Below are positions 1-64,000 of a DNA stretch of 64,000 nucleotides, in pieces; within the stretch, counting starts at the first letter, position 1; the number at the start of each line of letters is the position of its first letter. The notes beneath the pieces are model-generated. The model was not told the DNA's origin. It saw only the letters and a list, made by a program, of their open reading frames with translations, and did not search any database. The stretch comes from an uncultured Pelagibacteraceae bacterium (GTDB lineage: Bacteria > Pseudomonadota > Alphaproteobacteria > Pelagibacterales > Pelagibacteraceae): NCBI GenBank assembly GCA_902527215.1, contig CABZOF010000001.1:499498-563497 (forward strand). The letters run 5' to 3'. The translations under genes and the position numbers were made by a program.

Positions 1-1
1 T

Positions 2-1033
2 ATTGACAGCACTCATATTCCAAGCTTTAGAAACTATATATCTATTACAAAAATAGATACGAAAAATAAAATTTTTAAAAAATTGGAAAGTATAGATCAA
101 GAAAATCTAAACTACGAAAATAAAATATTAATATTTAATGCTTTAAGCAAAGGATATTTTGATTTAAATAATATAGACCTTGCATTTCATTATTTAGAAA
201 AATCAAATTTGGTCAAAAAAGAAAAATCAGTATTCTCTATACACCAACAGGAAATAGAGTTTAATAAAATTAAATTTCTGTTTTCTAATATTGACAATAC
301 AAAAATAGAATTTACCAATAAGTTAAAAAGTCAACCGATTTTTATTGTTGGAATGCCAAGGTCTGGTACTTCACTTATTGAACAAATTTTATCTTCACAC
401 TCAAATATATATGGAGCAGGTGAACTTAATTTTTTACAAAAGGCAATTGAAAAATTAAATATTTATAACTCATATAATAGTAAAAATTTTACTGAGTTAA
501 GGTATTTTTACTATGAACAATTAAGAAAGATTTCTCAAAACTATATGATAATTGATAAATTGCCCATAAATTTTAAATGGATAGGATTTATAGCTAAGTC
601 TTTTCCCGAGGCAAAAATAATTCATATTGAGAGAAATCCAATGGCAGTTTGTTGGTCTAATTACAAAACCCTTTTTGTAGACAAAGGTATGGATTTTAAT
701 TTATCACAAGTAGATGTAGCAAAATATTACAAGTTATATTTAGATTTAATGACTTTTTGGAAAAGCAAATTTGGTGAAAATATTCTAAATATTAATTACG
801 AAAATTTTGTTCAAGACTTTGAAAGAAGTACAAAAACAGTACTAAATTATTTAGGTCTAAAATGGGAGAAGCAAATGAAATATTATGCAAAGACAGAAAG
901 AGTAGTAACTACAGCATCATATCATCAAGTTAGAGAAAAAATTAAAAAAAATACTTCTGATGAGTGGAAAAAATATGACCATTACCTTAAAAAAATGCAA
1001 GAAACTCTTGTCAGTCTGAAAATCAAATTTTAA
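2..1033 (+). CDS. TPR-type sulfotransferase, 5' end outside window
   Basis: This is a PAPS-dependent sulfotransferase domain protein that probably sulfates a carbohydrate or other small acceptor; the acceptor cannot be told. The 5'-phosphosulfate loop FIVGMPRSGTSLIEQ is at ORF residues 87-101 and the 3'-phosphate segment IIHIERNPMAVCWSN at 179-193. The ORF track starts at a TTG at base 83, but the same frame is open to base 2 (reading ..IDSTHIPSFRNYISITK..), so the true start lies upstream and the missing part is probably the TPR repeats usual in this family. A second, unrelated-looking sulfotransferase lies at 2844. The family call is firm; the substrate is unknown. Confidence 0.85.
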   Translation: MDSTHIPSFRNYISITKIDTKNKIFKKLESIDQENLNYENKILIFNALSKGYFDLNNIDLAFHYLEKSNLVKKEKSVFSIHQQEIEFNKIKFLFSNIDNTKIEFTNKLKSQPIFIVGMPRSGTSLIEQILSSHSNIYGAGELNFLQKAIEKLNIYNSYNSKNFTELRYFYYEQLRKISQNYMIIDKLPINFKWIGFIAKSFPEAKIIHIERNPMAVCWSNYKTLFVDKGMDFNLSQVDVAKYYKLYLDLMTFWKSKFGENILNINYENFVQDFERSTKTVLNYLGLKWEKQMKYYAKTERVVTTASYHQVREKIKKNTSDEWKKYDHYLKKMQETLVSLKIKF

Positions 1034-1110
1034 TTTTTAAAGCAATTTAAAATTATAACTTATTTATGTGTTGATAAATTTTTAAAACCCACTAATTTTA
1101 TATCTTATAC

Positions 1111-1156
1111 AACAAGCGGGCATAGCTCAGTGGTAGAGCGTCTCGTTGCCAACGAG
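1111..1156 (+). pseudogene. Truncated tRNA-Gly(GCC) 5' fragment (left junction)
   Basis: Bases 1116-1156 match the first 41 bases of the intact tRNA-Gly at 2763 exactly (acceptor 5' strand, D arm, and anticodon arm through CGAG), and the five preceding bases AACAA also match, giving a 46-base direct repeat. After CGAG the sequence diverges (GTAGTCCTTGG instead of AAGGTCGTGGG), so the T arm and acceptor 3' strand are missing and no tRNA could form. It looks like the host half of a disrupted attachment site. Confidence 0.85.
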
Positions 1157-1349
1157 GTAGTCCTTGGTTTTTTATCCTTGCTAATCTTAGTCTTTCTCAA
1201 CGTCTAGTTAATCTCGACACACTCACGACACACTTCGACACAGAAAAGAAAAACTATGGTGAGTGGAATAAAATATAATTGTAATTAAACTGTTACAAAT
1301 TTTTCATCTTGTTTTGATATCTTTCCATAAAAACAAAAAGGAATATATA
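1157..1349. other. Intergenic stretch inside left junction
   Basis: This non-coding stretch follows the tRNA fragment. It holds the phased TGTGTCG repeats (separate entry) and a short T-rich segment before the secreted-protein gene. I see no credible small ORF and no full tRNA. A weak ribosome site (AAGGA) lies about 8 bases before the ATG at 1350. Confidence 0.5.
1210..1242 (-). repeat. Three phased TGTGTCG direct repeats (left set)
   Basis: Read on the minus strand, TGTGTCG occurs three times here (plus-strand CGACACA at 1215, 1226 and 1236), spaced 11 and 10 bases, about one helical turn. The 23 bases 1210-1232 recur exactly at 2665-2687. Short phased repeats just inside a tRNA junction resemble the arm-type binding sites of tyrosine integrases; that reading is inference. 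Confidence 0.6.
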
Positions 1350-2600
1350 ATGATAAAATTTATCTTAGCAGGCCTTCTGGCCTCAACCGCATTTGTTAGC
1401 ACAGTAAATGCAGACTTTAAAGAAATTGGGAAATTTGGAACACCAGCAAATAACCCTAGTGCAGAAGAAACATCAGCAGAAATAATTGCGGCAACAGCAG
1501 ATGGCATGAAACTGGTATATAGCGATAGCCCTGCAAACGCATTAGGCATGATTGATATTACTGATCCAGCAAATCCGAAACCATTAGGCCACATGAATTT
1601 AGGTGGTGAACCAACTAGTGTTGCAATCAAAAATGGACAAGCATTTGTAGGTATTAATACTTCTCCAAACTATGTAGAGCCAAGTGGTCACTTATTAGTT
1701 GTTGATCTTGCCTCAGGAAAAGAAGTTACAAAAGTAGAACTAGGTGGACAGCCAGACTCGGTTGCAGTTAGTCCAGATGGAACTTTTGTGGCAGTAGCTA
1801 TTGAAAATGAACGTAACGAAGATATCAACGATGAAAAAATTCCACAACTTCCAGGGGGTTTTGTGGCAATTATTAATTTAGCAGATAACAGTGTTACTAA
1901 AGCGGACTTAGTTGGTTTTTCAACTATTGCTCCTAACGATCCAGAGCCTGAGTTTGTTGATATCAATAATTTAGGTGAAATAGTTGTTACTATGCAAGAG
2001 AATAACTGGATGGCGGTTATTGATCGAAGTGGAAAAGTAATTTCAGAGTTTGATGCAGGACTAGTAACATTAGTAGGTATTGATAACAAAAAAGATGGTG
2101 AACTAAAGATGGTTGATACCATTGAGAATGTTCGTAGAGAACCAGACGCAGTTAAGTGGATTGACGATGATCATTTTGCAACTGCAAATGAAGGTGACTA
2201 TAAACATGAAGCACCAGGTCAAGCGAAACGTGGTGGTAGTCGTGGATGGACAATCTTCAATAAAAATGGTTCGGTGGTATACGAGTCAGGTTCGTCATAT
2301 GAAAGAGCACTCGCTTCAGCAGGTTACTGGCCAGAAAAACGTGCAGAGAAAAAAGGTGTAGAACCAGAGTCAGTTGAAGTAGCAATATATGGTGATACAC
2401 GTTATATCTTTGTTGGTGCTGAAAGAGCAAATGCTATCGGCGTTTATAAAGCAAACGATTTGAAAAACCCAGAATTAGTTGCTATTTTACCAACGGGTAT
2501 TGGACCAGAAGGTTTGGTTGCTATTCCACAACGGAACTTATTTATAAGTGCTAATGAAGTTGACAAAGAAAAATCAGTTACAATTTATAGCTTAGATTAA
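1350..2600 (+). CDS. Secreted beta-propeller-like protein, choice-of-anchor I type
   Basis: This is an exported protein of about 416 residues. The start at ATG 1350 gives a clean signal peptide (MIKFILAGLLASTAFVSTVNA); the 12 upstream residues in the ORF track are not needed. The body has repeated blade-like strands (SGHLLVVDLASGKEVTKV, GGQPDSVAVSPDGTFVAVAIENER, EFVDINNLGEIVVTMQENNWMAVID) and ends with IGPEGLVAIPQRNLFISANE, matching proteins often labelled alkaline phosphatase or choice-of-anchor I. Enzymatic activity is not shown by the sequence. Sampled lines are about 37-43% GC, richer than most of the window, which fits recent arrival. It is the only gene between the two tRNA-Gly copies. 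Confidence 0.75.
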   Translation: MIKFILAGLLASTAFVSTVNADFKEIGKFGTPANNPSAEETSAEIIAATADGMKLVYSDSPANALGMIDITDPANPKPLGHMNLGGEPTSVAIKNGQAFVGINTSPNYVEPSGHLLVVDLASGKEVTKVELGGQPDSVAVSPDGTFVAVAIENERNEDINDEKIPQLPGGFVAIINLADNSVTKADLVGFSTIAPNDPEPEFVDINNLGEIVVTMQENNWMAVIDRSGKVISEFDAGLVTLVGIDNKKDGELKMVDTIENVRREPDAVKWIDDDHFATANEGDYKHEAPGQAKRGGSRGWTIFNKNGSVVYESGSSYERALASAGYWPEKRAEKKGVEPESVEVAIYGDTRYIFVGAERANAIGVYKANDLKNPELVAILPTGIGPEGLVAIPQRNLFISANEVDKEKSVTIYSLD

Positions 2601-2617
2601 TAACTAAATTAAGCCTG

Positions 2618-2635
2618 TGGGGGCGTTAGCCCCCA
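2618..2635 (+). terminator. Hairpin terminator after secreted-protein gene
   Basis: The perfect 7-bp stem TGGGGGC / GCCCCCA with a GTTA loop sits 17 bases after the stop codon of the propeller-like gene. No strong T run follows directly, so intrinsic termination is probable rather than certain. Confidence 0.55.
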
Positions 2636-2664
2636 ACATAAACTTTCATGTAAAGTTTTAAAAA

Positions 2665-2687
2665 AATCTCGACACACTCACGACACA
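2665..2687 (-). repeat. Two phased TGTGTCG repeats (right set)
   Basis: This is an exact 23-base copy of 1210-1232, holding two TGTGTCG units (plus-strand CGACACA at 2670 and 2681) 11 bases apart. It lies about 70 bases inside the right-hand tRNA junction and mirrors the set at the left end. Confidence 0.6.
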
Positions 2688-2720
2688 GTTGGTGATAAAT
2701 TTTACTAATTTAACTAATAC

Positions 2721-2749
2721 TTGCATTTCTAAAAACCGCTATCTATAAT
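2721..2749 (+). promoter_or_regulatory. Sigma-70-type promoter of tRNA-Gly
   Basis: TTGCAT, a 17-base spacer and TATAAT end 13 bases before the tRNA 5' end. This is close to consensus. The truncated copy at 1116 lacks an equally good promoter at this spacing. Confidence 0.65.
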
Positions 2750-2762
2750 GATTTTTTAACAA

Positions 2763-2837
2763 GCGGGCATAGCTCAGTGGTAGAGCGTCTCGTTGCCAAC
2801 GAGAAGGTCGTGGGTTCGAGTCCCATTGCCCGCTCCA
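2763..2837 (+). tRNA. tRNA-Gly (anticodon GCC), CCA encoded
   Basis: A full cloverleaf is readable: acceptor GCGGGCA pairs with TGCCCGC, the D arm is GCTCAGTGGTAGAGC, the anticodon arm TCTCG-TTGCCAA-CGAGA has GCC at the anticodon, and the T arm is GTGGG-TTCGAGT-CCCAT. The discriminator T and an encoded CCA follow. The first 41 bases are duplicated at 1116. The sulfotransferase start codon lies only 6 bases after the CCA. Confidence 0.95.
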
Positions 2838-2843
2838 AAAATT

Positions 2844-3689
2844 ATGATTATTTGGATCGCCTCTTATCCTAAAAGTGGAAACACATATTTAAGATCTTTC
2901 ATTTCTTCATATTATTTTTCAAAAAAAGGAAAATTTGATTTTGACTTGCTTTTGAATATTCTTCAATTTCCATCAATAAAATTTTCAAAAAAAAAAATTT
3001 ATTCAGAGCTAGAAGCAAGTCAAAGCTGGATTTATAATCAGCAACAGTTTTTTTCTGGTGAAAAAATACATTTTGTAAAAACACATAGTAGCCTTGATGA
3101 ATATAAAGGAAATAGTTTTACTACAGAAAATTTATCACTAGGCGGAATTTATATAGTAAGAGATCCTAGAAATTTAATAACATCTATGACACATCATTAC
3201 TCTCTTAATTATGATCAAGCATATTTTAAGATGTTAAATGAAAATCAAACTATTCTGGAAAAATCTACAGATGGTGATTATAGTAATTTTACATTTTTGG
3301 GATCATGGTCGAGTCATTATAAGTCTTGGAAAAATACAAATAATTTTAAAATTTTATTTATAAAGTATGAGGATTTAGAGAATAATAAACTTGATACCTT
3401 TAAAAAAATAGTAAATTTTATAAATACTTTAAAAAAAGATAAGCAATTAATTAATGAAAAAAAACTTATTAATTCAATTAATTCTACTAATTTTACTAAT
3501 CTAAAAAATAAAGAGGAAAATGAAGGTTTTGAAGAAAGTGTATTTACTAAATCTGGAGAAAGAAAGCGCTTTTTTAATTTAGGATTTAATAATAGATGGC
3601 AAAAAATTTTACCAAAAAATATTCTAAGCAAACTAAATAATACTTTGCAAAATGAATTAAATGAATTAGGCTATAAGTTTAATGAATGA
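2844..3689 (+). CDS. Sulfotransferase-domain protein
   Basis: This is a 281-residue sulfotransferase. The PAPS loop is right at the N-terminus (IIWIASYPKSGNTYLRSF) and a 3'-phosphate motif follows (GIYIVRDPRNLITSMTHH). The ORF track starts at 2793, but those first 17 residues (MPTRRSWVRVPLPAPK..) are the tRNA-Gly gene read in frame, so I place the start at ATG 2844. That leaves almost no leader between the tRNA and the gene, so it may be expressed from the tRNA promoter after tRNA 3' processing. It overlaps the next gene by 8 bases. The acceptor is unknown. Confidence 0.85.
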   Translation: MIIWIASYPKSGNTYLRSFISSYYFSKKGKFDFDLLLNILQFPSIKFSKKKIYSELEASQSWIYNQQQFFSGEKIHFVKTHSSLDEYKGNSFTTENLSLGGIYIVRDPRNLITSMTHHYSLNYDQAYFKMLNENQTILEKSTDGDYSNFTFLGSWSSHYKSWKNTNNFKILFIKYEDLENNKLDTFKKIVNFINTLKKDKQLINEKKLINSINSTNFTNLKNKEENEGFEESVFTKSGERKRFFNLGFNNRWQKILPKNILSKLNNTLQNELNELGYKFNE

Positions 3690-4020
3690 TCTAGCAGACA
3701 AAAAGTGTATTCCGTGTGAAGGAGGAATTCCCAGCTTCAATTTAGAGGAAATTCACAAGTACCTAAAAAAAGTTGATGGATGGGATGTGGAGTCGGTAGA
3801 TCAAAAGGATTTTTATATCATTAAAAATTTTAAATTTGACAATTTTTTAGAAAGTCAATCATTTGTCAATAAAGTTGGAGAAATTGCAGAACAAGAAGGT
3901 CATCACCCAGATATATGGTTTGGTTGGGGATACGCAAAAATAAAAATACAAACACATGCTATTAACGGATTACACGAGAGTGATTTTGTGCTTGCTGCAA
4001 AAATTGACAGAATAGGCTAA
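3682..4020 (+). CDS. 4a-hydroxytetrahydrobiopterin dehydratase (PCD/DCoH)
   Basis: This 112-residue pterin-4a-carbinolamine dehydratase carries the family core EQEGHHPDIWFGWGYAKIKIQTHAINGLHESDF, including the tandem His that acts on the pterin. It recycles a pterin cofactor or supports a related pterin role; no phenylalanine hydroxylase gene is visible nearby. The start overlaps the upstream sulfotransferase stop (ATGAATGA), and the gene ends 3 bases from the convergent purH. Confidence 0.9.
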   Translation: MNDLADKKCIPCEGGIPSFNLEEIHKYLKKVDGWDVESVDQKDFYIIKNFKFDNFLESQSFVNKVGEIAEQEGHHPDIWFGWGYAKIKIQTHAINGLHESDFVLAAKIDRIG

Positions 4021-4023
4021 CTA

Positions 4024-5568
4024 TTAATGTTTGAAGTGCCTAGTTTTTGAAAAAACTAGAATAACACCTAATTTATCTGCAAATTTAATAATTTCTTTAT
4101 CTCGTATAGAGCCGGATGGTTGGATAATTGCACTTACTCCATTTTGTACCAAGATTTCTATTCCATCTACGAAAGGAAAAAAAGCGTCTGATGCTCCTAT
4201 GATTATGTCTTCATCATTAATCTTCTGAAATTTTTTCATTTTATCTATTGCTATTTTGCAACTATCTAATCTACTTGATTGACCTGATCCAATTCCAATA
4301 GTTGAACTATTCTTTGTTAAAACGATTGCATTAGATTTTACATTTCTACATACATTGAATGCGAAAAGTAGATCATCGAAAATCTTTTTTGTTGGCTTTA
4401 TTTTAGATACAACTTTAAAATTATCTTTACTAAAAATCTTGTTATCTGCATTTTGCAGTAATAAAGAGTCAAAGTTACTTATTATATTGCTTAAAATATC
4501 CACTTTTAATTTTGATGCATCAATCAATCTCAAATTTTTTTTTTTTTTTAAAATTTTAATTGATTCTTTGTCAAAACCGAGTCCAATGATTACTTCTAAA
4601 AATGTCTTACCTAATTCTAAGGCTATTTTTTTATTCACTTTAAAATTACATGAAACAATCCCCCCGAATGCACTTATTGGATCACATGCTATAGCTTCTC
4701 TATAACTTTCTATTTTACTCTTATTTACTGACACACCACAAGGGTTAGCATGCTTGACAATAACTGTACCAGTATTTTTTGGGAGTGATTGTGATATATT
4801 TAATGCTGCGTAAATATCATTATAATTATTATAGCTTAATTTTTTTCCACTCAATTGTAATATACCAAAATTATTATATTTACTATAAATTGCTGATTGT
4901 TGATGAGGGTTTTCACCATATCGTAATACTTCGATTAAATTTCCATGAATAGTTTTCTTTTGAGGAAAATGAACATTATTTTTTATATTCAAATATTCTG
5001 AAATAACAGAGTCATAGTATGCTGTTAAATTAAAAGCTTCTTGTGATAGTTTTTTTCTGAACTCTAAACTCGTAGCACCTTTATTTTTTTCTAAATCCAA
5101 AATGAATTCTCTGTATTGACTTGGAGCTGTTAGAACAGTTGTATGTTTATAATTTTTAGCTGCTGCCCTAACAAGAGCTGGACCTCCAATATCTATGTTT
5201 TCAACAAGTTTATTGTGGTTTTTTGTAGTTTTTAATGTTTTTTCAAATGGATAAAAATTAACAATAACTAAATCTATTTCTTTATAATTATTCTTTTTAA
5301 GTTCTTTTTTATGCTTCTTGCTTTCTCTTTTGCTTAAGATTCCTGCATACAACTTTGGATGAAGTGTTTTAACTCTACCATCTAAAATTTCGTCAGTACT
5401 TGTATATTCTGATATTTCTTTACATTTGTAGCCCAATTTTTTAATTTCTTTAGATGTACCTCCCGAACTTATAATATTAACTCTATATTTTTTTAGTGTT
5501 TTTAAAATTAATTTAATTTCTGATTTGTCTGATAGAGATATTATTGCTTTTTGAATTTTATTACTCAT
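4024..5568 (-). CDS. purH: Bifunctional AICAR transformylase / IMP cyclohydrolase
   Basis: This catalyses the last two steps of purine synthesis (AICAR to FAICAR to IMP). The N-terminal MGS-like cyclohydrolase domain (SLSDKSEI, SSGGTSKEIKKLGY, DGRVKTLHPKLYAGIL) is followed by the transformylase domain with VIVKHANPCGVS and the C-terminal IIQPSGSIRDKEII..RHFKH. At 514 residues it is of usual length. Its start overlaps the heparinase-like gene by 4 bases, and rpe lies just upstream, an arrangement I recall from other alphaproteobacteria. Confidence 0.97.
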   Translation of the reverse strand: MSNKIQKAIISLSDKSEIKLILKTLKKYRVNIISSGGTSKEIKKLGYKCKEISEYTSTDEILDGRVKTLHPKLYAGILSKRESKKHKKELKKNNYKEIDLVIVNFYPFEKTLKTTKNHNKLVENIDIGGPALVRAAAKNYKHTTVLTAPSQYREFILDLEKNKGATSLEFRKKLSQEAFNLTAYYDSVISEYLNIKNNVHFPQKKTIHGNLIEVLRYGENPHQQSAIYSKYNNFGILQLSGKKLSYNNYNDIYAALNISQSLPKNTGTVIVKHANPCGVSVNKSKIESYREAIACDPISAFGGIVSCNFKVNKKIALELGKTFLEVIIGLGFDKESIKILKKKKNLRLIDASKLKVDILSNIISNFDSLLLQNADNKIFSKDNFKVVSKIKPTKKIFDDLLFAFNVCRNVKSNAIVLTKNSSTIGIGSGQSSRLDSCKIAIDKMKKFQKINDEDIIIGASDAFFPFVDGIEILVQNGVSAIIQPSGSIRDKEIIKFADKLGVILVFSKTRHFKH

Positions 5569-7193
5569 ATCCTACTAATTTGCCACTCAATTAATTGTTC
5601 GTTATTTTGAGTAATACCTGAGATAAAAATATTCTGATTCTCAATATAACTATTTTTATTACCAAAATATAGCCCAGTTTCAACCCCTATCAATCCATCA
5701 TTTGAAAAGAATCTCCACCCAGAATTATCTAGTTCAATTAACACAGATTTATTATCTTGAAGTTTTGTTACTTTAATATTTGGTAACAGATGAAACCTTA
5801 TTTCAAAGTTTGTAACCTTAAAATTCTTTTTTTTAATAAGTTTGTCTTTTCCAAAAAGAATACTTTTATCATTGTCAAATTCCAAATTCCTTTGATGAAT
5901 TACTCCATATCTTGATAAATATCCATCATGTGAACATTTAATACTCCAGTAATCTTTTTCATATGTTACTTCATTATCAAACGTTTTAAATCCTTTGCTC
6001 ACTATACTAGGACCTTTACTATTTTTTTTGAAATTACAAGTTGAAGAGTTATCTAAAATTAATGTCGAATGCGTTGCAGTTGATTTTGAAATCGAATTTA
6101 GTTGATGGTTATAATTTTGAAAATAGCCAGAGTTTGTAATTAGTTTTTTTCCCTTAAAAAAAAATTCAAATGATAATGGTCCACTTTGATAATTTTCAGA
6201 GTAATTTTTTACAGGATTAATTCCTGTATCCATAGCAAGAATTACATTTTTATTTTTTAATATTGTATAGCCAGATATATTAAATTTATCACTCTTAAAC
6301 TTGTACCTAAAGAGAGATAGATATTTATCAAAGTCTTTATTGTTTGAATTATTATTTCCGTTAAATAATAAACTTTGCTTTAATGACCCCCAAATAAAAT
6401 CATAAGATTTGCCTAGATAATGAATTATTTCATTTAAGTATTCTGGAATATCATTTAAAGAATCTTTTAAAAGTTCTCTGATTAAGATGAAATATTTTAA
6501 ATAAAAAACCATCTGCCTTATATTTCTTGATTTTGGAAAGTAGTTGCTATCAAAAGAAGTATTAATAATTTTTTTAAGTAAATCTAATCCATATTCTAAA
6601 AATCTATTGTTTTTGTAGGCTATTCCTGCGATAGTTATCGCTGTACACCCGATCATTTTGTCGTTTAATTCAGAGGATCTATCAATTTCATTCATTAAAT
6701 GATTTACTTGCTTACTGATTATTTCGTTAAAACTATTTTTATAGTTATTCCCAGATTTATTATAGGTTATTTTAGAATTAGATATCCAAGCTATTACCCT
6801 TTTAGAAAGAATATCTGTTTCCCAACTTTTTGTTTCATAGTTTTGGTTCTTTTTAATCCAATTTTCAATAATTGACTGCGTAACCTCGTTAGAAGATTTA
6901 AGATCTATTGAAAACAACCAATAAAAACTATGAAGTTTTTTAAAATCATTATATTTTAAACCTTTATTTTCCCATATTGATTGAACATTAAAATCTTCAA
7001 TCTTTTTTTTTTGTTTTTCATATTTTATTAATGAACTAAGTATATTAAGACTTGGTTGATAAACTAAAACATTTTCATCAACTTTTGAAATTTTTCTATT
7101 ATAAATAGATGAGTTTAAATAAACTTTTCGTATTTGGTTTTTAAAAATAAAATAAAATTCATTAATATAATTAAAAGAACTTTTTAAAAACAT
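5565..7193 (-). CDS. Heparinase II/III family protein
   Basis: This 542-residue protein has a mostly helical N-terminal half and a beta-rich C-terminal half typical of the heparinase II/III fold (GPLSFEFFFKGKKLITNSGYF, then STATHSTLILDNSSTCNF). The family includes polysaccharide lyases, but members beside purH in alphaproteobacteria are of unknown substrate and may act on envelope polymers. No signal peptide is evident. It sits between rpe (1 base away) and purH (4-base overlap), so the three are probably one transcript. Confidence 0.8.
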   Translation of the reverse strand: MFLKSSFNYINEFYFIFKNQIRKVYLNSSIYNRKISKVDENVLVYQPSLNILSSLIKYEKQKKKIEDFNVQSIWENKGLKYNDFKKLHSFYWLFSIDLKSSNEVTQSIIENWIKKNQNYETKSWETDILSKRVIAWISNSKITYNKSGNNYKNSFNEIISKQVNHLMNEIDRSSELNDKMIGCTAITIAGIAYKNNRFLEYGLDLLKKIINTSFDSNYFPKSRNIRQMVFYLKYFILIRELLKDSLNDIPEYLNEIIHYLGKSYDFIWGSLKQSLLFNGNNNSNNKDFDKYLSLFRYKFKSDKFNISGYTILKNKNVILAMDTGINPVKNYSENYQSGPLSFEFFFKGKKLITNSGYFQNYNHQLNSISKSTATHSTLILDNSSTCNFKKNSKGPSIVSKGFKTFDNEVTYEKDYWSIKCSHDGYLSRYGVIHQRNLEFDNDKSILFGKDKLIKKKNFKVTNFEIRFHLLPNIKVTKLQDNKSVLIELDNSGWRFFSNDGLIGVETGLYFGNKNSYIENQNIFISGITQNNEQLIEWQISRI

Positions 7194-7194
7194 T

Positions 7195-7854
7195 TTACAT
7201 TGATTTTAGTTTTTCAATATTAGTTTTGATATTCCCACCGTTCTCTTTAAAAACTGTGGTTCCAGATACTAAAATATCAGCTCCAGCTTCTAAAACTATT
7301 TTTGAATTACTAAAATTAATTCCTCCATCAACTTCAATATCAAAGTGATATTGACTTTTATCCTTTATTTTTTTCAATTCTTTTATTTTATCTAATACTT
7401 CAGGCATAAATTTTTGCCCACCAAAACCAGGGTTTACACTCATAACAAGAATTAAATCAATGTTGTCAATTTCATCAATTAAAGTTTTTATTTCAGTTTT
7501 TGGATTTAAAGATACACCAACTTTTTTGCCAAATTTTTTTATTAAACTTATAGATTCTCCCAAGTTTTCAGTAGCTTCAGGGTGAATAGTTATTATATCT
7601 GCACCAGCATTTGCATAATTTTCAATATATTTGTGTACTGGAGAAATCATTAAGTGTACATCAAATGGAAGCTTGGTATATTTTCTTAGGTTTTTTATTA
7701 CTGGAGGTCCTATTGTTAAATTTGGAACAAAGTGACCATCCATTACATCGACGTGAATTAAGTCGGCCCCACCTTGTTCTAGCTTCTTAATTTCATTGCC
7801 AAGCTGGCTGAAGTCTGCAGATAATATAGAAGGAGAAATTTGAATTTTTTTCAT
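7195..7854 (-). CDS. rpe: Ribulose-phosphate 3-epimerase
   Basis: This is a 219-residue TIM-barrel epimerase of the pentose phosphate pathway. Characteristic segments are ISPSILSADFSQLG, HVDVMDGHFVPNLTIGPPV, DVHLMI, MSVNPGFGGQKF and DIEVDGGINFSN, with the metal and catalytic His/Asp residues in place. It is the first gene of the rpe-heparinase-purH run. Confidence 0.97.
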   Translation of the reverse strand: MKKIQISPSILSADFSQLGNEIKKLEQGGADLIHVDVMDGHFVPNLTIGPPVIKNLRKYTKLPFDVHLMISPVHKYIENYANAGADIITIHPEATENLGESISLIKKFGKKVGVSLNPKTEIKTLIDEIDNIDLILVMSVNPGFGGQKFMPEVLDKIKELKKIKDKSQYHFDIEVDGGINFSNSKIVLEAGADILVSGTTVFKENGGNIKTNIEKLKSM

Positions 7855-7897
7855 TTGATACTAAAAATATTAGTATCAATTTTTTCTTCTATTTGAA

Positions 7898-8248
7898 TTA
7901 GTTTTTACTAAATATTCTATATATTTCTCGAGCAATTTCACTTTCAAGAGGGAATGAAAGCATACCCATAACTGAATAACCAAGTAAATAAGGCATTAAA
8001 TAGAAACGGCCCATATAAAAGAACCATGCTACGTAAAGTGGTACTAAAGGTCCTATAATAAAGCTTGGGGTAATTGGTTTAAATATTTTAATAAGTGGGT
8101 TAGTTAATTTAACAAATACTTTCATAAAGAAAAATTGTGAATCTTCTTTCTGAAATATATTCATCGCAACTCTTCCAATTAGAGTCCACATTATAACTCC
8201 AAGGACATAATCAATTATATAAACTAAGGGATGAAAGTTTGCTGACAT
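7898..8248 (-). CDS. Small YggT-like membrane protein
   Basis: This is a 116-residue protein with about three hydrophobic segments (IIDYVLGVIMWTLIG, IIGPLVPLYVAWFFYMG, LMPYLLGYSVMGML) and the pattern F.K...PLIKIFKPI, which resembles YggT proteins. A clearer YggT occurs at 17476. Function is unknown. It lies between the symporter and rpe on the same strand, separated from the symporter by a strong hairpin. Confidence 0.55.
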   Translation of the reverse strand: MSANFHPLVYIIDYVLGVIMWTLIGRVAMNIFQKEDSQFFFMKVFVKLTNPLIKIFKPITPSFIIGPLVPLYVAWFFYMGRFYLMPYLLGYSVMGMLSFPLESEIAREIYRIFSKN

Positions 8249-8261
8249 TTTTGATCTTATC

Positions 8262-8284
8262 TAGGGGCGAAAATTTCGCCCCTA
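8262..8284. terminator. Inverted repeat between symporter and membrane protein
   Basis: The perfect arms TAGGGGCGAAA / TTTCGCCCCTA have a single central base. It is GC-rich against this background. The minus-strand T run expected after an intrinsic terminator is absent, so it may be a processing or stability element instead. Confidence 0.45.
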
Positions 8285-8300
8285 AAATAATATATTTTAA

Positions 8301-10115
8301 TTAATGTTGTTTTCCAAGTATGGTTTTACCACTTGGTACACGCACATCATCAACCATTTTCTGAGTAGCTGCGTCTGGTGCTGCAGTTATTAAACTGACA
8401 ACAATCATAGAAACTAAACTTACAGCTGCTCCAACTATTCCAAAAGTAAGTTGAGTTATGCCTAAGAACCCAGATCCACCACTTCGTACCCAAATTAGGT
8501 ATGCAGTTCCTGAGATCAGTCCTAATAGCATTCCTGCAACAGCTCCTGGTGCGTTAGCTCTCTTCCACCATACACCAAGTACAAGTGGGAAGAATAGTCC
8601 AGACATCGCAAAGTCAAAAGCCCAAATGACCGAACCTAGAATACCTTGTATCTCTAGTGCAGCAATTGTAGCTCCTGCAAAACCAATCAATACAAGTAAT
8701 ACCCTTGCAACAATTAATCTTTTTGCAGTTTCAGCTTTTGGATTAATGATTTTATAGTAAACATCATGTGATAACGCATTTGAAATAGCTAAAACTAATC
8801 CATCTGCAGTTGACATGGCAGCAGCCATACCTCCAGCAGCAACTAGTCCAGATATTACATAAGGTAATCCAGCAATCTCAGGTGTTGCTAATACAACAGC
8901 ACTACCTTTCATGAAGAACTCATTAAGTTCAAGAGTTCCATTGCCGTTAAAGTCACTTACAAACATCAACTTCGCTTGGTTCCAGTTTTGATACCAGTCA
9001 AGAGCTTGAACTTCAGTTATTGATTTACCAATAATTCCAGTAGCCAAGTTAGGATCCATCAATGAAATTTTTGATAGAGTAGCTAACATTGGAGCAGAAG
9101 AATAAAGTAGGAATATAAAGAATAATGACCAACCTACTGATCTTCTAGCTGTTCTTACACTTGGAGTAGTAAAGTATCTCATCATAACGTGAGGTAATGA
9201 TGCTGTTCCTGCCATCATACAAACTGCTAATGATATAAATGCCCAAGGTGTTGCATTAACCGATGAGTGTGCTTTTGTAATTGCAGATAACCCTTTTGGA
9301 ACTGTAGCTAAATCTGCAGCTGAGTTTTTAACAAATCCAAATTGACCTTCAAGTTCTGCAATTCTTGCTACTTCGTCGGCTAACATGAAGTGTGGGAAGA
9401 AACCTGCACCAATATTGTTACTTATCCAGAATACTGGAAGCAAATAAGCAATAATCAGTACAATGTATTGAGCAACTTGTGTCCAAGTTACTGCTCTCAT
9501 TCCACCAAGCATTGAGCACATTAGAATACTAGCTAGTCCAACGTAAACTGCAATTTCAAATGGAATATCTAAAGCAACAGAAGCAATAGTTCCTGTAGCG
9601 TTAATTTGAGCAGTCACGTAAGTGAATGATGCAACAGTTAAGACTACAACTGCACTAAATCTTGCTAAGTTACCACCGTACCGAGTTCCTATAAAATCTG
9701 GAACAGTATAACATCCAAATTTTCTAAGATATGGTGCTAATAAAGAAGCAACTAGTACATATCCACCAGTCCATCCAACAAGCAGTGCCATATAACCATA
9801 GCCTTTAAAGTAAATACCACCTGCCATGGCTACAAATGATGCACCAGACATCCAGTCTGCTGCAGTTGCCATTCCATTAAATACAGTAGGCACTTGCCTT
9901 CCAGCTACGTAATAAGCATCTGTTTGAAGTGTTCTAGATAACCAACCAATTAAAGCATAAATCAAAACTGTAAATGATACAAAAAAGATACCAATCATTT
10001 TTGCTGTCATTCCAGCTTGTTCAGCTATTGCCATTATGATGATAAATACTAGAAAACCTCCAGTATATATCCCATAGACTTTAGGTAAGTTATCTATAAA
10101 TTTACCTTTTATCAT
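8301..10115 (-). CDS. Sodium:solute symporter, large subunit (ActP-like)
   Basis: This is a 604-residue SSS-family transporter with about 13 membrane spans, of the acetate-permease-like type that pairs with a DUF4212 small subunit. Recognisable parts are TDAYYVAGRQVPTVFNGMATAADWMSGASF near residue 65 and VISGLVAAGGMAAAMSTADGLVLAISNALSHD near 420. A canonical EF-hand loop (DFNGNGTLELNE, residues 388-399) sits in an extramembrane loop. The gene overlaps the DUF4212 gene by 4 bases and is near acs, so acetate or a similar short carboxylate is the likely substrate. Confidence 0.85.
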   Translation of the reverse strand: MIKGKFIDNLPKVYGIYTGGFLVFIIIMAIAEQAGMTAKMIGIFFVSFTVLIYALIGWLSRTLQTDAYYVAGRQVPTVFNGMATAADWMSGASFVAMAGGIYFKGYGYMALLVGWTGGYVLVASLLAPYLRKFGCYTVPDFIGTRYGGNLARFSAVVVLTVASFTYVTAQINATGTIASVALDIPFEIAVYVGLASILMCSMLGGMRAVTWTQVAQYIVLIIAYLLPVFWISNNIGAGFFPHFMLADEVARIAELEGQFGFVKNSAADLATVPKGLSAITKAHSSVNATPWAFISLAVCMMAGTASLPHVMMRYFTTPSVRTARRSVGWSLFFIFLLYSSAPMLATLSKISLMDPNLATGIIGKSITEVQALDWYQNWNQAKLMFVSDFNGNGTLELNEFFMKGSAVVLATPEIAGLPYVISGLVAAGGMAAAMSTADGLVLAISNALSHDVYYKIINPKAETAKRLIVARVLLVLIGFAGATIAALEIQGILGSVIWAFDFAMSGLFFPLVLGVWWKRANAPGAVAGMLLGLISGTAYLIWVRSGGSGFLGITQLTFGIVGAAVSLVSMIVVSLITAAPDAATQKMVDDVRVPSGKTILGKQH

Positions 10116-10378
10116 TGATCACCCTCTCTTTCAGTAAATCCGAATTCATCATCTATTTTCTCTTGTCGACCGGCAAACCAAAAAATTAGAATGACGAAGA
10201 TTGCAAGCGATCCCTGACATGTAAACCAATACGTTAAAGGATATCCAAATGGTCTAATGCTTGACTCTTGCATCTCGGCTCCGAAAAGAAAGATGCCAAT
10301 TGAGAAAACAAACCAAATTGCTAATGTGATAAAGAGCAAATTCCTGGTTTTTTCCCAGTGTTGTTCTTGTTTTGACAT
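10112..10378 (-). CDS. DUF4212 symporter small subunit
   Basis: This is an 88-residue protein with two membrane spans (LLFITLAIWFVFSIGIFLFGAEM and YPLTYWFTCQGSLAIFVILIFWFAG), matching DUF4212 partners of ActP-like sodium symporters. It is translationally coupled (ATGA overlap) to the large subunit. A strong ribosome site (AGGAGAGAG on the minus strand) precedes the ATG, better than most genes here, suggesting good expression. Confidence 0.85.
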   Translation of the reverse strand: MSKQEQHWEKTRNLLFITLAIWFVFSIGIFLFGAEMQESSIRPFGYPLTYWFTCQGSLAIFVILIFWFAGRQEKIDDEFGFTEREGDQ

Positions 10379-10498
10379 TTTTTCTCTCTCCTATAGGTTA
10401 AAGAAAGAACCATACCGATAATCAAATTTATTTAAACCCCTAAAAACGCTCGATATTGTGTCATTTTTACATTATATATCAACATATTAAGTAGATAA

Positions 10499-11125
10499 AT
10501 GGCCCTTAAATACAGATTCAACTTAAAAGATATAAAACTTGAAGATTTCAAAGTTTATTTAGTTGCAATGTTCAAAAGCATTTTGCCAAAGAAAAAAATA
10601 AAAAATGTTGACGATTTAAAAGAATTTATTCAGCAAAAATCAGCATGGGTATCACAAGTTACTTTATATAATTATTTAAAAACAAGAATGGGCACTAAAT
10701 GGGTCCTCCATTTTGATGATGAAAAGTTTTTAAAATCAATTAACACTGCCAAATGGAACATATATGCAATTTCACTTCAAGATTTATCTTTTTATACTAT
10801 TTCATATCTAAATGTTTTTTATAGTTTCCGAGAAACTAATAAAGCTTTCGAAATTTATAATAATATTTTGGACAAAGAATTAGAGAATGGCATGCCTAAG
10901 GAAATTGTTGATGAAGCGAGGGCTAGTTTTCAGAAAAGATTAGATCAAATTAAATGGGATGACTATTATAAGTCTTGGCCATTCAATGAAAGTGCTCTTG
11001 CATTATATAATTGGGCCCCAGTAGCTACTGAACTAAAATCTATAGATAGAAAGATAGTCCTTAATTCTATGATTTTGAAATGGGATAATATTAAGGAGGA
11101 GTTTTCTAAACTAATAAAGATCTAG
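10499..11125 (+). CDS. Conserved-looking protein of unknown function
   Basis: I do not recognise this 208-residue soluble protein. It is rich in aromatic and charged residues, with no signal peptide or membrane span (e.g. [39 protein letters not shown]). It runs divergently from the symporter pair and its end overlaps the convergent acs by 4 bases, so it is embedded in the acetate locus, but a link to acetate metabolism is only positional. The ATG at 10499 follows an AT-rich region (ATTATATATC) that may hold its -10 element. Confidence 0.7.
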
Positions 11126-13107
11126 ATATTTTTTCTATTATCTACCAAACTTTCAACAACCGAAGGGTCAGCCAAAGTAGTTGTATCTCCTAATTGACCA
11201 TGTTCATTGGCAGCAATTTTTCTTAGAATTCTTCTCATAATTTTGCCTGATCTTGTTTTTGGTAGTCCTGGAGCAAATTGAATTAGGTCCGGAGTTGCTA
11301 TTGGACCAATTTGTTTCCTAACCCAAAGTTTTAAATCTCTCTCTAAATCAAGAGTACTTTTCTCTCCAGCATTTAAAGTTACATAACAGTACAACCCGTT
11401 TCCTTTTATATCATGTGGGTAACCAACCACTGCTGCTTCAGCCACTTTTGGATGAGCTACAAACGCACTTTCAATTTCAGCAGTACCTAAATTATGGCCA
11501 GAAACAATAATTACATCATCTACTCTTCCTGTAATCCAATAATAACCGTCTTTATCTCTTCTACAACCATCACCCGTAAAATATTTTCCGTCAAATTGTG
11601 AAAAATAAGTGTCTATAAATCTTTGATGGTCACCATACACACTTCTCATTTGTCCAGGCCATGATTGTGAAATACAAAGTCTACCTTGTGCTTCTCCTTT
11701 TAAAACCTTGCCATCTTTATCTAGGATTTCTGGTTTAATTCCATAAAATGGTTTTGTCGCAGAACCAGGTTTTAAATCAATCGCTCCAGTTTGAGGACTG
11801 ATCAAAATTCCACCAGTTTCTGTTTGCCACCAAGTATCAACGATCGGGCATCTACTATCACCAACAGTTTTGTAATACCATTCCCAAGCTTCAGGGTTAA
11901 TTGGTTCACCAACAGTGCCTAAAAGTTTTAAAGTTTTTCTTGATGTTTTTTTTACAGGTTTATCACCTTCTCTCATTAAAGCTCTGATTGCTGTTGGAGC
12001 TGTATAAAAAATATTAACTTTATATTTATCAACTATTTGCCACCACCTAGATGTATCAGGATAAGTAGGTATTCCTTCAAACATAATTGTAGTTGCACCG
12101 TTAGCAAGCGGACCATAAATAATATAACTGTGTCCTGTAACCCAACCTATATCAGCTGTGCACCAGTAAATATCTTTAGGTTTATAATTAAAAATATATT
12201 GGTGAGTCATTGATGCATAAACCATGTATCCACCGGTTGTATGTAGTACACCTTTTGGTTTCCCAGTTGAGCCAGATGTGTAAAGAATGAATAATGGATC
12301 TTCAGCATTCATTTCTTCAGGCTCACATTTTGCTGAAACTTTACTTGTCATTTTGTGATACCAAACATCACGATCATTGTACCAATCAATTTTTTTTGTA
12401 CTTGTTCTCTTTACAACGATACATTTCTTTACGTTGGGACAGCTTTGCAAAGCTTCATCTGTAATAGATTTTAAAGGGATTGTTTTGCCTCCTCTTACAC
12501 CCTCATCCGCAGTTATAACATAATCAGATTCGCAATCATTAATTCTACCTGAAATACTATCTGGTGAAAAACCTCCAAATATTATGGAGTGAACTGCACC
12601 TATTCTAGCACATGCAAGCATTGTGTAGGCAAGCTCTGGTATCATGGTAAGATAAATTGTTACTCTATCACCTTTTTGAACTCCTAGATTTTTTAATCCA
12701 TTTGCTGCTTTTGAAACCTCTTTATGAAGTTCTTTATATGTAATTTTTTTTTGAACTTTTGGATCGTCTCCTACCCATATAATTGCAGTCTTATTAGCAT
12801 TTTTTTTAAGATGCCTATCAATGCAATTCGCTGAGGCATTTAAAGTACCATCATAGAACCATTTGATATGGACATCATCTTTACTATACTTAACGTCTTT
12901 AATTTTTTTATAAGGCTTAATCCAATTAATTCTTTTTCCTTCTTTTTTCCAAAATCCATCGTTGTCTTTAATCGACTCGTTATATTTCTTTATATATTGA
13001 GATTTATTAACAGTAGCTTTACTTATCCATTCCTTCTTAGTTTTATAAATTGTCTCTTTAGGTTTTTTAGATATTATTTTTTTTTTAGTTTTTTTTTTCT
13101 TAGGCAT
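11122..13107 (-). CDS. acs: Acetyl-CoA synthetase
   Basis: This is a 661-residue acetate:CoA ligase (AMP-forming). It has the P-loop-like [20 protein letters not shown], the Acs-typical [20 protein letters not shown] and [43 protein letters not shown] and the acetylatable lysine motif [12 protein letters not shown]. The first 25 residues are a Lys-rich leader ([17 protein letters not shown]) not needed for catalysis; a start closer to [10 protein letters not shown] is possible. With the symporter upstream it forms an acetate uptake and activation pair. Confidence 0.96.
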
Positions 13108-13117
13108 GAATTTTTTT

Positions 13118-13534
13118 TTAATTAATTCTACCCATCTTCAAAATTATTTTCCAGCTTTTAGTATCAATAGGCATAACAGATAGTCTACTTTGTCTAATAA
13201 GAGATAAGTTCTCTAAAGCCTTAGTTTTTTTGATGTTTTCAAGTGTTACAGGATTTTGGAGTTTACTTTTAAATCTAACTTTAACTGCAACAAACCTTTT
13301 TTTTTTATCAGTCAGATCGATGAATGCTGTTTTAATAACTTCGACAATACCAACTATTTCTTTTCCAATATTAGAATGATAAAAAAAACAAAGATCTCCT
13401 TTTTCCATTTTTTTTAAGTTATTTGCTGCTTGGTAATTTCTTACACCATCCCAGTCAGCTCCTTTTTCTCCAGCTTTGATTTGTTGATCAATTGACCATA
13501 CATCTGGCTCTGATTTCATTAACCAATATTGCAT
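13118..13534 (-). CDS. EVE-domain protein
   Basis: This is a 138-residue EVE (PUA-like) domain protein: [16 protein letters not shown] at the start, [28 protein letters not shown] in the middle. EVE domains bind modified bases in nucleic acids; the specific target is unknown. The start abuts the stop of the 38-codon gene (TAAATG), so it belongs to the tsaD transcript. Confidence 0.9.
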
Positions 13535-13651
13535 TTAATTTTTTTTCTTTTTCTTTTCTTTTTTAAGTTTTCTTTTTTCCTTTAAAGAAAGTTTAGCTTG
13601 TTTCATTACGCTAGCATCCTTAAATGATTTACCACTATATCTTTTCGACAT
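13535..13651 (-). CDS. 38-residue Lys-rich mini-protein between tsaD and EVE gene
   Basis: This short gene is absent from the ORF track. It reads MSKRYSGKSFKDASVMKQAK, continues LSLKEKRKLKKEKKKKN and then stops. Its ATG abuts the tsaD stop (TAA-ATG) and its own stop abuts the EVE start (TAA-ATG), an arrangement hard to explain by chance. It is strongly basic, probably disordered or helical, and could bind RNA or ribosomes; that is inference. Function is unrecognised. Confidence 0.7.
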   Translation of the reverse strand: MSKRYSGKSFKDASVMKQAKLSLKEKRKLKKEKKKKKN

Positions 13652-14725
13652 TTATAATCTAACTCCCGCTCCTTTTAAAAACTTTGCTTTTTCGTCAAGT
13701 GGTAGTCTTGGACTTGCAGGAAGATCTAAATTATCAAATTTTTTGATTTTATACTTTTCAAGACCAACTAGTGCAATCATAGCTGCATTATCCCCACATA
13801 ATTTTGGTTCAGGGAAAATTGGTCTAAAATCATTCTTCTTACAAACTTTTATTAATTTTTTTCTGATACCCTTGTTGGCAGCAACACCTCCAGCGATTAC
13901 AAAAGTTTTATTTTTCTTTTTGTTTGTCTTTTTGAACTCATCAAATGCTATTTGTGTTTTTACTTCTAAAATTTCTTCAATTGTTTTTTGAAAAGACGCT
14001 GCAAGATCATACTTTTCTTGTTTAGATTTTATAGTACTTGATATCCTTAAAATCGCGGTTTTAAGACCTGCAAATGATAAATTACATCCCCCTTTATTAA
14101 TAATTGGTTTAGGAAGTTTAAATTTATTTGCACTTCCCAGCTTTGCAAAACTTTCTAACTTTGGTCCTCCTGGAAATTCAATACCTAAAAGCTTTGCAGT
14201 TTTGTCAAATGCTTCTCCTAAAGCATCATCAATTGTTGTTCCTAATCTTTTATATTTTCCAAGTCCATTCACACTAAGATATTGCGTATGTCCTCCCGAA
14301 ATTAATAATAATAAATATGGGAAATCTAAGCTTGTATTGAGTTTTGGACTTAACGCATGCCCTTCCAGATGGTTTACGCCAATAAAAGGTATATTTAGGC
14401 TTGCAGATAATGCTTTGCCAAAATTTAAACCAACAGTAAGGCAAACAATTAAGCCCGGGCCAGATGTTGAAGCAATTGCAGAAACATCTTTTAAATTCAC
14501 ACCACTTTCATTAATTGCTTTTTTCGCAATTAAATCAATTTTTTCAACATGAGATCGTGCTGCAAGCTCAGGAACTACACCTCCAAATTCTTTGTGAATA
14601 TTAAATTGACTTGAAACTACGTTAGATAATATTTTTATCTTACCGTTTTTATCTTCTTCTATGATTGATACTGCAGTTTCATCGCAACTTGTCTCAATTC
14701 CAAGGATTATTTTTTTTTCATTCAT
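13652..14725 (-). CDS. tsaD: tRNA N6-threonylcarbamoyladenosine transferase TsaD
   Basis: This is a 357-residue ASKHA-fold enzyme that makes t6A37 on ANN-decoding tRNAs with TsaB and TsaE. Visible motifs are LGIETSCDETAVSI, GVNHLEGHALS (metal His), LLLISGGHTQYLSV, GTTIDDALGEAFDKTAKLLG and AGGVAANKGIR. It is divergent from hemC with a 54-base spacer containing TATAAT-like boxes for both strands, the usual alphaproteobacterial arrangement. Confidence 0.97.
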   Translation of the reverse strand: MNEKKIILGIETSCDETAVSIIEEDKNGKIKILSNVVSSQFNIHKEFGGVVPELAARSHVEKIDLIAKKAINESGVNLKDVSAIASTSGPGLIVCLTVGLNFGKALSASLNIPFIGVNHLEGHALSPKLNTSLDFPYLLLLISGGHTQYLSVNGLGKYKRLGTTIDDALGEAFDKTAKLLGIEFPGGPKLESFAKLGSANKFKLPKPIINKGGCNLSFAGLKTAILRISSTIKSKQEKYDLAASFQKTIEEILEVKTQIAFDEFKKTNKKKNKTFVIAGGVAANKGIRKKLIKVCKKNDFRPIFPEPKLCGDNAAMIALVGLEKYKIKKFDNLDLPASPRLPLDEKAKFLKGAGVRL

Positions 14726-14779
14726 AAATATTTATAATTAATACAATTAAACTATAAGAATGTAATAAAAATAAGAATT

Positions 14780-15691
14780 ATGAAAAGGGATAAATTTATT
14801 ATTGGAACTCGAGGAAGTCAGTTAGCTCAAATTTATACCGAAAAAGTGATAAACGATCTTAAAAAAATTTCATCTACATACATAGAAACAAACAAAATAG
14901 TCACAACTGGAGATGAAAACCAAAAGGATAGGTTATCAAACATTGGAGGAAAAGGATTATTTTCAAAAAAAATTGAAATAGAATTAATCAATCATAATAT
15001 TGATATAGCTGTTCATGCTTTAAAAGATATGCCATCAATTGAAACAGAGGGGCTAATAACAAATTTTTATTTAAAAAGAAATTCACCCAATGAAATATTT
15101 ATTAGCAACGATAATATAAATTTTAAAGACCTTAAACCTAATTCAATAATAGGCACTTCTTCTTACAGAAGAGAATACCAACTAAAAAGTATTAGATCAG
15201 ATCTAAATTATAAATTAATAAGAGGTAATGTGGATACTAGGATAAAGAAATTAGAGAATGGAGATTACGATGCAATTCTACTTTCTAAAGCTGGCATTGA
15301 AGCTTTAGGTTTGACAAATAAAATTACACATGAATTTAATACCGAAGAATTAATACCATGTGCTGGACAAGGTATAATTGCTATACAATGTAGAGAAAAC
15401 GATCAAGAAATAATAAATATCCTAGAAAAAATTAATGATGATCAGTCGAGAATAATTGCAAATGCTGAAAGAAAAATCTTAAAAATACTCGAGGGTGATT
15501 GTGATACAGCAATAGGTGTGTATGCAAAGATCGATAAAGATATTGTAAATATAAAAGCAGAACTCTTTTCAGTAGATGGCAAACAAAGATTTTTTGTTGA
15601 AGAAAGTGAAAATAAAAAAATGGTTAAAGATTTAAGTATTAAGATTGGAGAAAAATTAAAATCAGAGTCAAAGGGATCTTATAAAAGGTAA
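14780..15691 (+). CDS. hemC: Hydroxymethylbilane synthase
   Basis: Porphobilinogen deaminase, 303 residues. Typical segments are IGTRGSQLAQIYTEKV, GGKGLFSKKIEIEL, HALKDMPSIE, IGTSSYRREYQLKS and RGNVDTRIKKLENGDYDAILLSKAGIEALG. The dipyrromethane-cofactor cysteine is in EGDCDTAIGVYA. It catalyses tetrapyrrole chain assembly for haem and is followed directly (1 base) by hemD. Confidence 0.96.
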   Translation: MKRDKFIIGTRGSQLAQIYTEKVINDLKKISSTYIETNKIVTTGDENQKDRLSNIGGKGLFSKKIEIELINHNIDIAVHALKDMPSIETEGLITNFYLKRNSPNEIFISNDNINFKDLKPNSIIGTSSYRREYQLKSIRSDLNYKLIRGNVDTRIKKLENGDYDAILLSKAGIEALGLTNKITHEFNTEELIPCAGQGIIAIQCRENDQEIINILEKINDDQSRIIANAERKILKILEGDCDTAIGVYAKIDKDIVNIKAELFSVDGKQRFFVEESENKKMVKDLSIKIGEKLKSESKGSYKR

Positions 15692-15692
15692 A

Positions 15693-16391
15693 ATGCATAT
15701 CTTATTAACAAGACCATTAGAAGACAGTAAAGAATTAATATTAAAATTTAGTTCTTTAGGACATAAAGTTTCTCATCTACCTGTAATAAAAGTTAAACCA
15801 ATTAAATATGATGAACCTGACTATAACCAATTTAAGGGAATAATATTTACAAGTTCAAATGCGATTAAGAATTTAGATTTAAATAAAGTTGATAAAAAAA
15901 TTGAATGTTATTGTGTTGGCTCTGCAACAGAAAAAGTTGCAAAGTCAAACGGTTTTCAAAATATTATCTCTGCGGAAGGAAACGTAAATAATTTAAAAGA
16001 ATTAATATTACAAAACTTTGACTCAAAGAATGGATCGCTTCTTTACGTAAGTAGTGAGATAGTTTCGGGTAGGTTAGATAAAGATCTAATTTCTGAAGGT
16101 TATTCTTTAAAGAGATTGATTAACTATACAGTTTCATCAACTCAAGAAATTAAAGAGGAATTTAGAGAACAATTAAAAGCCTCAATTCCTGATATAATTT
16201 ATGTCTACTCAGAAAATAGCGCTAAGAGTTTATTAAATTTACTTAAAAAATATGATCTTTTAGACAATTGGATGGAAACCAACTTGATGTGTATGGGTGA
16301 AAAAGCATCAGCAATTTTAAATGAGATTAAGTGGAAAAAAATTTTTCTATTTAACTCTGGTGAAGAAGAGTTTTTACTATATAAAATTTAG
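15693..16391 (+). CDS. hemD: Uroporphyrinogen-III synthase
   Basis: This 232-residue protein has the weakly conserved HemD pattern: ILLTRPLEDSKELILKF at the start, FTSSNAIKNL, CVGSATEKVAKSNGF and IIYVYSENSAKSLLNLLKKY. The position directly after hemC supports the call. It closes and flips ring D to give uroporphyrinogen III. Sequence evidence alone is moderate; context makes it strong. Confidence 0.9.
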   Translation: MHILLTRPLEDSKELILKFSSLGHKVSHLPVIKVKPIKYDEPDYNQFKGIIFTSSNAIKNLDLNKVDKKIECYCVGSATEKVAKSNGFQNIISAEGNVNNLKELILQNFDSKNGSLLYVSSEIVSGRLDKDLISEGYSLKRLINYTVSSTQEIKEEFREQLKASIPDIIYVYSENSAKSLLNLLKKYDLLDNWMETNLMCMGEKASAILNEIKWKKIFLFNSGEEEFLLYKI

Positions 16392-16393
16392 CC

Positions 16394-17479
16394 ATGGGTG
16401 TTTTTGAGAATTTTTCTGGACTTTTTTTGTCTGTATGGAAAAAGGGAATTTTAGGTGTAAACTTTGTTGAGATCTTAATAGGTCTTGGAATATTCTTTAT
16501 ATTCTTAGTTTTTAGAGGGTTAATTAGCAAATTAATCATTAAAAAATTAGAACTTATTACTAAAAGAACAACAAATAAACTTGATGATACTTTCGTTAAG
16601 GCAATGGAGGGACCAGCTAGATTTCTTCCAATTGTTCTTGGAGTATTTTTTGCAAGTTACTACATGTCTTTTGCAGAAGATACGAGGTTATTCTTAGACA
16701 ACGTAAATAGAACGTTAATTACAATTTTACTTTTTTGGATTATTCACCAAATTATTGAACCAATTTCCTACATACTAAGTGGATTTGATAAGATTTTAAC
16801 TAGAGAATTAATTGGCTGGATTATCAAATCATTAAAAATTTTAATTTTAATCTTAGGTGCTGCAGCTGTTTTAGAATTATGGGGAATAAAAATTGGTCCA
16901 ATTATTGCAGGACTTGGTTTATTCGGTGTTGCAGTTGCTTTAGGAGCACAAGATTTATTCAAAAATTTAATATCAGGAATTTTAGTACTTGTTGAAAAAA
17001 GATTTAAAATGGGTGATTGGATTGAAGTTGAAGGAATAATCGAGGGTGTAGTTGAAAAAATAGGTTTTAGATCAACTGTTATAAGAAAATTTGACAAGTC
17101 TTTAGCAATTATTCCAAATTTCCAGTTTGCAGAGAATGCTGTAATTAATAAAAGTCAAATTACAAATTGGAGAATTAGTTGGACGATAACACTTCAGTAT
17201 GACTCTACCGTTGAACAATTAAAAACAATACGAAATGAGATAGAAGACTTTATAAATAGTTCAGAAGATTATGATATTAAAGTTGGTGTTTCTGTTAGGG
17301 TTGATAAATTTGCTGACAGCTCAATAGATATGTATGTAAGATGTTACACAAAAACAAATAGTTGGAGCGAGATGTTGTTGGTTAAAGAAAGGCTGGCTAT
17401 TAAAATTAAAGAAATTGTTGAGGGTAACAAAGCATCTTTTGCTTTCCCAAGCACTTCAGTATATGTAGAAAAGAAATGA
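16394..17479 (+). CDS. MscS-family mechanosensitive channel
   Basis: This 361-residue inner-membrane channel has about five predicted spans before the conserved pore helix (IIAGLGLFGVAVALGAQDLFKNLISGILVLVE, residues about 172-200) and the beta domain (MGDWIEVEGIIEGVVEKIGFRSTVIRKFDKSLAIIPNFQFAENAVIN). The alpha/beta C-terminal region ends in the family-typical FAFPSTSVYVE. It would release solutes on osmotic downshock. It starts 2 bases after hemD and overlaps the YggT gene by 4. Confidence 0.92.
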   Translation: MGVFENFSGLFLSVWKKGILGVNFVEILIGLGIFFIFLVFRGLISKLIIKKLELITKRTTNKLDDTFVKAMEGPARFLPIVLGVFFASYYMSFAEDTRLFLDNVNRTLITILLFWIIHQIIEPISYILSGFDKILTRELIGWIIKSLKILILILGAAAVLELWGIKIGPIIAGLGLFGVAVALGAQDLFKNLISGILVLVEKRFKMGDWIEVEGIIEGVVEKIGFRSTVIRKFDKSLAIIPNFQFAENAVINKSQITNWRISWTITLQYDSTVEQLKTIRNEIEDFINSSEDYDIKVGVSVRVDKFADSSIDMYVRCYTKTNSWSEMLLVKERLAIKIKEIVEGNKASFAFPSTSVYVEKK

Positions 17480-17766
17480 TAGCTATTTTTTACTTAGCTT
17501 TACAATTATTAAAATTGTATTCTTATGTAGTAATCGCTAACGTTGTTATAAGTTGGTTAATAGCTTTTAATGTCTTAAATACTTCAAATAGATTTGTTTA
17601 TTCAATATTAGAGTTTACTTATAAGCTCACTGATCCAATACTTAATAAAATAAGGGGTTTTTTGCCAAGTCTTGGTGCTTTTGATATATCACCAATCATT
17701 CTTCTTTTGTTGATCTGGTTTGTAGAAATGTGTATGAAACTCTACATAGCACCACTTATTTTTTAA
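17476..17766 (+). CDS. YggT family membrane protein
   Basis: This is a 96-residue protein with two hydrophobic segments and the YggT signature (LLKLYSYVVIANVVISWLIAFNVLN, then YKLTDPILNKIRGFLPSLGAFDISPIILLLLIWF). YggT proteins are membrane proteins of poorly defined role, linked to osmotic or envelope functions. Translational coupling to the MscS gene fits such a role. Confidence 0.85.
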   Translation: MIAIFYLALQLLKLYSYVVIANVVISWLIAFNVLNTSNRFVYSILEFTYKLTDPILNKIRGFLPSLGAFDISPIILLLLIWFVEMCMKLYIAPLIF

Positions 17767-17771
17767 TAATC

Positions 17772-18620
17772 ATGATTTTAATAGACGGAAAAAAACAATC
17801 GGCTGAACTTAGAGAAGAATTAAAAACAGAAGTAGATGGCCTGAGAGAAAAATACAACAAAGTTCCTGGTCTTACAGTGATATTAATTGGAGATTTGGCT
17901 CCAAGTCAGATTTATGTAAGAAATAAAGAAAAATCAGCAACGCAAGTTGGTTTAAAATCTGAAGTTATAAAATACCCAGATACTGTAGATGAAAAAACAG
18001 TCTTAGATAAAATTGAAGAACTTAATAAAGATGAAACTGTTTCAGGGATTTTGGTTCAATTGCCACTCCCAAAACATATTAGCAAGCAACACGTTATAGA
18101 AACTATTTCACCACATAAAGATGTTGATGGTTTACATCCTATGAATGTTGGTAACCTTTCATCTGGATATCAAGGTTCAATTCCTTGTACACCTCTTGGG
18201 TGTTACTATTTATTAAAAAAAATAGAACCTAACTTAACAGGGAAAAAAGCTGTAATGATTGGGCGGTCAAACTTGAATGGTAAAGCGATGGCACAGCTAT
18301 TACTTCAAGAAGATTGTACAGTTACAATTACTCACTCAAAAACCAAAGACCTTCAGCATGAATGTTTAGAGGCAGATGTTATTGTGGCTGCGGTTGGGAT
18401 ACCTGAACTTATAAAAGGTAATTGGGTGAAAAAAGATGCAATTGTTATTGATGTTGGAATAAACAAAACAGAAAATGGTCTGGTAGGCGATGTTGATTTT
18501 GAAGAGGTTTCAAAAGTTGCAAAAGCTTTAACTCCAGTCCCAGGAGGAGTTGGACCAATGACAATTGCTTGTTTGTTAAAAAATACAATTGAGTGTTTCA
18601 AAAGAACCTTAAACAACTAA
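17772..18620 (+). CDS. folD: Methylene-THF dehydrogenase / cyclohydrolase
   Basis: Bifunctional one-carbon enzyme interconverting 5,10-methylene-, 5,10-methenyl- and 10-formyl-THF. I start at ATG 17772 (MILIDGKKQSAELREEL); the track start at 17730 lies inside the YggT gene and adds residues foreign to the family. Motifs are GILVQLPLPKHI, KDVDGLHP, IPCTPLGCYYLL, IGRSNLNGKAMAQLL and PVPGGVGPMTIACLL. The length of 282 residues is normal. It is relevant to DMSP metabolism, as DmdA passes a methyl group to THF. Confidence 0.97.
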   Translation: MILIDGKKQSAELREELKTEVDGLREKYNKVPGLTVILIGDLAPSQIYVRNKEKSATQVGLKSEVIKYPDTVDEKTVLDKIEELNKDETVSGILVQLPLPKHISKQHVIETISPHKDVDGLHPMNVGNLSSGYQGSIPCTPLGCYYLLKKIEPNLTGKKAVMIGRSNLNGKAMAQLLLQEDCTVTITHSKTKDLQHECLEADVIVAAVGIPELIKGNWVKKDAIVIDVGINKTENGLVGDVDFEEVSKVAKALTPVPGGVGPMTIACLLKNTIECFKRTLNN

Positions 18621-18623
18621 AGA

Positions 18624-19685
18624 TTGTTGCCAAAGTTAACAATTTTAATTGTTATATTTTTTATCTATAATTCCTTTACATTAGCTATGGAAAAAATACC
18701 TTATCATCATTTACCAGACGGTAGTTTTAGAAATCCTGAAGGATCTCCAGAACGAAACTCAAATTTTAAGTGGTCATTTAAAATATTTAATAAGGAAAAG
18801 AAAAAACTTGATATGGCTATTCCCGAGGATCACGCTATTGAAAAACAAAAAGTACTTTCAGATTTAGAAAATCTGAAAAATGACGATTATGTTGGCTGGA
18901 TAGGACATGCAACCTTCTTAATTAAGCTTGGAAATACAACAATAATAACTGATCCAGTATTTTCAAAAAATGCAGGACCTTTAATTTTTGGTCCAAAAAG
19001 ATTTACCAAAACAGCCTTAAACTTAAATGAACTTCCAAAAACTGATTTATTTCTTCTAACACATAATCACTATGATCACCAAGATATGAGAACAATAAGA
19101 AAATTTCCTTTTAAAGATGCAAAGGTTCTACTTCCTTTAAGACTTGGAAAATATTTTACAAGAAACAAATATAAAGATGTGAACGAAATGGATTGGTATG
19201 ATAAAATTAAGGTTAATGAGGATTTAAAAGTAATATTAGTTCCTGCAGTGCATTGGTCAAAAAGAAGTTTGACAGATACTAACAAAACATTGTGGGGAAA
19301 TTTTTTAATCGAATATAAAAATAAAAAAATACTTTTTGCATGTGATACTGGTGTAGGAAATATTTATAAAGAATTAGGTGAAAAATATGGGCCTATTGAT
19401 TTAACTTTTATTAATATTGGTGCTTATAATTTTTATCCATTATCTCCAAATAAAGATAAATCTTCTTATCATACTAATCCCGAAGAGGCTCTTAGCATCG
19501 CCAGAGATCTAAAAAGCAAAAAAGTATTAGGAATGCATTGGGGAACTTTCGTTTTATCTTTAGAGCCAATAATGGAACCACCGGTTAGATTTAAAGATAA
19601 TGCAGAAAAATATGGTTTTAAAAAAGAAGATGCAATTATTTTTAAAATTGGTGAATTTCAGTCTTTAAAAAGTTTAGGAATTTAA
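18624..19685 (+). CDS. MBL-fold hydrolase, NAPE-PLD/UlaG-like, exported or anchored
   Basis: This is a metallo-beta-lactamase-fold hydrolase. The metal motif is LLTHNHYDHQDM, further ligands are likely in LVPAVHWSKR, FACDTGVG and LGMHWGTF, and the order fits the RomA/NAPE-PLD-like group. The substrate is unknown. The start is a TTG at 18624, giving a hydrophobic leader (LTILIVIFFIYNSFTLA) that suggests export or membrane anchoring; an ATG at MEKIPYHH is the alternative. It lies 3 bases after folD. Confidence 0.85.
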   Translation: MLPKLTILIVIFFIYNSFTLAMEKIPYHHLPDGSFRNPEGSPERNSNFKWSFKIFNKEKKKLDMAIPEDHAIEKQKVLSDLENLKNDDYVGWIGHATFLIKLGNTTIITDPVFSKNAGPLIFGPKRFTKTALNLNELPKTDLFLLTHNHYDHQDMRTIRKFPFKDAKVLLPLRLGKYFTRNKYKDVNEMDWYDKIKVNEDLKVILVPAVHWSKRSLTDTNKTLWGNFLIEYKNKKILFACDTGVGNIYKELGEKYGPIDLTFINIGAYNFYPLSPNKDKSSYHTNPEEALSIARDLKSKKVLGMHWGTFVLSLEPIMEPPVRFKDNAEKYGFKKEDAIIFKIGEFQSLKSLGI

Positions 19686-19933
19686 CAACAGCCGCAAGTT
19701 TTTTTGGCTTGCTTTTTTCTTCTTTTAATAACTCTGTTTCAGCTTTTGCTATTTCTAACTCTTTTGCACTTTCTTCAAGTGTAATTTTTTCTTGTAAAAG
19801 TTTATTTTCAAAATATGCATAAAGAGATTTAAACCCTAGCTTAGATGCTTTTTTTTCTTCGTAATTTTTTCTACCTTTTAAATTATCAATTATTTCTAAT
19901 ATTTGTGGGTTTTGTATATCATTTTTATCTCAT
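19682..19933 (-). pseudogene. Small coiled-coil gene with two apparent frameshifts
   Basis: One minus-strand frame reads NDIQNPQILEIIDNLKGRKN, YEEKKASKLGFKSLYAYFEN and KLLQEKITLEESAKELEIAK without any start codon. Removing one base after ATGAG (19933 downwards) would give a natural start MSKNDIQNP. Adding one A to the 7-A run near 19700 would end the protein in KPKKTCGCC and a stop overlapping the convergent MBL gene by a few bases. Both fixes restore a compact gene of about 84 residues with a C-terminal Cys cluster. It is either newly broken or affected by sequencing indels. I do not recognise the family. Confidence 0.5.
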
Positions 19934-19961
19934 AAATTAAAAAAATTTCAATTACAATTTA

Positions 19962-21101
19962 TTAAAGGTTTTCAACTATTTTAGGAATATATTTTTTAAA
20001 GTTAAAAAAACCTTTGTTACAAAACTTCCATGAATTTTGATCTAATTTTCTATAAAGAAACTGAATATTTTTTAGTGAGTTTTGATTTATGTAATCTAAA
20101 TTTTCTCCAACAGTTGGATAAAGGCAGTAACAACTTTCTAAGTTTTTAGTTTCATTTATATCAATAATCTCACAATTAATTGATTTTTCCTCTAACCTTT
20201 TCTTTTGTTCCTCAATTAAACTAGCCTTAAAATTTACTACATTTTCACTAAGCTGAATATTTCTATTTTCATTTTTATTTTCAATAAGAAGAATTTTTTT
20301 GAATTTTTGAATTGCAAAGTCAGTGATTTCAAATGCTAAGTTATTTTCAAAAACTAGTAAGTTTTTCTCTTCAATATTTATCGGATTTTCAAAATTTTTA
20401 TGAAGAATAGTATAATTTTTATCACTTATTATTGGGGGTGCATTTTCATTAAGTTTTATATTTTCAAATCTATTATTTGTAAATTTTTTTATATTCCATT
20501 CACTTGCAAGATAATGTTTTCCTTGAGTTTGAATACCTGCAACCCAACGCCAACCTAAAGTATTTGATGCAGTATCACCATCATACAAGTGTTGCATAAA
20601 AAATTCCGCACCAAGTTGCCAAGGTAGGTCTAGTGTAAATATCCAAATGCTGGCAAACCACATTCTGGTATGATTATGTAAATAATTATAAGTCTTTAAT
20701 TCATTTATCCACTCATTAAAACATTCAATGTTAGTTTTACCTTCAATGGCATTTAAGTAACTTTTATTATCTTTAAACTCTTCTTTTATTCTTTTTAAAT
20801 CTAATAAATAATCATCCCATACTCCAGATCGTAGTTCCATCCATCCTTTCCAATAAGTTCTCCATAGAACTTCTTGAATAAATTTTTCATTTTTTGAAAA
20901 AGAAAATTTCTCCAGTGACTTACTAATCACCTCCTTTTCATTAATTACCCCGTGTGTTATGTATGGTGATAGGCAAGATGTATTAGATCTTTTATCAGGA
21001 CCAAAGTCAAAATTTCTTAGTTTTGAATAATCTTCTAAATTTTTCTCAATGAAGATATTGAGATTTTCAATAGCTGTTTGTCTTGTTGGTTTTAAATTCA
21101 T
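19962..21101 (-). CDS. Photolyase/cryptochrome FAD-domain protein with unusual C-terminus
   Basis: This is a 379-residue flavoprotein-type protein. Residues 1 to about 215 match the photolyase FAD-binding helical domain (SCLSPYITHGVI, EVLWRTYWKGWMEL, NHTRMWFASIWIFTLDLPW, DGDTASNTLGWRWVAGIQT). The usual N-terminal antenna domain is missing. Instead, residues about 235-379 form an alternating strand/helix tail (NLLVFENNLAFE, KKILLIENK, ASLIEEQKKRLEEKSINCEIIDI) that could be a permuted antenna-like domain. DNA repair by blue light is likely but not proven. Confidence 0.75.
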   Translation of the reverse strand: MNLKPTRQTAIENLNIFIEKNLEDYSKLRNFDFGPDKRSNTSCLSPYITHGVINEKEVISKSLEKFSFSKNEKFIQEVLWRTYWKGWMELRSGVWDDYLLDLKRIKEEFKDNKSYLNAIEGKTNIECFNEWINELKTYNYLHNHTRMWFASIWIFTLDLPWQLGAEFFMQHLYDGDTASNTLGWRWVAGIQTQGKHYLASEWNIKKFTNNRFENIKLNENAPPIISDKNYTILHKNFENPINIEEKNLLVFENNLAFEITDFAIQKFKKILLIENKNENRNIQLSENVVNFKASLIEEQKKRLEEKSINCEIIDINETKNLESCYCLYPTVGENLDYINQNSLKNIQFLYRKLDQNSWKFCNKGFFNFKKYIPKIVENL

Positions 21102-21201
21102 AATTTTTAATTTTATTTTTAATAATTTAAATTTGAAAAATGTAAAGAGCTCAAAAAAACTTAACTGGAGACCATTATTATTGGAAAATAATTTCTTTAT
21201 T

Positions 21202-22386
21202 TTACCTTAATTTTTTCTTATGAAAATTAATAAATCTTTCAACGTTTGATTTATTGAAAGTTTTATTTTCCTCGAAAGAGACTTTTTTCATTGAGTAAGC
21301 ATTACTGGAAGTTTGTCTCGATTGAATTGTAATATTTCCTTTATAAAGTTTTAGTTTAACAGATCCATTTACTTTATTTCTTTTTAGATCAACTATTTTT
21401 TGAAGTTTAAATCTTTCATTTGAATACCAATAACCATTATAAACAAGCTCTGCATACCTTGGCATAACCTCATCTTTTTTATGCATTGTATTTTTGTCCA
21501 GAGTAACAGATTCTATTGCTCTGTGTGCCACAAGCAATAATGTTCCTCCAGGAGTTTCATAAACTCCTCTAGACTTTATTCCAATAAATCTATTCTCGAC
21601 TAAATCCACTCTTCCTATTCCATTTCTTCCAGCTAATAGATTTAATTTATCCAAAACTTTTGCTGGAGATAATTTTTTTCCATTTAAACCAACAGGGTCA
21701 CCATTTTTGTAATTAATAGTAATAAAGCTTGGTTTATTTGGAGCCTTTTCAGGAGAAGTTGTCCTTTGAAAAATAAATTCAGGTGCAGAATTTTTAGGAT
21801 TTTCTAAAACTTTTCCCTCTGTTGAAGTATGAAATAAATTATCATCAACTGAGAAAGGTGGTGCACCTTTTTTATCTTTTGGAATTGATATTCCATGTTT
21901 TTTTGCATAATTGATTAGATCTGTTCTTGATTTTAATTTCCAAATTCTCCATGGCGCAATTATTTTAATTTTAGGACCAAAGTAATGATATCCTAGTTCA
22001 AATCTCACCTGGTCGTTTCCTTTTCCTGTTGACCCATGTGAGACAGCATAAGCATTAAATTTTTTAGCAACTCTAATTTGATCTTTTGCAATTAATGGTC
22101 TAGCAATCGATGTCCCTAATAAATAAACACCTTCATAAAGAGCATGACCTCTAATCATTGGATATACATAATCTTTAACAAAAATATTTTTTAAATCTTG
22201 GATTATTATTTTTTTTACACCTAGTTTTTTTGCATTCTTTATTATTTTTTTTCTGTCCATTTCCTGCCCAACATCAGCAGTGTAGGCTATAACTTCAGCA
22301 TCGTAATTTTCTTGAAGCCATTTAAGAATGATAGACGTATCCAAACCACCTGAATAGGCGAGTACAATCTTCTTTTGTCTTTTCAT
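21202..22386 (-). CDS. argG: Argininosuccinate synthase
   Basis: This 394-residue ATP-dependent ligase joins citrulline and aspartate in arginine synthesis. It has the PP-loop LAYSGGLDTSIILKWL, AVSHGSTGKGNDQVRFELG, SVDDNLFHTSTEGKVLENP and the substrate region GRNGIGRVDLVENRFIGIKSRGVYETPGGT. It begins immediately after the IalB-like gene (no gap) on the same strand. Confidence 0.97.
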   Translation of the reverse strand: MKRQKKIVLAYSGGLDTSIILKWLQENYDAEVIAYTADVGQEMDRKKIIKNAKKLGVKKIIIQDLKNIFVKDYVYPMIRGHALYEGVYLLGTSIARPLIAKDQIRVAKKFNAYAVSHGSTGKGNDQVRFELGYHYFGPKIKIIAPWRIWKLKSRTDLINYAKKHGISIPKDKKGAPPFSVDDNLFHTSTEGKVLENPKNSAPEFIFQRTTSPEKAPNKPSFITINYKNGDPVGLNGKKLSPAKVLDKLNLLAGRNGIGRVDLVENRFIGIKSRGVYETPGGTLLLVAHRAIESVTLDKNTMHKKDEVMPRYAELVYNGYWYSNERFKLQKIVDLKRNKVNGSVKLKLYKGNITIQSRQTSSNAYSMKKVSFEENKTFNKSNVERFINFHKKKLR

Positions 22387-22899
22387 TTAAGTGCAGCTTT
22401 TTTTTGCAGCGTTATAAGCTTTTGTAAAACCCATTAAAGAATAGTCATCAGTAGTTTGAGTACCACTTTGTTTATAAGCAGTTATCATTAGTCTAGATGC
22501 CTTTTTCATTCTTTTAATTATTTTTTGTTCTGTTTTTCCACTTGAAATCCAAGCAAATTTATTTTGTGGTAAATCAAATTCAAATTTAGATTTACCCGAT
22601 GTGGCTAAAATAGTATTTTGTGGATTAAAATCGTAACCAGATGTTATGCTCACTTCATCTGAAATCTTGTCTTCAGGTCTAAATGAAACAAATATTCTAG
22701 CCTCTCTATTACTTGCTTTAGGTGATTGTCTAACTGGAACCGAATAAGCAAAACAGATTTTTCCAGTTTCATTAAAAACTGCAACTGCATTCCAATCTTT
22801 AAATGTACCTAATTTTGTTAAATCCTCAGACTGAGCCAAGGTTATTGAAAATACAGATAATATTAGTGTTTTTACAAATATTCTTTTAATTATGGACAT
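22387..22899 (-). CDS. Invasion-associated locus B (IalB) family protein
   Basis: This is a 170-residue exported protein with a signal peptide (IFVKTLILSVFSITLAQS) and the IalB pattern (TFKDWNAVAVFNETGKICFAYSVP, IFVSFRPEDKISDEVSITSGYDF, CT at the end). In alphaproteobacteria this family is envelope-associated and not limited to pathogens; its molecular role is unclear. It sits between argG (0 bases) and the aldo-keto reductase (10-base overlap). Confidence 0.8.
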   Translation of the reverse strand: MSIIKRIFVKTLILSVFSITLAQSEDLTKLGTFKDWNAVAVFNETGKICFAYSVPVRQSPKASNREARIFVSFRPEDKISDEVSITSGYDFNPQNTILATSGKSKFEFDLPQNKFAWISSGKTEQKIIKRMKKASRLMITAYKQSGTQTTDDYSLMGFTKAYNAAKKSCT

Positions 22900-23924
22900 G
22901 GATTAGGATATTTTTTTTGAACATTGTTTATTTCTTTTATTACCTCACTATCAAGATTCACTTTTACACTTTCTAAGTTAGTTTTCAACTGCTCCATAGT
23001 AGTTGCTCCTATTATAACACTTGTCATAAAGTCTTGTACTTCACAGAATTTTATACACATTTGACTCATATTTAGATTAAACTTTTGACTAATCTTGTAA
23101 TATTCTTCAACAGCATTTTCCATATTAGGTTTTCTGTATCTTTTCCAAAAATCAAAATCTCTTTTCATTCTTGAACCTTCTGGAAATTGATTATTTCTAT
23201 ATTTTCCAGTCAAGTATCCGCTTGCAAGGGGTGAATAAGCTAAACAGCCAATTTTTTCTCTTATTGATACCTCTGCAACTCCAATTTCATATGTCCTATT
23301 TAATAAATTATAAGGATTTTGTATTGACATCATTCTAGGAAGATTTTTAATTTTTGAAATTTGAAGATATTTCATTACACCCCAAGGGGTTTCATTTGAT
23401 AAACCAATATATCTAATTTTGCCTTCCTCAATAAATTTTTTTAAATTTTCCAAAACATCTTCAAATTTATTCCAGTCATTTTCTTTGTGCTCGTACCCCA
23501 ATCTTCCAAAGTTATTAACGTTTCTTTCTGGCCAATGTAATTGATAAAGATCAATATAATCAGTTTTTAATCTTTTTAGACTTCCATGAAGAGCATCCTT
23601 TAAGTTTTTACCTGTAAAACTATTTTCTCCATTTCGAATATATTTTCTATCAGGCCCTCCAACTTTGGAAGCAAGTATTACTTCAGTTCTTCTTTTTGTC
23701 TTCTCAAACCAATTCCCAATTATTATCTCAGTATGACCAAATGTTTCTGCTTTTGGAGGTACAGAATAAAGTTCTGCAGTATCCCAAAAGTTTACGCCAT
23801 TATCTAAGGAGTAATCTATTTGTTCAAATGCTTCATTTTGGCTATTTTGTTCACCCCAAGTCATTGTTCCAAGACAAATTGTGCTCACATTCAGGTCTGT
23901 ATTTCCTAGTTTTTTATAATTCAT
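22890..23924 (-). CDS. Aldo/keto reductase, Tas-like
   Basis: This 344-residue NADPH-dependent aldo-keto reductase of the Tas type starts with MNYKKLGNTDLNVSTICLGTMTWGEQN. The catalytic Asp and Tyr are in NFWDTAELYS, the Lys is in LASKVGG and the His is in DLYQLHWPERN. The cofactor loop near the C-terminus reads VIIGATTMEQLKTNLES. The physiological substrate is unknown. It is the first gene of the minus-strand run with IalB and argG. Confidence 0.92.
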   Translation of the reverse strand: MNYKKLGNTDLNVSTICLGTMTWGEQNSQNEAFEQIDYSLDNGVNFWDTAELYSVPPKAETFGHTEIIIGNWFEKTKRRTEVILASKVGGPDRKYIRNGENSFTGKNLKDALHGSLKRLKTDYIDLYQLHWPERNVNNFGRLGYEHKENDWNKFEDVLENLKKFIEEGKIRYIGLSNETPWGVMKYLQISKIKNLPRMMSIQNPYNLLNRTYEIGVAEVSIREKIGCLAYSPLASGYLTGKYRNNQFPEGSRMKRDFDFWKRYRKPNMENAVEEYYKISQKFNLNMSQMCIKFCEVQDFMTSVIIGATTMEQLKTNLESVKVNLDSEVIKEINNVQKKYPNPCP

Positions 23925-23961
23925 AAATTTTTGCTGTATTTATTACATTTATTTTGGCGAC

Positions 23962-23990
23962 TTGAAAATCTTAAAAAAAAATCTTATATA
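23962..23990 (+). promoter_or_regulatory. Promoter of BI-1 gene with very short leader
   Basis: TTGAAA, a 17-base spacer and TATATA. Transcription would begin near 23997, right at the second in-frame ATG, so the message may be leaderless. No ribosome site is visible upstream of either ATG. Confidence 0.55.
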
Positions 23991-23993
23991 AAT

Positions 23994-24755
23994 ATGATGG
24001 AATTTAATAAAGATAATATTTTGAATAAAGGTACAACAGTTAAACAAACTGTTGTTATGGATGAAGGCTTAAGAGCCTACATGCTTAAAGTTTATAACTA
24101 TATGGCAACTGGTGTCTTGCTTACTGGAATAATAGCACTTTTATCATTTAAAATGTCAGTTGTAACAGATCCAAACGGAGCTATAGTTGGCTTAACAGAA
24201 TTTGGGAATGCAATTTATTTATCAGGTTTAAAATGGATTGTAATGTTAGCCCCATTAGGAATTGTGTTTTACATGAGTTTTGGAATTAATAAAATGAGTG
24301 CTTCAAAAGCTCAAACAACATTTTGGGTATTTGCTGCATTAATGGGATTATCTCTTTCATCAATATTACTTGTTTACACAGGTTTAAGTGTAACAAGAGT
24401 ATTCTTTATTTCTTCAGCAACATTTGGTGCAATGAGTATCTATGGTTACACAACAAAAAGAGATTTAACTAAGATGGGATCTTTTTTAATGATGGGTTTA
24501 ATAGGAATTATAATTGCATCAGTGGTAAATATATTCTTAAAATCATCAATGATGTATTTTGCAATATCAATAATTGGCGTTTTAGTATTTGTTGGCTTAA
24601 CGGCATACGATACACAAAAAATCAAAAACATGTATGCTGCCTCTGATAGTGGTGAGTTAATGGGTAAAAAAGCTGTTATGGGAGCACTAACTTTATATTT
24701 AGATTTTATAAATTTATTTATAATGCTTTTAAGATTATTTGGTCAAAGAAGATAA
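23994..24755 (+). CDS. Bax inhibitor-1 / YccA family membrane protein
   Basis: This is an integral membrane protein of the BI-1/TMBIM family with about seven spans (e.g. MATGVLLTGIIALLSF, WIVMLAPLGIVFYMSFG, YFAISIIGVLVFVGLTAYDTQKIKNMY). The conserved TAYDTQKIK and the C-terminal LTLYLDFINLFIMLLRLFG are clear. YccA homologues modulate FtsH proteolysis; others act as Ca2+ leak channels. I use ATG 23994 (or 23997), as the 21 residues before it in the track overlap the promoter. Confidence 0.93.
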   Translation: MMEFNKDNILNKGTTVKQTVVMDEGLRAYMLKVYNYMATGVLLTGIIALLSFKMSVVTDPNGAIVGLTEFGNAIYLSGLKWIVMLAPLGIVFYMSFGINKMSASKAQTTFWVFAALMGLSLSSILLVYTGLSVTRVFFISSATFGAMSIYGYTTKRDLTKMGSFLMMGLIGIIIASVVNIFLKSSMMYFAISIIGVLVFVGLTAYDTQKIKNMYAASDSGELMGKKAVMGALTLYLDFINLFIMLLRLFGQRR

Positions 24756-24758
24756 AAA

Positions 24759-25097
24759 CTAAATTTTTTTCCAATCAACTTTTTTCAAGAGTATCTTAAG
24801 ATCGTATGAATTTTTTAGTATCTTACCATTAGTATCTGTAATTAAATATTTAAGATTTTTGTTTGAAGGCTTAAAATTTTTACAAATTTTGTATATAGCT
24901 TTTTCAGCAGCATTTTTAAAAACGCTAAAACTTACCTGCTTTACCGAAATAGAAAGACCATAGTCTTTCCAATTGCCCGAGGAAACCATTTTTGCATAAA
25001 GATCTAAAATAATTTTTAGTTCAGTTCTCTCAAAAAAAAGTTTTTTATCTTCATCCTTATTCGTATTATTTACTACTAATTTTAAATTTCTATTCAT
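24759..25097 (-). CDS. DUF2794 family protein
   Basis: This 112-residue protein matches DUF2794 of alphaproteobacteria: FFERTELKIILDLYAKMVSSGNWKDYGLSISVKQVSFSVFKNAAEKAIYKICK. It is soluble, with no signal peptide. Function is unknown. It converges with the BI-1 gene (3-base gap) and overlaps the YciB gene start side by 8 bases. Confidence 0.8.
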   Translation of the reverse strand: MNRNLKLVVNNTNKDEDKKLFFERTELKIILDLYAKMVSSGNWKDYGLSISVKQVSFSVFKNAAEKAIYKICKNFKPSNKNLKYLITDTNGKILKNSYDLKILLKKVDWKKI

Positions 25098-25674
25098 TCA
25101 GTTTGTATTTGTTTATTAAACCTATTTGAAAAGCGGTAAAAATAAAGGTTATTGGCAACATTCCCCAAACTTTAAAGTTAACCCAAAATTCTTCTGATTG
25201 TGTTCTCCAAATTATTTCATTTAAAATCGCTAATCCAAAAAAGAAGTACGTCCATCTTTTATTTAAAATTTCCCATCCCTCATCACTTAATGGCATAGAT
25301 TTTCCAAGTAATTTTTTTAAAACTGGTTCATTTGTAAAATATTTGCCAAACATTAATGCAAGACCAAACAAAATATTTATTATTGTTGGCTTCATGTAAA
25401 TAAATATAGGATCATCAAAATAAATTGTTAAACCACCAAATAATGTAATCAATATACCGCTTATTAATGGTACTTTTGGAATTGTTTTTTCAACAATCCA
25501 CATAATTAAAACTGCTATTATTGTTGCAACTATAAGTGGAGGTATTGCAACAATTAAATTTTTATCATTATTATAATAAAAATAAAAAAATATTACCAAA
25601 GGCCCTAAATCAGTAACAAATTTTAAAACAGATTTATTCACTGCTACATAATAGCAGAATAATAAAACATTCAC
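25090..25674 (-). CDS. yciB: YciB / septation protein A homologue
   Basis: This is an intracytoplasmic-membrane-type protein of 194 residues (or 183 if the GTG at residue 12 is used, which matches the family start VNKSVLKFVTDLGPLVIFFYFYY). About five spans are visible, with KRWTYFFFGLAILNEIIWRT and VNFKVWGMLPITFIFTAFQ near the end. The family affects cell-envelope maintenance and septation. It is divergent from hspQ across 44 bases. Confidence 0.88.
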   Translation of the reverse strand: MNVLLFCYYVAVNKSVLKFVTDLGPLVIFFYFYYNNDKNLIVAIPPLIVATIIAVLIMWIVEKTIPKVPLISGILITLFGGLTIYFDDPIFIYMKPTIINILFGLALMFGKYFTNEPVLKKLLGKSMPLSDEGWEILNKRWTYFFFGLAILNEIIWRTQSEEFWVNFKVWGMLPITFIFTAFQIGLINKYKLNE

Positions 25675-25718
25675 ATTTTTTTTATTGATTTTTATTTTTA
25701 AATATCCATATTTATTGT

Positions 25719-26039
25719 GTGACTGTTCAAAAAGGAAAATTTTCTATTGGAGACGTTGTAAAACATAAGCACTTCGACTTTAGAGGTGTTATTTATGATG
25801 TTGATTTTGAATTTAATAATTCTGAAGAGTGGTACCAATCTATACCAAAAAACGTAAGACCTAGAAAAGATCAACCATTCTATCATTTGTTAGCTGAAAA
25901 TGACGAAATCACTTACGAGGCATACGTTTCTGAGCAAAATTTATTAGTGGATGACTCTGATGAACCAATAAAACACCCTCTAATCAACGAAATATTCTCA
26001 GGAAAAAAGGGCTCTGGTTACTTTAAGCCTTCTAATTAA
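25719..26039 (+). CDS. hspQ: Heat shock protein HspQ
   Basis: This 106-residue YccV/HspQ-like protein starts at a GTG and reads KFSIGDVVKHKHFDFRGVIYDVDFEFNNSEEWYQS, with the family end FFxLxxxDEITYEAYVSEQNLL-type segment QPFYHLLAENDEITYEAYVSEQN. In enterobacteria HspQ binds hemimethylated DNA and tunes Lon proteolysis. It is monocistronic here: a 183-base spacer with a strong hairpin separates it from ccmC. Confidence 0.88.
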   Translation: MTVQKGKFSIGDVVKHKHFDFRGVIYDVDFEFNNSEEWYQSIPKNVRPRKDQPFYHLLAENDEITYEAYVSEQNLLVDDSDEPIKHPLINEIFSGKKGSGYFKPSN

Positions 26040-26111
26040 GCTAATTTACATTATTTAAACACATTTCGTGCAAACCTTCGTCATAGATTATGTCTAAAAT
26101 AAATTATATTT

Positions 26112-26166
26112 TGACCAAGGGCGCTATAATCCCCATTTATTTTATCTCCCTCTGCGTCCTTGGTCA
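26112..26166. other. Long hairpin between hspQ and ccmC
   Basis: TGACCAAGGGCGC (26112-26124) pairs along all 13 positions, one of them G-U, with GCGTCCTTGGTCA (26154-26166) around a 29-base pyrimidine-rich loop. It is far more GC-rich than the local background, and no T run follows. Possible roles are an hspQ terminator or processing element, a ccmC leader element, or a small RNA. I do not recognise a known family. Confidence 0.6.
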
Positions 26167-26222
26167 GAATAACTCATCAGAAAAATTTTCATAAATTAAA
26201 TTTGTGTTATAGATAACAGGAA

Positions 26223-26930
26223 ATGCTCAACTATTTAAAACCAAACAATCTACTTAAAATTATCAATAAAACACAAAAATATGTATTTATTATTTTTTTA
26301 GTAATTATAAGCATTGGCCTTGTTGAGGCATTAGTACTTTCACCTGAAGACTATAAACAAAGCGATTCAGTGAGAATTATGTATGTACATGTCCCAGCAG
26401 CTTGGATTTCTCTTGGAATTTTTTCTTTAATTGCTGTTTTGTCATTTGGTATTTTAGTTTTTAAAAATAAGAATCTTTCTTTAATAACAAAAAGCTTAGC
26501 ACCATCTGGCTTTGTCTTTAATGTTATTGCTTTGGTTACAGGATCTATCTGGGGTAAACCTACTTGGGGAACTTGGTGGGCATGGGATGCAAGAATAACA
26601 TCAATGTTATTACTTGCTTTTTTCTATTTAATGTTTCTTCTAAGTTGGAGGGTAACTGACAACGAAGAAAAAGCCGTAAAGATTAGTTCGTACATAGCAA
26701 TAATAGGTTTAATAAATGTACCAATAATCAAATTTTCTGTTGAATGGTGGTCAACATTGCACCAACCTTCTTCAGTAAATATTTTTACAGAAACTTCTAT
26801 TCATGCTTCGATGTTGTTACCTTTAGGTATAATGACTGCGGCATTTGCACTTTTTTCACTTTTGATATTTTTGATGAAATATAATACAGAACTGATAAAA
26901 ATAAAAAATAAAGGATTAGATAGATTATGA
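26223..26930 (+). CDS. ccmC: Haem exporter / handling protein CcmC
   Basis: This 235-residue inner-membrane protein has six spans and the WWD signature GKPTWGTWWAWDARITSMLLLAF, with flanking His ligands (YVHVPAAWIS, STLHQPSSV). It loads haem onto CcmE in system I cytochrome c maturation. It is the first gene of the ccmCDEFGH operon; ccmAB are not in this window. A TATAGA box ends about 10 bases before the ATG. Confidence 0.96.
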   Translation: MLNYLKPNNLLKIINKTQKYVFIIFLVIISIGLVEALVLSPEDYKQSDSVRIMYVHVPAAWISLGIFSLIAVLSFGILVFKNKNLSLITKSLAPSGFVFNVIALVTGSIWGKPTWGTWWAWDARITSMLLLAFFYLMFLLSWRVTDNEEKAVKISSYIAIIGLINVPIIKFSVEWWSTLHQPSSVNIFTETSIHASMLLPLGIMTAAFALFSLLIFLMKYNTELIKIKNKGLDRL

Positions 26931-27160
26931 TTAACGAAGTTTTATACATGAATGGATATGGTCTCTATGTATGGTCTTCTTTTGTATTTACTCTTTCTTG
27001 TTTCTGTATTTTATATTCAGTAATCAAACTTCAACTTGTTAAAGAGCAAAAGAAATTTAGGGCTCGTCTTGAAAATTTAGACACTGATAAAATTGAAATA
27101 GCAAAAAAACAAGAGACATATAAAGAATTACTAGCTACTTCATCTGCGTCTAAAATTTAA
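26927..27160 (+). CDS. ccmD: Cytochrome c maturation protein CcmD
   Basis: This is a 77-residue protein with one span ([21 protein letters not shown]) followed by a charged cytoplasmic tail ([14 protein letters not shown]). This is the CcmD layout. It helps release holo-CcmE from CcmC. It overlaps ccmC by 4 bases. Confidence 0.85.
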
Positions 27161-27171
27161 TTTTTATTTTC

Positions 27172-27594
27172 ATGTATGGTAAAAAAGTTAAACTAAGGGC
27201 CATCTTTATATTATCTATATTCTTTTCATCGGTCTTAATTGTATTTTTAATTTTTAAATCACTTGAGGAAAACGTTGTTTATTTTAAATCACCTACAGAA
27301 ATAAAAAATTTAACAGAGTTAACATCAAAAAAAATAAGAGTTGGGGGCATGGTTAAAGAAAAATCAATTAATGTCAATCAGTCAGAAGTTAACTTTGTCA
27401 TCACTGACTTCAAAAATGAACTAATTGTAAATTATAGTGGTTCAGTTCCAAATTTATTTGAAGAAGGAAAAGGAGTTGTAGCTGAAGGTTATTTAAAAGA
27501 TCGTAATTTTTTAACTGCGGTTAAAATATTAGCAAAACATGATGAAAATTATATGCCACCCGAGGTGAAAGAGGCATTAAAAGAGAGTAATTAA
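27172..27594 (+). CDS. ccmE: Haem chaperone CcmE
   Basis: This 140-residue periplasmic OB-fold haem chaperone has an N-terminal anchor. The haem-binding His lies in the conserved [19 protein letters not shown] near the C-terminus; [10 protein letters not shown] marks the OB barrel. Its stop overlaps the ccmF start by one base. Confidence 0.95.
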
Positions 27595-29465
27595 TGTTAA
27601 ATCAAATTGGAAATTATTCACTTTATATTGCATTAATCTCGTCTATTTTGATAATCATTCAGTCTCCAATATTATTAAGCCGAAATAATATAAATGTTAG
27701 TGGAAGAATTTTTTCACTAATTTCTATTCAATCATTAATGATTATAATAAGTTTCATTGCTCTTATAATAGCTTTTATAGTCTCAGATTTTAGTAATGAG
27801 ACAGTCTATAATAACTCTCATACTTCTAAACCCTTGTTCTATAAAATTTCAGGAACATGGGGAAACCATGAGGGAAGTTTACTTCTTTGGTTATTAGTAT
27901 TATCAATTTTTTTATTAATTTTTACAATTACTTCGAAAAATCTTTCAAACAAATATAGAATTTTAACTTTATTTTTTCAGGAAATAATAATTTTAGGATT
28001 TTTGTTATTTATTCTTTTTACTTCAAATCCCTTTATGAGCTTATTTCCAATTCCAAACGAGGGAACCGGTTTAAATCCAATACTTCAAGACCCTGCATTA
28101 GCAATTCACCCACCAATATTATACTTAGGATATGTTGGAGCATCTATTATTTTTTCTTCTTCACTTGCAGCCTTAATATCCGGTTCTGTAAATAAAACTT
28201 GGGCTAAGCATATAAAGAATTGGGTACTAGTTTCATGGATTTTTTTATCTATTGGAATTTTATTAGGATCTATTTGGGCTTATTATGAGTTAGGATGGGG
28301 AGGTTTTTGGTTTTGGGATCCAGTTGAAAATGTATCCCTTATGCCATGGTTTTGTTTAACAGCTTTATTTCATACTGTTTTAACTTTAGAAAAAAGAGAA
28401 ATGTTTCAGTCTTGGGCAGTAATTTTATCAATTACAACTTTTTCATTAAGCATGAGTGGAACATTTCTCGTTAGATCTGGTATTTTAAATTCAATACATA
28501 CTTTTGCAAATGATCCATCAAGAGGAGTTTTTATTCTTTGTTTTTTATTTATATTAATTACGTTGTCTATTTTTATTTATTTTTTTTATCAAAACAAAAT
28601 CAAAAACAATTTCTCAAAAACTTATATTGTTAGTAAAGAAGCAGCAGTTCTTATCAATAACTTATTCATGATGTTTTTTTTATCAGTAGTCTTAATTGGT
28701 ACAGTTTATCCAATATTTCTAGAAGTATTAAATAATGATAAAATTTCAGTTGGTCCCCCTTTTTATCATAAATTAATTGTACCTTTTATGATCCCTTTTT
28801 TAATTTTTATGGCAATTGGACCAAATCTTAATTGGATAAAAGATAAAATAAATAAAATTAATCTACAGCAACTTTTATTTTTTATTTTATCAATAATTAT
28901 TTCTTTTATTTTTTTAAAAAGAGTTGGAATTTCCTATTTACTTTCACTCCCACTATTTATAGCAAGCTTTTTTCTTTTCTTTATTACTATTAAAGATTTT
29001 TCAGTAAAAAAAACAAATTTATCACAAAAAATTTCTCATTTTGGTTTTAGTTTGTTTATTTTAAGTGTTTTAATTAATGGTGTTCTTGCTAAAGAATATT
29101 CATCTAATATGAAAGTTGGCGATGAAAGAAAATTTTTAAATAAAACAATCAAATTTGAAAGTCTAAAAATTAATGAAAATAAAAATTATCAATCTTTAGA
29201 AGCAAACTTTAAAATTACAGATAAAAATAATTCGATTAATTTAAAACCAGAAGTTAGAGTTTATGATCAGCCACAGACAATAACCAGTGAAGCTGATATT
29301 AAATCAACACTATATTCAGACAATTTTTTAGTGTTTAATATATTAAAAAATGATGGATTTTATAATGTTAGATATCAAATAAAACCATTTATGATATGGA
29401 TTTGGATATCAATAATATTAATTTCCTTTGGAGGGATATTAAGCATTGTAAAAAAAAATGGTTAA
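27594..29465 (+). CDS. ccmF: Cytochrome c haem lyase subunit CcmF
   Basis: This large integral membrane protein (623 residues, about 14 spans) has the WWD domain YYELGWGGFWFWDPVENVSLMPWF and other conserved parts (GTWGNHEGSLLLWLLVLS, NPILQDPALAIHPPILYLGYVG). It attaches haem to apocytochrome c with CcmH. It overlaps ccmG by 8 bases. Confidence 0.97.
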   Translation: MLNQIGNYSLYIALISSILIIIQSPILLSRNNINVSGRIFSLISIQSLMIIISFIALIIAFIVSDFSNETVYNNSHTSKPLFYKISGTWGNHEGSLLLWLLVLSIFLLIFTITSKNLSNKYRILTLFFQEIIILGFLLFILFTSNPFMSLFPIPNEGTGLNPILQDPALAIHPPILYLGYVGASIIFSSSLAALISGSVNKTWAKHIKNWVLVSWIFLSIGILLGSIWAYYELGWGGFWFWDPVENVSLMPWFCLTALFHTVLTLEKREMFQSWAVILSITTFSLSMSGTFLVRSGILNSIHTFANDPSRGVFILCFLFILITLSIFIYFFYQNKIKNNFSKTYIVSKEAAVLINNLFMMFFLSVVLIGTVYPIFLEVLNNDKISVGPPFYHKLIVPFMIPFLIFMAIGPNLNWIKDKINKINLQQLLFFILSIIISFIFLKRVGISYLLSLPLFIASFFLFFITIKDFSVKKTNLSQKISHFGFSLFILSVLINGVLAKEYSSNMKVGDERKFLNKTIKFESLKINENKNYQSLEANFKITDKNNSINLKPEVRVYDQPQTITSEADIKSTLYSDNFLVFNILKNDGFYNVRYQIKPFMIWIWISIILISFGGILSIVKKNG

Positions 29466-29991
29466 AAATATTAAGCTAATCTCAGTAGTTTTTTTAGTTA
29501 TTTTAAGTTTTTTTATACTTCTTAAAGGCTTGAATAAAACAAATAATTATTCCCCTAATTTAAACTCAAGTAAGATTGATTTTAACTTTAAGGCAAAGTT
29601 TCTTTACTCTGATGAAGAAACAACATTATATGAATTAATAAATGATAAAGATTTTTCAATAATTAATATTTGGGCTTCATGGTGTCTACCTTGTAGGGAT
29701 GAGCATTCTTTTCTATTAAACCTCAAATCATTGGATAAATTAAATATAATAGGAATTAATTATAAAGATAATGAGATTAATGCAAAAAAATTTATTAAAG
29801 AACTGGGTAACCCTTATTCTAAAATTGTAGTTGACCCTTCTGGAGTTAATTCAATTGAGCTTGGAGCATATGGTGTACCCGAAACAATTCTTATAAATAA
29901 CAATTCTAAAACTATTTTAAAAAAATATATAGGTCCACTAGATGATGAGAAATTTGCTGAACTTAAATTGATAATTAAAAATGAAAATTAA
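29458..29991 (+). CDS. ccmG: Thiol:disulfide oxidoreductase CcmG/DsbE
   Basis: This 177-residue thioredoxin-fold protein has an N-terminal membrane anchor (ISVVFLVILSFFILLKGL), the active site IWASWCLPCRDEHSF and the cis-Pro region AYGVPETILI. It reduces apocytochrome c cysteines before haem ligation. It overlaps ccmH by 11 bases. Confidence 0.95.
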   Translation: MVKNIKLISVVFLVILSFFILLKGLNKTNNYSPNLNSSKIDFNFKAKFLYSDEETTLYELINDKDFSIINIWASWCLPCRDEHSFLLNLKSLDKLNIIGINYKDNEINAKKFIKELGNPYSKIVVDPSGVNSIELGAYGVPETILINNNSKTILKKYIGPLDDEKFAELKLIIKNEN

Positions 29992-30343
29992 AATTTTGAT
30001 ATTTATAATAATTTGGTTAGTTAGCTTCTTTAATTTTTCTTATGCAGATAATTCTGAAAAGGTCGATCAAATTTCCAAAAATTTGAGATGTCTAATTTGT
30101 CAAGGACAATCAGTTTACGATTCCCAATCTGATTTTGCTTTAAGTATGAAAATTTTAATTCAAAACAAAATCGATGAAGGTCAAAATGATGAACAGATCT
30201 ATGACTTTCTTAAGAGCAAATATGGAGAGTGGATAGTGTATGATCCAGAAATTAACAAAAATACAGTTTTGCTTTGGGTATTACCTTTGATTTTATTTGT
30301 TTTTGGCAGTATTCTAATTCTTAGAAAAGTATCTATAAAGTAG
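29981..30343 (+). CDS. ccmH: Cytochrome c maturation protein CcmH
   Basis: This 120-residue protein has a signal peptide, the redox motif LRCLICQGQSVYDS and a C-terminal span (LLWVLPLILFVFGSILIL). It is the short CcmH form without the CcmI TPR part, and no separate ccmI is visible downstream. It acts in the periplasm with CcmF and CcmG. Confidence 0.94.
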   Translation: MKIKILIFIIIWLVSFFNFSYADNSEKVDQISKNLRCLICQGQSVYDSQSDFALSMKILIQNKIDEGQNDEQIYDFLKSKYGEWIVYDPEINKNTVLLWVLPLILFVFGSILILRKVSIK

Positions 30344-30356
30344 ATACAAATTTTTT

Positions 30357-30857
30357 ATGCAAACCATTTTAAAATTATTGTTAATTTATTTTTTGCTGGG
30401 TTTTAATTTAACAAACGCTGATGGACATAGTTCTAATGAAAATTGGAGTTTTTATACTGGAACGTTTGATTTTAGTGATGAGGGAAAAAAGTCTACTTTA
30501 TTTGGTATACAGCATATTAATACTGGAAAAGATAAAGAGAGTTTTTTAGGTATCCTTCAACCAGTAACAGGTCTAATGGTGACGGCAGATAACGCTGCAT
30601 ATATTTATACAGGTTTTCAAATTTACAATGAGGGTCCTTTGAAGTTTACTCCAAGTTTTACTCCTGGTCTATATTCTGAAGGTGATGGTAAGGACTTAGG
30701 TCATGTTATAGAATTTAAAACAGAAATACAAATTTCTTATGAATTTTCATCAAATAGTGAAATAGCAGTGTCCTATAATCATATATCTAATGCGAGCCTT
30801 GGAGATAAAAATCCTGGGGCAAATAGTTATATGTTTAATTATATAAAAAAATTTTAA
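30357..30857 (+). CDS. PagL-like acyloxyacyl hydrolase / outer membrane barrel
   Basis: This 166-residue exported protein has a signal peptide (LLLIYFLLGFNLTNA) and a beta-barrel pattern resembling lipid A 3-O-deacylases: the C-terminal YNHISNASLGDKNPGANSYMFNYIKKF carries the His-x-Ser pair. The acidic third residue known from Pseudomonas PagL aligns with an Asn here, so catalysis is uncertain. It follows ccmH by 13 bases but is functionally separate. The barrel ends in the expected aromatic residue. Confidence 0.7.
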   Translation: MQTILKLLLIYFLLGFNLTNADGHSSNENWSFYTGTFDFSDEGKKSTLFGIQHINTGKDKESFLGILQPVTGLMVTADNAAYIYTGFQIYNEGPLKFTPSFTPGLYSEGDGKDLGHVIEFKTEIQISYEFSSNSEIAVSYNHISNASLGDKNPGANSYMFNYIKKF

Positions 30858-30866
30858 TTTAATAAT

Positions 30867-32021
30867 ATGAATTTAAAAAATTGTCACAATTACGGTGATT
30901 TTAGAAAATTGGCTAAAAAAAAATTACCTTCTCCAATTTTTCATTACATAGATGGTGCGGCAGATGATGAGATAACGTATGCTAGAAATACTAGCGCTTT
31001 TGACGATGTTGATTTAGTTCCAAATGTTTTAAGGGGAGTTGAAAATGTTGATCTCTCAACAACAATTTTTGGAAAAAAATTGGATTTACCATTTTATTTA
31101 TCACCTACAGCATTACAAAGACTTTTTCATTATGATGGAGAAAGAGCAGTTGGAAAAGCAGCTAAAAAATTTAATACTATGTTTGGTGTTTCAGCTTTGG
31201 CTACTGTTAGTGTAGAAGAAATTTCTTCTATGATTGACACACCTAAGATGTTCCAATTTTATTTTCATAAAGATAGAGGCCTTAACGACTCTTGTTTGGA
31301 GCGTGCGAAAGCAGCAAAATTTGATGTAATGGCTTTAACAGTAGATACTATTACGGGTGGAAACCGAGAGAGAGATTTAAGAACTGGTTTTACATCTCCA
31401 CCAAAACTAACTTTATCAAGTTTATTTAGTTTTGCTACTAAGCCAATGTGGGGAATAAACTATCTTACAAAAGGTAAATTTGAATTACCTCATCTTCAAG
31501 ATTTTGTTAAAGAAGGAACAAGCACTAACTCTTCGATTGGAAAGTATTTTTCTACCATGTTAGATCAATCTATGAATTGGAAAGATGCTGAAAATCTTTG
31601 TTCCAAATGGGGAGGTCATTTTGCACTTAAAGGCATTATGAGTGTTGAGGATGCTAAAAGAGCAGTAGATATTGGATGTACAGGTATAATGGTTTCTAAT
31701 CATGGAGGAAGACAACTCGACGGTTCTAGATCTCCATTTGATCAATTAGCAGAAATTGTTGATGCAGTTGGAGACAAACTTGATGTCATATGTGAAGGAG
31801 GAATACATAGAGGAACTCATATGCTTAAAGCATTATCTATGGGTGCCAAAGCTTGCTCAGGTGGTAGACTTTATCTTTATGCCTTAGCAGCAGCAGGTCA
31901 AGCAGGTGTAGAGAGAGCACTAAATCAATATAAAACTGAATTGCAACGTGATATGAAATTAATGGGTTGTACAAAAATTAGTGATCTAAATAGAGGTAAT
32001 TTAAGATTTAGAGGACAATGA
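30867..32021 (+). CDS. FMN-dependent alpha-hydroxy-acid oxidase/dehydrogenase, copy 1
   Basis: This 384-residue FMN TIM-barrel enzyme of the lactate/glycolate oxidase family has the N-terminal FxxLAKKKLPSPIFHYIDGAADDE, PFYLSPTALQRL, and the catalytic His/Arg stretch MVSNHGGRQLDGSRSPFDQL, with ICEGGIHRGTHMLKAL binding the FMN phosphate. It would oxidise an L-2-hydroxy acid to a 2-oxo acid. It shares most of its sequence with the next gene, which overlaps it by 4 bases. The specific substrate (lactate, glycolate or other) is not clear. Confidence 0.9.
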   Translation: MNLKNCHNYGDFRKLAKKKLPSPIFHYIDGAADDEITYARNTSAFDDVDLVPNVLRGVENVDLSTTIFGKKLDLPFYLSPTALQRLFHYDGERAVGKAAKKFNTMFGVSALATVSVEEISSMIDTPKMFQFYFHKDRGLNDSCLERAKAAKFDVMALTVDTITGGNRERDLRTGFTSPPKLTLSSLFSFATKPMWGINYLTKGKFELPHLQDFVKEGTSTNSSIGKYFSTMLDQSMNWKDAENLCSKWGGHFALKGIMSVEDAKRAVDIGCTGIMVSNHGGRQLDGSRSPFDQLAEIVDAVGDKLDVICEGGIHRGTHMLKALSMGAKACSGGRLYLYALAAAGQAGVERALNQYKTELQRDMKLMGCTKISDLNRGNLRFRGQ

Positions 32022-33169
32022 GTTTAAAAAATTGCTATAACTTTGATGACTTTAGAAAGTTAGCAAAGAAAAAACTTCCAGCACCTATATTCCATTATAT
32101 AGATGGAGGAGCTGATGATGAAGTTACAATGAATAGAAACACTGATTCATTTAATGACTGTGATTTAATTCCAAATATCCTAAATAGTGTTGGTGAACCT
32201 GATTTAAAAACAGAGGTTTTTGGAACAAAGATGGATATGCCAATTTTTCTGTCTCCTACAGCTATGCAAAGTTTATATCACCCGGATGGAGATAAAGCAT
32301 CTGCTAGAGCTGCTGAAAAATTCGGAACGATTTATAGTATGTCTACCATGGCATCTTTTTCGATTGAAGAAATTTCAAATCTTTCAAGTGGGCCAAAAAT
32401 TTTCCAATTGTATATTCATAAGGATCAATCGATAACTAATGACTTAATTGATAGATGTAAGAGAGCAAACTTTAACGGAATGTGTATTACAGTTGATACA
32501 ATTGTTGCTGGAAATAGAGAAAGAGATCATAGAACAGGTTTTACCACACCACCTAAATTCACCTTAGATAGTCTGATGAGTTTTGCGATGAGACCTCAGT
32601 GGGTGTTTAATTATTTTACGAATAAGAAATTTGAGTTAGCTAATCTCAAGGACAAAGTTGAGAAAGGTACTAATATTGCTCAATCTGTTATGGGATATAT
32701 AAATGAACAATACGATCCTGCTATGAATTGGGAAGATGCAGAGTATTGTATAAAGAAATGGGACGGCCCAATTGCACTTAAAGGAGTTATGTCAGTTGAT
32801 GATGCTAAGAGAGCTATAGATATTGGATGTACTGCTGTAATGATATCAAATCATGGAGGAAGGCAGCTTGATGGGTCTAGATCTCCATTTGATCAAGTAA
32901 AAGCTATCAGAGATGCTGTTGGAGATAAATTAGAGGTAATTTTAGATGGTGGAGTTCGAAGGGGAACACATGTTCTTAAAGCGTTAGCCGCGGGTGCGAC
33001 AGCTTGTAGTTTTGGAAAAGCATTTTTGTTTAGTTTAGGAGCTGGCGGACAGCAAGGTGTCGAGAGATTATTACAAAATATGTATGATGAAATAAGAAGA
33101 AATATGATTTTGATGGGATGTAAAAGTATAAATGATCTAGACGAATCAAAAATTATATATCGAAGATAA
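32018..33169 (+). CDS. FMN-dependent alpha-hydroxy-acid oxidase/dehydrogenase, copy 2
   Basis: This 383-residue tandem paralogue of the preceding gene shares the start LKNCYNFDDFRKLAKKKLPAPIFHYIDGGADDE, the HGGRQLDGSRSPFDQV catalytic segment and LDGGVRRGTHVLKAL. Differences in the substrate-facing loops (LSPTAMQSLYHPDG, MSTMASFSIEEIS) suggest a different substrate rather than a recent redundant copy. It is translationally coupled to copy 1. Confidence 0.9.
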   Translation: MSLKNCYNFDDFRKLAKKKLPAPIFHYIDGGADDEVTMNRNTDSFNDCDLIPNILNSVGEPDLKTEVFGTKMDMPIFLSPTAMQSLYHPDGDKASARAAEKFGTIYSMSTMASFSIEEISNLSSGPKIFQLYIHKDQSITNDLIDRCKRANFNGMCITVDTIVAGNRERDHRTGFTTPPKFTLDSLMSFAMRPQWVFNYFTNKKFELANLKDKVEKGTNIAQSVMGYINEQYDPAMNWEDAEYCIKKWDGPIALKGVMSVDDAKRAIDIGCTAVMISNHGGRQLDGSRSPFDQVKAIRDAVGDKLEVILDGGVRRGTHVLKALAAGATACSFGKAFLFSLGAGGQQGVERLLQNMYDEIRRNMILMGCKSINDLDESKIIYRR

Positions 33170-33232
33170 AAAATTTTAATTAATAGACATAGTTAATCTT
33201 TTCAGTTAGTTTCCACGTTCAAAAATAATTTT

Positions 33233-34399
33233 ATGAGACTTGCTAAAAATTTAGAAAATTTAGGTACCGAATCCGCTTTTAGTGTATTGGCTGAAGCCAA
33301 AGCATTAGAGGCTAAAGGTCACCCAATGATACACTTAGGTTTGGGACAACCAGATTTTAAAACTCCTAAACATGTTGTTGAAGCCGCAAAAAAAGCTTTG
33401 GATGATGGTCATCATGGATATGTTATGTCAAATGGAATTCCAGAATGTAGACAAGCTGTAACTAGATGGATTAAAAAACGTTACAATGCTGACATAGATT
33501 TTGAGAGAATATTAATTATGCCAGGTGGAAAGCCTACAATGAGTTATGCAATTCAGTGTTATGGTGAACCTGGAGCAGAGATAATTCATCCAACACCTGC
33601 TTTCCCAATTTATGAGTCAATGATTAACTATACTGGTTCTACCCCAGTGCCATATGATTTAACTGAGGATAAAGATCTTAAATTTGATCCAGATAAAATA
33701 TTGTCACTTATAACTGATAAAACTAGATTATTAATTTTAATTAATCCAAATAACCCAACAGGAAGTTTTGTTGAAAAACCAGTCATAGATTATTTTGCCA
33801 AAGAATTAGAAAAACATCCACATGTTACAATCTTAAGTGATGAAATCTATAGTAGACAAATATTTGACTACAAAGAAATGCCATCGTTTTTTCATTATGA
33901 AAATTTAAGAGATAGATTAATTGTTTTAGAAGGTTGGAGTAAAGCATATTCAATGACTGGATGGAGATTAGGTTGGAGTTTTTGGCCAAACGAATTAGTT
34001 GAGCATGTGAATAAATTATTAATCAACAGTGTATCTTGTGTAAATGCTGCAGCACAATTTGCTGGTATAGCTGCTTTAGATGGTCCAGATGATTCAATTA
34101 AAGATATGTTAGATAAGTTTACTTTAAGGAGAAATTTAATTCATCAAGGTTTAAATGATTTACCAGGAATTGAATGTAGCCTCCCAGGTGGAGCTTTTTA
34201 CGCATTTCCAAATGTAAAAGGCACTGGAATGACAGGTGCGGAATTTTGTAAAAAAGCAATGCATGAGGCAGGGGTTGCAATAGTTCCAGGAACTGCTTTT
34301 GGTAAAACTTGCCAAGATTATGTGAGATTTAGTTTTGCCGCATCCAGAGATAACATACAACAGGCCTTAGAAAACATAGGCAAGATGCTTTCGAAATAG
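33233..34399 (+). CDS. Class I/II PLP aminotransferase
   Basis: This 388-residue aspartate-aminotransferase-fold enzyme has GLGQPDFKTPKHVVEAAKKAL, MPGGKPTMSYAIQCYGEPG, NPNNPTGSFVEKPVI, LSDEIYSRQIF and the PLP lysine in LEGWSKAYSMTGWRLGW. C-terminal VRFSFAASRDNIQQAL carries the carboxylate-binding Arg. The amino donor and acceptor are unknown; the neighbours suggest handling of a 2-oxo acid such as glyoxylate or pyruvate. That is inference. Confidence 0.88.
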   Translation: MRLAKNLENLGTESAFSVLAEAKALEAKGHPMIHLGLGQPDFKTPKHVVEAAKKALDDGHHGYVMSNGIPECRQAVTRWIKKRYNADIDFERILIMPGGKPTMSYAIQCYGEPGAEIIHPTPAFPIYESMINYTGSTPVPYDLTEDKDLKFDPDKILSLITDKTRLLILINPNNPTGSFVEKPVIDYFAKELEKHPHVTILSDEIYSRQIFDYKEMPSFFHYENLRDRLIVLEGWSKAYSMTGWRLGWSFWPNELVEHVNKLLINSVSCVNAAAQFAGIAALDGPDDSIKDMLDKFTLRRNLIHQGLNDLPGIECSLPGGAFYAFPNVKGTGMTGAEFCKKAMHEAGVAIVPGTAFGKTCQDYVRFSFAASRDNIQQALENIGKMLSK

Positions 34400-34400
34400 G

Positions 34401-34428
34401 CTGTATTTTTTAAAGAATTTTCTATAAT
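34401..34428 (+). promoter_or_regulatory. Possible promoter with very short leader before glcD-like gene
   Basis: CTGTAT, a 16-base spacer and a perfect TATAAT at 34423. The start codon at 34437 is only 8 bases after the -10 box and no ribosome site is visible, so the message may be nearly leaderless. The -35 match is weak. Confidence 0.4.
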
Positions 34429-34436
34429 ATTTAATT

Positions 34437-35810
34437 ATGAACGAAATAGCCCAAATAGAATTAAAAAAAATCTTTAATGGTAGATTTTCGACATCAGAGT
34501 CTACTCGCGCAAACTATGCTAGAGGTGAAGATACGTATGATCCAATCCTTTCAAAAGCTGTCGTATTTCCAGAGACAAATGAAGAAGTTTCTCAATTATT
34601 AAAGTTATGTAATGAGCATAAAATTCCAGTTGTTCCATTTGGTACAGGTACTTCTTTGGAAGGTCACGTTGTAGGAAATCAAAACGGTATTACTATTTCT
34701 CTTGAAAAAATGAACAAAGTTTTAAGCGTAAATGCTGAAGACTTTGATTGTAGAGTTCAAGCAAATGTTACAAGAAAACAATTAAATGAATATTTAAGAG
34801 AGGATGGAGTATTTTTTCCAATTGATCCAGGTGCCGATGCTGCTCTTGGTGGAATGGCAGCAACCTCAGCTTCAGGTACAATGGCTGTGAAATATGGAAC
34901 TATGAGAACTGTAATTTCAGGTCTCACAGTTGTCCTTCCCAATGGAGATATTATTAAAACAGGAGCTAGAACAAAAAAAACATCAGCAGGATACAATTTA
35001 ACAAATTTATTCATAGGATCAGAAGGGACTTTAGGTATCATTACAGAAGTTCAATTAAGATTGTCCCCTATACCTGAGAGTATTATGAGTGCAGTTTGTT
35101 ATTTTCCAGATTTAGACTCAGCAGTTAAAGCGTCTCAAGAAGTTATTCAGTATGGAGTTCCCATAGCAAGAATTGAAATGCTTAATAAAGATCAGATGGA
35201 AATTAGTATTAAATATTCAAAATTAGAAAACATAAAAGCATCACCGACACTATTTTTTGAATTCCATGGAAGTGAGGCATCAAACAATGAGAATATTGGT
35301 ATTGTGGAGGAAATTTCAAAAAGCAATGGTGGAAGTGATTTTCAATGGGCATCTTCTCCCGAAGAACAAAAAAAATTATGGAAAGCAAGACATGATGTGT
35401 ATTATTCAGTCAAAGCTTTAGGAAACGACATGAAAGTTTATTCAACCGATGTTTGTGTTCCAATTTCAAGACTAGTCGAGTGTATATCTTGGGCAGAAAA
35501 AGAAGTACAAAAGCTAGGTTTAACTGCTCCAATGGTAGGCCACGTTGGTGATGGAAATTTTCACTCTATTGTTCTTTATGACCCAGAAGATCATGAAAAA
35601 CAAAAAAAAATCCGACAATACAGTGATGATTTAATAAACAAAGCACTCGAACTTGAAGGAACCATTACTGGAGAACATGGTATTGGTCTACAAAAGAAAC
35701 ATTACTTACTTAGAGAACATCCAGACAATGTACCTGTTATGAAATCTATTAAAAGATCTTTAGACGTAAATAACATAATGAACCCTGGTAAAATTTTCGA
35801 TTTAAATTAA
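34437..35810 (+). CDS. FAD-linked oxidase, GlcD / D-lactate dehydrogenase type
   Basis: This 457-residue vanillyl-alcohol-oxidase-fold flavoenzyme has FAD segments VPFGTGTSLEGHVVGNQNGITISLEKMNKVL and DPGADAALGGMAATSASGTMAVKYGTMR, and the C-terminal MVGHVGDGNFHSIVLYD plus GTITGEHGIGLQKK. It would oxidise a D-2-hydroxy acid such as glycolate or D-lactate. GlcE and GlcF partners are not adjacent, which favours the single-subunit D-lactate-dehydrogenase type. Confidence 0.88.
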   Translation: MNEIAQIELKKIFNGRFSTSESTRANYARGEDTYDPILSKAVVFPETNEEVSQLLKLCNEHKIPVVPFGTGTSLEGHVVGNQNGITISLEKMNKVLSVNAEDFDCRVQANVTRKQLNEYLREDGVFFPIDPGADAALGGMAATSASGTMAVKYGTMRTVISGLTVVLPNGDIIKTGARTKKTSAGYNLTNLFIGSEGTLGIITEVQLRLSPIPESIMSAVCYFPDLDSAVKASQEVIQYGVPIARIEMLNKDQMEISIKYSKLENIKASPTLFFEFHGSEASNNENIGIVEEISKSNGGSDFQWASSPEEQKKLWKARHDVYYSVKALGNDMKVYSTDVCVPISRLVECISWAEKEVQKLGLTAPMVGHVGDGNFHSIVLYDPEDHEKQKKIRQYSDDLINKALELEGTITGEHGIGLQKKHYLLREHPDNVPVMKSIKRSLDVNNIMNPGKIFDLN

Positions 35811-35820
35811 TCCTACATCA

Positions 35821-36774
35821 ATGAAAAAAATTTTGGTCACAAGAAGATTAATTAGATCTTGTGAGGATAAGGCTAAAGAAATTTTTGATGCAAATTTAAA
35901 TTTAAACGATGAACTTTATTCTCAAAAAAAACTTATTGAGATGAGCGAGGGTTGTGACGGAATATTATCAGCTCTTACTGATAAGTTAGATGCTGAAACA
36001 ATAAATCAATTACCCGATACTGTAAAAATATTATCAAATTTTGCAGTTGGTTTTGGAAATATTGATTTGGATGCAGCAAGAAACAGAGGAATTGCAGTGA
36101 CTAATACTCCAGATGTTTTGACAGATGCAACAGCTGAAATTGGGGTTCTTTTAATATTGGGTGCTTGCAGGAGAGCCTCTGAGGGAATTGAAAGAGCAAG
36201 AGAAGGAGGTTGGGTTTGGTCAGCAGATTTATTAATAGGAAAACAATTAACTGGAACTAGACTAGGAATTTTAGGAATGGGAAGAATTGGACAAAAGATT
36301 GCAAAAGTCGCTAAATCTTTAGGTATGGTTATTCATTATCATAATAGATCAAAGCTAAGTGAAGATAAAGAGCAAGGTGCAGTTTATCATGACAACCTTA
36401 AAGATTTGTTATCAGTTTCAGATGTATTATCTGTTTGCTGTCCAGCATCAAAAGAGACGATTAACATGATAAACAAAGATACAATCGAATATTTACCAAA
36501 AGGAGCAATTGTAACTAATGTTGCAAGGGGTGATATAATAGAGGATGAAGCGATGGTTGATGCTCTTGATAGAAGAAAAGTTTATGCAGTTGGATTAGAT
36601 GTCTACAAAAATGAGCCAAATTTAAACAAAGGTTATTATAGGCATAAAAGCGCGTTTATTCTTCCACATTTAGGTAGTGCAACCAAGGAAACTAGAACAG
36701 CAATGGCTGATTTAGCAATAGATAACCTTGATGAATTTTTTAAGACAGGAAATTGCAAAAATAAAGTCAATTAA
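35821..36774 (+). CDS. D-2-hydroxyacid dehydrogenase (glyoxylate/hydroxypyruvate reductase-like)
   Basis: This 317-residue NAD(P)-dependent enzyme has the Rossmann motif LGILGMGRIGQKIAKVAKSLGM, the catalytic Arg in TNVARGDIIEDEAMV, the Glu in KNEPNLN and the His in LPHLGSATKETR. It reduces 2-oxo acids such as glyoxylate to the 2-hydroxy acid or works in reverse. It lies 10 bases after the GlcD-like gene, so the two may set the balance between glycolate and glyoxylate; that is inference. Confidence 0.88.
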   Translation: MKKILVTRRLIRSCEDKAKEIFDANLNLNDELYSQKKLIEMSEGCDGILSALTDKLDAETINQLPDTVKILSNFAVGFGNIDLDAARNRGIAVTNTPDVLTDATAEIGVLLILGACRRASEGIERAREGGWVWSADLLIGKQLTGTRLGILGMGRIGQKIAKVAKSLGMVIHYHNRSKLSEDKEQGAVYHDNLKDLLSVSDVLSVCCPASKETINMINKDTIEYLPKGAIVTNVARGDIIEDEAMVDALDRRKVYAVGLDVYKNEPNLNKGYYRHKSAFILPHLGSATKETRTAMADLAIDNLDEFFKTGNCKNKVN

Positions 36775-36849
36775 CAATCTCAAGTTGTATTTAACCTATT
36801 TGTCCTAATTTTTAAAATGACTCTAAGTTACATTTATGTTTAATTATCA

Positions 36850-36865
36850 TTAGTTAATTAACTAA
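36850..36865. promoter_or_regulatory. 16-bp palindrome ahead of dctP-like gene
   Basis: TTAGTTAATTAACTAA is a perfect palindrome ending where a strong ribosome site (AGAGGAG, 36866-36872) begins, 6 bases before the ATG. It could be an operator or an RNA hairpin that affects initiation. AT-rich palindromes also occur by chance in this genome. Confidence 0.4.
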
Positions 36866-36878
36866 AGAGGAGAAATAA

Positions 36879-38012
36879 ATGATTAAAGACAAAAAACTAA
36901 TGAGGGTAAAAAAAACGCCTTCAAGACGTAAGTTCTTTAAAGCTGCTGCTGCAACAGGTGTTGCCGCTGTAGCTGCATCATCTTTGTCTGCTCCAGCTGT
37001 TGCCAAAGACAGAATTGAAGTTTCAATGGTAGCAACTTGGGGAAGAGATTTCCCAGGTCTAGGTACTGGTGCACAAAGATTTGCGCAAAGAATTGGTGAT
37101 GTAAGTGATGGAAGAATTCAAGTTACTTACTACGCTGCTAACGAAAGAGTTAAGGCATTTGACTCATTTGATGAAGTTGCATCAGGTAACTCTCAAATGT
37201 ATCATGCTGCAGACTATTACTGGGTGAAAAAAGATCCTGCTTGGGGTTACTTCACTGCAGTACCTTTCGGTTTCACTTACACAGAAATGAATGCTTGGAT
37301 CAGATTTGCTGGTGGTCAACAATTATGGGATGAATTAGCAGATAAATTTGGTCTTAAAAATTTCATGTGTGGTGATACAGGAGTTCAAATGGGTGGATGG
37401 TTTAACAAGAAAATCAGAAGTCCAAATGACTTTAAAGGTTTAAAAATGCGTATGCCTGGATTAGGTGGTCAAGTTATTGGTAAACTTGGAGGATCTCCAG
37501 TTTCACTTCCTGGTGGACAAATTTATGAAAACTTAGTGTCTGGTGCAATTGATGCAACAGAATGGGTTGGTCCATGGAATGATGAAGCAATGAAATTCCA
37601 AGAAGCAGCTAAATACTACTACTATCCTGGAATGCACGAACCTGGTTCAATGTTAGCTTGTGGATGTAATAAATCTTGGTTTACAAGTTTATCAAAATCA
37701 GATCAGTTGTTAATCGAAGCTTGTGCGTCTACTGAAAACGACGTTATGATGTCAGAGTACAATGCTAAAAACGGAGCAGCATTAGCTAGATTGATAAACG
37801 ACCATGGTGTTAAACTAGAGAAGTTTAGTGATAAAGTTTACGATGGTTTTGGAAAAGCAGCAGAGGAAGTTTTTGAGGAAACTAGAGCAAGTAGTGGTCT
37901 CGCTGAGAGAATCCACACAAGTTTCTTAAAAGCTAGAAAAGAAATTGGTGCTTGGACAAACCTATCAGACTCACCTTACATTCAGCAAAGAAACAGAGTG
38001 CTAGGAATGTAA
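36879..38012 (+). CDS. TRAP transporter solute-binding protein, TakP-like
   Basis: This 377-residue periplasmic binding protein has a Tat signal (TPSRRKFFKAAAATGVAAVAASS..APAVA). The body strongly resembles 2-oxo-acid-binding TakP: TGVQMGGWF, FKGLKMRMPGLGGQV with the carboxylate Arg, SGAIDATEWVGPWNDEAMKFQEAAKYYYYPG. The likely ligand is a small 2-oxo or 2-hydroxy monocarboxylate, fitting the oxidases upstream. The strong ribosome site and the terminator after the gene fit high expression relative to the permeases. Confidence 0.92.
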   Translation: MIKDKKLMRVKKTPSRRKFFKAAAATGVAAVAASSLSAPAVAKDRIEVSMVATWGRDFPGLGTGAQRFAQRIGDVSDGRIQVTYYAANERVKAFDSFDEVASGNSQMYHAADYYWVKKDPAWGYFTAVPFGFTYTEMNAWIRFAGGQQLWDELADKFGLKNFMCGDTGVQMGGWFNKKIRSPNDFKGLKMRMPGLGGQVIGKLGGSPVSLPGGQIYENLVSGAIDATEWVGPWNDEAMKFQEAAKYYYYPGMHEPGSMLACGCNKSWFTSLSKSDQLLIEACASTENDVMMSEYNAKNGAALARLINDHGVKLEKFSDKVYDGFGKAAEEVFEETRASSGLAERIHTSFLKARKEIGAWTNLSDSPYIQQRNRVLGM

Positions 38013-38032
38013 TTACGTCTTTTATGTAATTA

Positions 38033-38061
38033 AAAGGGCCCTTAATTGGGCCCTTTTTTTT
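38033..38061 (+). terminator. Intrinsic terminator after dctP-like gene
   Basis: AAAGGGCCC-TTAATT-GGGCCCTTT followed by a run of eight T. This is a textbook rho-independent terminator. It lies between the binding protein and the permease genes, so it probably limits readthrough into dctQM. Confidence 0.9.
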
Positions 38062-38101
38062 AGTTTCAATAAAAGAAAATTTTTAGTATTAAAAAAAAAC
38101 C

Positions 38102-39154
38102 ATGGACTCCGAAAGTAAGATTACAGCACGTTATTTAAGAATTTTAAGCTACTCTATGTTAGCTTTTACTTTAGCATTTTTAATAAATAATATTCTTACA
38201 GTATGGGTCGACTGGCCAGGAGTAAAAAAAATTTTTTCTCATTACGAATTATTTGGTTTTAAACAAAAAGCTCTTCAAGGATCAGAATTAAATTATGGTT
38301 ATTTGCAAATTGGAATTTATTTGATTTGTATTGCTGGAGTTATTTTATACGTTTTTAAAACATATTCTCAGACACTGGAACATGATTCAGAAATATTATC
38401 AAAATTTTCTGCATATTTAGTTAGATCATCTTTTTGGGCTGTATTTCTAGTTGGTGTTGCTGATTTCATAATTTCATTCATGGTTGTGGAAAGACTATGG
38501 GAAGCTATTTTCAGTCCTGAGGTCAAAGCTTTTATGGTTAAAGCCCCTGAAAGAATCACATTTATACATTTCCCAATTATTTTAGGATCTTTCATAATTG
38601 GTTATTTTACAAAATCAGTCGGATTTATTTGGCTTGCAGTTCTAGTAGTACTAAGTGAATTTGTAATAGTATTATCAAGATTTATATTTTCTTATGAGCA
38701 AGCTTTTCAGGGAGATCTTGTAAGATTTTGGTATGCAGCGCTATATCTATTTGCAAGTGCATATGCTCTAATTCATGAAGGTCACGTAAGAGTAGATGTC
38801 CTTTACTCTTCATTTAGTGAGAGAAAAAAAGCATGGACTAATTCGATAGGTTCAGCACTTCTTGGGGTTCCACTTTGTTTAATAGTTATTTTTTATGGTT
38901 TAAACGGTAAGGCAAGCATTATTAATGGACCAGTAGTTGCTTTTGAAGTAACTCAACAAGGTTCTAATGGACTGTATCTACTTTATTTAATGGCAGTTTA
39001 TTTAGCAGTTTTTGCAGTTACGATGTTATTACAATTCACAAGTTATTTTATGAGTAGTAGTCACAAACTCCTTCAAGACGAGGAAGAAATGAATATTTCG
39101 AATGTCAATAAAGAAAATGACGTAAGTATTGAAAATATAGAGAGCAGCAAATAA
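38102..39154 (+). CDS. TRAP transporter small permease (DctQ), enlarged form
   Basis: This is a 350-residue membrane protein, longer than the usual 160-200 residues. The C-terminal part has the DctQ pattern (FWYAALYLFASAYALIHEGHVRVDVLYSSFSERKKAWTNSIGSAL). The N-terminal half adds spans (MLAFTLAFLINNILTVWV, YGYLQIGIYLICIAGVILYVF, IIGYFTKSVGFIWLAVLVV). The start at ATG 38102 has little ribosome-site support. Its stop overlaps the large permease start by one base. Confidence 0.85.
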   Translation: MDSESKITARYLRILSYSMLAFTLAFLINNILTVWVDWPGVKKIFSHYELFGFKQKALQGSELNYGYLQIGIYLICIAGVILYVFKTYSQTLEHDSEILSKFSAYLVRSSFWAVFLVGVADFIISFMVVERLWEAIFSPEVKAFMVKAPERITFIHFPIILGSFIIGYFTKSVGFIWLAVLVVLSEFVIVLSRFIFSYEQAFQGDLVRFWYAALYLFASAYALIHEGHVRVDVLYSSFSERKKAWTNSIGSALLGVPLCLIVIFYGLNGKASIINGPVVAFEVTQQGSNGLYLLYLMAVYLAVFAVTMLLQFTSYFMSSSHKLLQDEEEMNISNVNKENDVSIENIESSK

Positions 39155-41805
39155 TGGAATTATTTTTTTTAGCTATACTAGTTTTAATAATGATTGCAGC
39201 ACTAGCTTCAGGGTATCCAGTTGCCTTTGCTCTTCCTGGTTCAGCTATCATATCTATCGGTTTAGCCGCTTTTTTTGGTTATCTTTTTGCTGGGGATGTT
39301 GATGCTTATTTTGCTGTGGATGGTCCAACTGAATGGCTTGTTGCTGGTATCACAAATTTTAGAAGTAATTACTGGGACGTCGAGACCGATACTTTAATTG
39401 CAATTCCCTTATTTATTTTTATGGGAATTATGCTTCAAAAATCAAAAATTGCTGAGGATTTATTAATAACTATGGGTCAATTATTTGGTCCAATTCCAGG
39501 AGGTTTAGGTATTTCGGTAATATTTGTTGGTGCATTATTAGCTGCAACTACAGGTATTGTAGGAGCAACAGTCATTGCAATGGGATTAATTTCATTACCT
39601 ACAATGTTAAACAACAATTATGACAGAAAACTTGCAAGTGGAATTGTTTGCTCCTCTGGAACTCTAGGACAGATTATTCCTCCTTCGATTGTATTGATTA
39701 TCATAGCGGACCAATTAGCGAGCGCATCAGATGTTGCCAATAATATGAGGCAGAACGACTATAAAGCTTTAACAGGAGAATTTAACATGCCAGGCGAATT
39801 TAGAGTAGGTTCATCTAGTGCCGGTGACATGTTCCTTGGAGCACTTTTACCAGGATTAGTTCTTGTAGCTTTATATATGATCTATGTATTTTTCTATGCA
39901 AGAATAAAAAAAGGGGTTGCACCACCTGTTCCATTTAAAGGTAATTTTGATTTCAAATTTTGGATGAGAGTTATTGTTATAATTATTCCTCCACTTGCAT
40001 TAATTTTTGCTGTTTTAGGATCGATTCTTATGGGTATTGCAACTGTGAACCAAGCTGGTTCTATAGGAGCAATTGGAGCAACATTAATGGCGGGTTACCG
40101 TCTATTTCAAGGTAAGAAAAGTGCATTCTATCCACTTATAATGATAATTGGATCATTAATACCCATTACTTTTTTTGCATCAAATTATGAACTTAACATA
40201 AAAAATATAGAAGAAAGAGATTTAGGAGCAATTTATATAACTGGTATTTTTGTAATCACTTTGGTTTATGGAATAGCATGGAGTTTTTGGAGAACATATA
40301 AAACAGAAAATGTTCTTAAAGAAGTAGTAACTGAAACATGCGTTACAACTTCGATGGTATTTATTATTCTATTAGGTGCTGCCATGCTTACATCTGGATT
40401 TAGAGCATTTGGTGGTGAAGAATTAGTAAGAGACTTCCTTCAGGATTTACCTGGCGGCTTTTGGACTCAGTTTGTAGTTGTCATGATTGTAATATTCTTA
40501 CTTGGGTTCTTTTTAGATTTTATTGAAATCGCTGTTGTGGTTGTTCCAATAATTGCACCTATATTATTAGCTGAGACAGGTGCAAATGTCACAGCGGTCT
40601 GGTTAGGTGTTATGATTGGTGTTAATTTACAAACCTCCTTTTTAACTCCCCCTTTTGGTTTTGCCTTATTTTATTTAAAAGGTGTTGCTCCAAAAGTGGT
40701 ACAAACATTAGATATTTGGAAAGGTGTTGTTCCATTTATAATTTTACAACTCATTGGCTTAGCAATTGTAGGTTCTTATCCAAGTCTTGTGAATTATCTT
40801 CCAAATAGAGTTTATCTGACTTCAAATGTTGCACCTCCTCCTATGAATCCAAAGCTTCAGTATTGTTTGCAAGAATATAAATTTGCAAAATATACAAACA
40901 ACGCAGATGAAATAAAGAATAGCATAGATGATTTTGATTCAATAATACTTGCAAATTTACCAGCCGATAAGTTAAGTTATTTCCAACGTCATGTTGATAA
41001 TTCAAATTATACATTTGAATTAGTTGATGATGTAAAAAGTGCCGAAGCTATTTACAATGATTATGCTGTTGACTATCGAGATTTGCATTTCAAAACAAGA
41101 AAAAAACAAAAGAAAATTTTTAAACTCAATAAAAAAATAGATAAATTTAAAGCTGAAATTAGAAATTTAGATGATGATGAAGTTTCTGAAAAAAATAAAA
41201 TTGAACAAAGAATTGAGAACATAAAACTTGAAATTGACGAAATAGCAAACTCAATTTCTAAAGATTGGAAATCTAAAAATGATGAATTTAACAAGATTAA
41301 TAAAGCAAAAAACTTAGCAGTAAAAAAATATCGTAAAACTGCAGACAATGCATACGATGATTTAATGTTGATAAAATTATTCATTTTAGATGCTGAAAAA
41401 TTTGAAGAATTAAATAAAGACATTCAAATTCTTAAATCTAAAATTGATAATAGAGGTTATTTAGATGCTATTGATCATATTGATAATATGTTTGATAAAG
41501 TAGGAGAGATATCTGGATCAGACGAATTTGCAGATAAATTAGACTATCTAATAACTATAATGGATGAAGATGAAAAAGATCCAGAACAAATTCAAAAAAT
41601 AGCTAGTGATACTTATGCACATTTTGATCAAGAAGTAAGTTGGAGAAATGAATTTGACAAAAAATATATGGATAGAATAAATAATCACTTAACTGTATTA
41701 AGTGAAACTATTGGATTGAGGTTACAACAAAAACTTACAAAAGAGCAAGCAATTTATGTTTCAAAATGTAATTCAGTACACAGAGATATTTCTCTCAATT
41801 TTTGA
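39154..41805 (+). CDS. TRAP transporter large permease (DctM) with long C-terminal coiled-coil tail
   Basis: This is an 883-residue protein. Residues 1 to about 555 are the DctM permease (LIAIPLFIFMGIMLQKSKIAEDLL, GATTGIVGATVIAMGL-like region, GTLGQIIPPSIVLIIIADQ, FLLGFFLDFIEIAVVVVPIIAPIL, NLQTSFLTPPFGFALFYLKGVAP). A Pro-rich linker (APPPMNPK) leads to about 320 charged, mostly helical residues with coiled-coil heptads (KKQKKIFKLNKKIDKFKAEIRN). Ordinary DctM proteins end near residue 430-620. The stop lies next to the convergent PanE-like gene. No frameshift or stop separates the domains. Confidence 0.9.
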   Translation: MELFFLAILVLIMIAALASGYPVAFALPGSAIISIGLAAFFGYLFAGDVDAYFAVDGPTEWLVAGITNFRSNYWDVETDTLIAIPLFIFMGIMLQKSKIAEDLLITMGQLFGPIPGGLGISVIFVGALLAATTGIVGATVIAMGLISLPTMLNNNYDRKLASGIVCSSGTLGQIIPPSIVLIIIADQLASASDVANNMRQNDYKALTGEFNMPGEFRVGSSSAGDMFLGALLPGLVLVALYMIYVFFYARIKKGVAPPVPFKGNFDFKFWMRVIVIIIPPLALIFAVLGSILMGIATVNQAGSIGAIGATLMAGYRLFQGKKSAFYPLIMIIGSLIPITFFASNYELNIKNIEERDLGAIYITGIFVITLVYGIAWSFWRTYKTENVLKEVVTETCVTTSMVFIILLGAAMLTSGFRAFGGEELVRDFLQDLPGGFWTQFVVVMIVIFLLGFFLDFIEIAVVVVPIIAPILLAETGANVTAVWLGVMIGVNLQTSFLTPPFGFALFYLKGVAPKVVQTLDIWKGVVPFIILQLIGLAIVGSYPSLVNYLPNRVYLTSNVAPPPMNPKLQYCLQEYKFAKYTNNADEIKNSIDDFDSIILANLPADKLSYFQRHVDNSNYTFELVDDVKSAEAIYNDYAVDYRDLHFKTRKKQKKIFKLNKKIDKFKAEIRNLDDDEVSEKNKIEQRIENIKLEIDEIANSISKDWKSKNDEFNKINKAKNLAVKKYRKTADNAYDDLMLIKLFILDAEKFEELNKDIQILKSKIDNRGYLDAIDHIDNMFDKVGEISGSDEFADKLDYLITIMDEDEKDPEQIQKIASDTYAHFDQEVSWRNEFDKKYMDRINNHLTVLSETIGLRLQQKLTKEQAIYVSKCNSVHRDISLNF

Positions 41806-42822
41806 TTAACTTGTAATCTGTTCAATTATATTTGTCCTTTGATATAAACTAAGTCTTTCTGCTTTGTCTTTTATTTTGTTATACTCAGTTTTTAATGTAA
41901 GGGTTTTTACATTAATTTTATTTCCAATTTCAATTATTGATCCAATAATTGGATCTATTTCTAAAGGACGTTTTGCATGTAAGTCTTGCGTTGTCGAGGG
42001 TTTGTGACCAATAATAGAGACAGCAGCTTTAATTCTTTGATCGATTGAGACGTTGAATTTTACACCTATTTTCTCTCCTACTAACTGACATTCTTCCATC
42101 AATTTTCTTACGGTGTTTAATAATTCTGGGTCATTACCAATTTCATCCAAAGTCTTATCATATAATGCGCTTACTATATTAAATGAGCAATTACCCCATA
42201 GCTTTATCCATATTTCATCTCTTAGATTACTTTTTTGTGGAGCTTTTAAGCCTCCTGCAATTAATAAGTCTGCAATAACTTTAAGTCTTTCTGATTTTGA
42301 CCCATCTGGTTCGCCTAATGTAAATCTTTCACCACCATTGTGTTTAATAACACCAGGTTCAGTAATTTCAGCTGCTGGATAAACCACACAACCAAGAGCT
42401 CTTGAAGGATTCAAAGAATTCCAAATTTTACCATCAGGGTCAACACTATCTATATGTTTCTCATCTAAGTTTGTCCCTGTATTTGCTTTATGAAAATACC
42501 ACCAAGGTAAACCATTCACAGCGGATATTATAGTTGTGTTTTTTCCAATTAAGCTTTGAAGAGAGTCTACTATATTAGAAATTGCATGAGCTTTTACTGA
42601 AATAAAAATATAATCTTGAATTCCAAGTTCTTTGGGATCATCTGTTGCTTTCAATTTAAAGTTTTCTGTTTTATCCTTTTTAATTAACGTTAAGCCATTC
42701 TCTTGTATAGCTCTTTTGTGCGGACCTCTGGCTATAAGTGATAAATCAATATTATTTTTACTCAAACATGCAGCTAAATATCCACCAATTGATCCTGCAC
42801 CAAATATACAAACTTTTATCAT
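41806..42822 (-). CDS. Ketopantoate reductase family (PanE/ApbA-like)
   Basis: This 338-residue NADPH-binding reductase starts VCIFGAGSIGGYLAACLSKNNIDLSLIAR. It also has VKAHAISNIVDSLQ, ISAVNGLPWWYF, a catalytic Lys region in DEIWIKLWGNCSFN and the end segment HKPSTTQDLHAKRPLEIDPIIG. It may make pantoate, or reduce another 2-oxo acid as many paralogues do. It overlaps the synthetase start side by 1 base. Confidence 0.85.
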   Translation of the reverse strand: MIKVCIFGAGSIGGYLAACLSKNNIDLSLIARGPHKRAIQENGLTLIKKDKTENFKLKATDDPKELGIQDYIFISVKAHAISNIVDSLQSLIGKNTTIISAVNGLPWWYFHKANTGTNLDEKHIDSVDPDGKIWNSLNPSRALGCVVYPAAEITEPGVIKHNGGERFTLGEPDGSKSERLKVIADLLIAGGLKAPQKSNLRDEIWIKLWGNCSFNIVSALYDKTLDEIGNDPELLNTVRKLMEECQLVGEKIGVKFNVSIDQRIKAAVSIIGHKPSTTQDLHAKRPLEIDPIIGSIIEIGNKINVKTLTLKTEYNKIKDKAERLSLYQRTNIIEQITS

Positions 42823-44330
42823 TAATTATTTAAACCAAATTTTTTTGCTAAAACATTTCTTTGTAATTTTCCTGTTGCTCCTTTTGGAATTTCTTCAACA
42901 AAAAAAATTTTTTTTGGTATTTTAAACTTAGCAAGTTTTTCTTGAGCATACTTTAAAACATCATTTTCTGAACATGTCTCACCATTTTTTATTATAATTG
43001 CACTAGCGATATTTTCTCCAAGCATTTTATCTTCATAGCCAAAACAAACTGCTTGATCTATTAATGGATGGTCCATTAATACATTATCAACTTCTAATGG
43101 AGATATTTTTTCTCCACCTTTATTAATTATTTCTTTTAATCTTCCTGAAATCTTTAAATAACCCTCATTATCGAAATAACCTTGATCGCCGGTTCTAAAC
43201 CAACCATTGGTAAAACTTGTTTTGTTTGCTTCTTCATTATTATCGTATCCAAGAGTTACATTTTCACCTTTTATACACACTTCTCCTTCATCACCTTGAT
43301 TTAGCACTTCCCCATTTTCATTCATAATACATACTTCCGGACCTGCTGGAAGGCCTACAAATCCTGCTTTTTGTTGCTTGGGTGGCAATGGGTTAGAAGT
43401 CATTTGGTGAGTAGCTTCTGTCATACCGTATGCTTCAATCACTGGGCAACTAAAAACATCATTTAGATCTTTGAATACCACTGGCGGTAAAGATGCAGAT
43501 GATGATCTAATTAATCTCAGTTTTAGTAGCTTAGCAACTTCTAAACTTCTACGTGCTCTTAATAAAATCGCCTGATGCATTGTAGGCACCCCTGAGTACC
43601 AAGTTATTTTTTCTGATTTAGCCATATCTAAAAACTTGATAGCATTAAAACCATTTGATGCACATACAGATGCCCCAGCTTTCATTGATGAAGCTAAAAT
43701 AGCTATAAGACCATGTATATGAAAAAGTGGCATAATATTAAGACAATGGTCATTTTTAGAAAGATTTAAACTTTTAGAAATATTTTCTGCAGAAGAAAAA
43801 ATATTTTTATTTGTTAAAGGAACAATTTTTGGTCTTGATGTAGTACCAGAAGTGTGTAGCACTAATGCTTCATCATTTTCATCAGGTAAAGAATATTCAC
43901 TTTCTTTTTCATAAATATTAAATATTCCTGAAGGTCCATCCTTTTCTGGATTAATCTCACATAATTCTATTTTTAATTTTTTTGCTACATTGACAACTGG
44001 ATTTTCAGAATTTTTCTCAACCAAAACAATTTTTGGATTTAAATCTTTTAAATAAAATTCATACTCCTCAGATTTATATGATGGATTTAAAGGTGCAGCA
44101 GACATATAGCTTGAAATAGCTAAAAAACTTGAAGCCATATATGGCCCATTTGGTAAAACTATCGCTGCTCTATCTTTGTTTGATAATCCATTTCCAGCCA
44201 GCTGTTTAGAAATTTTATCTATAAATGATTTTAAATCTTTGTAATTTAGTTTTGTACTGATTTCAGAGGTTAGAGCGATATTTTCATCATTCACATTTTC
44301 AAAAATGTTTCTAACAATTCTTTTTGACAT
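42822..44330 (-). CDS. Acyl-CoA synthetase of the AAE3 / oxalyl-CoA synthetase type
   Basis: This 502-residue adenylate-forming ligase has VLHTSGTTSRPKIVPLTNKN, the AAE3-like LRLIRSSSASLPPVVFKDL, EAYGMTEATHQMTSNPLPP, WFRTGDQGYFDNEGYLKISGRLKEIINKGGEKISP and the Lys motif PKGATGKLQRNVL. The closest recalled group is plant AAE3 and yeast Pcs60, which use oxalate. A small dicarboxylate substrate is a reasonable but unproven guess. Confidence 0.82.
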   Translation of the reverse strand: MSKRIVRNIFENVNDENIALTSEISTKLNYKDLKSFIDKISKQLAGNGLSNKDRAAIVLPNGPYMASSFLAISSYMSAAPLNPSYKSEEYEFYLKDLNPKIVLVEKNSENPVVNVAKKLKIELCEINPEKDGPSGIFNIYEKESEYSLPDENDEALVLHTSGTTSRPKIVPLTNKNIFSSAENISKSLNLSKNDHCLNIMPLFHIHGLIAILASSMKAGASVCASNGFNAIKFLDMAKSEKITWYSGVPTMHQAILLRARRSLEVAKLLKLRLIRSSSASLPPVVFKDLNDVFSCPVIEAYGMTEATHQMTSNPLPPKQQKAGFVGLPAGPEVCIMNENGEVLNQGDEGEVCIKGENVTLGYDNNEEANKTSFTNGWFRTGDQGYFDNEGYLKISGRLKEIINKGGEKISPLEVDNVLMDHPLIDQAVCFGYEDKMLGENIASAIIIKNGETCSENDVLKYAQEKLAKFKIPKKIFFVEEIPKGATGKLQRNVLAKKFGLNN

Positions 44331-44333
44331 TAT

Positions 44334-45917
44334 TTAGTACCCTTTTGCGTAACCATCTTTTCTAGGATCAGATCCTCCTAAAAGATCCCCTTCTGCACGA
44401 TTTATTTTAATAGCTTGACCTCCACCATGAGTGCCATCAATATACTCAACATTATGACCGATTTCTTTCAATTCGTTAAAAATTTGATTATCAACTGATT
44501 TTTCAAGCTTATAAATATTGTTAAAATGAAAGGCTCTTGGAAAACTTAAAGCCTCTTGAGGACCCATGCCGTAATCAATCATATTATTTAAAACATGCAC
44601 CTGTCCTACTGGTTGATATTGCCCTCCCATAACTCCATAGCTCAAAGTTGTATTGTTATCTTTGTCAATGACCATACCTGGAATTATAGTGTGTAATGGT
44701 CTTTTTAAGCCCTCAATACAGTTTGGATGTCCATGCTCTACTCTGAAATTTGTACCCCTGTTATGTAAAAGTATTCCACTTTTATTTGTAGTGATACCTG
44801 ATCCAAATACGTAACATACTGAATTAATGATGGACACACTATTTAAGTCTTTATCTACAACTGTTAGATAAATAGTTTCTGGGTGAGCTGGAATATTTAA
44901 GTCACCAACATCACTGCATGAATTGAGCTTAATTTTATTAAAAATATCCTCAATATTTTTATTACTTAAAATTTCATCTAAATCAAAATTTACAAAATTT
45001 GGATCGCCTAAGCTTGTTTCTTTAACTTTATAAGCTTGTTTTGTAACTTCGGCTTCAAGATGAAATCTTTCAGTACTATTGAATTTATAGTTATGAATAT
45101 TTAGTTTTTCTAACAATTTCATCATAATCAAAACAGTTACGCCAGGTCCATTTGGAGGACATTGATGAATAAAATCACCCTTATAACTAGATTTTATTGT
45201 TTCTGATCTTATTGTGTTCTGTTTAGAAAAATCCTCAAAAGTATGCACACCCCCTAATTCACTTAAACTTTCAATTATATCTTTTGCAGTTTCACCTTCA
45301 TAAAATTCTTTACTTCCTTTTTTACTAATTGCCTCTAATGTTTTTCCTAATGGGATATTTTTCATTAATTCATTTTCTTGATAAGTACGACCTTCTTTCA
45401 AAAAAATTTTTTTAGAATTTTCATTTCCATTAATTTTATTTAAGCTATTATGCCAAGCATTTGACACTACTTTAGAAATCTTGTGACCATTTTTTGCAAT
45501 CTCAATTGCACCTGTAAATAATTGTTCAAAATCTAATTTTCCAAATTCTTTATGAATAGTTTCCCAAGCATGAACTGCACCAGGAATCGTTACTGAATGA
45601 GGACTTGTTAATCCAATTTTATCTATATTTTTTTCCTTGAAGAAATCATAACTTAATTTCTCTGGTGCTAACCCAGATCCATTAAAAGATACTGCATCCT
45701 TATTATTCATTTTGACAATTGCAAAACAGTCTCCACCAATACTTGTTGCATTAGGTTCAACCACAGATAAAACAATTGAAGCTGCTATAGAAGCATCTAC
45801 TGCATTTCCACCCATTTTTAGTATTTTTAAGGCCTCTTCGGTCGCTAATGGATGAGAAGTTGCAGCCATAGCATTTGATGAGCGTGCATCTTTATCTTTT
45901 GTTGATTGATTATTCAT
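44334..45917 (-). CDS. Gamma-glutamyltransferase family protein
   Basis: This 527-residue Ntn-hydrolase begins AMAATSHPLATEEALKILKMGGNAVDASIAA. The self-cleavage site is near TIYLTVVDKDLNSVSIINSVCYVFGSGI, with the nucleophile Thr kept but the second Thr of the classic TTH motif replaced. GVMGGQYQPVGQVHVLNN and the C-terminal DGTHGGGQAIKI complete the signature. It acts on gamma-glutamyl or related amide substrates. I see no clear signal peptide, so cytoplasmic location is possible. It is divergent from the MFS gene over 29 bases. Confidence 0.88.
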   Translation of the reverse strand: MNNQSTKDKDARSSNAMAATSHPLATEEALKILKMGGNAVDASIAASIVLSVVEPNATSIGGDCFAIVKMNNKDAVSFNGSGLAPEKLSYDFFKEKNIDKIGLTSPHSVTIPGAVHAWETIHKEFGKLDFEQLFTGAIEIAKNGHKISKVVSNAWHNSLNKINGNENSKKIFLKEGRTYQENELMKNIPLGKTLEAISKKGSKEFYEGETAKDIIESLSELGGVHTFEDFSKQNTIRSETIKSSYKGDFIHQCPPNGPGVTVLIMMKLLEKLNIHNYKFNSTERFHLEAEVTKQAYKVKETSLGDPNFVNFDLDEILSNKNIEDIFNKIKLNSCSDVGDLNIPAHPETIYLTVVDKDLNSVSIINSVCYVFGSGITTNKSGILLHNRGTNFRVEHGHPNCIEGLKRPLHTIIPGMVIDKDNNTTLSYGVMGGQYQPVGQVHVLNNMIDYGMGPQEALSFPRAFHFNNIYKLEKSVDNQIFNELKEIGHNVEYIDGTHGGGQAIKINRAEGDLLGGSDPRKDGYAKGY

Positions 45918-45946
45918 AGTACAGATTAAATCTCAAAAATTTATAA

Positions 45947-47158
45947 ATGATTACTAAAGTAAATAAAAGCATTATCATATTTTGTATTTTTGCCTTTGGT
46001 TTTTTATTATCAAATCTTGTTAGATCTATTACTGCAACATTAACACCAGTCCTGACATATGAATTCGATTTAACAGCAGGAAATTTAGGACTGTTAGCAG
46101 GAGGCTATTTTATTGGCTTTTCAATTATGCAAGTCCCAATAGGACTACTACTTGATAAATTTGGACCAAAAAAGGTTGTTGGGTATTTTTTAATAATTGC
46201 ATTGGTAGGAACCGTATCATTTGCATTAGCAAAAAGTTTTTCTGGGTTGCTTATTTCAAGAATATTTATTGGGATCGGAGTGAGTGCTTGTATGATGGGA
46301 CCTCTAACAGGATACAGAGTTTGGTTTGCTGAAAAATATCAACAGCGCGCTAATTCATGGATGTTAATGGTAGCAAATATAGGTTTTGTATCATCTACTT
46401 TACCTGTACAGATTTTATTACCATACATAGGATGGAGATGGATTTTCATTTTAATAGCTATACTTATTTTAATAAGTATTATTTTAATTTTCTTATTCAC
46501 TCCTAATTGGGAACAGAAAGAAAACTTCACTGTTGATGAAGAAAAAAAAGGTTTAGCACAAATTTGGAAGAATAAGTTTTTTATCAGTATGGTACCATTA
46601 GCATTTATTAATTATGGTGGTATACAGGCAATCCAAACGCTTTGGGCCGGTCCTTGGATGCTAAATATTACAGGTTATTCTCCATTTCAAAGTGCTACAG
46701 GCTTGTTTTGGATCAATGTAACTATGTTAGCATCATACTTTTTATGGGGATATATTCTCCCCAAACTCTCTGATTATGGAATAAGTAGTGTTAAACTAAT
46801 TAAATTTGGACTCCCAATAAGTTACTTTGTTTTTTTTCTAATAATCTTTTTTGGTCCTAAAGCTGGAGCTTTTTTATTTGCAATATACATTATGACTTCA
46901 ATTGTAATTTCTCTAACTCAACCAGCTATAGCTTTAAACTTTTCACAAAATTTAGCTGGCAAGTCACTTACTTCATATAATGTATTCATTCATTCAGGAA
47001 CATTCTTTATGCAATGGGGTATTGGATTATTTATAGACTTATTTAATTCTAAAGGATTTGATATTGTAAGTAGTTATAGAATTTCTTTTTCAATTTTTTT
47101 AATTCTTTGTATATTAAGTTATATTTTTTTCATTTATCTAAATAGAAATAATGATTAA
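45947..47158 (+). CDS. MFS transporter
   Basis: This 403-residue protein has twelve likely spans. MFS signatures include GYFIGFSIMQVPIGLLLDKFGPKKVVGYFLI (motif A between spans 2 and 3) and ISRIFIGIGVSACMMGPLTGYRVWFAEKYQQRANSWM. The substrate is unknown. It overlaps the hydrolase gene by 8 bases and is divergent from ggt, so the pair may serve a common substrate; that is positional inference. Confidence 0.9.
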   Translation: MITKVNKSIIIFCIFAFGFLLSNLVRSITATLTPVLTYEFDLTAGNLGLLAGGYFIGFSIMQVPIGLLLDKFGPKKVVGYFLIIALVGTVSFALAKSFSGLLISRIFIGIGVSACMMGPLTGYRVWFAEKYQQRANSWMLMVANIGFVSSTLPVQILLPYIGWRWIFILIAILILISIILIFLFTPNWEQKENFTVDEEKKGLAQIWKNKFFISMVPLAFINYGGIQAIQTLWAGPWMLNITGYSPFQSATGLFWINVTMLASYFLWGYILPKLSDYGISSVKLIKFGLPISYFVFFLIIFFGPKAGAFLFAIYIMTSIVISLTQPAIALNFSQNLAGKSLTSYNVFIHSGTFFMQWGIGLFIDLFNSKGFDIVSSYRISFSIFLILCILSYIFFIYLNRNND

Positions 47159-47960
47159 TAAAAAAATGACACTAAAAAACATATTATTATTAATATTAAT
47201 TATTTATATGTTTATTTGTGTTTTTATTTTTTTTTATCAAAGAAATCTTCTGTACCATCCAGGAGAAAATAATTATTTAGACGAAGGACCTTTGAATCAC
47301 AAAATAGAAAAGGTATTTATTAACTCTGAAAGTAGTTTGGTTGGATGGCACTTTCAAAAGAACGAAAATTATAAGACTATATTACTTTTTCATGGCAATG
47401 CTGGCAAACTTGATAATCGTATTTATAAGTTAAATGAATTCTCAAAAATGAATGTTAACTATTTGATATTCGCCTATAGGGGATTTAGTGGAAATGATGG
47501 AAAACCTTCAGAAATAGGCCTTTATGAAGATGCTTTGGCAGCAAAGAAATGGCTAAATTCCAAGAAAATTGAAGATAAAAATATAATCTTGTACGGGGAG
47601 TCGTTGGGTACAGCAATTGCATTAAATCTAGCACAAGATAATTCTTTTAGTGGTGTGATATTAGAGTCACCGTTCACATCTATGGAAACACTAGCAAAAA
47701 GTTATTATCCATATTTGCCAGTTAAATATTTGTTAAAAGATAAATACAATTCGATTAGCAAATTGAATAAAAATACATCTCCAATTCTGGTAATGCATGG
47801 TATGAAAGATAAAATTGTACCATTTAAAATGGGAAAAGAAATTTATGATAAATTTAATGGAAAAAAATCAAGTTTTTTTGTTGAAAATGATGATCATATG
47901 ATGGATTTTAACGAAAATCTCATAAACTCAATTGAGTTATTTATTACAGAATTAAATTAA
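47151..47960 (+). CDS. Alpha/beta hydrolase, BEM46-like, membrane-anchored
   Basis: This 269-residue serine hydrolase has an N-terminal anchor (IILLLILIIYMFICVFIFFYQ-like segment). The oxyanion segment is LLFHGNAGKLDNR, the nucleophile elbow is LYGESLGTAIAL, the Asp is in HGMKDKIVPFKMG and the catalytic His is in ENDDHMMDF. FQRNLLYHPGE near the start is typical of BEM46/YfhR proteins. The substrate is unknown. Confidence 0.9.
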   Translation: MINKKMTLKNILLLILIIYMFICVFIFFYQRNLLYHPGENNYLDEGPLNHKIEKVFINSESSLVGWHFQKNENYKTILLFHGNAGKLDNRIYKLNEFSKMNVNYLIFAYRGFSGNDGKPSEIGLYEDALAAKKWLNSKKIEDKNIILYGESLGTAIALNLAQDNSFSGVILESPFTSMETLAKSYYPYLPVKYLLKDKYNSISKLNKNTSPILVMHGMKDKIVPFKMGKEIYDKFNGKKSSFFVENDDHMMDFNENLINSIELFITELN

Positions 47961-47967
47961 GACACAA

Positions 47968-47996
47968 TTCAAACAAATATTAAGCAACTTTATATT
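47968..47996 (+). promoter_or_regulatory. Possible promoter of secreted unknown gene
   Basis: TTCAAA, a 17-base spacer and TATATT. The predicted start of transcription is about 7 bases before the ATG at 48010. No ribosome site is visible, another short-leader case. Confidence 0.4.
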
Positions 47997-48009
47997 TTTA
48001 AAGCTATAT

Positions 48010-48570
48010 ATGGCAAGAATTTTATCTATATTAATTGTAATTTTTTTTTCAAATTTTTCTTACGCTGAAATTAGCAACGAAACTAGGAATAAATATTTTT
48101 ATGTTGGTAAAATGAAATCATATAATAGTCAATTTACATTATATTTCAAAACAAGAGACAAAGCCATTTTAGCTAGAGGAGAAGATGCAAACTATATTAA
48201 TGATTATCCACAAGATCTATATATTTATAATCATAATTCAAAAGAGGATTTCCCTTTACTAACATATGAATGGTTTCCTAAAAAAGTTAAAAAACTTGTA
48301 AAAAATTATACCTATCCAGTTTTTCCTGAGGACTTTGCATATTATTTAATGAGAGATAATAATACTTTAATTTTAGTAAGTGGTAAAAAAAATTTTCATC
48401 AAAATCTAGAATATAATATTCAGTCTAAAAAATTAAAAAATTTCGAGAATGACGGTAAACTAAATTTCATTATTTCAAGTTATGCAAAAGTTTGTGGATA
48501 TGAAACAAATAAGAATAATTTTGAATGTTCTATTGAAAAACCTTTAATTTCTAAAAATCTAATTAATTAA
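48010..48570 (+). CDS. Secreted protein of unknown function
   Basis: I do not recognise this 186-residue protein. It has a clear signal peptide (ILSILIVIFFSNFSYA) and a mature part rich in Tyr, Asn and Lys (NYINDYPQDLYIYNHNSKEDF). Two Cys near the C-terminus (KVCGYETNKNNFECS) could form a disulfide, so it is probably periplasmic. Its end overlaps the convergent ftsY by 8 bases. Confidence 0.7.
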   Translation: MARILSILIVIFFSNFSYAEISNETRNKYFYVGKMKSYNSQFTLYFKTRDKAILARGEDANYINDYPQDLYIYNHNSKEDFPLLTYEWFPKKVKKLVKNYTYPVFPEDFAYYLMRDNNTLILVSGKKNFHQNLEYNIQSKKLKNFENDGKLNFIISSYAKVCGYETNKNNFECSIEKPLISKNLIN

Positions 48571-49480
48571 ATTGAGTAAATGCATCTGCAAATTGTTCAG
48601 CATTGAAAATTTGTAAATCGTCTTCTTTTTCTCCAAGTCCAAGGCCTAAAATTGGAACCTTATATTTTTTTGAAATTGCAATTAGTACTCCTCCTTTTGC
48701 TGTCCCATCAAGTTTTGTCATAATTAAACCGGTAATTTTTATGATTTTATCAAACTCTTCAAGTTGATTTATTATATTTTGCCCGGAGGTTGCATCTAGA
48801 ACTAAAACAACATCATGAGGTGCACTTTCATCTGTTTTTTTTATAACATTTGCAATTTTTTTGAATTCATCCATTAAATTTTTCTTATTTTGCAATCTGC
48901 CAGCGGTATCAATTAGTACCCGTTTAATATTGTTGTTTTTTGCATGTTCTATCGCTTTGTAAGCTACTGAAGCAGGGTCAGACCCTGGATTTGATTTGAT
49001 AATTGACGCTCCAATCTTATCAGACCAAGACTCTAATTGCTCTATTGCTGCTGCCCTAAAGGTATCACAAGCAGAAAATATTACTTCTGAGCCGTTATCT
49101 TTAAATATTTTACCAATTTTACCGATAGTGGTCGTCTTACCTACCCCATTTACACCAGAAATTAATGTTACGTTTAAATTTTCTTTATTTTCAAAAAAAT
49201 CTTTTCTTTCTAAGGGTACCATTAACTCTAAAATATATTCTTTTAAAATAGCATTTATTTCCTCAACCGCATTTTTCTTAGGATCAATTTTTTTCTGAGA
49301 GATAATATTTTTTATTTCAGCTGAAGCGTCAATGCCAACATCAGAACTAATCAAAAATTCCTCTATTTTGTTTAATGTTTCATCATCAATTTCTTTTTTT
49401 ACTATTATATCTCTAAGCCCTGAGGAAATATTATCAGCACTTTTTTTAAAACCTAATTTAAACTTTTCGAAAATACCCAT
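48563..49480 (-). CDS. ftsY: SRP receptor FtsY
   Basis: This is a 305-residue SRP GTPase. N helices (LGDIIVKKEIDDETLNKIEEFLISSDVG-like region) lead into G1 SGVNGVGKTTTIGKI, DTFRAAAIEQLESW, the DTAGRLQNKKNLMDEF switch and TKLDGTAKGG. The acidic A domain found in E. coli is nearly absent, as in many alphaproteobacteria. It docks ribosome-SRP at the membrane. It abuts dapF and lies close to ffh, its partner. Confidence 0.96.
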   Translation of the reverse strand: MGIFEKFKLGFKKSADNISSGLRDIIVKKEIDDETLNKIEEFLISSDVGIDASAEIKNIISQKKIDPKKNAVEEINAILKEYILELMVPLERKDFFENKENLNVTLISGVNGVGKTTTIGKIGKIFKDNGSEVIFSACDTFRAAAIEQLESWSDKIGASIIKSNPGSDPASVAYKAIEHAKNNNIKRVLIDTAGRLQNKKNLMDEFKKIANVIKKTDESAPHDVVLVLDATSGQNIINQLEEFDKIIKITGLIMTKLDGTAKGGVLIAISKKYKVPILGLGLGEKEDDLQIFNAEQFADAFTQFN

Positions 49481-50304
49481 TAGATATTTATATCTATTTC
49501 TCTGATACTAGATACAGGTCCTTTCATATGAATTTGTTGACTTTCATCAATAGAAATTATTAATTTTCCTAAACTGAATTCAATTTCAGTTCTAGAATTT
49601 TCTAATTTTTCTAAATTTGCAGCCACTGCTGTTGCGCACGCAGCAGTTCCGCATGCTTTTGTTAAACCTGCACCTCTTTCCCAAACTTTAATTTTATAAT
49701 GATTTTCATTTAATTTTTGAGCAAGGGTGAAATTACATTTTTCCGGAAAAAATTCATGATTTTCGATCTCAGGTCCAATTTTTTCTAAATTGAAATTTTC
49801 TAAATCATTTACAAAAAAAATAGCATGAGGATTACCTACGTTAATAGCTATACCGCCACTCACTGCTTGGTTATTGTTATCTTCTATAATAATTCCTAAA
49901 TTTTTGGTATTTAGTTTTTTAGATAAAGGAATTTCATTCCAATTAGTTTTTGGTACACCGATTATTGTTTCAACTTGACCATCGTCAAGTAACTTTGAAT
50001 TCAACTGTTTTGATGCTACTTGAACGCTTATATTTTTTGTATTTTTTTCTTTTGATAATAAAAAGGCTACACATCTTGTACCGTTTCCACATGCGTCAGC
50101 TGCCGAACCATCAGAATTATAAAACTCTAGATCAGCATCAGCATTATCACTGTTGTTAATATAGACTAGTTGGTCACAACCAATAAAGTTTCGATCGCAA
50201 ATTTTAATAATTTGATCTTTGTTTAATTCCACATTATTTGACCTATTATCAATAATTACAAAATCATTTCCAAGACCATCCATTTTAAAAGCTTTAAATT
50301 CCAT
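49480..50304 (-). CDS. dapF: Diaminopimelate epimerase
   Basis: This is a 274-residue two-domain epimerase of lysine and peptidoglycan synthesis. The catalytic cysteines are in DACGNGTRCVAF and KACGTAACATAVA; FKMDGLGNDFVIIDNR is the family start. The stop overlaps the ftsY start by one base. It is divergent from ffh across a 160-base region holding a structured leader. Confidence 0.96.
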   Translation of the reverse strand: MEFKAFKMDGLGNDFVIIDNRSNNVELNKDQIIKICDRNFIGCDQLVYINNSDNADADLEFYNSDGSAADACGNGTRCVAFLLSKEKNTKNISVQVASKQLNSKLLDDGQVETIIGVPKTNWNEIPLSKKLNTKNLGIIIEDNNNQAVSGGIAINVGNPHAIFFVNDLENFNLEKIGPEIENHEFFPEKCNFTLAQKLNENHYKIKVWERGAGLTKACGTAACATAVAANLEKLENSRTEIEFSLGKLIISIDESQQIHMKGPVSSIREIDINI

Positions 50305-50360
50305 ATACTTCAGTATTTAACTTATTTATTGACTTTTTGAACCTCTATTATAGTTTATCG

Positions 50361-50464
50361 CCGTTTCCGCAAAATACAGCAATTTGCGGTGTCTTTGGTA
50401 ACAAAGAGATCGACACCAGTCAGCGAGAGTTCGCCCACTGGTGCGATACTTGCTGGATGTGATT
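50361..50464 (+). promoter_or_regulatory. Folded leader RNA upstream of ffh (candidate cis-regulator)
   Basis: Three stems are readable. They are CCGCAAA/TTTGCGG (50367-50389), TCTTTG-GTAA-CAAAGA (50392-50407, GNRA-type loop), and CACCAGT/ACTGGTG (50414-50443) with an inner GCGA/TCGC. GGTGTC (50388) can instead pair with GACACC (50412), which would disrupt all three. The loop CAGCAA (50377) is complementary to TTGCTG (50450-50455), just before the ATG at 50465 and next to the likely ribosome site GGA. No SRP RNA core (GGAAGGAAGCAG type) is present. A TATTAT/TATAGT-like -10 lies at about 50346-50353. Confidence 0.6.
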
Positions 50465-51823
50465 ATGTTTGAAAATTTAACAAATAAATTTGAAGAAATA
50501 TTTTCTTCTTTAAAAAAGGCGCCTTCGCTTGATGAAAAGCAAGTAGATGAGGGTTTAAGAGAGATTAGGCTTGCTCTTTTAGAAGCGGATGTATCTTTAG
50601 AAGTTGTAAAAGAATTTATAAATAGAGTGAAACCCAAAGCTCTTGGCCAAGAGATCATTAGGTCTACTTCACCAGGACAGATGGTAGTTAAAGTTGTTAA
50701 CGATGAGTTAATTTCTTTCTTAGGGGATAAAAATTCTGATATTGAATTAAATGCAGTACCTCCTGTTCCAGTGATGTTAGTTGGGTTACAGGGTTCTGGA
50801 AAAACTACAACTACAGCTAAGTTAGCAAGATTTTTAGAGGCTAACAAAAAGAAAAAAGTTATGATGGCTAGTCTAGACGTTTACAGACCTGCTGCACAAG
50901 AGCAACTAAGACTTTTGGGTGAGCAAAATAATATAATAACGCTTCCAGTCATCAAAGATCAACTTCCTGCAGATATTTGTAGAAGAGCGATTACTGCTGC
51001 TAATCTTAATGGAGCAGATGTAATTCTATTTGATACAGCCGGAAGAACTCAGATTGATTTACAAATGATGAGTGAGATTAAACAAATTGAAAGTATTATA
51101 AATCCTTCAGAAACAATTCTTGTCGCAGATTCTTTGACTGGCCAAGTAGCAGCTAATGTTGCTAAAGAATTTAAAAGTACTGTTAATCTGACAGGTATTA
51201 TTCTTACAAGATCAGATGGCGATGGAAGAGGTGGAGCAGCATTAAGTATGAAATATGTTGCAGATGTTCCAATTAAATTTTTAGGAGTTGGTGAAAAGAT
51301 AGAAAATTTTGAAGTTTTTCACCCAGACAGAATTGCCAATAGAATTTTAGGTATGGGAGATATTGTTTCCCTTGTTGAAAAGGCTGCAGAAGATCTAGAT
51401 GAAGAAAAATTAAAAAAAACAGAGGAAAAATTAAAAAAAGGTCAGTTCTCGTTAGAGGATTATCTTACTCAGCTAAGACAAATGAAAAAAATGGGTGGTA
51501 TTGAAGGTATAATGTCTTTTTTGCCTGGTGTTTCAAAAGTTAAATCTCAAATGGATCAAGCTGGAGTGGATGAAAAAATAATTACTCAAAACGAGGCGGT
51601 AATATTATCTATGACTAAAAAAGAGCGTGAAAACCCTAAGATTATAGATGGTTCTAGAAAAAAAAGAATTGCTAATGGCTCAGGAACAGACGTAGCCACT
51701 ATCAATAAATTGCTTAAGCAATTTAAGATGATGTCAGAAATGATGAAAAAAATGTCCAAAGGAAATACAAAAGGGATGATGGATAAAGGCATACCACCAG
51801 AACTTTTTAATCAATTAAAATAA
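50465..51823 (+). CDS. ffh: Signal recognition particle protein Ffh
   Basis: This 452-residue SRP GTPase has an N domain from MFENLTNKFEEIFSSLK, G1 GLQGSGKTTTTAKL, DVYRPAAQEQLRLL, DTAGRTQIDLQMM and TRSDGDGRGGAALS (an Arg and Gly variant of TKxDGDARGG). The Met-rich M domain ends with IANGSGTDVATINKLLKQFKMMSEMMKKMSKG. I start at ATG 50465; the track start at 50441 lies in the leader. It is the first gene of the ffh-rpsP-trmD-rplS block. Confidence 0.97.
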   Translation: MFENLTNKFEEIFSSLKKAPSLDEKQVDEGLREIRLALLEADVSLEVVKEFINRVKPKALGQEIIRSTSPGQMVVKVVNDELISFLGDKNSDIELNAVPPVPVMLVGLQGSGKTTTTAKLARFLEANKKKKVMMASLDVYRPAAQEQLRLLGEQNNIITLPVIKDQLPADICRRAITAANLNGADVILFDTAGRTQIDLQMMSEIKQIESIINPSETILVADSLTGQVAANVAKEFKSTVNLTGIILTRSDGDGRGGAALSMKYVADVPIKFLGVGEKIENFEVFHPDRIANRILGMGDIVSLVEKAAEDLDEEKLKKTEEKLKKGQFSLEDYLTQLRQMKKMGGIEGIMSFLPGVSKVKSQMDQAGVDEKIITQNEAVILSMTKKERENPKIIDGSRKKRIANGSGTDVATINKLLKQFKMMSEMMKKMSKGNTKGMMDKGIPPELFNQLK

Positions 51824-51835
51824 ATAGGAGAACAA

Positions 51836-52318
51836 ATGTTAAAAATGCGTTTATCAATGGGAGGAACTAAGAAGAGACCAGTTTATAAGATAGTGGTTGC
51901 TGATAGTAGATTTCCAAGAGATGGAAGATTTATAGAAAAATTAGGTTTTTTTAATCCTCTAATTCCGAGAGAAAAAAAAGAAAGAATGGGATTAGATGTT
52001 GAGAGAGTTAAGTATTGGCTAGGTCAAGGGGCACAACCAACAACTAGAGTTGCAAGATTATTAGGAGAAAATGAGATTATGCCTATGCCAGCAAAAGGTA
52101 ATAATCCTCAAAAAGCAATTCCAAAAAAAGATAGAAAGAAAACTGATGAAGGTGGCGAAGCTAAAGCAGATGCTCCCAAAACAGAAGCTCCGAAGGAAGA
52201 AGCTAAAACAGAAGCTCCGAAGGAAGAAGTTAAAGCTGAAGCTCCGAAGGAAGAAGTTAAAGCACAAGCTCCGAAGGAAGAAGTTAAAGCAGAAGCTCCG
52301 AAGGAAGAAGCTAAATAG
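51836..52318 (+). CDS. rpsP: 30S ribosomal protein S16 with repeat tail
   Basis: Residues 1 to about 85 are canonical S16 ([25 protein letters not shown].. [33 protein letters not shown]). The remaining 75 residues are a charged tail. It ends in five 9-residue units of the type EAPKEEVKA, so the protein is about twice the usual length of 80-90. A good ribosome site (AGGAG) precedes the ATG. It lies 12 bases after ffh. Confidence 0.95.
52184..52315 (+). repeat. Five 27-bp tandem repeats in rpsP
   Basis: The unit GAAGCTCCGAAGGAAGAAG plus TTAAAGCA (with minor changes) repeats five times, the last one codon short. It encodes [36 protein letters not shown] and EAPKEEAK. The near-identity of the DNA points to recent expansion or contraction by slippage or recombination. 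Confidence 0.9.
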
Positions 52319-52322
52319 AATA

Positions 52323-53006
52323 ATGTTTTTGTCTAGAGTATTTACGTTGTATCCTGAATATTTTCCTGGTTATTTGAGTAAAGGCCTTTTTGGAAAGTCA
52401 AAAGGAAAAGAATGGGATTTAGAAACAGTAAACATAAGAGATTATGCTTTAGATAAACATAAAACTGTTGACGATACTCCTTATGGCGGAGGGAATGGAA
52501 TGATTATGAAAGCAGATGTTTTGGCAAATTCATTAGATGCAAATATCAAGGCTAAAGAAAAGACCCTTTATTTAAGTCCAAGAGGAAAAGTTTTTAATTC
52601 TAAACTTGCAAGAGAGTTTTCGAGTGAAAAAACAATCAATTTAATTTGTGGACACTTCGAAGGAGTAGATGAGAGAATACTAGAAAGTAGAGATATTGAA
52701 GAGATTAGCATTGGTGACTTTATATTGTCAGGGGGTGAGGTTGCTGCATTTGTTGTAACAGACTCTATTTTAAGATTTATTCCAGGAATTCTAGGTAATA
52801 TTAATTCCTCAAGAGATGAGAGTTTTGAGAATGGCCTTCTTGAATATCCACAATTCACAAAACCTCAAGTTTGGGAGGAAAAAAAGGTCCCAAATGTGCT
52901 AATTTCAGGTGATCACGCCAAAATTAAAGACTGGCGTTTATCCCAATCTGAGGCTATAACACGCGACCGAAGACCAGACTTGTGGCAAAAATATAAGAAA
53001 AATTAA
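52323..53006 (+). CDS. trmD: tRNA (guanine37-N1)-methyltransferase
   Basis: This is a 227-residue SPOUT methyltransferase that makes m1G37. The start at ATG 52323 gives the family N-terminus [16 protein letters not shown]; the track start at 52071 reads the rpsP repeats in another frame. Motifs are [66 protein letters not shown] and the C-terminal [16 protein letters not shown]. Confidence 0.97.
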
Positions 53007-53007
53007 A

Positions 53008-53550
53008 ATGAAAAATATTGAAGAAATAAACAGATCAAATTTAAACAAGATTATTTCTGAGAGAAAACATCCTGATTTTTTCCCTGGAGACATCGTTAAA
53101 GTTGGGGTTAGGATAACAGAGGGTAAAAGAGACAGAATTCAATATTTTGAAGGTGTATGTATCGCAAAAAAGAGTAGAGATATCAATTCATCTTTTACTG
53201 TTAGAAAAATTTCTTTTGGTGAGGGAGTAGAAAGAACTTTTGCATTATATAGCCCAATTGTTGATACAATAAAAGTTGTAAGATCAGGAAAAGTAAGAAG
53301 AGCAAAATTATACTATCTAAGAGATAGAACTGGTAAATCTGCTAGAATAGCTGAAAAAATTAAGAAGACGATTGGTATTGATTTAGAAACTAAAATTAAT
53401 GAGGTTACTGAGGAAAACGTAATGCCATCAACTGATCCTCAAACAGAAGCTCCTAAAGAAGAAGTTAAAGCAGAAGCTCCTAAAGAAGAAGTTAAAGCAG
53501 AGCCTGTAAAAACAGAAGAACCGAAAGAAAATCAAGAACAGAAAAAATAA
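53008..53550 (+). CDS. rplS: 50S ribosomal protein L19 with charged tail
   Basis: Residues 1 to about 120 are canonical L19 ([73 protein letters not shown]). A tail of about 60 residues follows, with two EAPKEEVKA units like those of S16 and a final [14 protein letters not shown]19 is usually about 115-130 residues. It starts 1 base after trmD. Confidence 0.95.
53446..53499 (+). repeat. Two 27-bp repeats in rplS tail
   Basis: Two copies of GAAGCTCCTAAAGAAGAAG plus TTAAAGCA encode EAPKEEVKA, the same peptide unit as in rpsP. The third and fourth codons are CCT AAA here against CCG AAG in rpsP, so the two tails do not look like a very recent copy of each other. Confidence 0.85.
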
Positions 53551-53561
53551 TTTTTTTCTAA

Positions 53562-54965
53562 ATGCCTTTTACAACTTACGATAAAATTTGGAACGATCAT
53601 CTAATTGATGAACAACCTGATGGTACATCACTTTTGTTTGTAGATAGACATTTGATTCATGAAGTTACAAGCCCTCAAGCATTTGAAGGCTTAAGAAATT
53701 CAAACAGAAAAGTAAGACACCCTAAACTAACTCTTGCTGTTGCAGATCATAACGTTCCAACAACTGACAGGTCAAAAGGTATCGCAGATGAAGACTCGAG
53801 AATTCAAGTTGAAACTTTGAACAAAAACTGTAAGGAATTTGGAGTAGAGATTTTTGGAATGGATGATAAAAGACAAGGCATTGTCCATATCATAGGGCCT
53901 GAACAAGGTTTTACACAGCCTGGAAATATTATTGTTTGTGGTGATAGTCATACTGCAACTCATGGAGCATTTGGAGCTTTAGCTTTTGGTATTGGAACTT
54001 CAGAAGTAGAACACGTTTTAGCAACACAAACTTTAGTTCAAAAAAAATCAAAAAACTTTAGAATTAGCGTAAATGGTTCATTACCCATTGGCGTAACATC
54101 AAAGGATGTCATCTTGCAGATAATTGGAAAAATAGGAACAGCTGGTGGTACTGGTTATGTGATTGAGTATGCCGGGAACCTTATATCTAATCTAAGTGTT
54201 GAACAAAGAATGACGATTTGTAACATGACGATTGAAGGTGGGGCAAGAGCAGGATTAATTCAACCAGATGAAAAGATTTTTCAATATTTAAAAGGTAAAC
54301 CAATGTCACCAAAAGGAGAAAACTGGGAAAAAGCTTTAGAATATTGGCATACATTAAAATCTGATAAGGATGCAAACTTTGATAAAGAATTAACGTTAGA
54401 TGGATCTCAAATTAAGCCAATGGTAACTTGGGGAACATCTCCTCAGGATGTGGTTGAAATAGACGGTAAAGTTCCCAATCCTGAGAGTGAAACTGACCCA
54501 GATAGAAAAAATTCAATTAACAGATCATTAAATTATATGGGATTAAAACCAAATACGAATATTCAAGATATTAAGATTGATAAAGTTTTTATAGGAAGCT
54601 GCACTAACGGGAGAATAGAAGATATAAGAGAGGCAGCTAAAATATTAAAAGATAAAAAAGTTGCATCACATGTACATGCAATGATTGTTCCAGGTTCTGG
54701 TTTAGTTAAGGAACAAGCAGAGCAAGAGGGTCTGGATAAAATATTTTTAGAATCAGGCTTTGAATGGAGAGAGCCAGGCTGTTCAATGTGTCTAGCAATG
54801 AATGCGGATAAGCTTAAACCTGAAGAAAGATGTGCATCTACCTCTAATAGAAATTTTGAGGGTAGGCAGGGAAGAGGTGGTAGAACACATTTAGTTAGTC
54901 CAGCAATGGCTGCAGCAGCTGCAATTTCTGGAAACTTAGATGATGTTAGAAAATACCAAAATTAA
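53562..54965 (+). CDS. leuC: 3-isopropylmalate dehydratase large subunit
   Basis: This is a 467-residue aconitase-family subunit of leucine synthesis. The [4Fe-4S] cysteines are in FIGSCTNGR and [10 protein letters not shown], and [32 protein letters not shown] is characteristic. It starts 11 bases after rplS and is followed immediately by leuD, so leucine genes ride on the ribosomal-protein block. Confidence 0.97.
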
Positions 54966-55571
54966 ATGAATAAATTTATCTCAATAAAAAGTATTCCAGC
55001 TTATCTACCTATCGTCAATATAGATACAGACATGATAATTCCTAAACAGTTTTTAAAAACTATAAAAAGAACTGGACTAGGAAAAAATTTATTTTTTGAA
55101 ATGAGATATGATCAAAGTGGTAAAGAGATAGATGACTTTATTTTAAATAATAGTCCGTATAATAATTCTAAAATTTTAATTGCAGGAAAGAATTTTGGAT
55201 GTGGCTCTTCCAGAGAACATGCTCCTTGGGCTTTAATGGATTTTGGAATAACTTGTGTAATTAGTTCAAGTTATGCAGATATATTTTATAATAACTGTTT
55301 TAAGAATGGGATTCTCCCAATTACAATTTCAGAGGATCAAATCAAAGAAATTTCAGAGTACTCGAATAGAAAAGAGGAAATTTCTGTAAATTTGCCTGAG
55401 CAAACAATAAGTTTTGGTAATAAAGAAATAAAATTTCAAATAGATCAATTTAAGAAAAAATGTCTAATAGAGGGATTAGATGATATTGCGTTATCTCTAG
55501 AAAAATCTGAAAAAATAGTTTCATACGAAAATAAAATTAAAGAGGCAAAACCTTGGATATTTAATGATTAA
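54966..55571 (+). CDS. leuD: 3-isopropylmalate dehydratase small subunit
   Basis: This 201-residue swivel domain partner of LeuC has [22 protein letters not shown] and [23 protein letters not shown]. The start directly follows the leuC stop, and the end overlaps leuB by 8 bases. Confidence 0.97.
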
Positions 55572-56670
55572 AATTAAAAAAAGAAAAATTTTATTATTAC
55601 CAGGAGATGGTATCGGACCAGAGGTAATTGCTGAGGTCAAAAAAATAATTGAATGGTTTAACTCAAATAAATCCTTGGATTTTGAAATTGACCAAGATTT
55701 GGTTGGTGGTGCTGCTTATGACAAACATGGAACCCCAATAACTGATGAAGCATTTTATAAGGCACAAGAAAGTGCTGCAGTAATACTAGGTGCTGTTGGT
55801 GGACCAAAATGGGATAATATCGATTTTTCAAAAAAACCAGAGAGAGCTCTATTAAAATTAAGAAAAGAATTAAAATTATTTGCAAATTTGAGACCTGCAA
55901 TTTGTTTTAAACAACTCGTTGATGCCTCAAGTTTAAAGCCTGAATTTGTTTCTAATTTAGATATTCTTTTTGTTAGGGAATTAACGGGTGGGATTTACTT
56001 TGGTGAACCTAGAGGGATAAAACCAATTGATAATGGTGAAAGAAAAGGAATTAATACTCATGTCTATACTACTAGTGAAATCGAGAGAGTAGCCCGTGTT
56101 GCATTTGATCTAGCCAGAAAAAGGAATAATAAAGTTACTTCCTGTGAAAAGTCGAATGTCATGGAGGCAGGTCAATTATGGAAAGAAGAAGTGCAAGCAA
56201 TTCATGAAAAAGAATATAGTGATGTAGAATTAAAACATATGCTAGCAGATAACTGTGCAATGCAGTTAGTTAGAAATCCTAAACAATTTGATGTGATAGT
56301 AACAGATAATCTTTTTGGCGACATGTTATCAGATGAAGCTGCAATGTTGACTGGTTCTCTAGGGCTCTTGCCATCTGCGTCCCTTGGAGCCAAAGATAAA
56401 AACGGTAATATGAGATCTTTATATGAGCCAGTTCATGGATCAGCACCCGATATAGCAGGTCAAGGTATTGCTAATCCAATAGCAACAATACTGAGTTTTG
56501 CAATGGCTTTAAGATATTCTTTAGATCTAGATAAAGAGGCAGATAGTTTAGAAAAAGCTGTTCAAGGTGTGCTTGATGAGGGTCTTAGAACTAAAGACAT
56601 TATTTCTAAGGGAATGAAAGAAGTATCAACATCAGTGATGGGAGATGCGATAATTTCAAAATTGCAATAA
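55564..56670 (+). CDS. leuB: 3-isopropylmalate dehydrogenase
   Basis: This is a 368-residue NAD-dependent beta-decarboxylating dehydrogenase. Motifs are [77 protein letters not shown] and [25 protein letters not shown]. It completes leuCDB. Confidence 0.97.
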
Positions 56671-56696
56671 TTAAACATTTATTCTAAAGTATACTT

Positions 56697-58460
56697 ATGC
56701 CAACTTACAACGCACCAGTAGATGATATGATGTTTCTCTTTGATAAATTGAGGAACAATAAAAAATATAATGAAATTGAAAAATATAAAGAAGTTAATAC
56801 AGAATTAGTTAAAGATATTTTAGAAGAAGCAGCAAAAATTACTCAAAACTTAATCTTACCTCTTGCAAAAAGTGGAGATGAAACTCCAGCTGTTTTAGAA
56901 AATGGCGTGGTTAGAACACCGCCAGGATATAAGGAAGCTTATCAAAAATTTATAGAAGATGGATGGATTTCCTTATCTTGTGATCCGAAATATGGTGGTC
57001 AAGGAATGCCTAAAACAGTAAGCACTTTCTTTGATGAGATGTTATCATCTGCAAGTTTATCTTTTAAACTTTACAGTGAATTGACTATAGGAGCATATAA
57101 CTGTTTGTTAAGGCATGCTGATGATGAAATAAAAAATACTTATTTACCTAAAATGGTTGAGGGTAAATGGAGCGGCACAATGTGTTTAACAGAACCAGTA
57201 TGCGGAACAGACTTAGGTCTTCTAAAAACTAAAGCAGTAGATCAAAATGATGGAACTTACAAAATTAGTGGTCAAAAAATTTTTATTACTTCAGGTGATC
57301 AAGATTTAACAGAAAATATTATTCATTTAGTATTAGCTCGATCAACAGACTCACCAGCAGGAACAAAAGGTATCAGTTTATTTTTAGTTCCAAAATTCGT
57401 TTTAAATAAAGATGGATCAGTTGGGCCAAGAAACGGAGTTTCAACAGGATCAATAGAAAACAAAATGGGCATTAAGGGATCTGCAACATGTGTATTAAAT
57501 TTTGATGATGCTGTTGGTTATATGATTGGACCAAAAAACAAAGGCCTTAACTCTATGTTCACAATGATGAATTTGGAGAGAATTATTGTTGGGATTCAAG
57601 GGTTAGGTATTTCTGAAATTGCATACCAAAATTCCCTTACTTACGCCAAAGAAAGAAAACAAGGTAAGGCATTTAATTCAAAATCAAATAATGGTGCAGA
57701 TTTTATTATTGATCACGTTGATATTAGACGGTCTCTTTTGAGTATGAAGTCTATGATAGAGGGACAAAGAGCCTTGAGTTTCTGGCTGTCTCAACAAATT
57801 GAAGTTAGCTTAAATCATTCTGATGAAAAAATAAAACAAGAAGCATCAGATCTTGTTTCATTAATGACTCCAGTTGTTAAATCGCTTTTTACCGATAATG
57901 CAATGGAAATAACAAGTGAAGCAATGCAAATACATGGAGGATACGGATTTACTAAAGATCAAGGTATTGAACAATTCTACAGAGACAATAGAATTACACC
58001 TATTTATGAGGGAACAAATTCAGTTCAGGCTGCTGACTTAGTCTTCAGAAAATTAATCAATAAAAATGGTGATATTATTGAAAACTATCTAAATTTGGTT
58101 AAAGACGAGATTAAAATTACTGACAAAAGAGCCGAGCCTTTTGTAAAACAACTTAACTATCATCTTGATATTTTGTCAAAATTTACTGATTGGATGAAGG
58201 AAAAAATAAAAATTTCTCCAGAAGATGCAAGTGGAGCATGTAACGATTATTTAAAAGTTCTTGGTTTAGTTGCAACCGGACATGCTTGGTTAAAAGTTCT
58301 AGAAGTTTCCTTCAAAGAATATGAGAGTAATAAAGATTTTTATGAGGACAAAATCCAAACTGCCAACTTTTTCTATAATAGAGTACTTCCTAGGATAGAA
58401 AGCAGTTATATTACTGCAACTACTGGAAGTAATTATATTATGAATTACAAATTCAATTAG
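56697..58460 (+). CDS. dmdC: 3-methylmercaptopropionyl-CoA dehydrogenase (DmdC-like acyl-CoA dehydrogenase)
   Basis: This 587-residue acyl-CoA dehydrogenase is of the long form with an extra C-terminal domain. The FAD/substrate region is MCLTEPVCGTDLGLLKTKA, the tail of the core has QIHGGYGFTKDQGIEQFYRDNRITPIYEGTNSVQAADLV with the catalytic Glu in YEGTN. Length and type match DmdC, and the gene order dmdC-dmdB-dmdA supports that role: oxidising MMPA-CoA to methylthioacryloyl-CoA. Without the context a general fatty acyl-CoA role would be possible. Confidence 0.82.
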   Translation: MPTYNAPVDDMMFLFDKLRNNKKYNEIEKYKEVNTELVKDILEEAAKITQNLILPLAKSGDETPAVLENGVVRTPPGYKEAYQKFIEDGWISLSCDPKYGGQGMPKTVSTFFDEMLSSASLSFKLYSELTIGAYNCLLRHADDEIKNTYLPKMVEGKWSGTMCLTEPVCGTDLGLLKTKAVDQNDGTYKISGQKIFITSGDQDLTENIIHLVLARSTDSPAGTKGISLFLVPKFVLNKDGSVGPRNGVSTGSIENKMGIKGSATCVLNFDDAVGYMIGPKNKGLNSMFTMMNLERIIVGIQGLGISEIAYQNSLTYAKERKQGKAFNSKSNNGADFIIDHVDIRRSLLSMKSMIEGQRALSFWLSQQIEVSLNHSDEKIKQEASDLVSLMTPVVKSLFTDNAMEITSEAMQIHGGYGFTKDQGIEQFYRDNRITPIYEGTNSVQAADLVFRKLINKNGDIIENYLNLVKDEIKITDKRAEPFVKQLNYHLDILSKFTDWMKEKIKISPEDASGACNDYLKVLGLVATGHAWLKVLEVSFKEYESNKDFYEDKIQTANFFYNRVLPRIESSYITATTGSNYIMNYKFN

Positions 58461-58461
58461 A

Positions 58462-60090
58462 ATGAACCCTTATGAAACAAATTTGGATAAAAACGAAGCC
58501 AATTATGTTCCATTAACCCCTTTATCATTTCTAGAAAGAGCAAAAGATATTTATCCAAACTACGAAGCAGTAGTTTATGAAAGTAGGAAATACACTTGGA
58601 GTGAAGTTTACAAAAGATGTATTAAGTTTGCTAGTGCATTAGATAAATTGGGAATTAAAACAGGTGATACGGTATCTGTCTTGGCTTTTAACACACCTGA
58701 AATATTTGAAGCGCATTATTCCATTCCTATGGTTGGAGCAGTTATAAATGCCATTAATACAAGACTAGACTCAAAAACAATTAGTTATATTTTAAATCAC
58801 AGTGAAGCGAAGGTGCTAATTGTAGATAGACAATTTCATGATGTAGTAAAAAAAGCTTTAGAAGAAGTTAATTCAAAAATTACTATAATTGATATAGATG
58901 ATAAAGATGCAGAGCTAACCAACTCAAAAAATATAGGATCTTTGGAATATGAGGAGTTTTTAAATTCTGGAGATGAAAATTTTAAATGGAAAATGCCAAA
59001 AGATGAGTGGCAAGCTATAGCATTAGGTTATACTTCTGGAACAACTGGTAATCCAAAAGGAGTTGTTTATCATCATAGAGGATCATATTTAATGGCAACA
59101 GGAAGTGCAGTTGCATGGAATATGCCTAATCAGTTAAATTTTTTATACACAGTACCAATGTTTCATTGTAATGGCTGGTGTTATCCTTGGACAATGTCAA
59201 TGATTCATGGTCGAGTAATTTGTCTGAGAAATATTGATGTAAAAAAGATATTTGAATTAATTGATAAATATGAAGTTACTCATTTTGGTGGAGCACCAAT
59301 AGTTTTAAACATGTTAGCTAATGCACCTGAGGATCAGCAAAAGGAATTAAAAAGGAAGGTATATGTATTAACAGCAGGTGCTCCTCCTCCTAGTATAATT
59401 TTTGAAAAAATGCAAAAGTTAGGCTTTGAAGTAATGCATGTATATGGTCTTACAGAAACCTATGGTCATATTTTGCAGTGTGCATGGAATCAAGAATGGG
59501 ATGAATTAGATCAAAATAACCAAAACGAAATAAGAGCAAGACAAGGCGTAAGGTATCCCAATACAGAAGGCGTCATTGTAATGGACCCTGAAACCATGAA
59601 GCCAGTTCCTCATGATGGAAAAACAATGGGTGAAATTATGATTAGAGGAAATGTGGTGATGAAGGGTTATTTTAAAGATAAAGAAGCGACAGAAAAATCA
59701 ATGGATGGAGGATGGTTTCATTCTGGCGACTTAGCTGTAACTCATCCAAGTGGTTACATAAAAATACAAGACCGATCAAAAGATATTATAATTTCAGGAG
59801 GAGAAAATATTTCATCTATCGAAATTGAAAATACGATTTCAAAACATCCTGCTGTATCACTGGCAGCTGTTGTAGCAAAACCAGATGAAAAATGGGGTGA
59901 AACACCTTGTGCTTTTGTTGAATTAATCGAAGGAAAATCAAGTTCAGAGGAAGAAATTATTAAATTTTGTCGAGAAACTCTTGCTGGATTTAAACTTCCT
60001 AAGAAGGTTGTTTTTACTCCGCTACCAAAGACATCCACTGGAAAGATTCAAAAGTTTGAACTGAGAAAACAAGCTAAGGAATTAAACTAA
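58462..60090 (+). CDS. dmdB: 3-methylmercaptopropionate-CoA ligase (DmdB-like)
   Basis: This 542-residue adenylate-forming ligase has LGYTSGTTGNPKGVVYHHRGSYL, MFHCNGWCYPWTM, HVYGLTETYGHILQCAWNQEWDEL, WFHSGDLAVTHPSGYIKIQDRSKDIIISGGENISS and the Lys motif LPKTSTGKIQKFELR. It belongs to the medium-chain/MMPA-CoA ligase group. It starts 1 base after dmdC and 51 bases before dmdA, so it most likely activates methylmercaptopropionate from DMSP demethylation. Confidence 0.85.
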   Translation: MNPYETNLDKNEANYVPLTPLSFLERAKDIYPNYEAVVYESRKYTWSEVYKRCIKFASALDKLGIKTGDTVSVLAFNTPEIFEAHYSIPMVGAVINAINTRLDSKTISYILNHSEAKVLIVDRQFHDVVKKALEEVNSKITIIDIDDKDAELTNSKNIGSLEYEEFLNSGDENFKWKMPKDEWQAIALGYTSGTTGNPKGVVYHHRGSYLMATGSAVAWNMPNQLNFLYTVPMFHCNGWCYPWTMSMIHGRVICLRNIDVKKIFELIDKYEVTHFGGAPIVLNMLANAPEDQQKELKRKVYVLTAGAPPPSIIFEKMQKLGFEVMHVYGLTETYGHILQCAWNQEWDELDQNNQNEIRARQGVRYPNTEGVIVMDPETMKPVPHDGKTMGEIMIRGNVVMKGYFKDKEATEKSMDGGWFHSGDLAVTHPSGYIKIQDRSKDIIISGGENISSIEIENTISKHPAVSLAAVVAKPDEKWGETPCAFVELIEGKSSSEEEIIKFCRETLAGFKLPKKVVFTPLPKTSTGKIQKFELRKQAKELN

Positions 60091-60141
60091 TATAGTTTCT
60101 TTACAAAAATCAAATAAGATGGCAGTAATGCTCAAAAAAAA

Positions 60142-61251
60142 ATGAAAACTTTTTTAATAGCAAAATCAAGAAGGCTTAGAGGTACACCGTACACCTCTAG
60201 AATTGAAAAACAAGGTGTAACTGCTTATACTATATATAATCATATGTTGCTGCCAGCAGCATTTGGTTCTGTAGAAGATGCTTATCATCACTTGAAAGAG
60301 CATGTTCAGATTTGGGATGTTGCCGCTGAAAGACAAGTTGAAATTTCTGGAAAAGACTCAGCAAAATTGGTTCAATTGATGACTTGCAGAGATTTATCAA
60401 AATCCAAAGATGGAAGATGTTATTACTGCCCAATCATTGATGACAATGCAGGTTTAATTAATGATCCTGTAGTTCTAAGATTAAATGAAAATAGGTGGTG
60501 GATCTCTTTAGCTGACTCAGATGTAATTCTATATGCCAAAGGATTAGCGATTGGAAACAAATTTGATGTAAAAATTTCTGAACCTGATGTTGATATAATG
60601 GCAGTTCAAGGACCAAAATCATTTCAATTAATGGAAAAAGTTTTTGGAGAAAAAATAGTAAATTTAAAATTTTTTGGTTTTGATTATTTTGAATTTGGTG
60701 GCAATAAACACCTTATTGCAAAGTCTGGATGGTCTAAACAAGGTGGCTATGAAATTTATATGGAACACAACGAGTCAGGTTTAAAACTATACGATCATCT
60801 TTTTGAAATTGGAAAGGAATTCAATATTAGACCAGGTGGACCAAACCTTATCGAACGTATTGAGAGTGGTTTACTTTCCCATGGTAACGATATGGACAAT
60901 GGAGATAATCCATATGAGTGTGGTTTTGACAAGTATGTAAATATAGATAGTGATGTTGATTTCTTAGGTAAAGAAAAACTAAAAAAAATTAAAGCTGAAG
61001 GAATTAAAAAAAAACTTATGGGAGTAAAAATTGATGCCAAGGAAATAAGTGTTAATGGCTCAATGGATCTAGTAGATGAAGATAATAATGTAATTGGAGA
61101 ATTAAGATCTGGTTGTTACAATCCAACTTTTAAACAAGTCATTGGGATTGCAATGATTAACAAACCACACTTTGAGACTTCGAAATCCTTTAAAATCAAT
61201 ATAAATGGCTCTGATTTTCATGGAAAAGTTTGTGATTTACCTTTCATTTAG
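60142..61251 (+). CDS. dmdA: DMSP demethylase DmdA
   Basis: This 369-residue GcvT-fold, tetrahydrofolate-dependent demethylase turns dimethylsulfoniopropionate into methylmercaptopropionate. It matches the Pelagibacter enzyme as I recall it: [113 protein letters not shown] and the end GKVCDLPFI. The ATG at 60142 is preceded by an A run but little ribosome-site sequence. The methyl group enters the folate pool, where FolD in this window also acts. Confidence 0.95.
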
Positions 61252-61270
61252 TATAAAACTTTAAAATATC

Positions 61271-62281
61271 ATGAATATAGCAATAGTAGGAGCGACAGGA
61301 AACGTAGGTCGAAAATTAATAGAAGTTTTGGAAAAAAAAAACTTTCCAATAACAGAGGCGTACTTAGTTGCGTCTCCAAATAGTGAAGGAAAAAAAATTA
61401 ATTTTTTAGGAAAAGAGCATACTGTTAGTAATTTAGAACAATTTGATTTCTCAAAAGTAAAAATTGCTTTTTTTGCAGCTGGTTCTTCAATTGCTGAAAA
61501 ATGGGCACCGATCGCAGCAGAAAAAACAATTGTAATAGATAATTCAAAATTCTTTAGAAAAGATCCAGAAATTCCTTTAATTGTTCCAGAGGTAAATTCC
61601 AAAGAATTACCTAAATTTAAAAATAAGAATATTATAGCAAATGCCAATTGTTCAGTAATACCAATAGTTGTAGCTCTCAAACCATTACATGATTTGTATA
61701 ATGTAAAAAGAATAGTTGCATCAACTTATCAGTCTGTATCAGGAGCAGGCAAGCCAGGAATGGATGAACTTATATCCCAAACTAAAGAAGTCTTGGAAAA
61801 TAAAGATGTTGAGTCAAAAAATTTTACTAAGCAAATTGCTTTTAATGCTATACCACATATCGATAGTTTTCTTGAAAATGGAAGCACAAAAGAAGAGCAA
61901 AAAAATCATGATGAGGTAAAAAAAATTTTAGATAGTAAAATTAATATAACATCTACTTGTGTAAGAATCCCTGTTCTTGTTTCTCACTCCATAAGTGTGA
62001 ATGTTGAATTTAACAAAAAACATGACTTAGAAGAAATAAGAAATGTCTTATCATCATCACCAGGATGCAAGGTAGTTGATGAGCAAAAAGATGGAGGATA
62101 CATTACGCCTGTTGAAGCTGAAGACAAATTTGAAACATTCATATCAAGAATTCGTGAGGACTCTTCTCAACCAAATTCAATTAATTTGTGGGTTGTGTCT
62201 GATAACTTATTAAAAGGTGCTGCACTTAATGCAGTTGAAATTGCTGAGGCTTTAGTAGAAAAAGATTTTTATGGAAAATAA
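61271..62281 (+). CDS. asd: Aspartate-semialdehyde dehydrogenase
   Basis: This is a 336-residue NADPH-dependent enzyme of lysine, methionine and threonine synthesis. The start NIAIVGATGNVGRKLIEVL, the catalytic Cys in IANANCSVIPIVVALKPLHD, YQSVSGAGKPGMDEL and ITSTCVRIPVLVSHSISVNVEF (substrate and catalytic residues) are all present. It overlaps sdhC by 11 bases. Confidence 0.96.
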   Translation: MNIAIVGATGNVGRKLIEVLEKKNFPITEAYLVASPNSEGKKINFLGKEHTVSNLEQFDFSKVKIAFFAAGSSIAEKWAPIAAEKTIVIDNSKFFRKDPEIPLIVPEVNSKELPKFKNKNIIANANCSVIPIVVALKPLHDLYNVKRIVASTYQSVSGAGKPGMDELISQTKEVLENKDVESKNFTKQIAFNAIPHIDSFLENGSTKEEQKNHDEVKKILDSKINITSTCVRIPVLVSHSISVNVEFNKKHDLEEIRNVLSSSPGCKVVDEQKDGGYITPVEAEDKFETFISRIREDSSQPNSINLWVVSDNLLKGAALNAVEIAEALVEKDFYGK

Positions 62282-62654
62282 AAATCCAATATCGCCACAT
62301 ATACAAATTTATAATTGGCACATTTCCTCACTGGTTTCAATTTCACACAGAATAACTGGTATAATAAACTTTTTCACTATAACTTTAATAGGTATATGGA
62401 TAGCCTCTTTATTATTGGGTGAACAGAGTTATCAGAATATTAATTTGTTCTTATCATCTTTTTTAGGCAAATTTTTTTGTCTTGGAATTATTTGGTCTTT
62501 TTCATTTCAAATGCTTAGTGAAATAAGACATTTGTTTATGGATTTAGGTTATGGTTTTGAGCAAAAAACTACAAAAATAACAGGATTAATTGTGCTAATC
62601 GGATCATTTCCACTTACTGTAATAATCTTTATTATTGGAAGAGTTTTAATTTAA
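62271..62654 (+). CDS. sdhC: Succinate dehydrogenase cytochrome b556 subunit
   Basis: This 127-residue membrane anchor has three spans and the signature SPHIQIYNWHISSLVSISHRITGI with the haem-proximal residues, plus HLFMDLGYGFE. It binds quinone and haem with SdhD. It shares one base with sdhD. Confidence 0.94.
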   Translation: MENKNPISPHIQIYNWHISSLVSISHRITGIINFFTITLIGIWIASLLLGEQSYQNINLFLSSFLGKFFCLGIIWSFSFQMLSEIRHLFMDLGYGFEQKTTKITGLIVLIGSFPLTVIIFIIGRVLI

Positions 62655-62977
62655 TGGGATCAGTTACAAAAAAATGGTTGTTCTTAAAAGTAAGTTCAGC
62701 AATATTAGTGCCATTAATGCTATGGTTTGCGATTAATCTAGCTTCTATTTACGACAAAGGATTTGAACAGGTATTACTGTTTGTGTCTTCTCAACCTTCA
62801 AAGTTTTTGTTAAGTCTTTTTTTGATTTTTGCATATTTTTTCTCTGCACTAAGTATTAGTGAGGTTTTTGAGGACTATATCGAAGATCAAAAAATCAAAA
62901 ATGCCGCAAATAAATCTTTAAATATCTTTGCTATAGTATTTCCATTATTAATCATTATCTTAATATTTAGTTTATAG
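62654..62977 (+). CDS. sdhD: Succinate dehydrogenase membrane anchor SdhD
   Basis: This is a 107-residue protein with three spans ([19 protein letters not shown]-like, [34 protein letters not shown]). Sequence similarity in SdhD is low, but size, topology and position between sdhC and sdhA make the call safe. The usual HxxxGxxxVxxDY motif is degenerate ([14 protein letters not shown]). Confidence 0.88.
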
Positions 62978-62979
62978 TT

Positions 62980-64000
62980 ATGAGTGCATACAAAATTATT
63001 GATCATGAATATGATGTTGTTGTTCTAGGTGCAGGTGGTTCTGGGCTAAGAGCAGCTGTAGGATTAAGTGAAGCGGGATTAAAAACTGCATGCGTCTCTA
63101 AAGTGTTCCCAACCAGAAGCCACACCTCCGCAGCACAAGGTGGTATTTCAGCAGCACTTGGAAATATGGGTGAAGATGATTGGAGATGGCATATGTACGA
63201 CACTGTTAAAGGTGCTGATTGGTTAGGAGACCAGGACTCTATAGAATATTTATGTAAGGAAGCGCCAGCTGCTGTTCTAGAATTAGAAAAGTATGGAGTT
63301 CCATTTAGCAGAACAGATGATGGCAAAATTTATCAAAGACCTTTTGGTGGCATGACAAAAAACTATGGAAATGAGACTGTGCAAAGAACTTGTGCAGCAG
63401 CAGATAGAACTGGACATGCAATACTTCACACATTGTATGGACAAGCTTTAAAACATAATACCGAATTTTTTATAGAATACTTCGCACTAGATTTAATAAT
63501 GAAAGATGGAGCATGCAAAGGTATAATTGCTTGGAACCTTAATGACGGAACAATTCACAGATTTAAGTCCCATACAACAATTATAGCAACAGGTGGTTAT
63601 GGGAAAGTGTATTACTCAGCTACTTCAGCTCATACGTGCACTGGAGATGGAAATGCTATGGCTTTAAGAGCTGGATTACCATTACAAGATATGGAATTTG
63701 TACAATTTCATCCAACAGGTATTTACGGTCATGGAACATTAATTTCAGAGGGTGTAAGAGGAGAAGGTGGTTATCTAGTAAATTCAAAAGGAGAAAGATT
63801 TATGGAGCGTTACGCTCCTAAAGCAAAAGATTTAGCATCTAGAGATGTCGTGAGTAGATCAATTGCAGTAGAAATTAACGAAGGCAGAGGTATAGGAAAA
63901 GAACAAGATCACGTTCATCTTCATATTGATCATTTGGACCCAAAAGTTATAGATGAGAGGCTTCCAGGAATATCAGAAGCATCTAAATTATTTGCAAACG
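62980..64000 (+). CDS. sdhA: Succinate dehydrogenase flavoprotein, 3' end outside window
   Basis: The first 340 codons are visible; the track omits the gene because no stop is reached. It starts [29 protein letters not shown]. The covalent FAD His is in [21 protein letters not shown], and other signatures are [41 protein letters not shown] and [23 protein letters not shown]. It oxidises succinate in the TCA cycle and complex II. sdhB is expected downstream. Confidence 0.97.

Follow-up and report, generated by a model that had tools for sequence, protein, structure and literature searches.

The ffh motif RNA of Alphaproteobacteria: a three-hairpin leader that may regulate the ffh-rpsP-rimM-trmD-rplS operon independently of SRP

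The ffh motif (Rfam RF01793) was described by Meyer et al. in 2009 in 'Candidatus Pelagibacter ubique', where one bulged hairpin lies before ffh, and it is also known from Rhodobacterales, Sphingomonadales and Rhizobiales (PMC2704228). These authors raised a possible role in the regulation of ffh, and reported that the motif does not resemble the part of SRP RNA to which Ffh binds (PMC2704228). Since then the motif has stayed an orphan, Ffh being the suspect by default, and Rfam assigns it the type sRNA. SRP RNA itself (RF00169) has with it a functional link to Ffh in common. The other systems to which it can be compared are the leaders of ribosomal-protein operons, such as the rpsB and rpsL motifs (PMC2704228), which are likewise structured 5′ leaders with a presumed protein ligand.

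The RNA considered here lies in a stretch of 64,000 nucleotides from an uncultured Pelagibacteraceae bacterium (contig CABZOF010000001.1), the whole of which is referred to as the window. Positions 50399-50451 of the forward strand match RF01793 with 58.7 bits, against a curated cut-off of 35, and ffh begins 14 nt past the end of the match. The element is an already catalogued family, found here in the group of its discovery, and RF01793 is present in 267 of the 297 genomes of the window's order, whole genomes being the source of the related leaders compared below. A previous reading of the locus from the sequence only had not recognized the leader as a known riboswitch class, which was wrong insofar as the RNA is catalogued, and had suspected that it might be listed already, as indeed it is in Rfam. 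The same reading stated that this is not an SRP RNA: a permissive Rfam scan (to E 5) gave no RF00169 match in the leader, the SRP RNA gene of the same genome sits elsewhere, and mimicry of SRP RNA by the leader was ruled out for lack of similarity to RF00169. No other Rfam family fits the leader.

The locus and the published model have in common the P3 hairpin, the two conserved bulge cytosines, the site before ffh and the organism group. However, whereas the published model comprises one bulged hairpin (52 positions), the unit found here adds two further hairpins, P1 and P2, and a 3′ tail (Table 1); of P2, the 3′ half at most falls within the Rfam model. The leader (50363-50464, about 100 nt) has a GC content of 48%, compared with 31% for the window, and its predicted fold (-37.1 kcal/mol, z -4.4) is better than those of 200 out of 200 dinucleotide shuffles. 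Of 83 distinct SAR11 leaders, 72 have the promoter consensus given in Table 1 at 10-12 nt upstream of P1, and shuffled upstream sequences never do, while a generic promoter-consensus scan did not pick out the TTGACT/TAGTTT pair. From the promoter spacing, transcription would start at about 50362-50364, some 3-5 nt ahead of P1. The list of open reading frames starts ffh further upstream, at a GTG at 50441, and the true start of trmD lies downstream of 52071; the frame listed for trmD begins inside rpsP in another frame.

Table 1. Positions in the window of the leader elements and of the genes that follow them
Feature	Positions	Strand	Basis or remark
-35 element TTGACT	50329..50334	+	TTGAC-N16/17-TAnnnT promoter conservation
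-10 element TAGTTT	50351..50356	+	TTGAC-N16/17-TAnnnT promoter conservation
P1 hairpin, CCGCAAA/TTTGCGG	50367..50389 (50367-50373/50383-50389)	+	absent from the Rfam model
Outer P2, CGGU 50387-50390 with AUCG 50409-50412	50387..50412	+	paired in 28/28
P2 hairpin, GTAA (GNRA) loop	50392..50407 (50392-50397/50402-50407)	+	covariation
P3 hairpin	50414..50443 (50414-50420/50437-50443 and 50423-50426/50431-50434)	+	pairing, covariation
Conserved 3′ tail, CGATACTTGCTGG	50444..50456	+	column conservation
ffh, first gene of the operon	50465..51823	+	ATGTTTGAAAATTT; start conserved in relatives
rpsP (S16)	51836..52318	+	gene next to the element where ffh is missing
trmD ORF (52071-53006), then rplS (L19, 53008-53550)	52071..53550	+	ORF list

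This larger architecture is supported by covariation. In an alignment of 28 non-redundant SAR11 leaders, built without any model, 97.4% of the cells are paired and 10 of the 24 pairs changed on both sides, namely two of the seven pairs of P1 (93% of its cells paired), all six of P2, and two of P3, in which every cell is paired. As a control, sliding the partners by 1-3 columns lowered the pairing to 38-46%. At the level of the class, 22 of 24 pairs are compensatory, including all seven of P1, with 95.6% of the cells paired (99.9% in P3), figures that lean toward structure, since this alignment was fitted to a model and includes, among 71 rows, 5 weak matches on the opposite strand. A covariance model of P1-P2-P3 made from SAR11 only recovers the full architecture in other Alphaproteobacteria; at one locus (L368) it scores 64.7 bits, versus 50.0 for RF01793. 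These comparisons indicate that P1, P2 and a tail at fixed spacing, most of which the 52-nt Rfam model leaves out, are conserved far beyond SAR11, and a fuller three-hairpin model may recover more members than the existing one. The three-stem fold with one GNRA loop, proposed from the sequence of the GC-rich leader, was thus borne out: many compensatory changes were found in homologous leaders, where their lack had been named as evidence against the proposal, and the leader is both conserved and structured, with cis action being probable.

Two details of P3 and the tail deserve attention. P3 carries a C50421/C50436 mismatch, adjoined by A50422/C50435; the latter position reads A/C, C-G, G-U or U-A in remoter lineages, and it therefore behaves as a pair. 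An outer extension of P3 (AUCG with CGAU) was discarded, because, of its four pairs, three are kept in no more than 17-21 of the 28 leaders. In the tail, C1, U4, U8, G9, U11 and G12 are conserved at 90-99% in 99 SAR11 leaders, and C1, U4 and U10-12 at 74-97% in 87 leaders of the Rhodobacterales type. Between the P3 core and ffh lie 30 to 151 nt, depending on the species, while the spacing of the tail is fixed to P3 and not to ffh, which makes the tail part of the RNA and not of the ribosome site. The same distances argue against the earlier idea that the leader hides the start codon, at least as a general mechanism: in many species the P3 core is too far from the start codon for blocking of the ribosome site to be general.

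At every assignable locus the element lies in sense orientation upstream of the same operon, which includes the ribosomal-protein genes rpsP and rplS. The order motif-ffh-rpsP was seen in 63 loci (those with enough DNA), with trmD and rplS following, and annotated Sinorhizobium and Rhizobium records have the same order, with rimM and an inserted chorismate mutase as additional members. Many Rhodobacterales have rpsP 1.5-4 kb past ffh, with other genes in between, which weakens the link to the operon without breaking it. In Rhizobium sp. NLR16a (L452, NZ_CP072868.1, 210460-218527), an ftsY-mtaB-dapF / motif-ffh-rpsP-rimM-trmD block is located on a plasmid of 489 kb, which thus carries core genes of translation and secretion in this strain; the two plasmid matches examined are not stray copies, as both proved to be the normal operon on large replicons. 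Viral contigs scanned with a loosely defined pattern gave matches such as chance predicts for so permissive a pattern, and these were set aside. Two further observations concern the window itself: its rpsP and rplS both encode repeated APKEE-type C-terminal extensions, and a weak tRNA match at 1116-1182 (30.7 bits) is barely above the Rfam cut-off, with none reported by ARAGORN.

Since the operon is the common factor among the loci, a feedback leader acting on it fits best, and we consider it fairly probable, from comparison of the loci, that the RNA acts in cis as a 5′ leader of the ffh-rpsP-rimM-trmD-rplS operon and senses a component of the translation machinery. In this model, transcription would start within a few nucleotides of P1, and the RNA forms P1, P2 and P3, followed by a conserved unpaired tail. 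A putative factor of the translation apparatus, protein or other, would then bind P3, with its C/C mismatch, and the tail, and its binding would modulate how strongly the operon is expressed, feedback being the likeliest mode. Among candidate ligands, one of the operon's own products would come first, S16 for instance, as a guess made from gene order. Contrary to the ribosomal-protein operon leaders mentioned above, the first gene here is usually ffh, and no 16S mimicry was seen. Mimicry of 16S was dropped as an idea because no 16S-like stretch was found in the leader, the best score being a meaningless 9.6 bits (the comparison covered 16S, the 23S being masked in the genome).

An alternative that we regard as rather unlikely, although it would accommodate several of these facts, is that of a general 5′ element, that is, an mRNA stabilizer or a contact for RNA polymerase or Nus factors favoring read-through of a long operon, with no sensing involved. 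It would agree with P1 lying at the predicted start of the transcript, with the variable distance to the start codon and with the retention of the element upstream of both ffh and rpsP. However, the invariant C/C mismatch and the tail suggest a specific binder, even if polymerase could be that binder.

An alphaproteobacterial order (G335), represented by 18 genomes, most of them incomplete (L407-L411 and L436-L449), bears on the notion that Ffh is the partner of the RNA. Its members are AT-rich, and their genomes reach about 1.4 Mb. No member of the SRP54 family, to which Ffh and FtsY both belong, was found above the cut-off in any of the 18 genomes (one fragment of 20.5 bits lay below it), the window's Ffh as query found nothing in the five genomes searched, and SRP RNA was detected in none of the 18. 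SecY, used as a control, was found in 14 of the 18, including all six with a completeness of at least 90%. The order appears, from these searches, to have lost the whole SRP pathway (Ffh, FtsY and SRP RNA). RF01793 is nevertheless present in 14 of the 18 genomes, and rpsP follows the element directly in each of these 14; in one family of the class (f41) the element precedes rpsP and not ffh. This departs from RF01793 as published, which precedes ffh. Among 12 leaders of the G335 order, all 132 cells of P3 are paired and two of its pairs show compensatory change, the C/C mismatch never varies (12/12), and P2 alternates between CGGUUC/GAAUCG, CAGUCC/GGAUUG and CAAUCC/GGAUUG. The pattern is common to all three genera of the order, so that, in the simplest reading, the changes in P2 and P3 arose after the loss of ffh. 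As P3 was kept and went on covarying after that loss, the RNA would have been maintained without SRP.

These observations bear directly on autoregulation by Ffh, in which the protein, alone or in competition with SRP RNA, would bind the leader and repress its own translation. Such a mechanism would match the position of the element before ffh nearly everywhere (PMC2704228 and the loci analyzed here), as well as the possible regulatory function for ffh that Meyer et al. put forward in 2009 (PMC2704228). However, retention of a covarying element before rpsP where neither Ffh, FtsY nor SRP RNA is detectable, together with the lack of similarity between the leader and SRP RNA, makes it improbable. 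Retention without a detectable SRP leads us to infer that Ffh or SRP RNA is not a required partner of the leader, and the link to Ffh accepted for the element probably tells only part of the story.

It has also to be asked whether the RNA is an independent trans-acting small RNA that lies before ffh by chance, which we find quite improbable. Besides the type given by Rfam, this possibility draws on the presence of 'ffh' RNA among the small RNAs of a marine metatranscriptome (PMC2704228), on its report in Bartonella (PMC7717549) and Mesorhizobium (PMC5596092), and on sm5 of S. meliloti, a predicted sRNA with an array signal (PMC2573895). Such reports are a point against a pure cis element, which needs none, and may leave room for a fragment released from the leader. 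Against a small RNA stand the constant sense orientation before one operon and the absence of terminator-like sites: none was found in the window, and tails with at least five U in eight are few (6 of 87 Rhodobacterales-type leaders and 5 of 99 SAR11 leaders). The sequence thus gives no sign of a stable RNA ending before ffh at P3, the outcome that had been named as contrary to a leader. P3 was likewise rejected as an intrinsic terminator or attenuator, as it does not combine a GC-rich hairpin with a run of U.

The mutually exclusive folds originally proposed for the leader fared less well than its stems. GGTGTC (50388-50393) and GACACC (50412-50417), put forward as a switch, are complementary in the window, but no compensatory change was found in relatives, whose pairing (86.3%) is matched by shuffled columns (86.8%), and the ensemble probability in the window is 0.0; the switch was ruled out for lack of covariation. 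A pseudoknot between CAGCAA in the P1 loop (50377-50382) and TTGCTG in the tail (50450-50455) held up only as to complementarity: in the minimum-energy fold of the window the two form, with a probability of 0.79, a nested helix that leaves P1 open, and relatives with an ATTA loop in P1 still keep the GCTG of the tail. When own and swapped loops and tails were compared, the difference reached a z of only -2, uncorrected for relatedness, and the pseudoknot was dropped on account of this weak test and of its loss in relatives. A helix that would close the leader by pairing its 5′ flank with the tail was equally weak (z -2), and the inferred start site, leaving few nucleotides of 5′ flank, speaks against it.

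A different pair of exclusive helices is better supported by the comparison of leaders than either of these proposals, although unproven as a switch. Outer P2 competes with the last three pairs of P1 for the bases CGG (50387-50389), and its four pairs as well as the three overlapping pairs of P1 are kept in all 28 SAR11 leaders. A C to U change in the shared bases is matched on both partners in 6 of the 28, probably reflecting few independent events, and it is a possible sign of real strand exchange. The change from CCG/CGG/AUCG to CCA/UGG/AUCA (50387-50412), with both partners matched, was seen in three SAR11 genera. The predicted energies of the exclusive P1 and outer-P2 folds in the window are near equal (-29.5 and -28.9 kcal/mol), and among 82 leaders the dominant predicted helix is P1 in 47 and outer P2 in 25. 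In the G335 order, P1 and outer P2 do not overlap and the P2 stem is continuous, so the exchange cannot be universal. For the feedback leader favored here, this exchange might be what moves in SAR11 and Rhodobacterales. A small-molecule riboswitch that controls translation through exclusive folds, for which the conserved helices of near-equal energy would speak, is highly improbable, given an operon head without any metabolic gene, the lack of conservation of both pairings first proposed and the separate P1 and P2 of the G335 order.

No description of the larger architecture or of its SRP-independent retention was found in PMC2704228 or in the rest of a limited literature search. To our knowledge, SRP is usually treated as universal, and its loss across an entire order would be unusual given that presumption. 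In a bolder reading, the 'ffh motif' would be misnamed and would instead be an ancient, SRP-independent regulator of the alphaproteobacterial S16/TrmD/L19 operon, made of three hairpins and a tail, a proposal that may as easily prove right as wrong. For a family whose default suspect has been Ffh, retention of the element without Ffh constitutes a clean comparative test, and it would steer the search for the ligand to S16 or other translation factors.
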